Assembly: GCA_946406925.1 (NCBI GenBank) | Contig: CAMJMF010000003.1 | Coordinates: forward strand, 1-42,923 | DNA: 42,923 nt | From: an uncultured Spirochaetales bacterium | Lineage (GTDB): Bacteria > Spirochaetota > Spirochaetia > Treponematales > Treponemataceae | Reading direction: 5' to 3' | In this document: positions 1-42,923 of the stretch, piece after piece | How the letters are laid out: every line of letters begins with the position of its first letter | How positions within the stretch are numbered: position 1 is the stretch's first letter | The notes under the pieces: model-generated | Databases searched by the model: none | What the model was told of the DNA's origin: nothing | The model's input: only the letters and a program-made list of their open reading frames with translations | Translations under genes and position numbers: made by a program

Positions 1-1
1 A

Positions 2-1819
2 ACAAAGGGCCTTATCAACAGCGAGGAACTCGAAGGCGTTACGTTGATGCTCTGTGATGACAATCATGGCAATTTGCGCACACTTCCCACAAAAAAAATG
101 CGGAAACACAACGGCGGCTACGGCATGTACTATCACTTTGACTATCACGGCTGGCCGTACAGCTACGAATGGTTTAATACAACGCATCTTGCCAAAATCA
201 AGGAACAGATGACAACTGCTTATGAGTTCGGCATAAGGGAACTTTGGGTTGTCAACATGGGCGACATTATGACAAACGAATTTCCGCTCAATTTTTTTCT
301 TGACCTTGCATACGACTACAAGAAATATTCAAGCTTTGAGTATACGGCTAAAAAATATACGGCGGAATGGGTCGCTTTTAACTTTCCGTCTGCTTCAGCT
401 GAACAGCAAAACGACATTTGCGGTATAATCAACGGCTATACAAAACTTGCACATAGGCGCAGAACCGAATGTCTTAAAAGCGGCACTTATCATGCCGTCA
501 ACTTTGGTGAAAGCGATGAAACGCTTGCAGCCGCCGAATCAATCATCGAAAAATGCAGAAAGCTCAAGACAGAACTGCCATCAAGCGCGCAGAACTGCTT
601 CTTTTCGCAGGTTTACGTTCCGGCTTTAGGCAACATGAACGTGCTTAAAATGCAGCTTTTATGCGGAAAAAACCAGTGGCTTGCGCAAAAAGGCGCAATG
701 GCAGCAAACACTTATATTGAGCAAATCAGGCAATGTCTTGAAGAAGACAAAAAGCTTGTTGCTGAAATTGACGCACAGAACGGCGGAAAATGGCACGCCA
801 TGGGCTGGAGCGAGCATTTCGGTTTTTCCGGCTGGAACGAAGAAGAAAACCAATATCCGCTTTATATGACCATAGACGGCGCAAGAAAAAAGCGCCTTAT
901 TGTCTGGATTGACGGCGATGACACAGTTACAAGCGGTCTGCCGTGGAGCAGACAGACACTGAAAATAGACGCCTTCAAGAACCCGCACTGCCAGAAAGCT
1001 TTTATCAACATTGCATGCGGCTCAAAAGAAGACACTGACTATAAATTCACAAGTATTGCAGAATGGCTTAAAATTGCCGAACCGGAAGGTACGGTAAAAT
1101 CTGACAAAGTGAAAAAAATCGCTGTTGAGATTGACCGCGCACTGTTTGAACAGGCCGAAAAAAAGAACACAATCTTAAAGCTCACCGGCGCAGACAACAG
1201 CGCAGGCAATGTTGAAATCTGCATAAACGTAAACGCTGAGCTTTTAAACGCAGACGTCGAAGCAGGCACATTCATTCAGACAACAGATTATATCTCAATT
1301 GAAAGCTCAAGCTTCTTTGAGGCGTATGACGGCATCAACAAAGAAGGTGAAGTCGCCGGCTTTGAGCTGCTTAAAGACTACGGCAAAATGAAAGACGGCA
1401 TGAAAGTCTATCCGGTAACTTCTTATTTTTCAGAAAGTTTAAAGAAGTCGCCGAGCCTCACCTATAAATTTGCGCTTGAAAACGAAGGCATTTACCGCTT
1501 TGACTTTTACATGAACCCGTCCAATCCGGCGACAAAAGACAATTACTTTAGGTTCGGTGCCGGCGTGAACGGCAAAAAAGTGCTTGTTGATGTTGTTGAT
1601 TCAGACTTTGCCGTCGGCGACAACCAGCAGCCATGGGGCACAGATGTTACGAACAATATTCGCGTAAAATCAGTATATTTTGACTGTGCCAAAGGTGTAA
1701 ACACGCTTAAAGTTTATGCAGTTACGCCTAATTTTGTGCTCGAAAAGATTGTGATTTATCCGAATGAGTTCAAGATGAAGCAGTCTTATCTCGCTCCGAA
1801 AGAAACTTATCGAAAATAG
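2..1819 (+). CDS. GH115 xylan alpha-1,2-glucuronidase (5'-truncated by window)
   Basis: The reading frame is open from the first base of the window, so the N-terminus lies outside; about 605 residues are visible, while GH115 enzymes are usually 800-950. The visible part carries the family signature around MYYHFDYHGWPYSYEW followed by a stretch with IRELWVVNMGDI and EFPLNFFLDLAYD, which is typical of the GH115 catalytic region. The C-terminal third (from about YISIESSSFFEAYDG) matches the all-beta GH115 C-terminal domain. The family removes (4-O-methyl)glucuronic acid from xylan. No export signal can be judged because the start is missing. It converges on a LacI-type gene 17 bp away. The listed TTG start at 44 is an artefact of the truncated end. 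The family call is firm; the exact substrate is inferred. Confidence 0.9.
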   Translation, partial: TKGLINSEELEGVTLMLCDDNHGNLRTLPTKKMRKHNGGYGMYYHFDYHGWPYSYEWFNTTHLAKIKEQMTTAYEFGIRELWVVNMGDIMTNEFPLNFFLDLAYDYKKYSSFEYTAKKYTAEWVAFNFPSASAEQQNDICGIINGYTKLAHRRRTECLKSGTYHAVNFGESDETLAAAESIIEKCRKLKTELPSSAQNCFFSQVYVPALGNMNVLKMQLLCGKNQWLAQKGAMAANTYIEQIRQCLEEDKKLVAEIDAQNGGKWHAMGWSEHFGFSGWNEEENQYPLYMTIDGARKKRLIVWIDGDDTVTSGLPWSRQTLKIDAFKNPHCQKAFINIACGSKEDTDYKFTSIAEWLKIAEPEGTVKSDKVKKIAVEIDRALFEQAEKKNTILKLTGADNSAGNVEICINVNAELLNADVEAGTFIQTTDYISIESSSFFEAYDGINKEGEVAGFELLKDYGKMKDGMKVYPVTSYFSESLKKSPSLTYKFALENEGIYRFDFYMNPSNPATKDNYFRFGAGVNGKKVLVDVVDSDFAVGDNQQPWGTDVTNNIRVKSVYFDCAKGVNTLKVYAVTPNFVLEKIVIYPNEFKMKQSYLAPKETYRK

Positions 1820-1836
1820 CTATACACAATCTGCTT

Positions 1837-2847
1837 TTATCTTGCAATAAGCTCGCAGGGAATTTCAAAACCTTCAATGCCGTATTTTGCATCAGATTTA
1901 AGCAGATTGTCCATCAGCTCAGCAGATTTCCGCCCTATCTCAAGAAGCGGCAGTTTCATCGTTGTAATTCCAGGGTGAAGATAAGACGAAACAATATGAT
2001 CATCAAAGCCTGTGACAAATAAATCTTTTCCAGGCTGCATATTGTGCTCGTAAAGATAATCATAAACGCCGGCTGCAAGAAAGTCATTGTGGCAGAAAAC
2101 AGCGGTCACACCCTTTTTCAGCACTTTAGCGGCGGCTTCTTTCCCCGCATCACGTGTCCAATTAACAAACACACACAAATCTTCATCAAAATGAATATTG
2201 TGCTCTTTTAAGACGCGCTTAAAGCTGTTGTACCTTTTTTGTGCATGAAGATTGTCATTCAAACCGCAAATCATTGCTATTTTTGTATGGCCTTTGGATA
2301 AAATGTACTCAGCCATTTTTACTGTACTCGTTTCATCATCAATTGAAACATAGGGCAGCTTTCTCTCGTCTGTATATGCATAGCTTATAACAACAGGAAC
2401 AGGCAGAATATGATTATAATACTTCAGTTTTCTTGAATGTTCCGCAACATGGATTATTCCGTTTACCTGTTTTGACAGCAATTCGTCAACAGCGTTATTT
2501 ACGCCTGACTGCAAAAACTTTTCATCGTCCATCCAATTCAAATTTGAATAAACACGCATATTATAAAGAATTGTCTCGTATTTTTGCGCCTCAAAATAGC
2601 GCATTATGCCTTCAATTATTGCAGGAGAAGTAAACGCTGAAAGTTCTTCTATGATTAGCCCGATTGTGCGCTTTGAATTTACCCGTAGATTCCGTGCCAT
2701 AAAATTCGGTTTATAGCCGGTTTCTTCAATCATCTGGAGTATGCGCATTTTTGTTGATTCTGAAATATTTGACTTGCCGTTTATTGCATTAGAAACTGTT
2801 GCAGTAGAAACGCCGCACCTGTCGGCAAGTTCCTTCAAAGTAATCAT
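1837..2847 (-). CDS. LacI-family transcriptional regulator
   Basis: A 336-residue LacI/GalR-type repressor. Residues 1-50 form the helix-turn-helix and hinge region (ITLKELADRCGVSTATVSNAING, then YKPNFMARNLR), followed by a periplasmic-binding-protein-like effector domain from about residue 60 (RTIGLIIEELSAF) to the end, including the usual VTGFDDH motif. The length is normal for the family. Members bind palindromic operators and are released or activated by a sugar. Its closeness to the GH115 gene suggests a role in xylan or glucuronide use, but the genes converge, so this is only context. A near-palindrome containing TTATCGAT lies 2 bp upstream of the ATG and would allow autoregulation. The Shine-Dalgarno AGAGAGG is unusually far (about 14 nt) from the ATG. 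Confidence 0.93.
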   Translation of the reverse strand: MITLKELADRCGVSTATVSNAINGKSNISESTKMRILQMIEETGYKPNFMARNLRVNSKRTIGLIIEELSAFTSPAIIEGIMRYFEAQKYETILYNMRVYSNLNWMDDEKFLQSGVNNAVDELLSKQVNGIIHVAEHSRKLKYYNHILPVPVVISYAYTDERKLPYVSIDDETSTVKMAEYILSKGHTKIAMICGLNDNLHAQKRYNSFKRVLKEHNIHFDEDLCVFVNWTRDAGKEAAAKVLKKGVTAVFCHNDFLAAGVYDYLYEHNMQPGKDLFVTGFDDHIVSSYLHPGITTMKLPLLEIGRKSAELMDNLLKSDAKYGIEGFEIPCELIAR

Positions 2848-2848
2848 A

Positions 2849-2862
2849 GTTTATCGATTAAC
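2849..2862. promoter_or_regulatory. LacI-type operator-like near-palindrome
   Basis: GTTTATCGATTAAC is palindromic around a central CG except for one base pair, the form typical of LacI/GalR operators. It sits between the Shine-Dalgarno and the ATG of the lacI-type gene, so binding would plausibly block its own expression. Binding is not shown. Confidence 0.4.
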
Positions 2863-2992
2863 CTCTCTAAAAAGTAACATGCCGTTTCTAGAAAATCAAC
2901 ATAAAAAATGGAATTTATTGCAGCTTCGGGAAAAACCCTTATTTTATGTGCTCTACAAAACGTTTAGAAAACAAGACGTATTCCGCAAGCTT

Positions 2993-3928
2993 TTACCACA
3001 ATTCTTTTTGCAAAACTTTCCAGCTTCTTTGGTTTGCACGTGTAATTATATCATAAGGTTCTGATGTTCCTATCAAAAACGCAGAGTTTTCATCATGAAA
3101 CTTATTGTTGCGGATAACAGTCTGCCTGTCATAATTGGCATAGCAATACCTGCAAAAGTGGCTGCACGTATTATATTCACCGATATCAGCTGTTAAAATG
3201 CAGGCGCATTCTTTTCGGTTCTGTCTCATTTTGGGAATATCCAGCCTGCATCCGGCGGCTTTTTCAAAGACTTCTTTAGTCATACATCCGGAAACATCTG
3301 CACCAAATTCCGCAAGAGACGGAGATTCACCACAAGTTTTCACATTGATATTGTACTGCTTTCCGATCTTTACAAATTCTTTGCAGATAATTTCCTGCTC
3401 AATTTGTGAAACTTCAATTGCGCTGCTGAAATTCTTCTGGACTTTTTTGTACAAGTCAATAAAGCTTATAACGCAAGTTTCTGTATAATCTGATAATTGT
3501 TCCGCCATTTTTCTGAAGGCGTTTATATGAAAATCAACAGTATATTTTTCATTTACAAAAATCGGGTCATAACGCCAGCAGACACTGTTAACACCAAGTT
3601 TGTCAGACAATTTCTTAAAGCACTCAATAACAAGCTGCTTGTCCGGAACATTCGGTTCTATTTCACTTTCATAAGGCGTTATTGTAACAAACCAGAACTG
3701 CTTAAAAGGCTGCAGCACATCACTGCTTTTTAATTGCGTAACCAGCGGAATTGGATTTTTTGAACAAAACACGAATAAATCTACTACATCAGGATTCAGC
3801 AGATATTCTGTGACCTGCTGCCGGTTGTACGGGTTTCTGACACAAACATAGCCGGCTTTTATTCTGTTAATAAACCAATTCGAAAAAAAAGCCGGAATAT
3901 CCGTTCTTAGTCCAGTATTAATTATCAT
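2993..3928 (-). CDS. DUF1848 family protein (radical-SAM-like Cys cluster)
   Basis: A 311-residue protein that I recognise as DUF1848. The N-terminus (MIINTGLRTDIPAFFSNWFINRIKAGY) is the typical start of the family, where the usual form is MIISASRRTDIPAFY, which supports the chosen ATG. The C-terminal part has a cysteine cluster CSHFCRYCYAN (CxxxCxxC), the spacing expected for a 4Fe-4S cluster of radical SAM type; two further cysteines (ECACI) lie shortly before it. The biochemical function of the family is not known to me. There is no good Shine-Dalgarno; a TAAAAT box lies 8 nt before the ATG, so it may be near-leaderless. It is followed on the minus strand by the LacI gene after 145 bp and preceded by the YhhN gene after 80 bp. 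Confidence 0.85.
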   Translation of the reverse strand: MIINTGLRTDIPAFFSNWFINRIKAGYVCVRNPYNRQQVTEYLLNPDVVDLFVFCSKNPIPLVTQLKSSDVLQPFKQFWFVTITPYESEIEPNVPDKQLVIECFKKLSDKLGVNSVCWRYDPIFVNEKYTVDFHINAFRKMAEQLSDYTETCVISFIDLYKKVQKNFSSAIEVSQIEQEIICKEFVKIGKQYNINVKTCGESPSLAEFGADVSGCMTKEVFEKAAGCRLDIPKMRQNRKECACILTADIGEYNTCSHFCRYCYANYDRQTVIRNNKFHDENSAFLIGTSEPYDIITRANQRSWKVLQKELW

Positions 3929-4008
3929 AATAGAATATTTTACCTTTTAGCACCGGTTCTGACTGAAAACAAGTTTTCTCTGCTATGCATCGGTTGCATT
4001 CATTTTTG

Positions 4009-4695
4009 CTATTCAATAACAGCAGGAAGCTGGCAGATAAAATAGCCCTGCGTTATGAAAAACTCTGCCAAAATATATGTCAGCATAATGATAAAGTGCC
4101 CTTTAAATACTCTTCCCTTTTGATGAAAACGAACCAAAAACAAAACAATATCAGAACAGAAAAACAGAACAGATCCTGTTACAACGAATAATCCGCCCAT
4201 ATTCAGTTCTGAAAAAACAAATGCCCATGCAAAAACGTTCATTGCGCCATTAATTAACAGATAGACTAAAACACCGTAGAAAAACGGCTGCGGTAAAGCT
4301 TTGTTCAAAACATAAAAAACAGCATACGCACATGATGCATAAATAATTCCTGCAACAATTAAAAAGACTACAGGAACAGCTGCCCAATCGATATAAGAAC
4401 AATACAAAGGGATAAAACACAAATGCGCTGTCAAAAAACTTATTCCACCAATAATGAAATAATACAATTTTGAGCGCAAAAGCATTACATCGCCAATCCA
4501 GCTTGTTAAAAGTGCCAGCAGAAGTATACTGCTAAAAGTTATTGAATGCACAGAGCACGAAATCAGATAATAAATCAACAAGAACGGTATTATAAAGCCC
4601 TTGGTATGTGTTCTAAGAGAATCTTTGCCTTGGTAGCAATTGGTCAGATGAATTACGCTTAGTATCACAAAGACAATCAGAAAAAGATATTGCAT
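4009..4695 (-). CDS. YhhN/TMEM86 family membrane protein (lysoplasmalogenase-like)
   Basis: A 228-residue integral membrane protein with about eight hydrophobic segments. The SWIGDVMLL segment and the conserved aspartate near FFCSDIVLFL match the YhhN family, whose eukaryotic member TMEM86B hydrolyses the vinyl ether bond of lysoplasmalogens. Treponemes are reported to contain plasmalogen-type lipids, so a lipid role is plausible but inferred. I chose the second ATG (9th codon of the ORF track entry) because AAAGGAGAG lies just before it; the upstream ATG at 4719 overlaps the stop of the methyltransferase gene as ATGA. The gene is the second of a two-gene unit with that methyltransferase. Confidence 0.78.
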   Translation of the reverse strand: MQYLFLIVFVILSVIHLTNCYQGKDSLRTHTKGFIIPFLLIYYLISCSVHSITFSSILLLALLTSWIGDVMLLRSKLYYFIIGGISFLTAHLCFIPLYCSYIDWAAVPVVFLIVAGIIYASCAYAVFYVLNKALPQPFFYGVLVYLLINGAMNVFAWAFVFSELNMGGLFVVTGSVLFFCSDIVLFLVRFHQKGRVFKGHFIIMLTYILAEFFITQGYFICQLPAVIE

Positions 4696-4715
4696 AAACT
4701 CTCCTTTGGAATTAA

Positions 4716-5441
4716 TCATGGTGTCTGTATTCCAGAATCCGGTGATTTTTTCCAGATAACAGTCATGTCATTTGGAAGATATCCGTCAACTATTGTATAC
4801 TCTGAAGACGGATACATTTTCTTTACATCAACCATCGATTTTTCAACAATCTCAGAATTATAATAATAATATGCATCTTCCTTGTTTGATGATGTATCAC
4901 TTAGCAGAGAACATACAAAATACTCATCAGCAATCACAGCAAATTTCTCAAAGGATGATTTCAAAAATGTTCTGTTATTTCCTAAATTCAAGTTGAAAAT
5001 ACCTGATGTATATACAACATCAAATTTTTCATTTTGCAATTTTTCTGAATTCGCATCAAAAATATCAGTATTAATGAATCTGTATACTGCGTTGACACCG
5101 GCCGGCAATTTTATTTGTTCAGCCTGTGCCTCTGCCATTTTCACCATATTCGGCAAAATATCTGTTCCCACATAATCAACAGACCAATGCAGCCCCTGTG
5201 TTAAAAAATGATATAAATCACCGAGACCGGAACCTACATCAAGCAATTTTTTGTGGTTCAAATTTATGTTTTTCGCAAGTATTGAGAATCTTTTATATTG
5301 AGCGTCTCTGCTTTCCCAGCCCAAAATTTTATAATTGTTTTCACGGTTTCCAGACAGTGCTTTTTCTGTACGTGCAAATACATTGTCAAAATTTTCCTGA
5401 TAATATTCATTGATTTTATCAAAATTTGTTTTGTCTGCCAT
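4716..5441 (-). CDS. class I SAM-dependent methyltransferase
   Basis: A 241-residue cytoplasmic protein. Motif I of the Rossmann-fold methyltransferases is clear (KKLLDVGSGLGDLYHFL, about residues 64-80), followed by an acidic residue at the end of strand 2 (VGTDILPNM) and a later strand with FDVVYTSGIFN. The substrate cannot be told from sequence. A CGGGGC stretch gives a modest ribosome-binding site. The gene is first in a unit with the YhhN-like gene, whose reading frame starts across this stop codon, so the two may be translationally coupled and could act on the same lipid or small molecule; that is inference. Confidence 0.85.
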   Translation of the reverse strand: MADKTNFDKINEYYQENFDNVFARTEKALSGNRENNYKILGWESRDAQYKRFSILAKNINLNHKKLLDVGSGLGDLYHFLTQGLHWSVDYVGTDILPNMVKMAEAQAEQIKLPAGVNAVYRFINTDIFDANSEKLQNEKFDVVYTSGIFNLNLGNNRTFLKSSFEKFAVIADEYFVCSLLSDTSSNKEDAYYYYNSEIVEKSMVDVKKMYPSSEYTIVDGYLPNDMTVIWKKSPDSGIQTP

Positions 5442-5465
5442 TTTTCAGCCCCGATATTATCAGAA

Positions 5466-5508
5466 ACAAAAAAAGCCTTGCTCTATGCCCTAAGCAATAG
5501 AGAAGGCT
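5466..5508 (-). terminator. rho-independent terminator of the barrel gene
   Basis: On the minus strand GCCTTCTCTAT pairs with ATAGAGCAAGGC (one bulged base) and is followed by a run of seven T. It lies 24 bp after the stop of the 5532-6812 gene. Confidence 0.88.
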
Positions 5509-5531
5509 CTTTGGATTTGATACAGTTCAAA

Positions 5532-6812
5532 TTACAGCCCTACATTAAATTTGAGCTGAACAGAGTAATCAAACATTCTATTCTTTTTGATGCTGTTTAC
5601 TCCGTACATTATATCAGCACCAATACGGACATCATTTGCAATAACAAACATACCGCCCAATGAAAATTCAGTATATGTGTAAATTTTTTCAAACTTCTCG
5701 CGGCGTGTTTTTAACCCTTTTAACTCTTCTTTTTTTCTAGGACGTATAAATCCAGACAAAGAAGTTGTGAAAGAAACTTGAGAAGAAGGCTTCCACTTAA
5801 ACGACAGCTCAGGTTTTACAAGATCTGCAAAACCGCCTTCGTAAAAGATACCGGCATTCTTATAGGTTATAGGTCTGTATTCAGACATACCGTCGTCATT
5901 GTTTGGAGTACCATACTGTAAACGAGTTGCAAGCTGCATATTGCGCATTAAAAACCATGACATGCCGGCATTCAAATAACCAGCCATATAAGTCTCTGTT
6001 TTTTTTGCAGTCTGTCTTGAAATAGCTTCTCCAACTATACCTAAATCATAATACAATCTTGTTGATTTAAGGAACGGTCCGTTTATACCTGTTGCCATAT
6101 ACATAGAGTCAACAAGCTCTTTTATGTCCTTTTTCTTCTTTGTAAGCTTACTGTCATTGATAACACGGCGCAAATCAAGCTGAGCTACCATATCACCAAA
6201 AAGATCTATACGGTTTCCGCCAAACTCTGGAAAAAGTGTTGACCACTGGAAAACAGCACGATTTGCTGCAAGCCCATAATACGGTTCCGGCAAAACCGAA
6301 GCATTATAAAAGTCATCATATGAGAGCATACTGGTTGAAGTATAATAAGATTGAAAACCTATATAAGATGCAGTTACATCCATAACTATGCCCGGAATAT
6401 TTACATGAATCGCAACACCATCTGCAGATTCATTCATAATCATCTCGTGCGTATCTTTTATCTTAATGCGTCCTAATTCATAATTAACAAAGCCATGACA
6501 GAACGGAAATTTTCTTGTCTGAATACGGAACAATTCAAGATCAACAAAAGGACGGCAATGCGGTACTTTCGGGTTTAAACGGTAATATGCACTGCCCTGT
6601 GCTGTAAATCTCCAGCCGTCAGCAAAACGAAAATCAATCCACGGAGACAATTTATATTCGTAAGAAAACCAGTCAGAAATTGCAAATTTGGCTGACAGAT
6701 CAGCACCATAATTCACATTCAAATCCATTGAAAAAAGCGGTGTAAGCGCAAAACAAAGTAAAAATGAACAAATACAAAGACGGAGTTTTGAACAAACAGC
6801 AAGCGGATTCAT
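5532..6812 (-). CDS. predicted outer-membrane beta-barrel protein
   Basis: A 426-residue protein with an N-terminal signal peptide (hydrophobic CICSFLLCFALTPLFS, cleavage likely near residue 28-29). The mature part is rich in alternating aromatic and polar residues and short strand-like segments separated by turns, and it ends with a strand terminating in FNVGL, as expected of a transmembrane barrel with about 14-18 strands. I do not recognise a named family. AAGGAG lies before the ATG, and the start overlaps the stop of the upstream secreted protein gene in TGATG, so the two are translationally coupled. The likely place of action is the outer membrane; the passenger or substrate is unknown. 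Confidence 0.72.
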   Translation of the reverse strand: MNPLAVCSKLRLCICSFLLCFALTPLFSMDLNVNYGADLSAKFAISDWFSYEYKLSPWIDFRFADGWRFTAQGSAYYRLNPKVPHCRPFVDLELFRIQTRKFPFCHGFVNYELGRIKIKDTHEMIMNESADGVAIHVNIPGIVMDVTASYIGFQSYYTSTSMLSYDDFYNASVLPEPYYGLAANRAVFQWSTLFPEFGGNRIDLFGDMVAQLDLRRVINDSKLTKKKKDIKELVDSMYMATGINGPFLKSTRLYYDLGIVGEAISRQTAKKTETYMAGYLNAGMSWFLMRNMQLATRLQYGTPNNDDGMSEYRPITYKNAGIFYEGGFADLVKPELSFKWKPSSQVSFTTSLSGFIRPRKKEELKGLKTRREKFEKIYTYTEFSLGGMFVIANDVRIGADIMYGVNSIKKNRMFDYSVQLKFNVGL

Positions 6813-7291
6813 CAGTAAGCTCCTTTATAAATCAATTTTGCATTTGGAAAAGCTGATGAAAATTTTCCCATGATAGTTACAAAAAAAGATCCTGTCATTT
6901 TATCTCCGGGGAAAGCATCCGGCTTTATAACACCAAAATATTTCATCTGCCTGAAAGCATAATGTCTTGAACCAAAACAATAATACAAAATACTTGTTGC
7001 CTTAATATCAAAAGCTTTTAACAAAAACAAACTCATATCATCATAGCGCAACAATGTATCAGGAGTAATACCGGAAGGAATAATACCGGCATTTGAAAAA
7101 TGTTCAAAAGCATCATTCATTGAAATTGTTTTATCAACATTGTCATCATCTGAATAATAAGCCAAGTATGTCAAACTTTTCCAAGTTGTTTTTTCTTCTT
7201 TTACTATATCAGCGATTATGTCTGCACTTTGAGCAGAAACTGCACATAAAGCAATAAAACATAAGGCAAAAAAAGCAAACATTTTTTTCAC
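6812..7291 (-). CDS. small secreted protein coupled to the barrel gene
   Basis: A 159-residue protein with a clear signal peptide (MKKMFAFFALCFIALCAVSAQ). I start it at the GTG 13 codons into the ORF track entry because AAGGG lies 7 nt before it and the signal peptide then has normal length. The mature part (IADIVKEEKTTWKSLTYLAYY and MNDAFEHFSNAGIIPSG, later LRYDDMSLFLLKAF) resembles helical repeats of the kind seen in S-layer-homology-like segments, but I cannot assign a family with confidence. The stop overlaps the start of the barrel gene (TGATG). The two products probably act together in the periplasm and outer membrane. Confidence 0.7.
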   Translation of the reverse strand: MKKMFAFFALCFIALCAVSAQSADIIADIVKEEKTTWKSLTYLAYYSDDDNVDKTISMNDAFEHFSNAGIIPSGITPDTLLRYDDMSLFLLKAFDIKATSILYYCFGSRHYAFRQMKYFGVIKPDAFPGDKMTGSFFVTIMGKFSSAFPNAKLIYKGAY

Positions 7292-7333
7292 AATGGTACC
7301 CTTGAAGTGTTTCAACCACACTACTAACATTAT

Positions 7334-7362
7334 ATTATAATAGTATACCGTATTATCGATAA
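7334..7362 (-). promoter_or_regulatory. promoter of the secreted protein/barrel operon
   Basis: Minus strand TTATCG, 17-nt spacer, TATAAT, about 40 bp before the GTG start. The -35 lies in the perfect palindrome TTATCGATAA (7353-7362), a possible operator with the same core as the site before lacI. The remaining 170 bp up to the S1 terminator is AT-rich and shows nothing else to me. Confidence 0.6.
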
Positions 7363-7534
7363 ATAATAAAGCTTATATTATGTAATAATAGGAAATTTTG
7401 TACTATTAATCTTGTAAAATAGCAAAATTAATCTTTTAAAGTCTTTGTACAAAATGACATAAATTATTTTTATGCATAAAATCTCTAAAATTCTGTACTA
7501 GCACAAAACCTCATTCTCTGCTTCACACCGCAAA

Positions 7535-7563
7535 TAAAAAACCGGAACCACAGCGGTTCCGGT
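7535..7563 (-). terminator. rho-independent terminator of the S1-domain gene
   Basis: Minus strand CCGGAACC / GGTTCCGG stem of 8 bp (9 with the flanking A-T), 5-nt loop, followed by six T. It lies 24 bp after the stop of the S1-domain gene. Confidence 0.9.
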
Positions 7564-7586
7564 CCAAAAGAAACAGGATAAAAGAA

Positions 7587-8681
7587 CTATTTCTTTTTGA
7601 GCAGTGCTGCAAACGGATTGTATGTTTCGCCCGAATTATCCTGATTCTTCAAATATTCTTCAGAATCATCATCCTGCTTGACAGACGAAGCCGGAGCAAG
7701 CGAGATACGGTGATTTGCTGAATCAATGGAAACAATCTGGGCATCAAAGCTGTCACCAACCCTAAAAAGCTTACGCAGATTAGTATTTGCCTTGGCTTTT
7801 TCAATAGTGGAAATATGCACAAGGCCATCAATACCGTCTTCGAGATTAACAAAGATTCCGAAATCAGCAATTCTTACAACATTGCCAGTAATTTTCTGCT
7901 CAGGCTTGTATCTTTCATCAACTGTATCCCATGGATCTGCAATCAAAGCTTTCATGCTCAATGTTACTTTTTCATGCTCCCAGTCTGTCTTGATAACAGA
8001 AGCTGTTATCTCCTGCCCTGCTTCAAGAACATCAGCTAAATTTTCCACACGGCCTCTTGAAACTTCTGAAACAGGAAGCAAAGCCTGAAAACCCTGAACA
8101 TCAACAAAAGCACCAAACGGATGAAGAGAAAGCACTTTGCCGCGTACAGTCATACCGACTGTCAGTTTCGTTTTCAAAATTTCCATTTGAGAAAGTCTTG
8201 CCGCTTCTAAAACTGCACGGTTAGAAACCAGTACATTTTTTCCGTCATTCTTGTATTCTGTAATTTTAAAAGTTAACGTCTTGCCTTCAAAAGTTTCGTT
8301 CTCTTCTTTCCGGCGGCCACCCATCTGAGAAAACGGACAGAATGCGCGGATATTTCCGATTTTTACTTCGTAGCCGCCTTTAATCTCTTTCTCGACTTTT
8401 CCCTCAATAGGAATGCCGTTTTTATAGGCGTTTTCAATTATTGTCTTATCTGCATTATTTGAGGCAATTTTTGTTGTAAAACGCATTTCGCCGTGATTGT
8501 CGTCAATAAAATATGCCTTGATTATGTCGCCTTCTTTTACAGAAAGGTTTCCGTTCTCATCTTTGAGTTCAGCGGCATTCAGCACACCCTCACTTTTCGA
8601 ATTTAAATCAAGAAAAATTGTATCATCTGAAATCTGTACAATTGCGGCTTGTATTTCCTGTCCTGGTATCAATCTGTTCAT
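7587..8681 (-). CDS. S1 RNA-binding domain protein (ribosomal protein S1-like)
   Basis: A 364-residue protein made of four S1-type OB-fold repeats at roughly residues 5-75, 88-160, 175-245 and 258-330. Repeats three and four are the most canonical (MTVRGKVLSLHPFGAFVDVQG and ITGNVVRIADFGIFVNLEDGIDGLVHIS). Ribosomal protein S1 brings structured mRNAs to the 30S subunit; four-repeat S1 proteins can also act as general RNA-binding factors. The fully canonical six-repeat RpsA is longer, so this could be either the organism's short S1 or a paralogue. GGAGG stands 6 nt before the ATG. The gene has its own promoter and terminator and so is monocistronic. Confidence 0.88.
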   Translation of the reverse strand: MNRLIPGQEIQAAIVQISDDTIFLDLNSKSEGVLNAAELKDENGNLSVKEGDIIKAYFIDDNHGEMRFTTKIASNNADKTIIENAYKNGIPIEGKVEKEIKGGYEVKIGNIRAFCPFSQMGGRRKEENETFEGKTLTFKITEYKNDGKNVLVSNRAVLEAARLSQMEILKTKLTVGMTVRGKVLSLHPFGAFVDVQGFQALLPVSEVSRGRVENLADVLEAGQEITASVIKTDWEHEKVTLSMKALIADPWDTVDERYKPEQKITGNVVRIADFGIFVNLEDGIDGLVHISTIEKAKANTNLRKLFRVGDSFDAQIVSIDSANHRISLAPASSVKQDDDSEEYLKNQDNSGETYNPFAALLKKK

Positions 8682-8730
8682 AAATATCCTCCACTTTTTT
8701 CAACCATACTTCAATCGGTTTCCGCCTGAA

Positions 8731-8759
8731 ATAGTACACTCTTAAGCATTTTTACACAA
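8731..8759 (-). promoter_or_regulatory. promoter of the S1-domain gene
   Basis: Minus strand TTGTGT, 17-nt spacer, TACTAT, about 50 bp before the ATG. The remaining 180 bp to the permease gene holds a short CCGAATTTTCGG palindrome and nothing else I can name. Confidence 0.55.
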
Positions 8760-8945
8760 GGCAAAGTATTTCACTTTGAGCCTGATTTATTAATAAGAAA
8801 AGCCGAATTTTCGGTCTGCTGAAAGATGCGCACTCACGTGAAAAACAAACAGACTTGCTAAAAAAACAGCAGTTCATTAGACTTGTTCAAAAACTCAGTA
8901 AATTTAGTTAGTATTGAGCATTTTTAAGTGCATTACGAGGGCTTT

Positions 8946-10109
8946 ATGAAAACGCTTCTAAAAAGAATATTTACCGCTCTGAAAAAAGATATAGTACTTA
9001 CAGCAGCGCTAACCTGCGGAATTGTTTCATGCTTTTTTTGCAGACCTACCGCAAAAGACATTATCAGCGCAATTGACTTCAGGGTGCTTTCACTTTTGTT
9101 CTGCCTTATGACGGTAATAGCCGCTTTTAAAAGCATAAATGTGCTGGATTCTTTGTCGCAGTACCTTTTAAGAAAATGCAAAACCGTCCGTTCTGTTTAT
9201 TTTATTTTATGCACACTTGTCTTTTTCTGCGCCGCAATTGTCACAAATGACGTCGCGCTGCTTACATTTGTTCCAATTACATTAATTGTATGCAGCCACG
9301 CAGGCATAAAACCGCTTAAACTTATCATCTTTGAGACTTTAGCAGCAAACCTCGGCTCGTGCATAATGCCGATGGGCAATCCGCAGAATCTTTTTATTTA
9401 TTCGTTCTATAAAATGACAAACGCTGATTTTTTTCTGACAACGCTGAAAATCGGAATTCCGTCATTTTTTCTGCTTTTTGCATTTCTTATGGCTGCAACA
9501 AAAGATGTTAAAACAGCAAAAATAAATATTGTTTCAACTCTTGGTCCTGCCGGTGTTGAAAAAGGCATTTCTGTTTATGTTTATCTGATTCTACTGATAA
9601 TCAATCTGCTCTCGGTGTTCCATGTAATCAATTCGGTTATAAGCTTTGCAATTACACTTGTGACAATTCTTTTGTTTAACCGCCGGCTTCTGCTAAAAGT
9701 GGATTACACACTGCTTTTAACGTTCACAGGATTTTTTGTTTTTACATCGAATATCTCTTCGATTGAAGCTGTCCAACAGTTTTTTAAAAGCATATTGAAC
9801 ACAGAAACAGGCACTTTTTTTGCGGGGCTTGGCTTAAGCCAGATTATCAGCAACGTGCCGGCAGCACTTCTGCTTTCTAGTTTTACTGAAAACGCGAAAG
9901 CTCTTCTCGCCGGTGTCAACATCGGCGGCTTGGGCACAATAATTGCCTCGCTTGCAAGCGTTATCTCGTACAAACTTTATCAGAATTCAAATATTCCTCA
10001 AGAGGAAAAAGACCCGTTCCTTCCGACTTTTTCATTCTATAACGTGATTTTTCTGCTGATTCTGGTTCTGCTTTATCTCGGTTTTGGTGTTCTTGAAAAC
10101 GGGTTTTGA
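8946..10109 (+). CDS. SLC13/ArsB-type anion permease
   Basis: A 387-residue integral membrane protein with about 10-11 hydrophobic segments in two halves. Motifs typical of the ion-transporter superfamily (CitM/ArsB/SLC13) are present: TNDVALLTFVPITLI in the first half and GSCIMPMGNPQNLFIY after it, the family's NP loop; the second half has GLSQIISNVPAALLLSSF. It probably moves a di- or tricarboxylate or another anion across the inner membrane; the substrate cannot be told. I use the ATG seven codons into the track ORF, with GAGGG just before it, rather than the upstream GTG. It is followed after 31 bp by a small gene that appears to have its own promoter. Confidence 0.82.
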   Translation: MKTLLKRIFTALKKDIVLTAALTCGIVSCFFCRPTAKDIISAIDFRVLSLLFCLMTVIAAFKSINVLDSLSQYLLRKCKTVRSVYFILCTLVFFCAAIVTNDVALLTFVPITLIVCSHAGIKPLKLIIFETLAANLGSCIMPMGNPQNLFIYSFYKMTNADFFLTTLKIGIPSFFLLFAFLMAATKDVKTAKINIVSTLGPAGVEKGISVYVYLILLIINLLSVFHVINSVISFAITLVTILLFNRRLLLKVDYTLLLTFTGFFVFTSNISSIEAVQQFFKSILNTETGTFFAGLGLSQIISNVPAALLLSSFTENAKALLAGVNIGGLGTIIASLASVISYKLYQNSNIPQEEKDPFLPTFSFYNVIFLLILVLLYLGFGVLENGF

Positions 10110-10134
10110 CAAAGACCGGCAGTTTCTGTAAATT
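10106..10134 (+). promoter_or_regulatory. promoter giving a leaderless mRNA
   Basis: TTGACA, 17-nt spacer, TAAATT. The -35 overlaps the stop codon of the permease gene, and the -10 ends 6 nt before the ATG at 10141, so transcription should start at or next to the start codon. No Shine-Dalgarno is present. Confidence 0.65.
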
Positions 10135-10140
10135 ATTCTC

Positions 10141-10545
10141 ATGGCTTTTCCTATAAAAATTCTGACACTATATAAAGACTTGAACTTTTCAACTGATGCC
10201 GGCATTGAAACTTGTAAAAATGAACGGCTCGAGATTTATAAAAACGGCGTTTCAAAACACAATATGAGTCCGGCACTTGACGAATATCTTAAAGACGGAA
10301 TCTCGTGTGGTTTTGCACTTCCAAAAGACAGCACCGCAAAACCTGATTATGCTATAAAAGCTGATAAATACTTTTTTGTGCAGGGTGATCTGAAAAAAGA
10401 CAATATAAACGAAGCAGCAGAAGCTTTATGGCTTGAATCAATCTGGCAGGAACAGACTTTAGATATGGACACTGTCTATGTCAGATACATAAATGAAGAC
10501 GACAATGAAGCTTTTCAAATTTTCAGAAAAGTAGTTTCGGACTAA
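10141..10545 (+). CDS. small hypothetical protein
   Basis: A 134-residue soluble, acidic protein without signal peptide or membrane segment. I do not recognise it. The composition is ordinary coding-like, the sequence is rich in D, E and K, and it ends in an acidic stretch with RYINEDDNEAFQIFRK. There is no ribosome-binding site before the ATG; a consensus-like promoter places the transcript start at the ATG, which supports this start. It follows the permease gene, but the internal promoter means the two need not share a function. The gene ends before a hairpin that terminates transcription from the opposite strand. Confidence 0.68.
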   Translation: MAFPIKILTLYKDLNFSTDAGIETCKNERLEIYKNGVSKHNMSPALDEYLKDGISCGFALPKDSTAKPDYAIKADKYFFVQGDLKKDNINEAAEALWLESIWQEQTLDMDTVYVRYINEDDNEAFQIFRKVVSD

Positions 10546-10564
10546 AAGATTTTATAACCGCATT

Positions 10565-10601
10565 AAAAAAGAAAATCCCCTGCAAGCTTTTACAGGGGAT
10601 T
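10565..10601 (-). terminator. rho-independent terminator of the DUF2259 gene
   Basis: AATCCCCTG / CAGGGGATT stem of 9 bp with a 10-nt loop, followed on the minus strand by TTCTTTTTT. It has no T run on the plus strand, so it mainly serves the minus-strand gene. Confidence 0.85.
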
Positions 10602-10625
10602 CCGTCAACTAGAAACTATAAGATT

Positions 10626-11408
10626 TCAGCTAGGTAATCTGACCGTTTCTACCATAAAGCGGACAGACGGACCGTAAGATTCCTCAACCTGTTTTTCAAT
10701 TACAAAAACAAGTGATTTGCCGTTTTTGTCTCTTAAAACGCGGTTCAGACGGTAACCAGAAACACCTTTCCGCTTTAGCTGCGGATTGCCAACCAAAAAA
10801 CTACGATTTTTGCCGCTTGAAGTTTTCTGCTCAACAACTAAATAAAAGCTGGATTCAGCATTACGGCCTTTGCCTTCAACAAGTTCGTTAATTCTCACCT
10901 TATAAGTTTCAACTTCGTTAGTTGAAGGGTTATCAAAATCGCGGAATTCCACAACATCTTTATATAATGGCGACGATTCTGCATCTTTACCGATTGTATC
11001 AGAAGAAAGAAGCCCCAGACCATTATAATCGTTCAAACCTATAGAACCGCAAACCTGATAAAGAATAACCGAATTCGGTTCATCTGGAATTTTGTAAGAG
11101 CTTATAAATGAATCTTCTGTTGTTACAAGCTGCTCAAAAACCTTTGCGCCGCTTATCCCCGAAGTTTTACCCGATGCTGTTGTTTTAAAAGTGCCGTCTT
11201 TCACGTATTCGTTTTTCGCTGTATCTACAGCAAAAAATTCAGCATAACCTTTTGTACTTCCGTCTGACTGAATTAATTCCCCGTACTGGCCAAACAGATA
11301 CTGCAAACCGTCAGGAGAAAAACCCATGTCATTAAACCGCGCTGTATCGGCCCATAAACAACAAGAGAAAATTGACAGAAAAAGAACAACTAATTTTGTT
11401 TTTTTCAT
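10626..11408 (-). CDS. secreted DUF2259 family protein
   Basis: A 260-residue protein with a signal peptide (MKKTKLVVLFLSIFSCCLWA). The mature N-terminus FNDMGFSPDGLQYLFGQYG and the following YAEFFAVDTAKNEYVKDG are the hallmark of the predicted secreted DUF2259 family, known mainly from treponemes; the WD40-like FSPDG start suggests a beta-rich fold. The function is unknown. I use the ATG at the seventh codon of the track ORF because AGGAGGGGCT precedes it directly. The gene stands alone between its own promoter and terminator. An inverted repeat overlaps its -10 box, so it is probably regulated. Confidence 0.8.
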   Translation of the reverse strand: MKKTKLVVLFLSIFSCCLWADTARFNDMGFSPDGLQYLFGQYGELIQSDGSTKGYAEFFAVDTAKNEYVKDGTFKTTASGKTSGISGAKVFEQLVTTEDSFISSYKIPDEPNSVILYQVCGSIGLNDYNGLGLLSSDTIGKDAESSPLYKDVVEFRDFDNPSTNEVETYKVRINELVEGKGRNAESSFYLVVEQKTSSGKNRSFLVGNPQLKRKGVSGYRLNRVLRDKNGKSLVFVIEKQVEESYGPSVRFMVETVRLPS

Positions 11409-11434
11409 AGCCCCTCCTATTTTCAATTGTTTTA

Positions 11435-11474
11435 ATAAAGTAAAACTTTATCATTCCTATTTTCGGTGTATCAA
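11435..11474 (-). promoter_or_regulatory. promoter and operator of the DUF2259 gene
   Basis: Minus strand TTGATA (11474-11469), 18-nt spacer, TAAAGT (11450-11445). The -10 is one arm of the perfect inverted repeat ATAAAGT-aaa-ACTTTAT (11435-11451), a possible repressor site. Confidence 0.5.
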
Positions 11475-11483
11475 AGAATGCGC

Positions 11484-11512
11484 TTTACAGTTATTTCAGT
11501 TCACGATATTCT
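11484..11512 (+). promoter_or_regulatory. promoter giving a leaderless mRNA
   Basis: TTTACA, 17-nt spacer, TATTCT, with the -10 ending 6 nt before the ATG at 11519 and no Shine-Dalgarno. Transcription should start at the start codon. Confidence 0.55.
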
Positions 11513-11518
11513 TAAAAC

Positions 11519-12346
11519 ATGACACTTTCATTACGTAACCGAATCATAAGAATGCTCACAATTTTTTCCGCAGTGATTTTTCTTTCAATTACCGCGCTTT
11601 ATGTAATTCAGTTTTTCAACGGTTCTTTCATGAATTTTCCGCAGATGACCAGATTTTTCAACCGGCTGCCGGATATAAAGCCGTTTCAATACACAAAGTG
11701 GTCTGTGCTTGCCGCCCCAACTTTCATTCTGTGCTATATTACGGTCTGCTCTCTGCTGTTAATAAAATATTTTGAAAAAACACACGCACCTGAAATTGTC
11801 TATTTCACCACTTTTCTCATTAATATGCTTGTTGAAGCCTCAAGACTTTTTCTGCCGGTACTCAATCTCTGGCAGGGAAACTACTTTCTTCTGATTGTTG
11901 TCTCAAAAATTGTATTCTTCTGCCGCTTAACGGGCTTTTCAATTATGCTTTGCGGGGCGGCACTTTCGAGCACAAAAAACGAAATGCAGGATTCCAGCTC
12001 AAGATTCGGATTGACAGCACTGGCTGTGCTTACAGCGTGCTCAATTCCGGTTAATTCACTTACGATTTATTCAACATGGGTTATTCCTACTGCATATTAT
12101 ATGCTGTTTCTTATTATCCGCTTTTTGTTTGCAATAACGACTGCTGTAAGTTTTTTCATAACAGCAAAAAAGAATGAAGTGCCTGAATACAAACAGACTG
12201 CACTTTTTTTTCTTTTGCTTTCAACAGGACTTATAATTCTTCAAGAGACAGACAATCCGGCTTTCTTTATTTCAGGCGCGGTTCTTTTAACTGCCGGAAC
12301 TTTCGGCTTTTTAAGATCTTTGCACAATTATTATCTCTGGAAATAA
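11519..12346 (+). CDS. polytopic membrane protein of unknown function
   Basis: A 275-residue integral membrane protein with about seven or eight hydrophobic helices (for example residues 11-30, 58-82, 92-115, 120-145, 160-180, 190-212, 225-265). The first helix begins just after a basic start (SLRNRIIRM), so the N-terminus is likely cytoplasmic. I do not recognise the family; the arrangement of seven helices recalls the 7TM sensor domains of diverse signalling proteins, but no signalling domain follows. There is no ribosome-binding site and the predicted promoter places the transcript start at the ATG. Neighbours do not suggest a function. Confidence 0.7.
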   Translation: MTLSLRNRIIRMLTIFSAVIFLSITALYVIQFFNGSFMNFPQMTRFFNRLPDIKPFQYTKWSVLAAPTFILCYITVCSLLLIKYFEKTHAPEIVYFTTFLINMLVEASRLFLPVLNLWQGNYFLLIVVSKIVFFCRLTGFSIMLCGAALSSTKNEMQDSSSRFGLTALAVLTACSIPVNSLTIYSTWVIPTAYYMLFLIIRFLFAITTAVSFFITAKKNEVPEYKQTALFFLLLSTGLIILQETDNPAFFISGAVLLTAGTFGFLRSLHNYYLWK

Positions 12347-12403
12347 CTTCATTATGCGGCTGCAGACAATGCAGTTTGCACAACAAAAATATCGGGTTTA
12401 CAT

Positions 12404-12434
12404 AAAAAAAGTCTGCCGCATTTAACAGCAGACT
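12404..12434 (-). terminator. rho-independent terminator of the HD-GYP gene
   Basis: AGTCTGC / GCAGACT stem of 7 bp with an 11-nt loop, followed on the minus strand by seven T. It lies 12 bp after the stop codon. Confidence 0.85.
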
Positions 12435-12445
12435 TCTAAAATGAA

Positions 12446-13708
12446 TTATGAAAGCGATTTCTGTAAATCCAATACTTCCTGACGGCTTAAAGTACGGACA
12501 ATCTTAATATCGTTTCCGACAGGCATTGTTACAGGGTCTCCATGCTCGTCTTTTTCACCTAAAATCTGAATAATCGGCAGTTTCGGGTTCAGCGGATTAA
12601 CATCAACAACCTGTCCGATTTTTCCATTATGCAGGAACACATAAGCACCAATCGGATAAAGCGAAACAGCGAACAAAAGTGCCTTGATAACATTTTCATC
12701 AAACTGGAGACCGTTGTTCTTCAAAAGCTCAACCATAGCTTCGTAAGAACTTTGCTGAACTTTATGCAGACGTGGAGCTGTAATAGCCTCAAAAGAACAG
12801 GCTACAGAAATAATCTTAGCAAAAAGCGAAATCTTTTCACCGGTAAGTTTTCTTGGATAGCCGGTTCCGTTCTGCTTTTCATGATGCTCAAGAGCACCAA
12901 GCTGAATGCTCAGCGGGAAGTTATAATTTTTGAGAATGTTATAAGACAAAATAGGATGTGTATACATACTGTTTCTGTCTGCCAAAGACAAAGGCTTATT
13001 AACTATATAAATCTGCGGAGGAAGCTTCAGCATTCCGATTTCATGCAAAACACAGGCTACAGCAAGGTCTACCTGTTTTGGAAACGGCATACGAAGCTGC
13101 AAAGCAATTGCGATAGCAAAAATTGTAGAACGCATAGCATGGTTCAAAAGATATGTTCTGCTGTTTACCTGATTTTCAGGCTGAAGACGTAAAATATAAC
13201 GGCGCTGTTCATTTATGAATACACAAAAATCTTTTAATTGAGCATGTATTGCCTCATAATCCAATTTTTTGTGTGTTGTGAATTTTGTATAAACATCTTC
13301 GATATAATTTATGTATTCTTCATAGACAATCTGAACAAGAACCATGTGATTCTTATCAATACTTGTGTTTTCTTCTTTTACGTTTTCTACACGCTTAAGA
13401 GCACGTTCCATTACAGAACCATCTTTATTTTCTTCGCCCTGCTCTTCAACTTCATTTTCCATAAAGGTTTCTTCAATAGCTGCATCAACAGAAGCAGATG
13501 AAGTTGCAGGCTTTGGCATCTCGGCAGGTGCTGTTTTTCCCAATTCACCTTCTGAACAAACCTGTCTGAATTCCCAATTCAAAAGTGACTGCTTAAGTTT
13601 ATCATTAAAAGGTGTCTGCGGAGTTAATAACAAAAAAGTATCATCGAGCAACAATTCTTTAGTAAAGACCGATTCTTTTGATAATTCTGTTACATTAAAC
13701 GAATTCAT
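12446..13708 (-). CDS. HD-GYP domain protein with degenerate metal site
   Basis: A 420-residue protein. Residues 1-50 are a small N-terminal domain, about 60-120 is an acidic low-complexity linker, and about 180-350 is an HD-GYP domain. HD-GYP proteins hydrolyse cyclic di-GMP with a two- or three-metal centre. Conserved here: His190, His222, His251, HHE at 275-277 and GYP at 283-285. Changed: the HD pair is HE (LHEIGM, residue 223), the usual lysine after it is Met, the D of HHExxDGxGYP is N, and the last metal-binding aspartate (usual IavaDafDA) is Cys304 in IISVACSFEA. It may have lost catalysis and act as a c-di-GMP sensor or binding protein. AGGGG precedes the ATG. The C-terminus (351-420) forms a small beta domain. 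Confidence 0.87.
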   Translation of the reverse strand: MNSFNVTELSKESVFTKELLLDDTFLLLTPQTPFNDKLKQSLLNWEFRQVCSEGELGKTAPAEMPKPATSSASVDAAIEETFMENEVEEQGEENKDGSVMERALKRVENVKEENTSIDKNHMVLVQIVYEEYINYIEDVYTKFTTHKKLDYEAIHAQLKDFCVFINEQRRYILRLQPENQVNSRTYLLNHAMRSTIFAIAIALQLRMPFPKQVDLAVACVLHEIGMLKLPPQIYIVNKPLSLADRNSMYTHPILSYNILKNYNFPLSIQLGALEHHEKQNGTGYPRKLTGEKISLFAKIISVACSFEAITAPRLHKVQQSSYEAMVELLKNNGLQFDENVIKALLFAVSLYPIGAYVFLHNGKIGQVVDVNPLNPKLPIIQILGEKDEHGDPVTMPVGNDIKIVRTLSRQEVLDLQKSLS

Positions 13709-13719
13709 ATATTCCCCTG

Positions 13720-13748
13720 TTGACCTGATTCTTCTGACATCTTAAGAT
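13720..13748 (+). promoter_or_regulatory. promoter of the TPR-like membrane protein gene
   Basis: TTGACC, 17-nt spacer, TAAGAT, about 22 bp before the ATG. The -10 lies in the palindrome ATCTTAAGAT. It sits in the 62-bp gap between divergent genes. Confidence 0.6.
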
Positions 13749-13770
13749 TAACTCACAATAAGGAGCCGTC

Positions 13771-14577
13771 ATGAAAATCAAATTCCTATATATTACCTTT
13801 AATATCGTCCTGATTGCAGCTTTACTTTTGCTTTTTTTTACGCCAAAGCTTACATTATCAGATGATTTATACACAGAAATTGCTATGACAAACAATATTT
13901 TTATTATTGCACTGCTTGCCATTACAATAGCAATTAACTGCATATTTTTCATAAACAGGAAACCGCTGAAATATCTTGAAGAAGAAAACTGGAAAGGTCT
14001 CGCTGCTTATCTTCATAATAAAATATACACCCAAAAACGAATTTCTGCACGTTCTGTGCAACTTTTATGTGATTCGCTGCTGCTTAACGGCAGAACGGAA
14101 GAAATAATTGATTTATGCGCTTTCGTAAAGGCTGAAAACCATAAAGCATATCAAAAGAATCTTCTCCGTTTTGCAAGTTCATACGTTCTGCTCACAAAAC
14201 CGACAGAAGCCCGCTCTGTTCTGGAAGAAGCAGACCCTGCCGTTGCAAAAACAGACTGGGTTAAATGGTACCACGCCTTTACATTTTATCTTGAAAAAGA
14301 GTTTTCAGCAACAATAACCGAACTCGGACAGTCAATTTCTGCATTTAAAGACCCTGTTGTTTCAGCACTTTCCATTTATCTGCTTCAGCAATTATCATCA
14401 ATAAACACAGCAGAATATCAAAAATATGAACAATTTGTTGCAGACAAGAAAAATAAACTGCTGATTGATTTCAGCCGGAAAAGGTTTCAAGAATATGCAG
14501 AAGATCAGAAAAGCCAGCTTTATTGCGTAATAATCTCCAGCCTGATAAAACAGGCTGAAGATTTAATTTACAACTGA
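13771..14577 (+). CDS. membrane protein with TPR-like helical domain
   Basis: A 268-residue protein with two membrane helices at residues about 5-24 and 43-62 (the second is FIIALLAITIAINCIFFI) and a mostly helical soluble part that looks like degenerate tetratricopeptide repeats (LCDSLLLNGRTEEIIDLCAF, YVLLTKPTEARSVLEEADP). I do not recognise a named family. AAGGAG lies 5 nt before the ATG. It is divergent from the HD-GYP gene and converges on thrH with only 4 bp between stops. The last codons contain a 7-bp hairpin (CAGCCTG/CAGGCTG) that might help end transcription. Confidence 0.68.
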   Translation: MKIKFLYITFNIVLIAALLLLFFTPKLTLSDDLYTEIAMTNNIFIIALLAITIAINCIFFINRKPLKYLEEENWKGLAAYLHNKIYTQKRISARSVQLLCDSLLLNGRTEEIIDLCAFVKAENHKAYQKNLLRFASSYVLLTKPTEARSVLEEADPAVAKTDWVKWYHAFTFYLEKEFSATITELGQSISAFKDPVVSALSIYLLQQLSSINTAEYQKYEQFVADKKNKLLIDFSRKRFQEYAEDQKSQLYCVIISSLIKQAEDLIYN

Positions 14578-14581
14578 GGCT

Positions 14582-15193
14582 TTAGCGTTCAGCTTCAATT
14601 ACAGCCTTGATTGCGGCAAGAAAATCTGAATATTCTGTAAATGCCTTGATATGAGAATATTCGTCCTGAATATGCTTTGGCGGTCTGAACAAGAAACCTG
14701 CCTGAGAGTTTTTAATCATCTCAAGGTCGTTGAATGAATCGCCTGCGGCAATTGTCTTAAAGCCGATAGACTGCAGGGCTTTTACCGCATGGTATTTCCC
14801 GTTTGACTGGCGCAAATTGTAGCTGGTAATCATGCCGTTGCTGTCAACAGTCAGGTTGTTGCAGAAAATCGTCGGCATTCCAAGCTTCTTCATTAAAGGA
14901 GCGGCAAATTCTGTAAATGTATCTGACAAAATTATAACCTGGCTAATTGACCTGAGCTCGTCAAGAAAAGCTTTTGCACCTTCAAGCGGCTCAATTTTTT
15001 CAATTGTCTTTTGAATTTCTTTTAAGCCCAATCCGCGTTCTTTTAAAAGAGCAATTCTCCACTTCATCAATTTATCATAATCAGGCTCATCGCGTGTTGT
15101 TCTCCGCAATTCAGGAATTCCAGAAGCTTCAGCAAACGCAATCCAGATTTCTGGAACCAGAACGCCTTCCAAATCAAGACAAGTTACAAACAT
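14582..15193 (-). CDS. thrH: ThrH-type phosphoserine/phosphohomoserine phosphatase
   Basis: A 203-residue HAD-superfamily hydrolase. The start MFVTCLDLEGVLVPEIW carries the DxDx(V/T)-type catalytic motif in the exact form of ThrH, where the first aspartate (D8 in LDLEG) is the nucleophile; the end of the fold is GDSFNDLEMI, the metal-binding motif. ThrH of Pseudomonas dephosphorylates phosphoserine and can transfer phosphate to homoserine, giving a bypass in serine and threonine synthesis. I use the ATG six codons into the track ORF because GGAG stands 5-6 nt before it. It lies about 115 bp after the Maf-like gene, with weak hairpins between, so it may or may not be in that transcript. Confidence 0.86.
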   Translation of the reverse strand: MFVTCLDLEGVLVPEIWIAFAEASGIPELRRTTRDEPDYDKLMKWRIALLKERGLGLKEIQKTIEKIEPLEGAKAFLDELRSISQVIILSDTFTEFAAPLMKKLGMPTIFCNNLTVDSNGMITSYNLRQSNGKYHAVKALQSIGFKTIAAGDSFNDLEMIKNSQAGFLFRPPKHIQDEYSHIKAFTEYSDFLAAIKAVIEAER

Positions 15194-15308
15194 ATAATCT
15201 CCTACCAATTTTCTTAATGCGGAACGACAAGCCCGCTATAACAGGGCAATAACCCTTCATACAATTCTTTTTGCGAACAGCATATCCGCTGTTACAGGAT
15301 AGCTGATT

Positions 15309-16964
15309 TTATGAATTTGCGCCATTTTTTTCAATTGTTGCCAAAGCAAACTGAATGTCTTTTATAAAAAAATCAATCTCAGCCCGAACTCTGTTCAAGA
15401 AGCTTTTTTCAAGGCTCGGCTCTTTATAACCGTCTGGGAAATGCAGGTACAGATATTCTCTTTCTTTCAAAGCCGGAACTATTTCATCTAATTCAGTTCC
15501 ATTAATCATACGGAATTTTAATTTTTCCAAGGCTTCAAGCTCATCTAATAAAAATTGCTTAACATTTCTCCCGGTTTCTGCGTTTTTTTGCAAAACAGAA
15601 GAATTTGAGGCAGCACTTTCAGAGCGGTTCTGTATAATCTCTTCTGCGGAACTTAAGTCCCTCCGCTCAAGGTTCAATTCCATGCCTTCACTTGAAATAT
15701 CAAATAAATTTGGAACTCTGCCGTATCTGGCGGCAAAAGTTCTGCCGTAATTTGACAAAGAAGGCGTTGTAATGCATGGCTTTCCGTCTTTGCCTGCAAA
15801 GAAATAGCTGTTTATACCAAAAGCCGCATCACCACGCAGCAGCGGAGAAAGACGGCTGCACTCATTCAGCAAAGTTCTGTGGCTTGGAGATTCTTTGCAA
15901 TGTGTCTTACACGGCTTAAAACTGAAATCCAGACCACAAATGAATATTGGAACGTTATCGTCTTTTCTTAACATTAAAGCAATTTCTGTTGCCGCCAGCC
16001 CCACTGAGCCTAAAGGCGGAATAACTTTGCAGCCAAGAACATTCTTTATGCGCTCAAGATAATTGCACTGCTCATATTCAGAAATAAAGAAAGATATATC
16101 ACCGCCGGTCATATTAAGCACATGCGGTCTTGAAGTTAAATCTGCAATCATCGCAATTTTAGTGCCGGCGCTGCCGATATAAGATTTTTCTACCGCAAGC
16201 TGGCTTTCAACAGCAATAATTGCATCTGGAAATATTCCGTTAGACAATAAAGGCATCAGCGCATTGTCAACAGCAATAACAAAGCAGTCGTCAGAATTTC
16301 TCTGCAAGAAGGCGGTTGCACTTTCTAAAGACAAGCCTGAACCGCAGACAACAATCGGCTTAGAAACTGAATTGCTTTTCAAGGCTGAAGAAAACGGCAC
16401 CATTCCAAGATTTTTGAAAATATTTCTAGCATACAGCCTGCCCAGTTTTACAAGCGTAATGCGGTTGCGCCAGAACTGATTTATTGCATTATCGATAAGT
16501 GCCGTCAAAGAATGATAGAACTGACGGTAAAGTTGCGCACCACCCGAAAGCTCAATCGGTAGGCAGCGCTTGAAATTTGCAAACGAAGGTAAAAGCTTTT
16601 GTGCAAACAGCGAAAACAACGCACTTCCGCTTGGAATGCATATATTGAAAATATTCGGTTTGTCTTTTATAAGTTTTTGAACATGCTCATTTGACAACTT
16701 GAACAAAGCCTCATCAGCTTCTATCAATATCATCGAGCAGTTTTGCGGCAGGCGCTCTATTAATTCTTTAAGCCCATAACCCAACAGCGGCGAAAAAACC
16801 AGAACGAGGGTCTGAGGCAAAACCGTATAAGACTCTGCTGTTCTTACAGAAGCAGCTTCCGGGTTATAGCGAGAATATAGATATCTGTTGTGGTAAAAAA
16901 CAGAAAAACCTTGTCCTGAGGCGGGCACAAGACAAGGTTCTTCATTATTAATATTATTTTCCAA
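15309..16964 (-). CDS. Maf-like / DUF115 (MptE-like) motility accessory glycosyltransferase
   Basis: A 551-residue cytoplasmic protein with a central DUF115 (MptE-like) domain at about residues 205-400: KPIVVCGSGLSLESATAFL, VIAVDNALMPLLSNGIFPDAIIAVES and FICGLDFSF. This is the organisation of motility-associated factor (Maf) proteins, which transfer nonulosonic acids or related sugars to flagellin. Treponemal flagellins are known to be glycosylated, so flagellin modification is the best guess, although no flagellin or sugar-synthesis gene is nearby. The start is TTG, 5 bp after the stop of the PPIase gene, with no good Shine-Dalgarno, so translation probably depends on coupling. No ATG is available near the N-terminus. 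Confidence 0.78.
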   Translation of the reverse strand: MENNINNEEPCLVPASGQGFSVFYHNRYLYSRYNPEAASVRTAESYTVLPQTLVLVFSPLLGYGLKELIERLPQNCSMILIEADEALFKLSNEHVQKLIKDKPNIFNICIPSGSALFSLFAQKLLPSFANFKRCLPIELSGGAQLYRQFYHSLTALIDNAINQFWRNRITLVKLGRLYARNIFKNLGMVPFSSALKSNSVSKPIVVCGSGLSLESATAFLQRNSDDCFVIAVDNALMPLLSNGIFPDAIIAVESQLAVEKSYIGSAGTKIAMIADLTSRPHVLNMTGGDISFFISEYEQCNYLERIKNVLGCKVIPPLGSVGLAATEIALMLRKDDNVPIFICGLDFSFKPCKTHCKESPSHRTLLNECSRLSPLLRGDAAFGINSYFFAGKDGKPCITTPSLSNYGRTFAARYGRVPNLFDISSEGMELNLERRDLSSAEEIIQNRSESAASNSSVLQKNAETGRNVKQFLLDELEALEKLKFRMINGTELDEIVPALKEREYLYLHFPDGYKEPSLEKSFLNRVRAEIDFFIKDIQFALATIEKNGANS

Positions 16965-16969
16965 AAGTC

Positions 16970-18481
16970 TTATTCTAACGATGAAAGATAAGCCGAAACA
17001 ACATCGTTCTTAACATAATCAGCACTTGTAAAGAAGTTAGTGATTGAAATTGTGTCAAAACGCTGTGCATTAATCGGATAGAAGAATGCCATAGAAGTAA
17101 GCAGCTCATCTTCAAGGCTGCTTTCCCCAATAAGCTTAAGAACAAGAACATTATTCTTCAACATTACAGGAGCTGAAATCTCATTAAGCTTAAGCGAGAA
17201 TGCTGTTTTCAAGAAATTCTCATTTGTAGATGCACCTGCAAGAACAGCAGTATCAGAATCAACAGGGTTAAGCAAATTATTTGAACCGTAGTTCAAAGGA
17301 AATGCAGCCGGAGTCTGTTTTACTACACCGTATTTTGCACAGGCAGCATCAAAGCTTGTAACTGCAGCATCAGCAGCAAAATTGCGGGCTTTTGCTGTGA
17401 AATAATCTTCAATAACTTTTGGTTCTTCAGAAGTTATATATGAATAAACTGCATCCAAAGTTTCGATATTGTCAAAATCAGCATTTTTAGCTGTATCACT
17501 GCACTTAAGAATTGAATAGAAAGCACCAGTTGCAACAACATTACTTACGCTGTCAACGCCAAGTTTAAGAACGTTATCAAAATCTTCTTCAGAGAGCAGG
17601 CTCTTTAACTTATAAACTTTGTTATTTGCAAGAACACCGTTTGAATCGCTGAAGTTTTTATTTGAATATTCAGCAACAGCATCTTCAAAAGTAATCTCAT
17701 TATTCGAGATTCTCTTTGCGATTTTTTCTGCTTCTGATTTTGATTCAACTGTGATAATTTCAAAATTCAATGTTGTGAAAAGCGATGCATGTTCATTAGC
17801 GAATTTAACAATTTCTTCTTTTGGATATTCGCTCATAGAAAAAGCTGCAATTTCAAAAGATTTTTCAGGATTGTTCATATTGAATATGAACGGCATTTCA
17901 GCAGATGAACTTTTAAGACCAAACAAGCTGTGTTCTGTCGGGTAGCCGTAAGGATGTGCACCCAAAAAGTCATTTGAATACTGGCTGTAAGTCAAAGCTC
18001 TCAAAGCTGATTTTCTCAGTTCCAATTTGTCAGAATTGCTCAACTGATTATAGTCTTTTGGTGAATAAGAGCCTTTTCTTTCTGTAATGCTGCTTATAAT
18101 AAAGCGGCTGATGGCTGATTCAGGAACTATATAACCAGATTTCTCAACTTCATAAGAGAATGATTTGAACACGATTGTTGAAGAAAAAGCCTGATACAAA
18201 GCAGAAAGATAATTTCCAGGATCATTGTCGTTAATGCCCTGCTGCTTGTCTTGATTAATCTGCTCTTCAAGCAACTGAAGAAAAACTTCATCATTTGCTT
18301 TAATTGGCTCTTTTCTGAAATATCCTAAAGGCTCTGGTTCTTTCTGGCTTTTGCCGAACATACCCGGTAAGAAAACAAAAGCAATTGCAGACAAAATCAA
18401 AATGATTATTGATCCGACTGTGATAAAATTGCTCTTGCGGTGTTTAGGGTTTTCTGTTTTTGGGCTTGTATTTGAGCTCAT
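16970..18481 (-). CDS. membrane-anchored PpiD/SurA-like peptidyl-prolyl isomerase
   Basis: A 503-residue protein with a short charged cytoplasmic N-terminus, one membrane helix at about residues 21-41 (VGSIIILILSAIAFVFLP) and a large periplasmic part. A SurA-N/PpiD-like helical chaperone region (about 60-190) is followed by a parvulin-like segment (about 215-330) and a C-terminal helical part, the PpiD layout. It should assist folding of exported and outer-membrane proteins. The parvulin signature is weak, so isomerase activity is uncertain. AAGGA precedes the ATG and a strong consensus promoter lies about 90 bp upstream. It is first in a tight unit with the Maf-like gene (5 bp gap). Confidence 0.8.
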   Translation of the reverse strand: MSSNTSPKTENPKHRKSNFITVGSIIILILSAIAFVFLPGMFGKSQKEPEPLGYFRKEPIKANDEVFLQLLEEQINQDKQQGINDNDPGNYLSALYQAFSSTIVFKSFSYEVEKSGYIVPESAISRFIISSITERKGSYSPKDYNQLSNSDKLELRKSALRALTYSQYSNDFLGAHPYGYPTEHSLFGLKSSSAEMPFIFNMNNPEKSFEIAAFSMSEYPKEEIVKFANEHASLFTTLNFEIITVESKSEAEKIAKRISNNEITFEDAVAEYSNKNFSDSNGVLANNKVYKLKSLLSEEDFDNVLKLGVDSVSNVVATGAFYSILKCSDTAKNADFDNIETLDAVYSYITSEEPKVIEDYFTAKARNFAADAAVTSFDAACAKYGVVKQTPAAFPLNYGSNNLLNPVDSDTAVLAGASTNENFLKTAFSLKLNEISAPVMLKNNVLVLKLIGESSLEDELLTSMAFFYPINAQRFDTISITNFFTSADYVKNDVVSAYLSSLE

Positions 18482-18567
18482 ACGTCATCTTCCTTAATTT
18501 TTAACAACTTCTATGCAATCATTTGAACATTAATAAAATACGGCTCAAATTTTCTGCATTGAAAGAG

Positions 18568-18596
18568 ATTTTAACATTTTGGGTTTTATATGTCAA
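18568..18596 (-). promoter_or_regulatory. strong consensus promoter of the PPIase-maf unit
   Basis: Minus strand TTGACA, 17-nt spacer, TAAAAT, about 85 bp before the ATG. It is the closest match to the sigma-70 consensus in the window. Confidence 0.75.
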
Positions 18597-18616
18597 TTCC
18601 GAGTATGCAACCGCGC

Positions 18617-18679
18617 TTCGCCAAGGCCTGGCGAAATCTAAGCCCTGCAAATTCTGCTTAGCGATATTTGCAGGGCTTA
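18617..18679. repeat. two tandem hairpins without a T run
   Basis: TTCGCCA-N5-TGGCGAA (18617-18635) is followed by a perfect 14-bp stem TAAGCCCTGCAAAT / ATTTGCAGGGCTTA (18639-18679, 13-nt loop). They lie between the nucleotidyltransferase stop and the PPIase promoter. Lack of a T run argues against a simple terminator; they may protect the mRNA 3' end or block read-through. Confidence 0.7.
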
Positions 18680-18687
18680 TGCGGCAG

Positions 18688-19596
18688 TTATTTTTCCCAG
18701 AGTTTGTCCGGATAATAGTTCTGCTCTATTTTCTTTGCAATTTCCGACTTTACAATAGCGCGGTCTTCTGGGTATGTCATGCCGAACCATTTTTCGGTAG
18801 ATGTAAAAACCTTTATAGAGCCCCAGCCCTTAGTAACAATCAGGCTGGCAGCTTCCGGCAGCAAAGCTTCTGCTTTTTCGCTTGAAACGTTGTTTTTAAC
18901 AAAATCATCCCAATACGCATGGAAACCTTCGAAAGCTTTTGGCGTAAAACCGAATAAATTCATAGAAACAGATTCATTGCCGGTAAGCTCTATCTCACCG
19001 TCTTCAAGCTGGCTAATAACTTTATTGTCTTTAAAGCCAATCTTGGTATGTTCTTTCATTGAAACGAGCTGGCCGTCTTTTATATTGCAGACACCGCGAG
19101 AAACTGTTCCGTTCAGGCTCATCGTGTTTTTCAGAATAAAACTGACCATAGCATGTTTGTCATCAGTGTTGTTAAGACTCTTAAGATAAGCGCCCAAAGT
19201 TGCAAAGCCTTCGCGGCCATAATAGTCATCTGCATTTATAACAGCAAAAGGTGTCTTAATTTTTTCTTCAGCACAGAGAACAGCATGAATTGTTCCCCAA
19301 GGCTTTTTCCGCTCAACCTGTTTCTTTATCTGCTCTTCAGTAAAACACTTTGTCGGTTCCTGAAAAACATATTCTGCATCGAAATTTCTAGCAACACGGT
19401 CGAACAGTCTTTCTCTAAAGTCTTTTTCGATATCCCGCCGTATAATGTATACAACTTTTCCAAAATCACTGCGCATTGCATCATATGTTGCAAAATCGAG
19501 AAGTGTCTCGCCATGCAAGCCGACAGCATCTATCTGTTTTACGCCACCATAACGGCTTCCCATTCCGGCAGCCAATACTAAAAGTGTAGGTTTCAT
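18688..19596 (-). CDS. sugar-phosphate nucleotidyltransferase
   Basis: A 302-residue NTP-transferase fold protein. The N-terminus LVLAAGMGSRYGGVKQID is the nucleotide-binding signature (LAAGxGxRxxxxxxK), and FAVINADDYYGREGF supplies the metal-binding aspartates. WGTIHAVLCAEE is also typical. The enzyme should join a nucleotide to a sugar phosphate or a choline-like phosphate to make an activated precursor for surface polysaccharide or lipid; the closest named enzymes differ in substrate, so I give no symbol. AAGGGG lies 6-7 nt before the ATG. The gene has a 200-nt upstream region with a foldable RNA segment, and ends at two hairpins without a T run. Confidence 0.85.
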   Translation of the reverse strand: MKPTLLVLAAGMGSRYGGVKQIDAVGLHGETLLDFATYDAMRSDFGKVVYIIRRDIEKDFRERLFDRVARNFDAEYVFQEPTKCFTEEQIKKQVERKKPWGTIHAVLCAEEKIKTPFAVINADDYYGREGFATLGAYLKSLNNTDDKHAMVSFILKNTMSLNGTVSRGVCNIKDGQLVSMKEHTKIGFKDNKVISQLEDGEIELTGNESVSMNLFGFTPKAFEGFHAYWDDFVKNNVSSEKAEALLPEAASLIVTKGWGSIKVFTSTEKWFGMTYPEDRAIVKSEIAKKIEQNYYPDKLWEK

Positions 19597-19729
19597 ATTT
19601 ACCCCTTTTTTGAATCATTCAATATAAATAAAAAAAATTGCCTTAAAAGCATCTACCTGATAGAAGTGATAGATAATAAAAGAAATTGTAATTCTGCTTA
19701 AGAAGATTTGTCAAGATTGGTAAAAGTTC

Positions 19730-19796
19730 TGATAGGACAACAATCAACATGGGGCACAGGCCGGAGAGAGATAGCCTATCACCCCAGCTGATTGTT
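19730..19796 (-). ncRNA. candidate structured leader or small RNA
   Basis: On the minus-strand RNA, AACAATCAGCTGGGG pairs with CCCCATGTTGATTGTT as an almost continuous 15-bp helix (one bulged U, one G-U). The loop begins with TGATAGG, which is fully complementary to CCTATCA 2 nt after the helix, allowing a pseudoknot or a competing pairing. A possible promoter (TTGATT, 19 nt, TATTAT, 19831-19801) would start transcription at about the first base of the helix. I cannot match it to a known riboswitch. It lies 134 nt before the nucleotidyltransferase ATG; a weak hairpin plus eight T (about 19630-19650) could end a separate small RNA. Confidence 0.45.
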
Positions 19797-19895
19797 AAAT
19801 ATAATATTGCACATATGAAAAAAAAAATCAATAGTTTTTTTCAAAATATCTGCAATTTCTCTATTTTTTCTACAATGTAAAATCGGGAAAAGTTC

Positions 19896-20600
19896 CTATG
19901 CAATTGCTGTTTCCAATGCAATTTCCATCATTGTGTTAAACGAAGTCTGGCGCTCTTCGGCATTTGTCTCCTCGCCTGTTGCTATATTGTCAGACACTGT
20001 TAAAACTGCCAAAGCTTTTCTGCCGTATTTTGCTGCCAGCGTATAAAGCTCTGCTGCTTCCATCTCAATGCCTAAGACGCCATATTCAGCCCACAGCTTC
20101 CATGTCTGCGCATCATCATAAAAAATATCAGATGAAACAACAGTTCCAACTTTGCAAATCACATCTTTTGTTTTTGCTACATCATAAGCATTCTTAAGAA
20201 GTTCAAAATCAGCAGCAGGCGCAAAATGCATGCCGTTAAAGCGGCGTGTATTAATGGCAGAATCAGTTGATGCAGCTGTTGCAAGAATAACGCTTCTGAC
20301 AGGAGTGTCTTTGTTGACAGAACCGCATGTACCTACACGTATAGCTTTCTTAACATCATAAAACCTGAAAAGCTCTGTCACATAAATAGAGAGCGACGGC
20401 TGGCCCATTCCAGTGCCTTGAACAGAAACTCTCTTGCCTTTATATGTTCCTGTAAAGCCAAGCATTCCTCTGACCTGGTTATAACAAACAGGATTTTCAA
20501 GATAAGTTTTGGCTATGTATTCTGCTCTTTTTGGATCGCCAGGCAGCAAAACAGCCTCAGCAATATCACCAGGTTTTGCATTGTTATGCGGTGTACTCAT
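19896..20600 (-). CDS. deoD: purine nucleoside phosphorylase, DeoD type
   Basis: A 234-residue enzyme matching the hexameric DeoD class in length. Landmarks are [23 protein letters not shown] at the start, [15 protein letters not shown] (phosphate site), [17 protein letters not shown] (ribose and base site) and [12 protein letters not shown] with the catalytic Asp. It cleaves purine (deoxy)nucleosides with phosphate to free base and (deoxy)ribose-1-phosphate in purine salvage. AGGAG precedes the ATG by 8 nt. It is separated from the upstream LysM lipoprotein gene by that gene's terminator, so it must have its own promoter, which I could not place with confidence. No terminator is obvious after its stop. 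Confidence 0.95.
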
Positions 20601-20635
20601 AATCGACTCCTATCCTTATAAGATTTGTGGATTTT

Positions 20636-20670
20636 AAAAAAAGGGATGCCCTTTTGAGGAACATCCCTTT
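20636..20670 (-). terminator. rho-independent terminator of the LysM lipoprotein gene
   Basis: AAAGGGATG / CATCCCTTT stem of 9 bp with a 13-nt loop that itself contains AAAAGGG, followed on the minus strand by a run of T. It lies about 50 bp after the stop. Confidence 0.88.
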
Positions 20671-20719
20671 TAGATTCAGTTAAAACAATCTGTTACTGAA
20701 AATAATGTCAAATTAACAA

Positions 20720-22216
20720 TTAAAGTCCAGCAGCAATTGCTCTAAGCTGAGCAGCCATACCAGGTTTACCCTTGGCTTCATATTTATCAGCTACATCATA
20801 GAAAGTCTGTTTAACATAGTTCTTAGACTCTTCTGTTGAAACAGCAGCTTTCAAATCAGGAATTGTCAACTTCTGGCCAACTTCAATTTCATCTGGATCT
20901 TCAATCTTTTCTTCAGTTCCAGCAATGATGAATGGGAAGTAGTTACCCTTTTCTGAGCCGTAGAAACGCTTTGCAATGAAAATCAGGCAGTCGCCGCGAC
21001 GTACTGTGTAGTACTGTGCATTGTCAAGAACAATGTGGCCACGTGGCTGTGTATTTGTTGCAATCTTTGAAGAATTGCCGTTGTCTGAAACAGAGAGAGT
21101 ATTTCCTGCGTCTTTGGCTTTTGAATCACCAGATTTTGCCTTAGAAAGCTTATTCTGCAAATCTTTGTATTCTTTCTGAAGCTTGTTCTTTGCAGCAGCA
21201 CTCAAACCGTTATAATCGTTGATTGCTTTCTGGATAGCTGACAAATCATCAGCTGTAATAGAGTTAGCATTCTTTGAAAGAATTGCGTTGTGTGTCTGCT
21301 TCCATTTTTCAACTTCAGCATTAACTTTTGCATCTTCATCAGCTTTTGCTTTAGAAAGCTTGTTCTGCAAATCTTTGTATTCTTTCTGAAGCTTGTTCTT
21401 AGCAGCAGAGCTCAAGCTGTTATAATCATTGATTGCCTTCTGAATAGCCGGCAAGTCATTAGCTGTTACAGAGTTAGCGTTCTTTGAAAGAATTGCGTTG
21501 TGTGTCTGCTTCCATTTTGCAACTTCAGCATCAACTTTTGCGTCAGCAGCTTTTTTAGCTTCTGCGTCTGCCTTAGCTTTTGCATCAGCAGCTTTCTTTG
21601 CGTCTGCATCAGCTTTTGCCTTTGCATCAGCAGCGGCTTTTGCTTTAGCATCTGCAGCTTTCTTAGCTTCTTCTTCAGCAAGTGCTTTTGCCTTAGCAAG
21701 CTTGTTCTGCAAATCTTTGTATTCGCTCTGCAATTTTGCTTTTGCACCTGAACTCAGGTTGTTATAATCGCTGATTGCTTTCTGGATTACGCTCAAATCG
21801 TTTGAAGTGATTGAGTTTACATCTTTGTCAAGAATTGCTTTATGAGTTTTGCGCCACTTGTCAACTTCAGCATTAATTTTTGCTTCGTCAGCACCTTCAT
21901 TAGGATCAACTTGATGAAGCTGAACAGGCTTGTCAACATTTGTCAGAGAATCACTCAAGCCGTCTGTTTCGTCAACAACCATCATTCCAGGTTCATTGAT
22001 TTTTTCAACGCCGGAATCGATATAAGTTGGTGAAACATCAACATTTTCTTCCGGTTCAACAACAGGAGCATCTGCATCATGTGCAATAGCTTTCTTATTG
22101 TCTTGAGTTGTAACACTCAATGGTTCTTCTTTAGCAGTTGATTTTTTTCCAGATGCACATGAAACCAGTGCAGCTATCAACAGAACTGCAAGTACCTTGG
22201 GTAATATTTTTTTCAT
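20720..22216 (-). CDS. LysM-domain lipoprotein with three 66-residue repeats
   Basis: A 498-residue lipoprotein. The signal peptide ends in the lipobox LVSC (Cys20 from the chosen start). A Pro/Glu/Asp-rich stretch follows, then one repeat (KINAEVDKWRKTHKAIL...), a TolA-like Ala/Lys/Asp linker of about 48 residues, two more nearly identical repeats and a C-terminal LysM domain (YYTVRRGDCLIFIAKRFYG ... VGQKLTIPDL). LysM binds peptidoglycan, so the protein should tie a membrane to the wall, with helical repeats as spacer. I start at the ATG five codons into the track ORF; GTGGAGA precedes it. The gene has its own promoter and terminator. Repeat copy number may vary between strains. Confidence 0.88.
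   Translation of the reverse strand: MKKILPKVLAVLLIAALVSCASGKKSTAKEEPLSVTTQDNKKAIAHDADAPVVEPEENVDVSPTYIDSGVEKINEPGMMVVDETDGLSDSLTNVDKPVQLHQVDPNEGADEAKINAEVDKWRKTHKAILDKDVNSITSNDLSVIQKAISDYNNLSSGAKAKLQSEYKDLQNKLAKAKALAEEEAKKAADAKAKAAADAKAKADADAKKAADAKAKADAEAKKAADAKVDAEVAKWKQTHNAILSKNANSVTANDLPAIQKAINDYNSLSSAAKNKLQKEYKDLQNKLSKAKADEDAKVNAEVEKWKQTHNAILSKNANSITADDLSAIQKAINDYNGLSAAAKNKLQKEYKDLQNKLSKAKSGDSKAKDAGNTLSVSDNGNSSKIATNTQPRGHIVLDNAQYYTVRRGDCLIFIAKRFYGSEKGNYFPFIIAGTEEKIEDPDEIEVGQKLTIPDLKAAVSTEESKNYVKQTFYDVADKYEAKGKPGMAAQLRAIAAGL
21131..21880 (-). repeat. tandem coding repeats in the LysM lipoprotein gene
   Basis: Three units at about 21689-21880, 21341-21538 and 21131-21328. Units two and three are spaced exactly 210 bp and differ at few residues; unit one is more divergent and set apart by the Ala/Lys/Asp-rich linker (about 21539-21688), which itself consists of short repeats of AKADA/KKAADAK type. 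Confidence 0.88.
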
Positions 22217-22257
22217 TTCAGTCTCCACAAGATTCCGGCATTATTGCCGTTGTATTT

Positions 22258-22292
22258 GTCCTATAGTATATCACAGGACAGTAAATTTTCAA
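22258..22292 (-). promoter_or_regulatory. promoter of the LysM lipoprotein gene with overlapping dyad
   Basis: Minus strand TTGAAA (22292-22287), 16-nt spacer, TATACT (22270-22265). An imperfect dyad with GTCCT/AGGAC ends (22258-22279) covers the -10. The rest of the 225-bp gap to the EF-G-like gene holds only that gene's terminator. Confidence 0.5.
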
Positions 22293-22383
22293 CCCTACAC
22301 ACAGAAAAAACAGCAAAATGTTTACCCCATGTAAAAAGATTCATTCAATTATCGGTAAAAAATTCAATAAAATGAAGAAAGAT

Positions 22384-22425
22384 AAAAAAAACACTGAATA
22401 ACCCGCAGACGAATTATTCAGTGTT
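22384..22425 (-). terminator. rho-independent terminator of the EF-G-like gene
   Basis: AACACTGAATAA / TTATTCAGTGTT stem of 12 bp with a 12-nt loop, followed on the minus strand by eight T. Confidence 0.93.
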
Positions 22426-22452
22426 AATCATGAAATCTAATAGCCGAAAAAC

Positions 22453-24543
22453 TTAATCTTCAGACTGATTCATATTGATAAATTCTTTAGAAGCCTTGAT
22501 GACTTCGTCAGCAATCTTACCAGATATAGGATCATAATGGTCGAATGAAGTTTCAAAGCTTCCTGTACCGCTTGTCAGTGAACGCAGGTCAATTGCATAA
22601 CGCAAAAGTTCAGCCTGCGGTGCCTGTGCACGGATTTCTTCGATGCCGCCGCCAATCGGCGTCTGACCCAAGATTCTGCCGCGTTTACCAGACATATCAG
22701 ACATAATGTCGCCCAAGTATTTTGACTCAACCAAAACAGTAATATTCATTATAGGTTCAAGCAGAATCGGGCCGGCATTGCGCATTGCGTCTTTGAAAGC
22801 GTTGCGCGAAGCAATCTTGAATGCCATTTCAGAAGAATCTACAGGGTGTTCCTTTCCGTCAAGAACAGTTACAGCAACATCTACAACAGGATAACCGGCA
22901 AGAACACCGTTTTCCATGGCTTCGTGTACACCTTTCTCAACTCCAGGAATATAGCCTTTTGAAATAGCACCGCCGAAAACAGCATTTGTGAACTTGAAAT
23001 TTTCTCCGCGCGGCAGGCTTTCAATAGAAAGAACAACACGCGCATACTGACCGTGACCGCCAGACTGCTTTTTGTGCGTATATTCAGCCTGTGCTTTTCG
23101 CTGAATAGTTTCGCGGTAAGCAATTCTCGGAACAGCAGTCTGAATATTAATCTTAGTCTGGGTCTGAACTTTCTTGAGCAATATCGAAATATGAAGCTCA
23201 CCCATTCCAGAAAGAACATTCTGCTTTGTTTCAGCGTTATATTTATAAGACAAGGTTCTGTCTTCCTCTGCATAGCGTGCAAGGAATTCGCTCATCTTGT
23301 CTTCTTCTTTTTTGTCGTTAGCAGAAACAGCCATTGAGTATACAGGCTCAGGATGTCTCAAGCGGTTAAACTTCAAGGCATCAGCCGAAGCGGCAAGAGT
23401 GTCACTTGTTTTTGTAATGCTCAGTTTTGTGGCAATACCAATGTCACCGGCATTCAAAGTCTTTACTTCTTCAAGTTTCTTTCCTATACAACGGAAAATC
23501 TTACCAATTTTTTCTTTTCTGCCTTCATTAACATTGAAGACTTCAGTATCAGAAGCCAAAGAACCGGTAACAATCTTGATATAAGAAAGACGTCCAGAAA
23601 ACTGGTCGCTTGAAGTTTTTACAACAAGAGCTGAAAGCGGAAGGTCTCCGCCAATTTTTACAGTTGCATCTGAACCGTCAGCATTTTTTGCTGTTTCAAG
23701 TCTTCCAGCAGGAGACGGAGCAATTTCAGCGATAAAATCGAAAACAGCGGTTAAGCCTGAGTTTTTCAAGCTGTCACCGCAGAAAATCGGAACAATGCGG
23801 TTGTTCTCAAAGGCAATCTTTAAGCCTTTTACAATTTCTTCGTCTGTCAGTTCACCGTCATCAATAAATTTGATAAGCAGGTCATCGTCACCTTCAGCAG
23901 CAGCACCGGCAAGAATACCGCGGGCAGATTCATATGCGTCTTTATATTCAGCTGGAATATCAACAGCTTTTTCGATTGTTCCGTCTGCAGCAAGAGGATA
24001 AGCCTTGCCTTTCAGAACATCGATGACACCGGCAAAGCCTGCGCCGCCGTTCATTGGAATTGTAAGCGGACAAGTCTGTACATTGAATTTGTCGTGTATG
24101 TCTTTGGTAACAGCGGCTACATCAGTGCGCTCGTCATCACAGCGGTTTATAAAAACCATACGCGGCTTAGATCTTCTGTCAAGGTCACGCCACAACTTGA
24201 TTGTCTCAATCTGAGCGCTGGAACGACCGTCAACCAGAACAAGAGCCATCTCGCTTGATCTAAAAGCCGAAATAACTTCACCCACAAAATCAGAAGAACC
24301 CGGTGTGTCCCAAAAATTTATGTTTATATTTTTCCATGAAACATGAGCAAGAGACGAATATATAGAAATTTTATGCTCAATTTCTTCCGGGGTATAATCA
24401 CTTACAGTTTTGCCCGAAACAACTGTTTCCGGCTTTGCGATTACACCACCAACAAAGAGCAGCTGTTCAAACAAAGTTGTTTTTCCTGTCTGACCATGAC
24501 CAGCGATAGCAACATTTCGTACCATTTCCGTAGTAAAATCCAT
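22453..24543 (-). CDS. EF-G-like translational GTPase
   Basis: A 696-residue protein with the full five-domain EF-G layout. G1 is GHGQTGKTT (15-23), G3 is DTPGSSDF (79-86) and G4 is NRCD (133-136); domain IV is present (GGHGQYARVVLSIE, KGYIPGVEKGV) and domain V ends the protein (MSDMSGKRGRILGQ). True EF-G has DTPGHVDF and NKxD; here the catalytic histidine is Ser83 and Lys of G4 is Arg. This is the pattern of the EF-G-II/FusA2-like subfamily, which coexists with a canonical EF-G and whose role (translocation, recycling or stress) is not settled. I therefore do not call it fusA. AGAGGGG lies before the ATG; own promoter and strong terminator. Confidence 0.88.
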   Translation of the reverse strand: MDFTTEMVRNVAIAGHGQTGKTTLFEQLLFVGGVIAKPETVVSGKTVSDYTPEEIEHKISIYSSLAHVSWKNININFWDTPGSSDFVGEVISAFRSSEMALVLVDGRSSAQIETIKLWRDLDRRSKPRMVFINRCDDERTDVAAVTKDIHDKFNVQTCPLTIPMNGGAGFAGVIDVLKGKAYPLAADGTIEKAVDIPAEYKDAYESARGILAGAAAEGDDDLLIKFIDDGELTDEEIVKGLKIAFENNRIVPIFCGDSLKNSGLTAVFDFIAEIAPSPAGRLETAKNADGSDATVKIGGDLPLSALVVKTSSDQFSGRLSYIKIVTGSLASDTEVFNVNEGRKEKIGKIFRCIGKKLEEVKTLNAGDIGIATKLSITKTSDTLAASADALKFNRLRHPEPVYSMAVSANDKKEEDKMSEFLARYAEEDRTLSYKYNAETKQNVLSGMGELHISILLKKVQTQTKINIQTAVPRIAYRETIQRKAQAEYTHKKQSGGHGQYARVVLSIESLPRGENFKFTNAVFGGAISKGYIPGVEKGVHEAMENGVLAGYPVVDVAVTVLDGKEHPVDSSEMAFKIASRNAFKDAMRNAGPILLEPIMNITVLVESKYLGDIMSDMSGKRGRILGQTPIGGGIEEIRAQAPQAELLRYAIDLRSLTSGTGSFETSFDHYDPISGKIADEVIKASKEFINMNQSED

Positions 24544-24561
24544 GAAAACCCCTCTCTTGGC

Positions 24562-24590
24562 AATTTATGATTTTTATTTTTGAGACTCAA
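24562..24590 (-). promoter_or_regulatory. promoter of the EF-G-like gene
   Basis: Minus strand TTGAGT, 17-nt spacer, TAAATT, 19 bp before the ATG. The 220 bp between here and hisS contain a loose GCCGGAT/ATCCGGC inverted repeat and no clear terminator or gene. Confidence 0.5.
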
Positions 24591-24808
24591 AGCGCAGGCT
24601 TTTTTACATAATCCCAATACTGAAATGATAAGTTTGAATTCTTTGAGTTGTCAAGAAACTTTTGATTTTCAACGCGGAAATGTTTTTAAGGCAGTTTGAC
24701 AGAGTCCGTTTGTCTTTCTCTTTTTTAATTCGCAAAGCAGGTTTGCCGGATAAGCTCAAGATGAAGTGAACCAATCCGGCATGTATCAAGCAGTTATATT
24801 GAATATTT

Positions 24809-26068
24809 TTATTTTATGCTGACTGTTCCGTCTTTGAATGTTGCAAATTTTGAATAGCCCTGCTTTTCAAGCATGTCATACTGAGGACCAGGCTTCTTTG
24901 CTTTTTTGATTATTGCAACGCTGAAGTCAGCGCGGAGTTTTTCTGCTTCAGCAAGAACAACAGGAAACTCAACTGCATCATCATAAAGCAGTGCACATTT
25001 TTCTTTCTCACCCGGAATCTTATAGCCCGAATCAAGAAGAATAGAACAAATGCGCTCAAAACCGATTGAAAAACCAACCGCAGGAATCTGCTGGCCGATA
25101 AATTTGCCAATCATATTGTCATAACGTCCGCCGCCGCCAACCGCGCCGGAAAACTTAGGACTTGCAATTTCAAAAACAACGCCTGTGTAATAGCCCTGGC
25201 CGCGGACAAGATTCGGTGTATAAGCAATCTTGTATTTTCCGGCGGCAACCTTTTCTACAGTAGAGATTATGTATTTAAGATCGTCAGCAATTGAAGCATC
25301 TGCACATTTTGAAGCAACTTCATCAAGCGTGATTTTTGCGCCGCCGTTTGCAGCATCGCTTTTTGCGATAAAATCTACCAGAGCTTTAACTGCACTTTCC
25401 GGCATCTGCTTTTCACGGAGCTCGGCTTCGATTCCAGCTGCACCGATTTTGTCCATCTTGTCAAAAGTGATGCAGACTGAGTCGAGCGTATCAGGCGCAA
25501 AGCCCATATTCTCAAGCATGTTGCGCAAAATACGGCGGTCATTGATATTGATTGTGAAATCGTCAAAGCCTATGTTCAAAAGCGCACGGGCTGTAACGTC
25601 AATAAGCTCAACCTCTGCATTGCATGAGCTGTCGCCGAGAATATCAATGTCACATTGAACAAACTCGCGGCTTCTGCCCTTCTGCGGACGCTCTGCACGA
25701 AAAACGCGGTCCGTCTGAATTACCTTAAACGGAAACTGCAGCTCGTTGCGGTTTGCCGCAAAAAAGCGTGAAAGCGGAAGCGTCAGATCATAGCGGAGCC
25801 CCATGTCAGAAAGAGCTTTCTCATCAACCGGAGTTGCGGCAAGGGCAGCGTCCAGCTTGTCACCGCGCTTAAGCACTTTGAAAATCAAATTAAGATTGTC
25901 ACCGCCGTCGCTCTTGTCAAGATTTTCTGCATCTTCAAGCATCGGTGTAGAAATGCGCTCAAAGCCGCTTGCTCTATAAGTTTCAAGAATCTTTCCCTGA
26001 ACGTAATCGCGCAGCTTCTGCTCTGCCGGTAAAATATCTTTCATGCCTTTTAAAGCATTTGTTTTCAT
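24809..26068 (-). CDS. hisS: histidyl-tRNA synthetase
   Basis: A 419-residue class II aminoacyl-tRNA synthetase. Motif 1 region starts MKTNALKGMKDILP; motif 2 is VFRAERPQKGRSREFVQCDIDILG; the His-specific loop and motif 3 are GQGYYTGVVFEI, AVGGGGRYDNMIG and GFSIGFERI; the C-terminal anticodon-binding domain is shorter than ordered homologues but present (DFSVAIIKKAKKPGPQYDMLEKQG). It charges tRNA-His with histidine in the cytoplasm. AGAGG stands before the ATG. No T-box is visible in its roughly 55-nt leader. No rho-independent terminator is evident after the stop. Confidence 0.95.
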   Translation of the reverse strand: MKTNALKGMKDILPAEQKLRDYVQGKILETYRASGFERISTPMLEDAENLDKSDGGDNLNLIFKVLKRGDKLDAALAATPVDEKALSDMGLRYDLTLPLSRFFAANRNELQFPFKVIQTDRVFRAERPQKGRSREFVQCDIDILGDSSCNAEVELIDVTARALLNIGFDDFTININDRRILRNMLENMGFAPDTLDSVCITFDKMDKIGAAGIEAELREKQMPESAVKALVDFIAKSDAANGGAKITLDEVASKCADASIADDLKYIISTVEKVAAGKYKIAYTPNLVRGQGYYTGVVFEIASPKFSGAVGGGGRYDNMIGKFIGQQIPAVGFSIGFERICSILLDSGYKIPGEKEKCALLYDDAVEFPVVLAEAEKLRADFSVAIIKKAKKPGPQYDMLEKQGYSKFATFKDGTVSIK

Positions 26069-26119
26069 AAAAACCTCTGTAACTTAATTGCACGGTTGCT
26101 GCCTGTCAGAGCCCTGCAA

Positions 26120-26158
26120 TCTTATTTTTGATTATAATAGTGAAAAATAAGTTTTAAG
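26120..26158 (-). promoter_or_regulatory. promoter of hisS inside an inverted repeat
   Basis: Minus strand TATAAT (26135-26130) with a weak TCTTAA 17 nt upstream. The -10 lies in the loop of a perfect 9-bp inverted repeat CTTATTTTT / AAAAATAAG (26120-26150). The other 170 bp of the gap to the plus-strand coiled-coil gene are AT-rich with nothing else recognised. Confidence 0.4.
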
Positions 26159-26289
26159 ACAATCGGCGGAACAAATATGCCCGAATAATGAAGGCTGAAA
26201 AAACAACCTTGACGATTTAAAATTTTATAGACAAATTCATATTATGAAATAACCGTTATTAAATAACCGGAAAATTGAAAAATCCACAC

Positions 26290-26318
26290 TTGCAAGCTCA
26301 AAAAAAACGCCTTATAGT
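26290..26318 (+). promoter_or_regulatory. promoter of the coiled-coil gene
   Basis: TTGCAA, 17-nt spacer, TATAGT, 21 bp before the ATG; the transcript would start just before the TGGAGGAA ribosome-binding site. Confidence 0.6.
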
Positions 26319-26339
26319 TGTTTATTATGGAGGAACAAA

Positions 26340-27581
26340 ATGAACACACAGGGAAAAACAGTATCAGCCTTAGAATCAAAGAAAAAGTCTTTGCTTTCTC
26401 ACATTGATCAGCTTGAAATTTCTGTGGGTCGCCAAGTGCTCCAAGCTTCAGCACCGATGGTTGAACAGCAGCTTTCTGTTGATTATGCGGCAGCAGCCGG
26501 AACAAAACAGCAGCTTTTACGGAATATTGCAGAAATAGAAGATCTTGTAAATAAACAGAAAGAACTTGAGACAAAAGCACGTAATCTTCAAACAAGTTTG
26601 TCTTCAAAAGAAGAACTGATAAATGCAAAATTATTGGAACTCGGAAGGATTCTCTACAAAAACCGCAATGATTCACTGCCGGAAGAATTCAAAATTCATT
26701 TTGCAGAAGCCGAACGCTTAGAATCTTTAGAAGACGGTTATAACCAGAAAGTAAAAGAAATTGAAACATCGCTTGAGACAGCGTCTTTTTTGCAGAAACT
26801 TGCGATGCAGTTCAAACTTTCTTCTTTAAGAAATTCAGCAATGGTTCAGCAGCGGAAAAAAGAACAGGTTTTTATTTCAGGTGCGCGGACTGTTGTTGAA
26901 ACAGGTGAAAACGCTTTGAACGGCAGCAATATTTCATCTGAACTTGAGAGCGCTTTTGAAGCCTGCCTTGAAGAATACAAAGAACTTGATGACATAAAGA
27001 ATCAGCTTCTTGAAAATGCCGGTGAAGCAGAAGTAACAAAGCAGTCTCTTATACAGCTTGAAGCTTCTGAATTTTCAGGCAAGAAACGTATTGCGCAGAT
27101 TAATGCAGAAATCAGTCAGATTGAAATTAATCAAGATGAACTCTGCCGCACAGCAGGCCGCTCTTATATAAGCCGCTACTGCACAAAAGACGGTGAAAAA
27201 ATTCTTGAATGCGAAGGCATCGGCTCAGAAGAAATTGCTTCAATTGAAAAAGAGCGCACTGAGCTTGTTTCAATAAACAGGCGCATAGACATAATGCAGC
27301 TGAACACCGCTTTGTCTGACGCAGACAAGAAAATTGCCTCGCTGGAAAAGAGCGCAGAAGAAATCCGCGATCAGATTGCAAATCTTGAAGAGAATGCTTC
27401 TGTTATTGCCGAGCAGATTGCAGCCGCACATGCCGCGCGTGAAGTAATCATCGGCAAACGCACACAACTTGAAACAGAAGAAGGCGCTTCTGTGAAAATG
27501 CTTAAAGACAAAGAGCCTGAGCCGGAAAATGCAGAAGCACCAAAAAAAGCAGGTTCTAAAAAGACTTCTAAAAAATCGTAA
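26340..27581 (+). CDS. orphan coiled-coil protein
   Basis: A 413-residue soluble protein without signal peptide or membrane segment. Nearly its whole length shows heptad-like, E/K/Q-rich sequence (for example LLRNIAEIEDLVNKQKELETKA, and IASLEKSAEEIRDQIANLEENASVIAEQIAAAHAA), so it should be a long coiled coil with breaks near 150 and 270. The C-terminus is a basic lysine/serine tail (KKAGSKKTSKKS). I do not recognise a family. Its architecture would suit a cytoplasmic scaffold or a filament-associated protein, as spirochaetes use cytoplasmic filaments, but that is a guess. GGAGG precedes the ATG and a strong terminator follows. Confidence 0.75.
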   Translation: MNTQGKTVSALESKKKSLLSHIDQLEISVGRQVLQASAPMVEQQLSVDYAAAAGTKQQLLRNIAEIEDLVNKQKELETKARNLQTSLSSKEELINAKLLELGRILYKNRNDSLPEEFKIHFAEAERLESLEDGYNQKVKEIETSLETASFLQKLAMQFKLSSLRNSAMVQQRKKEQVFISGARTVVETGENALNGSNISSELESAFEACLEEYKELDDIKNQLLENAGEAEVTKQSLIQLEASEFSGKKRIAQINAEISQIEINQDELCRTAGRSYISRYCTKDGEKILECEGIGSEEIASIEKERTELVSINRRIDIMQLNTALSDADKKIASLEKSAEEIRDQIANLEENASVIAEQIAAAHAAREVIIGKRTQLETEEGASVKMLKDKEPEPENAEAPKKAGSKKTSKKS

Positions 27582-27602
27582 AGTTGTGATAAATCATTGA
27601 AA

Positions 27603-27656
27603 ATTGAGTTAGTTTCAAAAAGGGCAAACCTTAATTGAACTAACTCAATTTTTTTT
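27603..27656 (+). terminator. rho-independent terminator of the coiled-coil gene
   Basis: ATTGAGTTAGTT / AACTAACTCAAT stem of 12 bp with a 23-nt loop, followed by eight T. Its 3' arm and T run form part of the next gene's promoter. Confidence 0.92.
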
Positions 27657-27663
27657 GTATTAT
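27635..27663 (+). promoter_or_regulatory. promoter of the PHP gene nested in a terminator
   Basis: TTGAAC, 17-nt spacer, TATTAT. The -35 lies at the loop and 3' arm of the upstream terminator and the spacer is its T run. The -10 ends 13 nt before the ATG, giving a leader of only about 6 nt; no Shine-Dalgarno is present. Confidence 0.55.
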
Positions 27664-27676
27664 TCAACATACTTCT

Positions 27677-28366
27677 ATGAAACAATACATTTATGAAACA
27701 CATTTACATACATCAGAAGGCAGCGCATGCGGCGTAACAACGGGTGCAGAAGCTGTCAGAGCTTATAAAAAAATCGGGTATTCGGGCATATTTGTTACAG
27801 ACCATTTTTTTAACGGAAACTGCGCCATAAATGACGACCTTTGCTGGAAAGATAAAGTTGAAGCTTTCTGCCTTGGTTATGAACATGCAAAAGAAGAAGC
27901 CGAAGGTTCAGATTTTTCAGTTTTTTTTGGTTTTGAATACAATTTTTCAGGCGACGAATATCTGATTTACGGCATAACAAAGCAATGGCTTATTGCCCAC
28001 CCTGAGATAATGCGCCTGTCTCATTCACAGCTTTTTAAGCTGATTGACAATGCAGGCGGCTTGGTCGTCCAGGCCCATCCATACAGGAAAAGAAGCTACA
28101 TAAAATCAATAAATCTTTACCCTGACGATGTTCATGCTGTGGAAGTCTACAACGCAGCAAACGCGCCTTCTGAAAACGATGAAGCGCTGGAATATGCTGC
28201 CCTGCACAGACTTCCGGGCACAAGCGGTTCTGATATGCACAACGTAAACAACCTGCATTGCCTTGGCGGTGTAGCCTTTGAAGAAAAGCTTGAAACGGTT
28301 CAGGACTATGTTTCAAGAATCAAATCAGGAGTAGGTTTTACACCACTTCCGCCAAAAGCTTATTAA
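27677..28366 (+). CDS. PHP-domain metal-dependent phosphoesterase
   Basis: A 229-residue PHP-fold protein. The metal ligands line up in order: ETHLHTSEGS (HxH near the N-terminus), FVTDHF, FFGFEYNF (Glu), VVQAHPYR (His) and GTSGSDMHN (DxH). PHP proteins hydrolyse phosphoesters, for example histidinol phosphate or nucleotide tails; the substrate here is unknown. The length fits stand-alone members. There is no ribosome-binding site before the ATG, and the predicted transcript start lies only about 6 nt upstream. The stop lies 7 bp from that of the convergent vWA gene, with no terminator between them. Confidence 0.85.
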   Translation: MKQYIYETHLHTSEGSACGVTTGAEAVRAYKKIGYSGIFVTDHFFNGNCAINDDLCWKDKVEAFCLGYEHAKEEAEGSDFSVFFGFEYNFSGDEYLIYGITKQWLIAHPEIMRLSHSQLFKLIDNAGGLVVQAHPYRKRSYIKSINLYPDDVHAVEVYNAANAPSENDEALEYAALHRLPGTSGSDMHNVNNLHCLGGVAFEEKLETVQDYVSRIKSGVGFTPLPPKAY

Positions 28367-28373
28367 CAGCATT

Positions 28374-29684
28374 TCATTTTTCAGGCAGAAGAATTGCTTC
28401 TATCTGAATATTCTTTTCTTTTGAAAGCTGCTCAACAAGTTCTTTTGAATATAATCCGCTTTCTCTTGGAACAGGATGAGGCTGTGCATCGCCGATTAAT
28501 ATGATTTTTTTCTTGTATTCAGTTCCTTCATGCCAGTCAAAAAAAGCAATAGAAGCATATAAGGCTTCATAAACGGCTTCAGGTATATCGCCGCCTTCTC
28601 CGCCGTATATTATGATTCTGTTCAAATTCTGCTGAACTTCATTCCAGTCCGACGTAAACGGGTAAACCCGGACAGGCAGATCTTTATAATTAAAATCACT
28701 GCCGTAGTCTCTGTAAAACACAAGCCCCCATCTGACTTCTGCACCGTCAAAGCGTTTCTTTAATTGAGGAATAAGCTGCTTTTTAAGAAGGCTTATGTCA
28801 TTGCGCATGCTGCCCGTTGCGTCTATCGCAAAAATAACCTCGGCTTTATCTTCAGGTTTAAGATCTTCAAGAGCTGTCTTAATATCAGCTATTAAAGTCT
28901 GCGGCCCTGATGAGTACAAAAGCGGATTAGCAATCTTTTTAAAAGCATCATCAGCTTCTATATTATAGCCGTTACGAAGCAGAGAAACCGGCTCATTTAT
29001 AAGCACAGGCTCCGGCGGTTTCTGTTCGTTTTGAGCAGGCGGCGGAACAACAGCTTCCGGTTCGGGCTCCGGCTCAGGTTCAATTTCCACAACTTCAGTA
29101 ATTTCTTTATAATACTGCCTTACATCAAACAAAAACGGATTATCAACAAAATTGCCTGTATAGTCAGCATATTTTTTCTGAAAAGTCCTTATGTTTATAA
29201 AAGTTCCTGACTCCAGCGTTATAATGTCATTCCTAGTCCATGAATATCCGTATTGAAGTGTTTTCGGAATATATATATGGAAAGCTTCGCCGAAAACAGG
29301 ATGATTTTCTGGCGTTGAATCTATAAGGCTGTATTTTGCACCTTCTGAAACAAGAGGCTTTCCGTCTAAAAGCCTGAGCTCATCACCGTTTATAGGATTA
29401 TATTCCAGAGCACGGTACGCATAATTATTGCTTTTTCCATAAGGGTCTTTCGTTGTCTCACAAAGCAGCACCGACTCAATCTGCGGCTTTTTTCTCACAT
29501 AAAGGTGAAAGCCGGCAACATCACCGCTGAAATCATGCTCCGGCACAAGCTGAATATCATCTGTTGTAATCAGCAGGGGAAGCTGCCAGTCTGCATATTG
29601 CCTGGACTGCCCCTGCTGGGCAAAGACTGAAGTTATAACGCTGAAAAGCATTGAACAGATAATTATTGTTTTATTCAATTTCAT
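28374..29684 (-). CDS. secreted vWA-domain protein
   Basis: A 436-residue exported protein. The signal peptide is MKLNKTIIICSMLFSVITSVFAQ. The first 190 mature residues have no family I recognise (YSWTRNDIITLESGTFINIRTF). A Pro/Glu repeat (EPEPEPEPE, then PPPAQNEQKPPEP) joins them to a C-terminal von Willebrand A domain (about 275-430) with the metal-dependent adhesion motif DATGSM and a GGEGGDIPEA segment. vWA domains bind proteins or matrix through a metal ion, so a surface or periplasmic adhesion or assembly role is likely. No Shine-Dalgarno is seen; a GATAAT box ends 6 nt before the ATG. It lies downstream of the lamin-tail lipoprotein gene, after three hairpins. Confidence 0.83.
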   Translation of the reverse strand: MKLNKTIIICSMLFSVITSVFAQQGQSRQYADWQLPLLITTDDIQLVPEHDFSGDVAGFHLYVRKKPQIESVLLCETTKDPYGKSNNYAYRALEYNPINGDELRLLDGKPLVSEGAKYSLIDSTPENHPVFGEAFHIYIPKTLQYGYSWTRNDIITLESGTFINIRTFQKKYADYTGNFVDNPFLFDVRQYYKEITEVVEIEPEPEPEPEAVVPPPAQNEQKPPEPVLINEPVSLLRNGYNIEADDAFKKIANPLLYSSGPQTLIADIKTALEDLKPEDKAEVIFAIDATGSMRNDISLLKKQLIPQLKKRFDGAEVRWGLVFYRDYGSDFNYKDLPVRVYPFTSDWNEVQQNLNRIIIYGGEGGDIPEAVYEALYASIAFFDWHEGTEYKKKIILIGDAQPHPVPRESGLYSKELVEQLSKEKNIQIEAILLPEK

Positions 29685-29690
29685 CTAAAT

Positions 29691-29718
29691 ATTATCGGAT
29701 TCAACAGCAGTTTCACAA
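29691..29718 (-). promoter_or_regulatory. promoter giving a leaderless vWA mRNA
   Basis: Minus strand TTGTGA, 16-nt spacer, GATAAT, the latter ending 6 nt before the ATG at 29684. There is no ribosome-binding site. Confidence 0.4.
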
Positions 29719-29860
29719 TCTGCAATTTAGTGAAATGCTGATTAATACTTGAGGCATTAATCAGCATTTCACTGCTATTTCTCATAATTCTTTGAATTAT
29801 TACGAAATAGCAAATTTCAAGGTTAACATCGAATAATTCCCATTCGAATTATCCGATGTT
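29705..29860 (-). repeat. three tandem hairpins between lamin-tail and vWA genes
   Basis: In minus-strand order: hairpin III (29860-29825), a 15-bp stem with one G-U and a 6-nt loop starting 1 nt after the stop codon; hairpin II (29811-29774), 8 bp, a small internal loop and 7 bp; hairpin I (29773-29729), a perfect 18-bp stem AGTGAAATGCTGATTAAT with a 9-nt loop. II and III share the inner stem ATAATTC/GAATTAT. A further segment (29716-29705, GTGAAACTGCTG) can pair with one arm of hairpin I instead. No T run follows any of them on the minus strand. Confidence 0.75.
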
Positions 29861-29861
29861 T

Positions 29862-30884
29862 TTAGATTTTATCAGAATTCGGCATGCCGGGCGATGCTGT
29901 GTTTGTTGCCGTTACAAGCCATGAGTTTTTATCTGCCGGCACCGAAAACGACTGGCGCGAAATTGTTCTTGTTGCAGACAGTTTGTCGCCAACGGCAGCA
30001 TCTTGTATAGAAGAACCAGGCCAGACTCCGTTCTTTACAGCACGCTCTAAAGCTTCTTTATAAATCTCTTTCGGCCAGTCCTCAAGCGAAGATTCTGCAA
30101 ACGCTACAGCATCTAAAACAATTCCGTCCGCACTTTTCTCAAGAAGAATGACATCTGTTTTGTCGCCGATTCTTGCGCTTGTGTTTTCAAGCCACAAATC
30201 TCTTGAGGCACTTGAATACGCACCGGCTGAAAGATTCAATTCACTGCCGGTTTCATTTACAAGCCCGGTTTCTATGTTTCTTAAATGAACAACAATATAC
30301 TCGCCTGCGCTGACTTCAACAGCCGGAAAAGTATAGCGCCCTTTTGCGCCGTCTTTTGCTGAGAAAATGCACACACCCGAAAGATTTCCACCGGTTTTTG
30401 CATAGACCTCAACAAATTCAGCTTTCGGGTTGGAATATTTTGTCTGAACTTCACTCAATATAAGTTCCGGCACGTTGTCATTGTAGCCTGTAAACAGAGA
30501 AGCAAAAGTCAAAGAATTATTGTTTGCATCTGTTACAGTTCCGCGCACTATATAAGTGCAGCCTGTTTGCGTCGGTACCAAAAACCGGATTTCAAGTTCT
30601 TTTGAATTGTTTACAGAATATTCAGCATCGACTTTTTCGCTAAAAGAGCACATGAGCGCATTCTCTATCTGAATATTCTCAGCCTTACCTACTTCAAGAG
30701 ACGTGCCTGTAATATTCTCTGAAAAAACCAAAGATATGCATCTTGAACTTTCGCATTTCAAGGTCTGCAGAACAGGTGTGTCAAAATCTCCCGTTAAAAC
30801 ACTCACACTTGAGGGAGAGCCTGAACAGGCACAAAAACATAAAACAAGACAAGCAATAAATGCAGCAGCGTTGATTTTTCTCAA
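29862..30884 (-). CDS. lamin-tail-domain lipoprotein
   Basis: A 340-residue lipoprotein. I start at the TTG with GGAGG 5 nt before it; this gives a compact signal peptide (MRKINAAAFIACLVLCFCAC) with a lipobox-like FCAC, whereas the track start adds 13 residues. Residues about 35-135 resemble a bacterial Ig/SbsA-like beta domain (LKCESSRCISLVFSENITG, TYIVRGTVTDANNNSL). Residues about 145-280 are a lamin-tail domain (PELILSEVQTKYSNPKAEFVEVYA, YIVVHL, VILLEKSADGIVLDAVAF). Bacterial lamin-tail domains are found on surface and extracellular proteins, often with nucleases or adhesins; none is fused here. Its role is unknown. It precedes the vWA gene and is flanked by hairpins on both sides. Confidence 0.8.
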   Translation of the reverse strand: MRKINAAAFIACLVLCFCACSGSPSSVSVLTGDFDTPVLQTLKCESSRCISLVFSENITGTSLEVGKAENIQIENALMCSFSEKVDAEYSVNNSKELEIRFLVPTQTGCTYIVRGTVTDANNNSLTFASLFTGYNDNVPELILSEVQTKYSNPKAEFVEVYAKTGGNLSGVCIFSAKDGAKGRYTFPAVEVSAGEYIVVHLRNIETGLVNETGSELNLSAGAYSSASRDLWLENTSARIGDKTDVILLEKSADGIVLDAVAFAESSLEDWPKEIYKEALERAVKNGVWPGSSIQDAAVGDKLSATRTISRQSFSVPADKNSWLVTATNTASPGMPNSDKI

Positions 30885-30908
30885 AACAGCCTCCAAATAA
30901 TTTTTTAT

Positions 30909-30950
30909 AAAAGCACAGAACAATCCGCACCTGGATTATTCTGTACTTTT
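30909..30950 (-). repeat. 18-bp leader hairpin before the lamin-tail gene
   Basis: Minus-strand AAAAGTACAGAATAATCC pairs with GGATTGTTCTGTGCTTTT over 18 bp with two G-U pairs and a 6-nt loop. It ends in TTTT about 24 nt before the TTG start. The two wobble pairs would be A-C mismatches on the plus-strand RNA. Confidence 0.7.
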
Positions 30951-31313
30951 TGGAAATTGCTGTTTGCCGACAACCCAAAACCTATTCAACAACCGAAGAG
31001 CTTCTAATGGAAAAACCTTAATATCAAGCAGCAATTCCGCATATACTATCTATGCTGGTTTCAATTTTTTTGTACCTGAAACTGCATTTTTTTTTAAATT
31101 TTTTCAATTTTTTTTGCTTTGGCTGCTCTGAAGCCTTTGAACTGCTTCCATCTGTATCAAAAAAACACATTTTTTCAGTCTGAAATAACCGGCGTTTCAT
31201 TTTGACACAATTTGAATAATTCCAATGAGTATGCAGAATTTCGGCTTGGTGCTATTTACTTATATTGCATAATTTTATTTATTTTTGATTTTTTATTTTA
31301 TTTTTATAAATTT

Positions 31314-31329
31314 TGGCACGCTATTTGCT
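31314..31329 (+). promoter_or_regulatory. sigma-54 (-24/-12) promoter of the sigma factor gene
   Basis: TGGCACGCTATTTGCT fits the sigma-54 consensus TGGCACG-N4-TTGC(A/T) at every fixed position, with the -24 GG and -12 GC exactly spaced. Transcription should start near 31340, 47 nt before the ATG of the sigma-70-family gene. A T-rich tract (about 31270-31310) lies directly upstream. The rest of the gap back to 30951 is AT-rich and has no gene I can support; a weak TGAAA-N9-TTTCA dyad at 31181-31199 is at enhancer distance. Confidence 0.8.
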
Positions 31330-31386
31330 ATATGAATTATGAAAACAAAATCAATCACAAAGGGTCAAACCTTTGGAGGAAAGACA

Positions 31387-32253
31387 ATGCTTGATAAACA
31401 GTATACAAAGGCAGACAGTTTAATGGGTTCTTATTTTTCAGAAATCAGCCGAATCCCGCTTTTGTCTAAAGAAGAAGAAACTGAGCTTGCAAAAAAAGCT
31501 CTTAATGGAAATAAAGCAGCTAAAGATAAACTTGTAACTTCAAACCTTAGATTTGTAGTAAAACTTGCAAAGCAATATCAGAATCTCGGACTTGATCTTG
31601 AGGACTTGATCAGCGAAGGCAACCTCGGGCTCATTGAAGCGGTGGATCATTTTAACCCGGATAAGGGCTTTAGATTTTTGTCTTATGCAGTCTGGTGGAT
31701 ACGCCGCGCAATGCTTAAAGCAGTTGAAGAAAAAGGCAGAACAATTAGACTGCCTGCAAACAAAATCCAGGAAATCCGCGACATTGAAAATATCCGTGCT
31801 ACATTCAATAAGGGCATGACAACAGAAGAAGAAATCGAGGAAATCTCTTCAATTATTGGAATGCCAAAAGAACATGTGCGTGAAATTATGGTTATTTCAA
31901 ATGACTTTATCTCATTTGATGCGCCGATTTCTAACAATACAGCTTCACATGAAGACACTGATAAAACAGTCGGTGATGCAATTATGGACGAAAGACAGGT
32001 TCCGCTTGAGGAGCAGGCAATTCAGGAAAATCTTAAGAGCGATGTTCAGAAGACATTGTCAACACTGCCGGCACGAGAAGCAGAAATTCTGCGCTACCGT
32101 TTCGGCTTTGACAACAAAGAAGAGCTTTCTCTGCAGTCTGTAGGAAAACTTATGAACATTACAAAAGAAAGAGTTCGCCAGATTGAGAAAAGTGCTTTTA
32201 TGCACATGAAACAATACAACAGAAGAATAAGACTTGAAGGCTACATGGCTTAA
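31387..32253 (+). CDS. sigma-70 family RNA polymerase sigma factor (group 2-like)
   Basis: A 288-residue sigma factor. It lacks region 1.1 and begins with region 1.2 (LMGSYFSEISRIPLLSKEEE), followed by region 2 (LVTSNLRFVVKLAKQYQNLGLDLEDLISEGNLGLIEAVDHF, then FLSYAVWWIRRAMLKAVEEKGRTIRLP), region 3 and region 4 (LPAREAEILRYRFGF, then LQSVGKLMNITKERVRQIE, the -35-binding helix-turn-helix). Size and layout are those of RpoS/group 2 factors rather than the much longer housekeeping RpoD. I use the ATG with GGAGG before it; the track start at 31339 falls at the predicted transcript start. A sigma-54 promoter directs it, so it probably runs a stress or growth-phase regulon under RpoN control. Confidence 0.9.
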   Translation: MLDKQYTKADSLMGSYFSEISRIPLLSKEEETELAKKALNGNKAAKDKLVTSNLRFVVKLAKQYQNLGLDLEDLISEGNLGLIEAVDHFNPDKGFRFLSYAVWWIRRAMLKAVEEKGRTIRLPANKIQEIRDIENIRATFNKGMTTEEEIEEISSIIGMPKEHVREIMVISNDFISFDAPISNNTASHEDTDKTVGDAIMDERQVPLEEQAIQENLKSDVQKTLSTLPAREAEILRYRFGFDNKEELSLQSVGKLMNITKERVRQIEKSAFMHMKQYNRRIRLEGYMA

Positions 32254-32274
32254 AGCTTTATAATGATTCCTAAA

Positions 32275-32308
32275 AGGCGGAAGGTTGTAAGACTTTCCGC
32301 TTTTTTTT
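32275..32308 (+). terminator. rho-independent terminator of the sigma factor gene
   Basis: GCGGAAGG / CTTTCCGC stem with one G-T, 8-nt loop, followed by eight T. On the other strand it ends in CCTTTTAGG and could weakly serve recG too. Confidence 0.88.
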
Positions 32309-32325
32309 GTTTGCGCGTTTAGAGC

Positions 32326-34596
32326 CTATGCACCGGGGTGCGTCTTTCTTATATATTCAAAGGCCTCAGTTCTTGCAATATTCATTATAGCTGCATCGCG
32401 GACAGGGTCAGCAATTGACAAGGTCAGATAACCTGACTGCTGAACACCGAGCACCTCGCCCGGGCCGCGCAAACGCAGGTCTTCTTCTGCAATAAAAAAG
32501 CCGTCTGTGCTTTCATAAAGCGCTTTTAACCTAGCCTTGCCGTCTTCAGTTAGTTTTTCTGAATAAATAAGAAAACAATGAGACTGAAGATTGCTCCGCC
32601 CTACACGCCCGCGCAGCTGATGCAATGCGGCAAGGCCGAATCTTTCTGCATGTTCAATGACCATGCAAGTTGCATTCGGCACGTCTACACCGACTTCTAC
32701 AACGCTTGTTGCAACCAGAATCTGAATCTTGTTTGCATTGAACTGCGACATTATTTCGCGCTGTTCGTTTTCTTCAATTTTAGAATGAATAAGCGCAATT
32801 TTATATTCAGGGAAAATCTTTCTTGAAAGGAATTCATACATCTGTTCCGCAGATTTCGGGCTGTTTCCGCGCTCTTCGTCAGTTTCACCCTGCTCAATTA
32901 ACGGATAAACAAAATAAGCCTGTCTGCCCTGCTGCAGCTCAGCGCGCACATAGCGGTAAACGTTTTCTTCGCTGCCCTGCTTTGTCAGGTGCGTCTTTAT
33001 AGGCAGGCGCCCCAACGGCATAGACTTTATCACAGAAATATCCAGGTCGCCGAAAACAGACAATGCAAGTGTCTGCGGAATTGGTGTTGCAGACATCATC
33101 AAAAGATTCGGCGTTATATATTCAACTGAAGAAGTTTTTTCAGTTTGCGGCTTGTCCTGCGTATGGTTCTGGTAAGCTGAATCTGCAAGCCGGCGCCCTT
33201 TTTCAAGAATCGCATTTCGCTGTAGTACGCCGAAGCGGTGCTGCTCATCAATTACAGCAAGCCGCAAGTCTTTGTACTGCACATTATGCGAGAACAAAGC
33301 GTGCGTTCCAATAACAAGCTGAATGTTTCCGTTTTTCAGCTCGGTTAAAAGCATGTTTCTGCCGGCAGCTTTTATATTGCCTGTAAGAAACGCCAGCGAA
33401 ACATCAGCACATTGCAGAAGCTTTGCCGCGTTTTCAGCATGCTGCCTTGCAAGCAATTCTGTCGGAGCAAGCATTGCACATTGTCCGCCGTAATCTATAA
33501 CCCTAAGGCAGGCAAAAAATGCGGCAAGCGTCTTTCCAGAGCCGACATCACCTTGAAGCAACCGCGCCATAGCATACGGCTTTTTCAAATCATAAGAGCG
33601 GTCAATGTCGGCGTTCATCTCAGCTATTACTTTTTTCTGGTCTATTGTAAGCTCAAATTGCAAAGCCTCAAGCACTTTTTTTTGGCGCGGTGAAAGCCCG
33701 TCTAAGAAACATGCATCAATTATTGCTTTTGCAGAATCAGAGTCCGGCGCACCATTCGTGTTTTCTCTTGATAAAGAAGCTTCTTCCACAATAGAGGAAG
33801 AAGACGCAAAAATTGAATCATCAGGCAGCTTGCCGCGGTGTGCCAAAGAGCGCAGTCCTATCTGAACCTGAAACTGGTACAATTCCTCAAAAATCAGCGT
33901 GATTCTGGCACGCTCGGCTTCCTGCATTGTCTTCGGCATGTGCATTGCACTAATGCATTCGGCTTTGTGCATCAGCTTATGCTTTTCGATTATCTCTTCA
34001 GGAATTTCATCTGAAATGCCTTTCGCGTATTCTTTTATTGCGCGGGCAACCGCCTTTCTTATGGCTGCCTGGCTTAAACCCGCCGTCAGCGGATAAACAG
34101 CAAGAATCTTCTTTGAGCTGAAGTATTCAGAATATTTTTGCATTGAATGCGTCTGTGCAAAATCAGCGGCAAGCTCATCAGCTGTGTCAGACGGCACCGG
34201 TTCAGCCTCAAAAGCAGAAGACTGAATGCTGCCATAACGCAGGCTGAAGGTTCCGTTTACGCGTATTGAAAAACCAACTGCAAGCGATTTTTCTAAAAAC
34301 GGCCGGTTAAAGCAGACAAGTTCGGCGCGCGCGCTTGAATCTTCGATTATCACTTTTAATGTGCGCATACTGCCGTAACCGAACCATTCGTGGGCAACAA
34401 CTTTGGCAATTGTATTTACTTTTCCGTGCTGAAAATCCTTAAGCGGAATAAATTTTGTGCGGTCATCAAAGTTCCGCGGCCAATAGCTGAGCAAATCACC
34501 CACAGTAAAAATGTTCAGATGAGAAAAAAGCTTAGCTGTTGATTCGCCTACCCCATGAAGCGAGGTAACAGGAACGGATATTTCACGCAGCTTCAT
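32326..34596 (-). CDS. recG: ATP-dependent DNA helicase RecG
   Basis: A 756-residue superfamily 2 helicase. The N-terminal wedge/OB domain (LHGVGESTAKLFSHLNIFTVGDLLSYWPR and RAELVCFNRPFLEKSL) is followed by the helicase core: Walker A LLQGDVGSGKT, DEQH box AVIDEQHRFGV, LMMSATPIPQTLA (motif III), and motif VI HQLRGRVGRS. It remodels stalled forks and branches Holliday junctions in recombination. An unusual acidic/Ser-rich insertion (ASSSSIVEEASLSRENTNGAPDSD) lies between the wedge and the core. It starts 18 bp after the yggT-type gene, with no clear Shine-Dalgarno, probably in one transcript with it. Confidence 0.96.
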   Translation of the reverse strand: MKLREISVPVTSLHGVGESTAKLFSHLNIFTVGDLLSYWPRNFDDRTKFIPLKDFQHGKVNTIAKVVAHEWFGYGSMRTLKVIIEDSSARAELVCFNRPFLEKSLAVGFSIRVNGTFSLRYGSIQSSAFEAEPVPSDTADELAADFAQTHSMQKYSEYFSSKKILAVYPLTAGLSQAAIRKAVARAIKEYAKGISDEIPEEIIEKHKLMHKAECISAMHMPKTMQEAERARITLIFEELYQFQVQIGLRSLAHRGKLPDDSIFASSSSIVEEASLSRENTNGAPDSDSAKAIIDACFLDGLSPRQKKVLEALQFELTIDQKKVIAEMNADIDRSYDLKKPYAMARLLQGDVGSGKTLAAFFACLRVIDYGGQCAMLAPTELLARQHAENAAKLLQCADVSLAFLTGNIKAAGRNMLLTELKNGNIQLVIGTHALFSHNVQYKDLRLAVIDEQHRFGVLQRNAILEKGRRLADSAYQNHTQDKPQTEKTSSVEYITPNLLMMSATPIPQTLALSVFGDLDISVIKSMPLGRLPIKTHLTKQGSEENVYRYVRAELQQGRQAYFVYPLIEQGETDEERGNSPKSAEQMYEFLSRKIFPEYKIALIHSKIEENEQREIMSQFNANKIQILVATSVVEVGVDVPNATCMVIEHAERFGLAALHQLRGRVGRSNLQSHCFLIYSEKLTEDGKARLKALYESTDGFFIAEEDLRLRGPGEVLGVQQSGYLTLSIADPVRDAAIMNIARTEAFEYIRKTHPGA

Positions 34597-34614
34597 ATAA
34601 CATTTTCAGTCTGT

Positions 34615-35202
34615 TTAAAACGGAAGACTGCAAAAAAACTTAGTAATAATACCCAGACATATCTGAATCAGAATGTAAGACAAAATAAGAGCCACAAGTG
34701 CTACTAAAAGAACAGTCTGATATTTTACATATTTTCTCGGGAAAACCATGTTTGTCAGACGGTAAGCAACCGGCGAAATCATTTTGTCAATCTGGCTCCA
34801 AATTGAAGATGTGTCTCTGTTCAGAACACTTACAATCAGTCTGATAAAAATAATAACAAATAGTACAATCAGTACTGAATTAATTACAGACCAGCACAGT
34901 CTGATTATTTCTGCAATTATTATGCCTACAGAAAATCTGCGGGTGCTTACAATGCCCTGCAGAATTGAAGAAATAATTACAAGCACGCCGATTGCAAGAA
35001 TCGGTGTAAAATCTAAAGGACCGGCTCTAAGAATGCGGACCTTCTTAAAAAGATTCAGATAAGGGTCGCAGATTTCAGCCAAAATTTTGCCGAATTTTGA
35101 ATATTCCAAAGAAGGAATCCATGTCAAAATAACTCTGACAAACAAAATCAATGTATAAAATGAAATAATAACTGACAGATAGTTTAAAATATTAATAAAC
35201 AT
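34615..35202 (-). CDS. YggT family membrane protein
   Basis: A 195-residue inner-membrane protein built of two YggT-type repeats: residues about 1-85 (YTLILFVRVILTWIPSLEYSKF, DPYLNLFKKVRILRAGPLDFTPI) and about 100-190 (VIFIRLIVSVLNRDTSSIWSQID, ISPVAYRLTNMVFPRK). About five membrane helices are visible. YggT proteins are linked to osmotic stress or cell-shape functions in other bacteria, but the mechanism is unknown. GAGG precedes the ATG and a TATAAT box lies about 50 bp upstream (35258-35253) without a good -35. recG follows after 18 bp. Confidence 0.85.
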   Translation of the reverse strand: MFINILNYLSVIISFYTLILFVRVILTWIPSLEYSKFGKILAEICDPYLNLFKKVRILRAGPLDFTPILAIGVLVIISSILQGIVSTRRFSVGIIIAEIIRLCWSVINSVLIVLFVIIFIRLIVSVLNRDTSSIWSQIDKMISPVAYRLTNMVFPRKYVKYQTVLLVALVALILSYILIQICLGIITKFFCSLPF

Positions 35203-35252
35203 ACAAAAACCTCGTATTTTTAATGCCTTAAGCGTTAACCAGCTCTTCTATA

Positions 35253-35258
35253 ATTATA
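35253..35258 (-). promoter_or_regulatory. -10 box of the yggT-recG unit
   Basis: Minus strand GTATAAT about 50 bp before the yggT-type ATG; no convincing -35 is 16-18 nt upstream. The nearby GCAGA-T7-TCTGC stem is too short to call as a dnaE terminator. Confidence 0.4.
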
Positions 35259-35313
35259 CTAAAAAATCATCAGCATGGCAGATTTTTTTCTGCTATATTT
35301 TAGATAAAATCCA

Positions 35314-38300
35314 TTATTCTTTCCATACGCTTTCAACGAAAGAAAGATTCTTTATGCCTTCAAGAAATTCATTATTTGAAGGAACTGTAAGCTGCTGGTT
35401 TGCCATAACCACATATTTTTTATTGCCGTATTCTAGATGGAAATAAACCGCGCAATTGCCTTCCTGCTCAAAAAGATAATTCTTCAGCGGCATAATATCA
35501 CGCTCTGTCTTCATGCCGTTTTCAAGCTTAATATGAATTTCTTTTACGGTGCGCTCCTGCAAATCATTCGGGTTGATAACCTCATCAACTAAAAATGAAG
35601 GTGTATCTCTTGATAAGTCAAGTTTTCCCTTAAAACCGAAAACTCCGTCAATTTTAAGGATGGAATTGTATTTTTCCCATGATCTTTGGAAGAAAGTCAA
35701 ATCGATTGTGCCGTTAATATCTTCAAACTGACAGAACGCCATCAAACTGCCTTTCTTGGTTGTAATAGTTCTTATGCTTTTAAGCATTCCGACTATTGTG
35801 TAGGTTTTGCCTTTTTGGGCACGTGACGGTTCTGCAATATTTATAGTCTCTGCTTTTTCAATTATGCTGCGGTATTCATCAAGCGGGTGGCCTGAAATAT
35901 AAAAGCCGATAAGTTCTTTTTCAATTGCAAGTTTTTCCTGCAAAGTCCATTCTTCTGCCGGCTGAAATACAAAATCAGCGTATTCTTTTTCGCCTGCATC
36001 TTCAAAAAGACTTACCTGACCGTAGCGTGTGTCTTCTTTCTTTTGATCCGCGTAATTTACAGCCTGCTCCATATTCAGCAAAAGCATTGAGCGCGGAATT
36101 GTATCAACATTGTCAAAGCAGCCTGTCTTTATCATTACTTCTATTGCTTTTTTGTTTACGGTGTGCAGATCAACTCGGTCAAGAAAATCCATAAAGCTCT
36201 TGTAAGGCCCGTTTTTTGCGCGCTCTTCTACAATTAAATCGGCAGCGGCATCTCCAAGCCCTTTTATACCGAGCAGACCGTAAACAATGCGGCCGTCAAC
36301 AACGTCAAAGACTCTGTCTGAGCGGTTTACGTCAGGCGGGTCTATTGCGATGCCCATAGATCTGCCCTCAGCAATGTACTCAGGCAGCTTGTCCGCGCTC
36401 GTAATTTCGTTGGTTAAGTTGGCGGCAATAAATTCAGCCGGGAAATGAGCTTTAAGATAAGCTGTGCGGTACGCAACTACAGAATATGCAGCTGCATGGC
36501 TCTTGTTAAAACCATAGCCGGCAAATGGAACCATTATCTCAAAGATGTCACCGGCATGTTCCGCCGTAAAGCCGTTTTTTACTGCACCCTGAATAAACTC
36601 TTCTTTCTTCTGCATAAGAACATCGAGTTTCTTCTTTCCCATAGCACGGCGGAGCATATCCGCACCGCCGAGTGAAAAGCCTGCGATGCGCTGGGCAACC
36701 TGCATTACCTGTTCCTGATAAACCATAACGCCGTATGTTTCTTTCAAAATGTCTTCAAGACATGGATCCGGGTACGTGATTGTCGCAGGATTTCTCTTGC
36801 CTTCAATATATTTCGGAATGTAATCCATCGGACCAGGACGGTAAAGCGCGTTCAAAGCAACAACATCTTCAATACAGCGCGGCTGGGCCTCACGCAGAAT
36901 CTTCTGCATGCCAGGGCTTTCAAACTGAAAGACCGCAACAGTGTCGCCGCGGCAGAACAAATCAAAAGTCTTTTCGTCTTCTTCTGAAACTTCGTCTGTC
37001 TTAAAGTTTTCCAAACCAGGGCGCTTGCGGATAATCCGCTCGGCATATTTGATGAGCGTGAGCGTCTTAAGCCCCAAATAGTCCATCTTTACAAGGCCGC
37101 ACGGTTCGATAATGTCCATTGTGTATTGAACGGCAACCTTACCGGTCTTTGAGTCTTTGTAAACAGGCGCCCATTCAGGCAGTTCGCTCCTGCCGATTAC
37201 AATGCCCGAAGCATGAAGCGATGTATTGCGGTTTACGTCCTCAAGCTTAAAGCAAAGATCAAAAAGCTCTTTATAGCGCGGGTCGTCTCTGTAAGGCTTA
37301 AGCTGTCCGAAATCAGGATGCTTCTCATCGGGGTCAGCAAACGCATCTTTTAAGTGAACTTTGGGACCTTCAGGCACACCCTTTTTGAGCATGTTCACAT
37401 CAGCCAGCGGAATGCCCAATGCACGTCCGACATCGGCTATAACGGCTTTTGCTTTCAGTGTACCGAATGTTACGATATGCCCAACCTGCGGATCACCGTA
37501 TTTTTCACGTGTATAAGCGATAACGTCCTGGCGTCCTTCGAAGCACATATCAACGTCAAAATCAGGCATGCTGACGCGTTCCGGGTTTAAGAAACGCTCA
37601 AAAATCAATTTGAATCTAAAAGGGTCAATGTCGGTAATCGTCATTGCATAAGCTACAAGAGAACCTGCGCCCGAACCGCGTCCAGGTCCGATCGGGATTC
37701 CATGAGTCTTTGACCAGTTAATAAAATCCCAAACTATAAGGAAATAGCCTGAAAAGCCCATCTGAAAAATAATGCTGAGCTCGTAAGATGCTCTGTCGAC
37801 AATTTCTTTTGTAATAACCTTATAGCGTTTGCGTAAGCCCGTCTCAACAAGGTGAAGAACATACAAATCCTGTGTGGCAAACTCTTTTGGAATTTCGTAA
37901 ACAGGCAGACAGTCTTTTAACTGCTGGGTTTTGTACTGTGGAATTGTCAGATTGCACATGTCAGCTATGCGCTTTGTGTTTGTTATCATTTCCGGATAAT
38001 CAGGAAAAAGCTGCGCCATCTCGTCGCCGCTTTTCATATAAAACTGACCGCCGGCATAAGCTTCTGCACCATGCGGCTCGCTTCTAAGCTTTTTGCGTCC
38101 TACACAAAGCAGAATGTCCTGCGCGGCTGCATCATCAGGGCGCGCATAGTGGATATCATTTGTAACGACCATAGGAACACCAAGTGTTCTTGCTACATCG
38201 ATCAGCATTGGTGCAACCCTGCGCTGATCCGCAATTCCATGGTCCTGCAATTCTATGTAATAGTTTTCCGGTCCGAAGATTTCTCTATATGTGCATACGA

Positions 38301-38775
38301 GTTCCTCAGCTTCTTTTCTTTTGCCCGCCAGCAATAATTGTGGAAGCTGTCCTGCAAGACAGGCAGAAAGGCAGACCAAACCGCCGTTATATTGCTTTAG
38401 CAGCTCAAGGTCAATTCTCGGTTTATAGTACATTCCCTCTGTAAAAGCACGGCTTGTCAGCATGCAGAGGTTTTTATAGCCTTCTACATTTTTAGCGATT
38501 AAAATCAAGTGATAATAGCGGTTTCCATCTTCTGAGCCTTTCTGCTCATGTCTGCTTCCCGGCGCTACATAGAATTCGCAGCCTACCAGCGGATTTATTC
38601 CGGCTTTATGGCAGGCCTGCTCAAAGCGCAGAGAACCGAACATATTGCCATGATCGGTCAATGCAAGGGCGGTCATACCCAATTCTTTTGCGCGGTCAAT
38701 TAATGTTGTTATCTTAGAAGCGCCGTCTAGCAGCGAATAATCGGAATGGACATGGAGATGGACAAATTCACTCAT
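35314..38775 (-). CDS. dnaE: DNA polymerase III alpha subunit
   Basis: A 1153-residue replicative polymerase of the DnaE1 type. The order is a PHP domain (VHLHVHSDYSLLDGASKI, then TALALTDHGNMFGS), the C-family catalytic core with PGRGSGAGSLVAYAMTITDIDP and the aspartates in MPDFDVDMCF, a fingers/HhH region (YGLLGIKGLGDAAADLIV), a clamp-binding motif of QxxLF type (YGQVSLFEDAG), and an OB domain (YTIVGMLKSIRTITTKKG). The PHP metal ligands look intact. It copies the chromosome in the holoenzyme. There is no Shine-Dalgarno; a TTCAAA-17-TAAACT promoter places the transcript start next to the ATG. The gene is divergent from groES. Confidence 0.97.
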   Translation of the reverse strand: MSEFVHLHVHSDYSLLDGASKITTLIDRAKELGMTALALTDHGNMFGSLRFEQACHKAGINPLVGCEFYVAPGSRHEQKGSEDGNRYYHLILIAKNVEGYKNLCMLTSRAFTEGMYYKPRIDLELLKQYNGGLVCLSACLAGQLPQLLLAGKRKEAEELVCTYREIFGPENYYIELQDHGIADQRRVAPMLIDVARTLGVPMVVTNDIHYARPDDAAAQDILLCVGRKKLRSEPHGAEAYAGGQFYMKSGDEMAQLFPDYPEMITNTKRIADMCNLTIPQYKTQQLKDCLPVYEIPKEFATQDLYVLHLVETGLRKRYKVITKEIVDRASYELSIIFQMGFSGYFLIVWDFINWSKTHGIPIGPGRGSGAGSLVAYAMTITDIDPFRFKLIFERFLNPERVSMPDFDVDMCFEGRQDVIAYTREKYGDPQVGHIVTFGTLKAKAVIADVGRALGIPLADVNMLKKGVPEGPKVHLKDAFADPDEKHPDFGQLKPYRDDPRYKELFDLCFKLEDVNRNTSLHASGIVIGRSELPEWAPVYKDSKTGKVAVQYTMDIIEPCGLVKMDYLGLKTLTLIKYAERIIRKRPGLENFKTDEVSEEDEKTFDLFCRGDTVAVFQFESPGMQKILREAQPRCIEDVVALNALYRPGPMDYIPKYIEGKRNPATITYPDPCLEDILKETYGVMVYQEQVMQVAQRIAGFSLGGADMLRRAMGKKKLDVLMQKKEEFIQGAVKNGFTAEHAGDIFEIMVPFAGYGFNKSHAAAYSVVAYRTAYLKAHFPAEFIAANLTNEITSADKLPEYIAEGRSMGIAIDPPDVNRSDRVFDVVDGRIVYGLLGIKGLGDAAADLIVEERAKNGPYKSFMDFLDRVDLHTVNKKAIEVMIKTGCFDNVDTIPRSMLLLNMEQAVNYADQKKEDTRYGQVSLFEDAGEKEYADFVFQPAEEWTLQEKLAIEKELIGFYISGHPLDEYRSIIEKAETINIAEPSRAQKGKTYTIVGMLKSIRTITTKKGSLMAFCQFEDINGTIDLTFFQRSWEKYNSILKIDGVFGFKGKLDLSRDTPSFLVDEVINPNDLQERTVKEIHIKLENGMKTERDIMPLKNYLFEQEGNCAVYFHLEYGNKKYVVMANQQLTVPSNNEFLEGIKNLSFVESVWKE

Positions 38776-38782
38776 GTTTTCC

Positions 38783-38811
38783 AGTTTATCACAAAGCCTG
38801 TCTTTTTTGAA
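38783..38811 (-). promoter_or_regulatory. promoter giving a leaderless dnaE mRNA
   Basis: Minus strand TTCAAA, 17-nt spacer, TAAACT preceded by TGTGA (extended -10-like). The -10 ends 7 nt before the ATG at 38775. Confidence 0.5.
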
Positions 38812-38829
38812 GCTAATTAACTTTTTTCC

Positions 38830-38859
38830 TTGACGCTAAGACGTCAAAATTCGTATATT
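38830..38859 (+). promoter_or_regulatory. groES promoter with a non-CIRCE inverted repeat
   Basis: TTGACG, 18-nt spacer, TATATT. The -35 is the first arm of the perfect inverted repeat TTGACG-N6-CGTCAA (38830-38847). A CIRCE element (TTAGCACTC-N9-GAGTGCTAA) is not present. Confidence 0.65.
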
Positions 38860-38913
38860 TAATGTAAGGATTTAGAAATCCAAAAATTGTTATTTATTCT
38901 ATTCGGAGGATAT

Positions 38914-39180
38914 ATGAAAGTTAGACCTTTAGCAGACCGCGTATTGGTAAAAACTGAAAAAACTGAATCTAAGACCGCAAGCGGCATTATCATTCCAGAT
39001 ACAGCACAGGAAAAAACACAGACAGCTGTTGTTGTTGCTGTAGGTGATGACAAAGAAAAAATCAAGGTAAAAGCAGGCGAACGCGTTATGTATGACAAAT
39101 ACGCAGGCACATCAATTAAGATTGACGGCGAAGACCATCTTATCTTGAAAGCAGCAGACATTATTGCTGTAATTGACTAA
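38914..39180 (+). CDS. groES: co-chaperonin GroES
   Basis: An 88-residue Cpn10, slightly short for the family. It begins MKVRPLADRVLVKTEKTESKTASGIIIPD, which carries the start and the mobile loop, and continues KVKAGERVMYDKYAGTSIKIDG and ends LKAADIIAVID. It caps the GroEL ring during protein folding. I use the ATG with CGGAGG before it, ten codons into the track ORF. groEL does not follow: the gene ends at its own terminator. That separation is known from treponemes. The promoter carries an inverted repeat other than CIRCE, so heat regulation may use a different repressor. Confidence 0.96.
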   Translation: MKVRPLADRVLVKTEKTESKTASGIIIPDTAQEKTQTAVVVAVGDDKEKIKVKAGERVMYDKYAGTSIKIDGEDHLILKAADIIAVID

Positions 39181-39199
39181 GACCTTATCAATAATTTAT

Positions 39200-39250
39200 A
39201 AAAAAGGGCTGTCCGTTTGTTGAAGATTCAAGAAGCGGACAGCCTTTTTT
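39200..39250. terminator. bidirectional terminator between groES and the TPR gene
   Basis: GGCTGTCCG / CGGACAGCC stem of 9 bp with a 20-nt loop. Six T follow on the plus strand and five T on the minus strand, so it can end both convergent transcripts. Confidence 0.92.
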
Positions 39251-39274
39251 ATTATGCAATTCTTAATGTATTTC

Positions 39275-41014
39275 TTAATTAGCTAAGCCTTCAAGCCTCT
39301 TGTACAACAGGCGGGCTTTTGCATGTTCAGGATTCAACTGAAGACAATAAGACAGACACATCAAGGCGTTTTTCATATCTTTTTGAGATGCATAGACACA
39401 GCCCATTCTGTATTGAATTTCTGCCTTTATAATCTCATCAGAAGTAAGCCGCAAAGCTTTATTGTATAATTCAAAAGCATCCTGTAAGTGAGACTCAGAA
39501 TATTTTATCAAGCCATAATTCATCAGCACAGGAACACTTTTTGTATTATGCTTTACAAGATTTTCGTACAGGCGCACAGACTGTTTGTAATCTGGCGTGA
39601 GTTCATTTGGCACATTAATCGCAGAAAGATATGCTGCATATTCACATTCCAGAGCAGACAACGAATCAGCATTCACCTTAGAGATATCACTGCCATATTT
39701 GTGTGCCAGAAATTTGTTGAACAATGACTGAGCTTCTTCATAGCGCTTTAATTTACAAAGAAGCCATACTGCATAATGCTTTAAATTTTCGTTTTCAGGG
39801 TATTTTTCAAGCAGAAACCAAACATCAACAAGCTTTTCATCGTTTGATTTTTCTGTGTTTTTCCACTGCAATTTTGCACGTTCTACTGTTATGGCAGCAT
39901 CACCTGTTTCGGCTATTAATGCTTCCATGCGTGCCAATGCATCTTCAACAGGAACTATAGGTGCAGTGTCTCTCTGCTCCATGTTCAATGATTTAAAGCC
40001 GGCTCTTCTTACGGCAGAAGTTATCGCATCCTCCTGCTCGCGGTGTGTAATGTCATAAGCGTAATTTCCATATGCGGCAAGGCCAGGCACATAATTTGGA
40101 AAATACTTAATCAGCAGAATCAAAAACTCGCCTCTTTCAGGCTGCATATCATTTAAATCAGCATAATGTGCCAGATTATAATACGGAACAGGAGAAATGC
40201 CAGGGTCATATTTCAAAGATTCTTTCCAGAATTCAAAGGCTGATTTCTGCTCGTCAAGATACAGCGCGGCGTCTGCTTTCAGAATCATTACTTCGGCAGA
40301 AGGTTCCATTGAAGCTAAATCAATATAGGTCTGTGTAAAATTTCCGGCATCATAAGAGATTAAAGCCCAGAAAAGTTTGTCTTCATTATAGGTTTCACCA
40401 TAAGGATGCAATGCAAGCGCTTCCTGTATAAAACCGTTGTACGCTTCAATTACAGCTGCATTGCGCAAATACTGGTCGTTACCTGTTGCATAGGCTGCAT
40501 CGCAAAAGCTCTGAACAAATTCCCGCTTCAAATAATCATTTTCAGCTTTTGCTTTTTTTAAGCACAGTTCACTTAAGATTGAACCATATGGAGTTTTTTC
40601 AAGTCTTGAGGCAACTTTAAGTGCATCGTCATAGTTTTTTTCTTGAATGAGATGATGTGCATAAACTGCGGCAACTTCTGCGCTGTTCGGGCATTTCTTA
40701 TAAGCCTTTTTCATAAGCTTTCCGGCTTCTTTTGTATTGCCGGTACGCAGATAACGCTTGTAAATCGCAAACCACTCGTTTGGTTCAGATGCTACGCTTG
40801 AAGCATCTTTTAGCAAATCATTTGCTTCTTTCATTTGCCCCAAAGATATTAAAGAATCTACATTATCCATTGATGTTGCAAATGAAAAGTTAGCCGACTG
40901 CTTTTTACAGCCGGTCAAGCACAAAAGACAAATACTAATGAATAAAACAAAAAAAAGACCCGCCTGATAACAGAGAGTCTTTTTTGTATTATTGAGGCAA
41001 AATCTGCTTTTCAT
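39275..41014 (-). CDS. TPR-repeat lipoprotein
   Basis: A 579-residue lipoprotein. A long signal region (LFFVLFISICLLCLTGC) ends in lipobox LTGC (Cys36). The mature part is entirely helical with many tetratricopeptide-like repeats; the clearest are near residues 50-130 (WFAIYKRYLRTGNTKEAGKLMKKAYKKCPNSAEVAAVYAHHLI), 390-440 and 495-575 (LMNYGLIKYSESHLQDAFELYNKAL, YRMGCVYASQKDMKNALMCLSYCLQLNPEHAKA). It should act as a periplasmic protein-interaction scaffold, perhaps in envelope assembly. AAGGA precedes the ATG. It is third in a tight unit after the SurA-like gene and nusB (8 bp gap). Confidence 0.85.
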   Translation of the reverse strand: MKSRFCLNNTKKTLCYQAGLFFVLFISICLLCLTGCKKQSANFSFATSMDNVDSLISLGQMKEANDLLKDASSVASEPNEWFAIYKRYLRTGNTKEAGKLMKKAYKKCPNSAEVAAVYAHHLIQEKNYDDALKVASRLEKTPYGSILSELCLKKAKAENDYLKREFVQSFCDAAYATGNDQYLRNAAVIEAYNGFIQEALALHPYGETYNEDKLFWALISYDAGNFTQTYIDLASMEPSAEVMILKADAALYLDEQKSAFEFWKESLKYDPGISPVPYYNLAHYADLNDMQPERGEFLILLIKYFPNYVPGLAAYGNYAYDITHREQEDAITSAVRRAGFKSLNMEQRDTAPIVPVEDALARMEALIAETGDAAITVERAKLQWKNTEKSNDEKLVDVWFLLEKYPENENLKHYAVWLLCKLKRYEEAQSLFNKFLAHKYGSDISKVNADSLSALECEYAAYLSAINVPNELTPDYKQSVRLYENLVKHNTKSVPVLMNYGLIKYSESHLQDAFELYNKALRLTSDEIIKAEIQYRMGCVYASQKDMKNALMCLSYCLQLNPEHAKARLLYKRLEGLAN

Positions 41015-41022
41015 AATTTTCC

Positions 41023-41442
41023 TTATGCAGTTCGGCAGGATTTTTTTATGCTGTCTAAAATAGCATTTATAAATTTAAAGGAATCATCTGAACCGTATTC
41101 CTTTGATATATCAACAGCTTCATCAATAATTATGGTTGACGGCATATCATGCTGAAAAATCAGCGGGTAAACGCTTATCCGCAGAACAGCCAGGTCAACC
41201 TTATTCAACCGGGAAAAATCCCAATTAGTAAGATGAGACTTGATAGTCTCATCTATTTTTTCAATATTCTCAATAGTTCCACTGATGAGCATACGGGAAA
41301 AAGAAAGATTATCATCTCCAAGTTTTTCCTGCGTCTGCTCATCAACCCATGCAAATTCAAGCAGCTCTTCAAGCGGGATGTTGTTCACATCCCACGAATA
41401 CAATGCCTGAAATGCAATTATACGGCTTTTTCTTCTTGCCAC
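41023..41442 (-). CDS. nusB: transcription antitermination factor NusB
   Basis: A 139-residue all-helical protein of normal NusB size. It begins with an Arg-rich helix (ARRKSRIIAFQALYSWDVN) and ends with the conserved LAVLRISVYPLIF and IIIDEAVDISKEYGSDDSFKFINAILD. NusB with S10 binds boxA RNA in rRNA antitermination. The start is GTG with GGGAG 5 nt before it. It lies 9 bp after the SurA-like gene and 8 bp before the TPR lipoprotein gene, so the three are one operon, mixing a transcription factor with envelope genes. Confidence 0.95.
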   Translation of the reverse strand: MARRKSRIIAFQALYSWDVNNIPLEELLEFAWVDEQTQEKLGDDNLSFSRMLISGTIENIEKIDETIKSHLTNWDFSRLNKVDLAVLRISVYPLIFQHDMPSTIIIDEAVDISKEYGSDDSFKFINAILDSIKKSCRTA

Positions 41443-41451
41443 AGAAACTCC

Positions 41452-42531
41452 CTACCAGGTAAGTAACTTATCAAGAGCTGCACCGGTTTTTTCCATCTTG
41501 TAGTTTGCAGCAACTCTAAGTTCTTTTGTAAGATCTGTAAGAGCATTCTGGAAAATCATACTTCGTTTTTCTTCAATAAGATTTCCTTTTACATACTCAT
41601 AAACTGTTACAGCCTGATTAGGTGTTACAGGGTCACTCAAAGTTAACATCTTGGCATCATATTTATCAAGAATTATATAGAACTGAAAATCTGTGTCATT
41701 TTCAGAAACTTCAGAAACAAAACCTTTTGATTTCTTGAACATATCCAATAATGTAGAATAATCGATTCCAAGTTGAGCTGCTGCAGAAGAAATTTTACTT
41801 ATATAAAACGGAGCACAAGAGAATTTTTTAGAAGATTCCATCTGTTTTGTCAAAGAATCAGTAGTTGCCTTCTTTGCTTTATAATCATTATATAAAGAAG
41901 TACATAAGGTTTTTGCAGCAGAAGGATCTCCGTTTTTTGGAACAACTACAACAAACAGCTTCATTGTATCGCTCTGAACAAAAGCTGACTTATTAATTTC
42001 ATATGCATCACGAACTTCTGCATCAGAAACTGTAGCACCTTCAATTTCTTTCTGCTTAAGAGATACAACATAACGCTGTATAAGAAGCTGATTCTTCAAA
42101 TAAGCCTTGTACTCATTAACGGTCATCCCTACCTGTTCTTTCATGTACTGGTCAAAGGATTTTGACAAATCTGCCTGAACCAATTCACCAAATTCTTTTT
42201 CTGTAACTTCTTTGCCAACCATGCTTGAAAGCATTGCACTAAAATACTGATCAAGCTCAGAATCAGTAACACTGATTCCGCTCTTTATTGCTTTCTGAAC
42301 AACAAGACGTTCGTCTATCATTAAATCCAAAACTTCTTTTTTCTGGTCAAGAGTAAAATTAGTAATACCAGACTGTTTCTGGTAAACTTCAACACGTGCT
42401 TTCAACTGACCAAGTGTAATTGTTTCAGATTTGTTTACTTTAATTGTTGCCAGTGCCTGCAAATTATTCTGAGCAAAAACAGAACATGCTGTTGCAATAA
42501 GGAAAACAAAAAACAAAATATTTCTTTTCAT
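41452..42531 (-). CDS. periplasmic SurA-like chaperone / PPIase
   Basis: A 359-residue exported protein. The signal peptide is MKRNILFFVFLIATACSVFAQ. I start at this ATG, 25 codons into the track ORF, because AGAGG lies 7 nt before it. The N-terminal half is a SurA-N-like helical domain (LDQKKEVLDLMIDERLVVQKAIKSGISVTDSELDQYF, then MTVNEYKAYLKNQLLIQRYV), and a parvulin-like region from about residue 190 (VSDAEVRDAYEINKSAFVQSDTMKLFVVVVP) follows. It should help outer-membrane proteins through the periplasm. The syntenic protein in T. pallidum, as I recall, is Tp1016 (Tpn39b). It is first in the operon with nusB and the TPR lipoprotein, downstream of alaS. Confidence 0.86.
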   Translation of the reverse strand: MKRNILFFVFLIATACSVFAQNNLQALATIKVNKSETITLGQLKARVEVYQKQSGITNFTLDQKKEVLDLMIDERLVVQKAIKSGISVTDSELDQYFSAMLSSMVGKEVTEKEFGELVQADLSKSFDQYMKEQVGMTVNEYKAYLKNQLLIQRYVVSLKQKEIEGATVSDAEVRDAYEINKSAFVQSDTMKLFVVVVPKNGDPSAAKTLCTSLYNDYKAKKATTDSLTKQMESSKKFSCAPFYISKISSAAAQLGIDYSTLLDMFKKSKGFVSEVSENDTDFQFYIILDKYDAKMLTLSDPVTPNQAVTVYEYVKGNLIEEKRSMIFQNALTDLTKELRVAANYKMEKTGAALDKLLTW

Positions 42532-42611
42532 GAAAAAACCTCTTTCATTCTTCAATAAAAAGCATAACTTACTATAAATAGTGCAAGATTGCTTTAGATA
42601 TAACAAAACAA

Positions 42612-42650
42612 GAAAATAAAAGTTACAAAAAACCTGAAACTTTTATTTTC
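42612..42650 (-). terminator. rho-independent terminator of alaS
   Basis: GAAAATAAAAGTT / AACTTTTATTTTC stem of 13 bp with a 13-nt loop, followed on the minus strand by TTGTTTTG; AT-rich but perfectly paired. Confidence 0.75.
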
Positions 42651-42684
42651 ATTTTTTTAATAACCTGCAAACTGCAAGTAGGCT

Positions 42685-42923
42685 TTATTTTAAAACAGCC
42701 TTAATTCTGCGGACACCCGCTGATGAAGACTGTTCCTTCGTAATAACGAATGTACCAAGTGTTCCGGTATTCTCAACATGAGGACCGCCACAGACCTCTT
42801 TTGAAAAATCACCGATTGTATAAACCTTTACATTCGCCTCATATTTTTCACCAAAGAGAGCAGTTGCTCCGCTCTTTTTAGCATCATCTAAACTCATAAT
42901 CTCCATTTTGACCGGAAGGTTAC
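42685..42923 (-). CDS. alaS: alanyl-tRNA synthetase, C-terminal end (truncated by window)
   Basis: The frame is open to the window edge ([19 protein letters not shown]), so only the last 78 or so codons are visible. They belong to the AlaRS editing domain: [38 protein letters not shown] and [16 protein letters not shown] corresponds to the zinc-binding CGGTHV motif. The stop follows GVRRIKA directly, so the C-Ala (DHHA1-like, oligomerisation) domain found in most AlaRS is absent; as I recall, other spirochaetal AlaRS are also short (about 600 residues). It charges tRNA-Ala and clears mischarged Ser/Gly. Confidence 0.93.

Follow-up and report, generated by a model that had tools for sequence, protein, structure and literature searches.

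Three tandem hairpins between a lamin-tail gene and a vWA-domain gene of an uncultured spirochaete are very probably a MITE-like mobile repeat

Introduction

What are three strong hairpins doing in the gap between two spirochaetal genes that are read in the same direction? The question arises in the window analyzed here, the whole 42,923-nucleotide stretch of contig CAMJMF010000003.1 (assembly GCA_946406925.1) from an uncultured Spirochaetales bacterium, where a tandem array separates an upstream lamin-tail gene (29862..30923, minus strand; its match to the PF00932 domain is weak and falls below the curated cut-off) from a downstream gene with a vWA domain (28374..29684, minus strand). An earlier note on this DNA offered two readings, namely that the array could, through RNA processing, govern how much of each of two surface proteins is made relative to the other, or that it could be a mobile palindromic repeat.

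Results

The array was folded on both strands, of which the minus strand is the coding strand for both neighbouring genes. On that strand, hairpin A (29825..29860) forms 15 bp including one G-U, starts 1 nt past the lamin-tail stop codon and makes up the left terminal repeat; it was defined by folding and alignment, and relatives show changes on both sides of its pairs. It is followed by a 13-nt spacer, AACCTTGAAATTT (29812..29824), then by hairpin B (29774..29811), folded as 8 + 7 bp with an internal loop, and then by hairpin C (29729..29773), the right terminal repeat, which abuts hairpin B without a gap and has a perfect stem of 18 bp (20 in the fold). The spacer resembles AACTTTGAAAATG of T2 and AACTTTAGTAAATC of T1, two repeat families described below. 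Folding confirms the stems of 15, 8+7 and 18 bp that the earlier note had placed at these positions, and the inner stem ATAATTC/GAATTAT that it had seen in two of the hairpins is present. The additional segment GTGAAACTGCTG, described there as a substitute for one arm of the first hairpin, does resemble the hairpin C arm but lies outside the element.

The fold energy of the array is -69.3 kcal/mol on the minus strand (z -10.9) and -56.9 kcal/mol on the plus strand (z -8.1), both relative to dinucleotide shuffles. All other uninterrupted Watson-Crick stems (loop up to 12) in 824 kb of the organism's own genome are shorter than this 18-bp one, and the array region ranks third among 27,266 segments of 180 nt for composition-corrected stability. 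Because of the fold z-scores, the stability rank and the longest stem, the hairpins are not a product of chance. In Rfam 15, the window gave sub-threshold matches only and none at the gathering score; no repeat was matched in the seven loci searched, and the T1, T2 and T4 families are absent from Rfam.

The whole element, delimited by a covariance model and BLAST, is a 131-bp unit of three hairpins (29731..29861, minus strand; the left border is uncertain by about 2 bases) that belongs to its own subfamily, T4. Its full-length BLAST relatives are 73-82% identical to it, and the 20 full-length T4 copies collected come almost entirely from another genus in the same bacterial family. Within that family, T4-type matches occurred in 33 of the 274 genomes searched, mostly of genus g4, and some genomes hold several copies (three in G236, three in G101 and three identical ones at different sites in G157). 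No T4 copy was found in seven congeners, nor a second full copy in the organism's own 85%-complete assembly. The search for further copies that the earlier note had proposed was therefore negative for T4 elsewhere in the own assembly but positive for many other genomes, with sister families abundant in the own genome, so that other copies do exist at the family level.

A T4 covariance model built on 11 copies from other genomes, with the window copy left out, matched positions 29864-29730 of the window at 132.6 bits. In the organism's other sequence (1.08 Mb), its sole match was one T2 element at 38 bits. The model also gave weaker matches on the window, at 17-48 bits and some of them to single hairpins; E-values from this search are rough, the calibration having been short. 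The link from the window element to T4 is thus firm, and that to the sister families weak.

Stem pairing is kept in T4. In seven T4 sequences, 98.3% of cells were paired and 13 of the 50 pairs had changed on both sides; these values were reached by none of 500 shuffles and were lost when the partners were slid. In the outer stem of hairpin B, pairing was kept in relatives at all four varying base-pair positions. Such conservation is expected anyway of palindromic terminal repeats. The minus-strand-specific G-U pairing emphasized in the earlier note did not hold up, since the G-U is private to the window copy and six relatives have A-U at that pair; strand-specific pairing is accordingly not a family trait. 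Counts of G-U against A-C mismatches, in which related copies are counted repeatedly, were 21:11 for T1, 5:8 for T2 and 39:11 for T4, an excess of G-U in T1 and T4 but not in T2.

The terminal inverted repeats of T4 are GGGAAACACTGAATAAT on the left and GGGAACCGCTGATTAAT on the right and have drifted in the window copy. Elsewhere, T4 copies adjoin unrelated genes; no vWA match was found in the T4 loci of other genomes, and T4 had no match in phage records. At one site shared by two g4-type genomes (L270 and L251), a T4-like element is present, and in L270 longer GGGGCTGTCTCAAAAGT.. repeats take the place of its hairpin A, as though elements exchange or nest their ends.

Two hairpins of similar sequence also lie in the window, and they are the only two such in 1.12 Mb of the organism's sequence. 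One, at 22387-22433, is a solo hairpin (AACACTGAATAA..TTATTCAGTGTT, then TAATCATGAAATCTAAT) that resembles T4 hairpin A plus spacer and scores 30 bits with the model; on the minus strand a U run closes it directly after the gene at 22453-24543, and it may be a piece of a repeat that now serves as a terminator. The other, CAGAACAATCC..GGATTATTCTG at 30905-30955, lies in the 5' region of the lamin-tail gene.

Other top-ranking stability segments of the own genome included three-hairpin arrays of the same design. A pattern scan for hairpin, AAC(C/T)TT spacer, hairpin and hairpin recovered the window array and two repeat families, T1 (start GACGTGTTCGGAAACT, end AGTTTTCGAACAGGTC) and T2 (start GGGAACCTCTAAAAACTTC, end GTTTTTAGAGATGCC). 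All three share one layout, in which hairpin A is followed by a spacer beginning AAC(C/T)TT, a two-part hairpin B and an abutting hairpin C, and in which the terminal inverted repeats (for T1, GACGTGTTCGGAAACT / GACCTGTTCGAAAACT) are hairpins A and C, themselves palindromes. The own genome holds about 23 copies each of T1 and T2, some cut by contig ends, or about 46 in the 2.9-Mb assembly; G006 has many, and G002 and G003 have fewer. The short palindrome of T2 hairpin A occurs up to 44 times in genomes from other families of the order, and T2 had no match in plasmid records. Orientation relative to genes is balanced (15:13 for T1 and 11:9 for T2). By crude gene calls, no T1 or T2 copy lies inside a gene, and many start only a few bases from a stop codon. 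The own genome also contains a further repeated hairpin family, CGGCGAAAAGTGTCTGTTTTTGC...GCAAAAACAGACAGCTTGTGTACA (L139 about 7100, L128 about 12350 and L122 6261), and, at L132 7971-8230, a tandem array of roughly 43-nt units (CGGCAACAAACCTTATGATAAGGTT..) with a very strong fold.

T1 and T2 are mobile. In 19 of 36 T2 copies, 4 flanking bases are identical on the left and right (the right set one base out) where 2.5 copies would be expected, and in 15 of 42 T1 copies 3 bases are identical where 4.5 would be expected; for both families the identity lies beyond all 20,000 shuffles. In the case of T4, a 4-base match of the form YTAR (CTAG, CTAA, TTAA) was found in 9 of 20 copies vs. 3.3 expected (P = 0.0005), a count in which the window copy was scored as a non-match owing to the offset from its drifted left end; the T4 target duplication is statistically weaker than those of T1 and T2. 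A plain TA duplication was considered for T4 and scored below the 4-bp YTAR.

Orthologous sites show insertion. Locus L330 of G006 contains a T2 element, whereas at the orthologous L175 of the own genome the sequence continues uninterrupted, with a single TAAAT. Conversely, L186 of the own genome contains T1, and the corresponding sites in G002 (L195) and G006 (L335) are empty. T2 elements occupy the same gap in L316 (own genome) and L332 (G006), but their insertion points are 7 bp apart and their duplications differ (ACAA vs. TTAA), which makes the two insertions independent. At three further pairs of sites (L176/L130, L301/L272 and L317/L331), one genome has a full element and the other a single hairpin, as would be expected if recombination or slippage occurred between hairpins A and C. 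Empty sites in relatives are present for T1 and T2; none was found for T4, nor, with the vWA gene present, for the window copy.

At the array itself, two CTAA tetranucleotides (29865-29862 and 29730-29727, minus strand) bracket the 131 bp, and the TAA of the left one is the lamin-tail stop codon. The lamin-tail gene ends in ATC TAA followed by AAACATCGG, which aligns to T4 GGAAACACTG assuming the loss of two G's; the right end of the element reads ...CATTTCA|CTAAATTG. Because an alternative alignment that does without the two-base deletion shifts the left border by two bases, the CTAA pair is a probable, unproven target-site duplication, and for the left and the right CTAA alike the YTAR flanks of other T4 copies point the same way.

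The gene neighbourhood differs in congeners. In G006 and G002 the lamin-tail gene directly meets a convergent PHP-type gene, and no vWA gene separates the two; G003 and G005 show the same more loosely. None of the seven congeners has the vWA gene or its gap, and no good vWA homologue was found in them, the only hit being a vWA-domain match in G004 (E 2e-8). Close relatives thus show no conservation at this site, and because gene and gap are both absent from them, the array is not a conserved regulator between the lamin-tail and vWA genes. Homologues of the vWA gene elsewhere (45-53% identity) usually point away from a divergent neighbour of about 360 codons, and no comparable hairpins were found upstream of them in the other loci examined; the idea that the hairpins travel with the vWA gene was rejected on this ground. 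TGAAA(c)TGCTGTT(g)AAT, a short repeat similar to the hairpin C arm (shuffle P 0.0005-0.009), is found on either side of the vWA gene. One copy, TGAAACTGCTGTTGAAT (29699..29715, minus strand), lies outside the element, and the other, TGAAATGCTGTTAAT (28362..28376, minus strand), overlaps the vWA stop codon and has a 16-nt gapped match to the arm. These repeats are possibly a trace of the arrival of the vWA gene via a flanking repeat.

No autonomous partner with matching ends was found using the Pfam families Y1_Tnp, DDE_3, DUF772, DDE_Tnp_1 and DDE_Tnp_1_4 and searches for unpaired terminal repeats. No transposase adjoins a half-repeat at L342:2416. An IS1182-like insertion sequence is present in 18 copies (L281-L299) in genome G045, flanked by 4-bp target duplications, TAGG and TAAA among them. 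Its ends, TAGGGCTTCCTGAAAAAC, resemble T2-like ends, GGGCACCTCTAAAAAC, by eye, and the 4-bp duplications are a second point in common, but neither the own genome nor the T4-holding genomes contain its DUF772 domain. On the likeness of the ends, this insertion sequence is a possible parent type, offered as a lead only.

Discussion

Membership in T4, an architecture common with T1 and T2 and the mobility of those two families lead us to consider it highly likely that these hairpins form a small non-autonomous mobile element of the MITE-like, interspersed palindromic kind, as opposed to a control device that evolved for these two genes. Of the two readings in the earlier note, the mobile palindromic repeat is upheld: the families are multi-copy, they have terminal inverted repeats and target duplications, and some of their sites are empty in relatives. 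The vWA gene would have arrived in the lineage first, and the repeat would then have landed between it and the lamin-tail gene. The site before insertion would have read from the lamin-tail stop into ATTGCAGATTGTG..., with one CTAA and no hairpins; the copy probably inserted at a CTAA present where the lamin-tail gene ends, which was thereby duplicated. The transposase presumably acted in trans and has either since been lost or lies outside the families searched.

The hairpins might instead be a cis-acting RNA element of a lamin-tail/vWA transcript, setting the protein ratio by processing or 3'-end protection. A very stable fold that is stronger on the coding strand, an array that begins at a stop codon, stems that covary in relatives and the known action of other mobile repeats on mRNA would all suit this, but the gap and the vWA gene are absent in all congeners, other vWA genes lack such hairpins upstream, T4 copies elsewhere sit beside unrelated genes, the sister families show no preferred orientation, and the G-U that favours the minus strand is a private change. 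We consider such an element improbable, and the proposal that RNA processing sets the balance between two surface proteins is unsupported as an origin or a conserved role. An incidental effect, co-opted later, is plausible by analogy: ERIC insertions at gene 3' ends alter mRNA decay (PMC10969869), and Correia elements are bound or cut by RNase III (PMC2649163). Any effect of the array on lamin-tail or vWA mRNA, such as 3'-end protection or RNase III cleavage, would be a by-product of insertion.

It is very unlikely that the array is an intrinsic or tandem terminator between the genes, or a plus-strand block to read-through from the PHP-type gene. The stems are stable, and GTTTTTAGATTTTAT comes after hairpin A on the plus strand, but that stem has an A-C mismatch and the T-rich tail belongs to the lamin-tail gene and not to the element. 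No U run follows any of the three hairpins on the minus strand, and a terminator scan made no call there, in agreement with the earlier view that this is no ordinary terminator. Intergenic imperfect palindromes in many copies also call to mind REP elements moved by a RAYT/Y1 transposase, or integron attC sites, yet we find either hardly credible. T1 and T2 have terminal inverted repeats with 3-4 bp duplications, features that to our knowledge are foreign to REPs, and Y1_Tnp was not found in the own genome (G000), G002 or G006, incomplete genomes with many T1/T2 copies. The attC site of an integron cassette lies 3' of the cassette gene, whereas this array sits on the 5' side of the vWA gene and begins 1 nt past the lamin-tail stop; integrons themselves are known from Treponema (PMC3607928).

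As a mobile repeat, the element finds its nearest analogue in layout in the BOX elements of Streptococcus pneumoniae (PMC3049150), which are likewise modular, multi-copy, strongly folded and intergenic, with terminal repeats, target duplications and solo modules. The comparison is one of layout and not of sequence, and the spirochaetal repeats differ in having three separate abutting hairpins, palindromic ends and three diverged families with one layout. Bacterial MITEs (PMC10969869) are similarly short and non-coding, with terminal inverted repeats, short target duplications, many dispersed copies, AT-rich intergenic sites and stable stem-loop transcripts, although for T1, T2 and T4 no parent insertion sequence was found among the five transposase families. 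Correia repeat enclosed elements of Neisseria (PMC2649163) share a length of about 100-155 bp, inverted repeats, strain-specific insertions and intergenic RNA hairpins, but duplicate TA (or CA) where T1 and T2 duplicate 3-4 bp. No earlier description of such repeats in Treponema was found in the open-access literature; the kind is known, being MITE-like, and the T1, T2 and T4 families are apparently undescribed.

More tentatively, T1, T2 and T4 might form one superfamily across Treponemataceae and other spirochaetes that keeps the three-hairpin fold and not the sequence. Stems would be replaced compensatorily or swapped while the order of hairpin A, spacer AACYTT, two-part hairpin B and abutting hairpin C stays, because some machinery recognises or copies the folded strand (ssDNA or RNA). 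We hold this to be doubtful as it stands.

The work raises the question of which transposase moves the repeats and why their shape persists while their sequence changes. A striking intergenic structure is resolved here as mobile DNA and not a gene-specific regulator, where annotators of spirochaete genomes would otherwise continue to read such repeats as regulatory RNAs, and the T1, T2 and T4 repeats provide markers, ready for use, of insertion differences among species.
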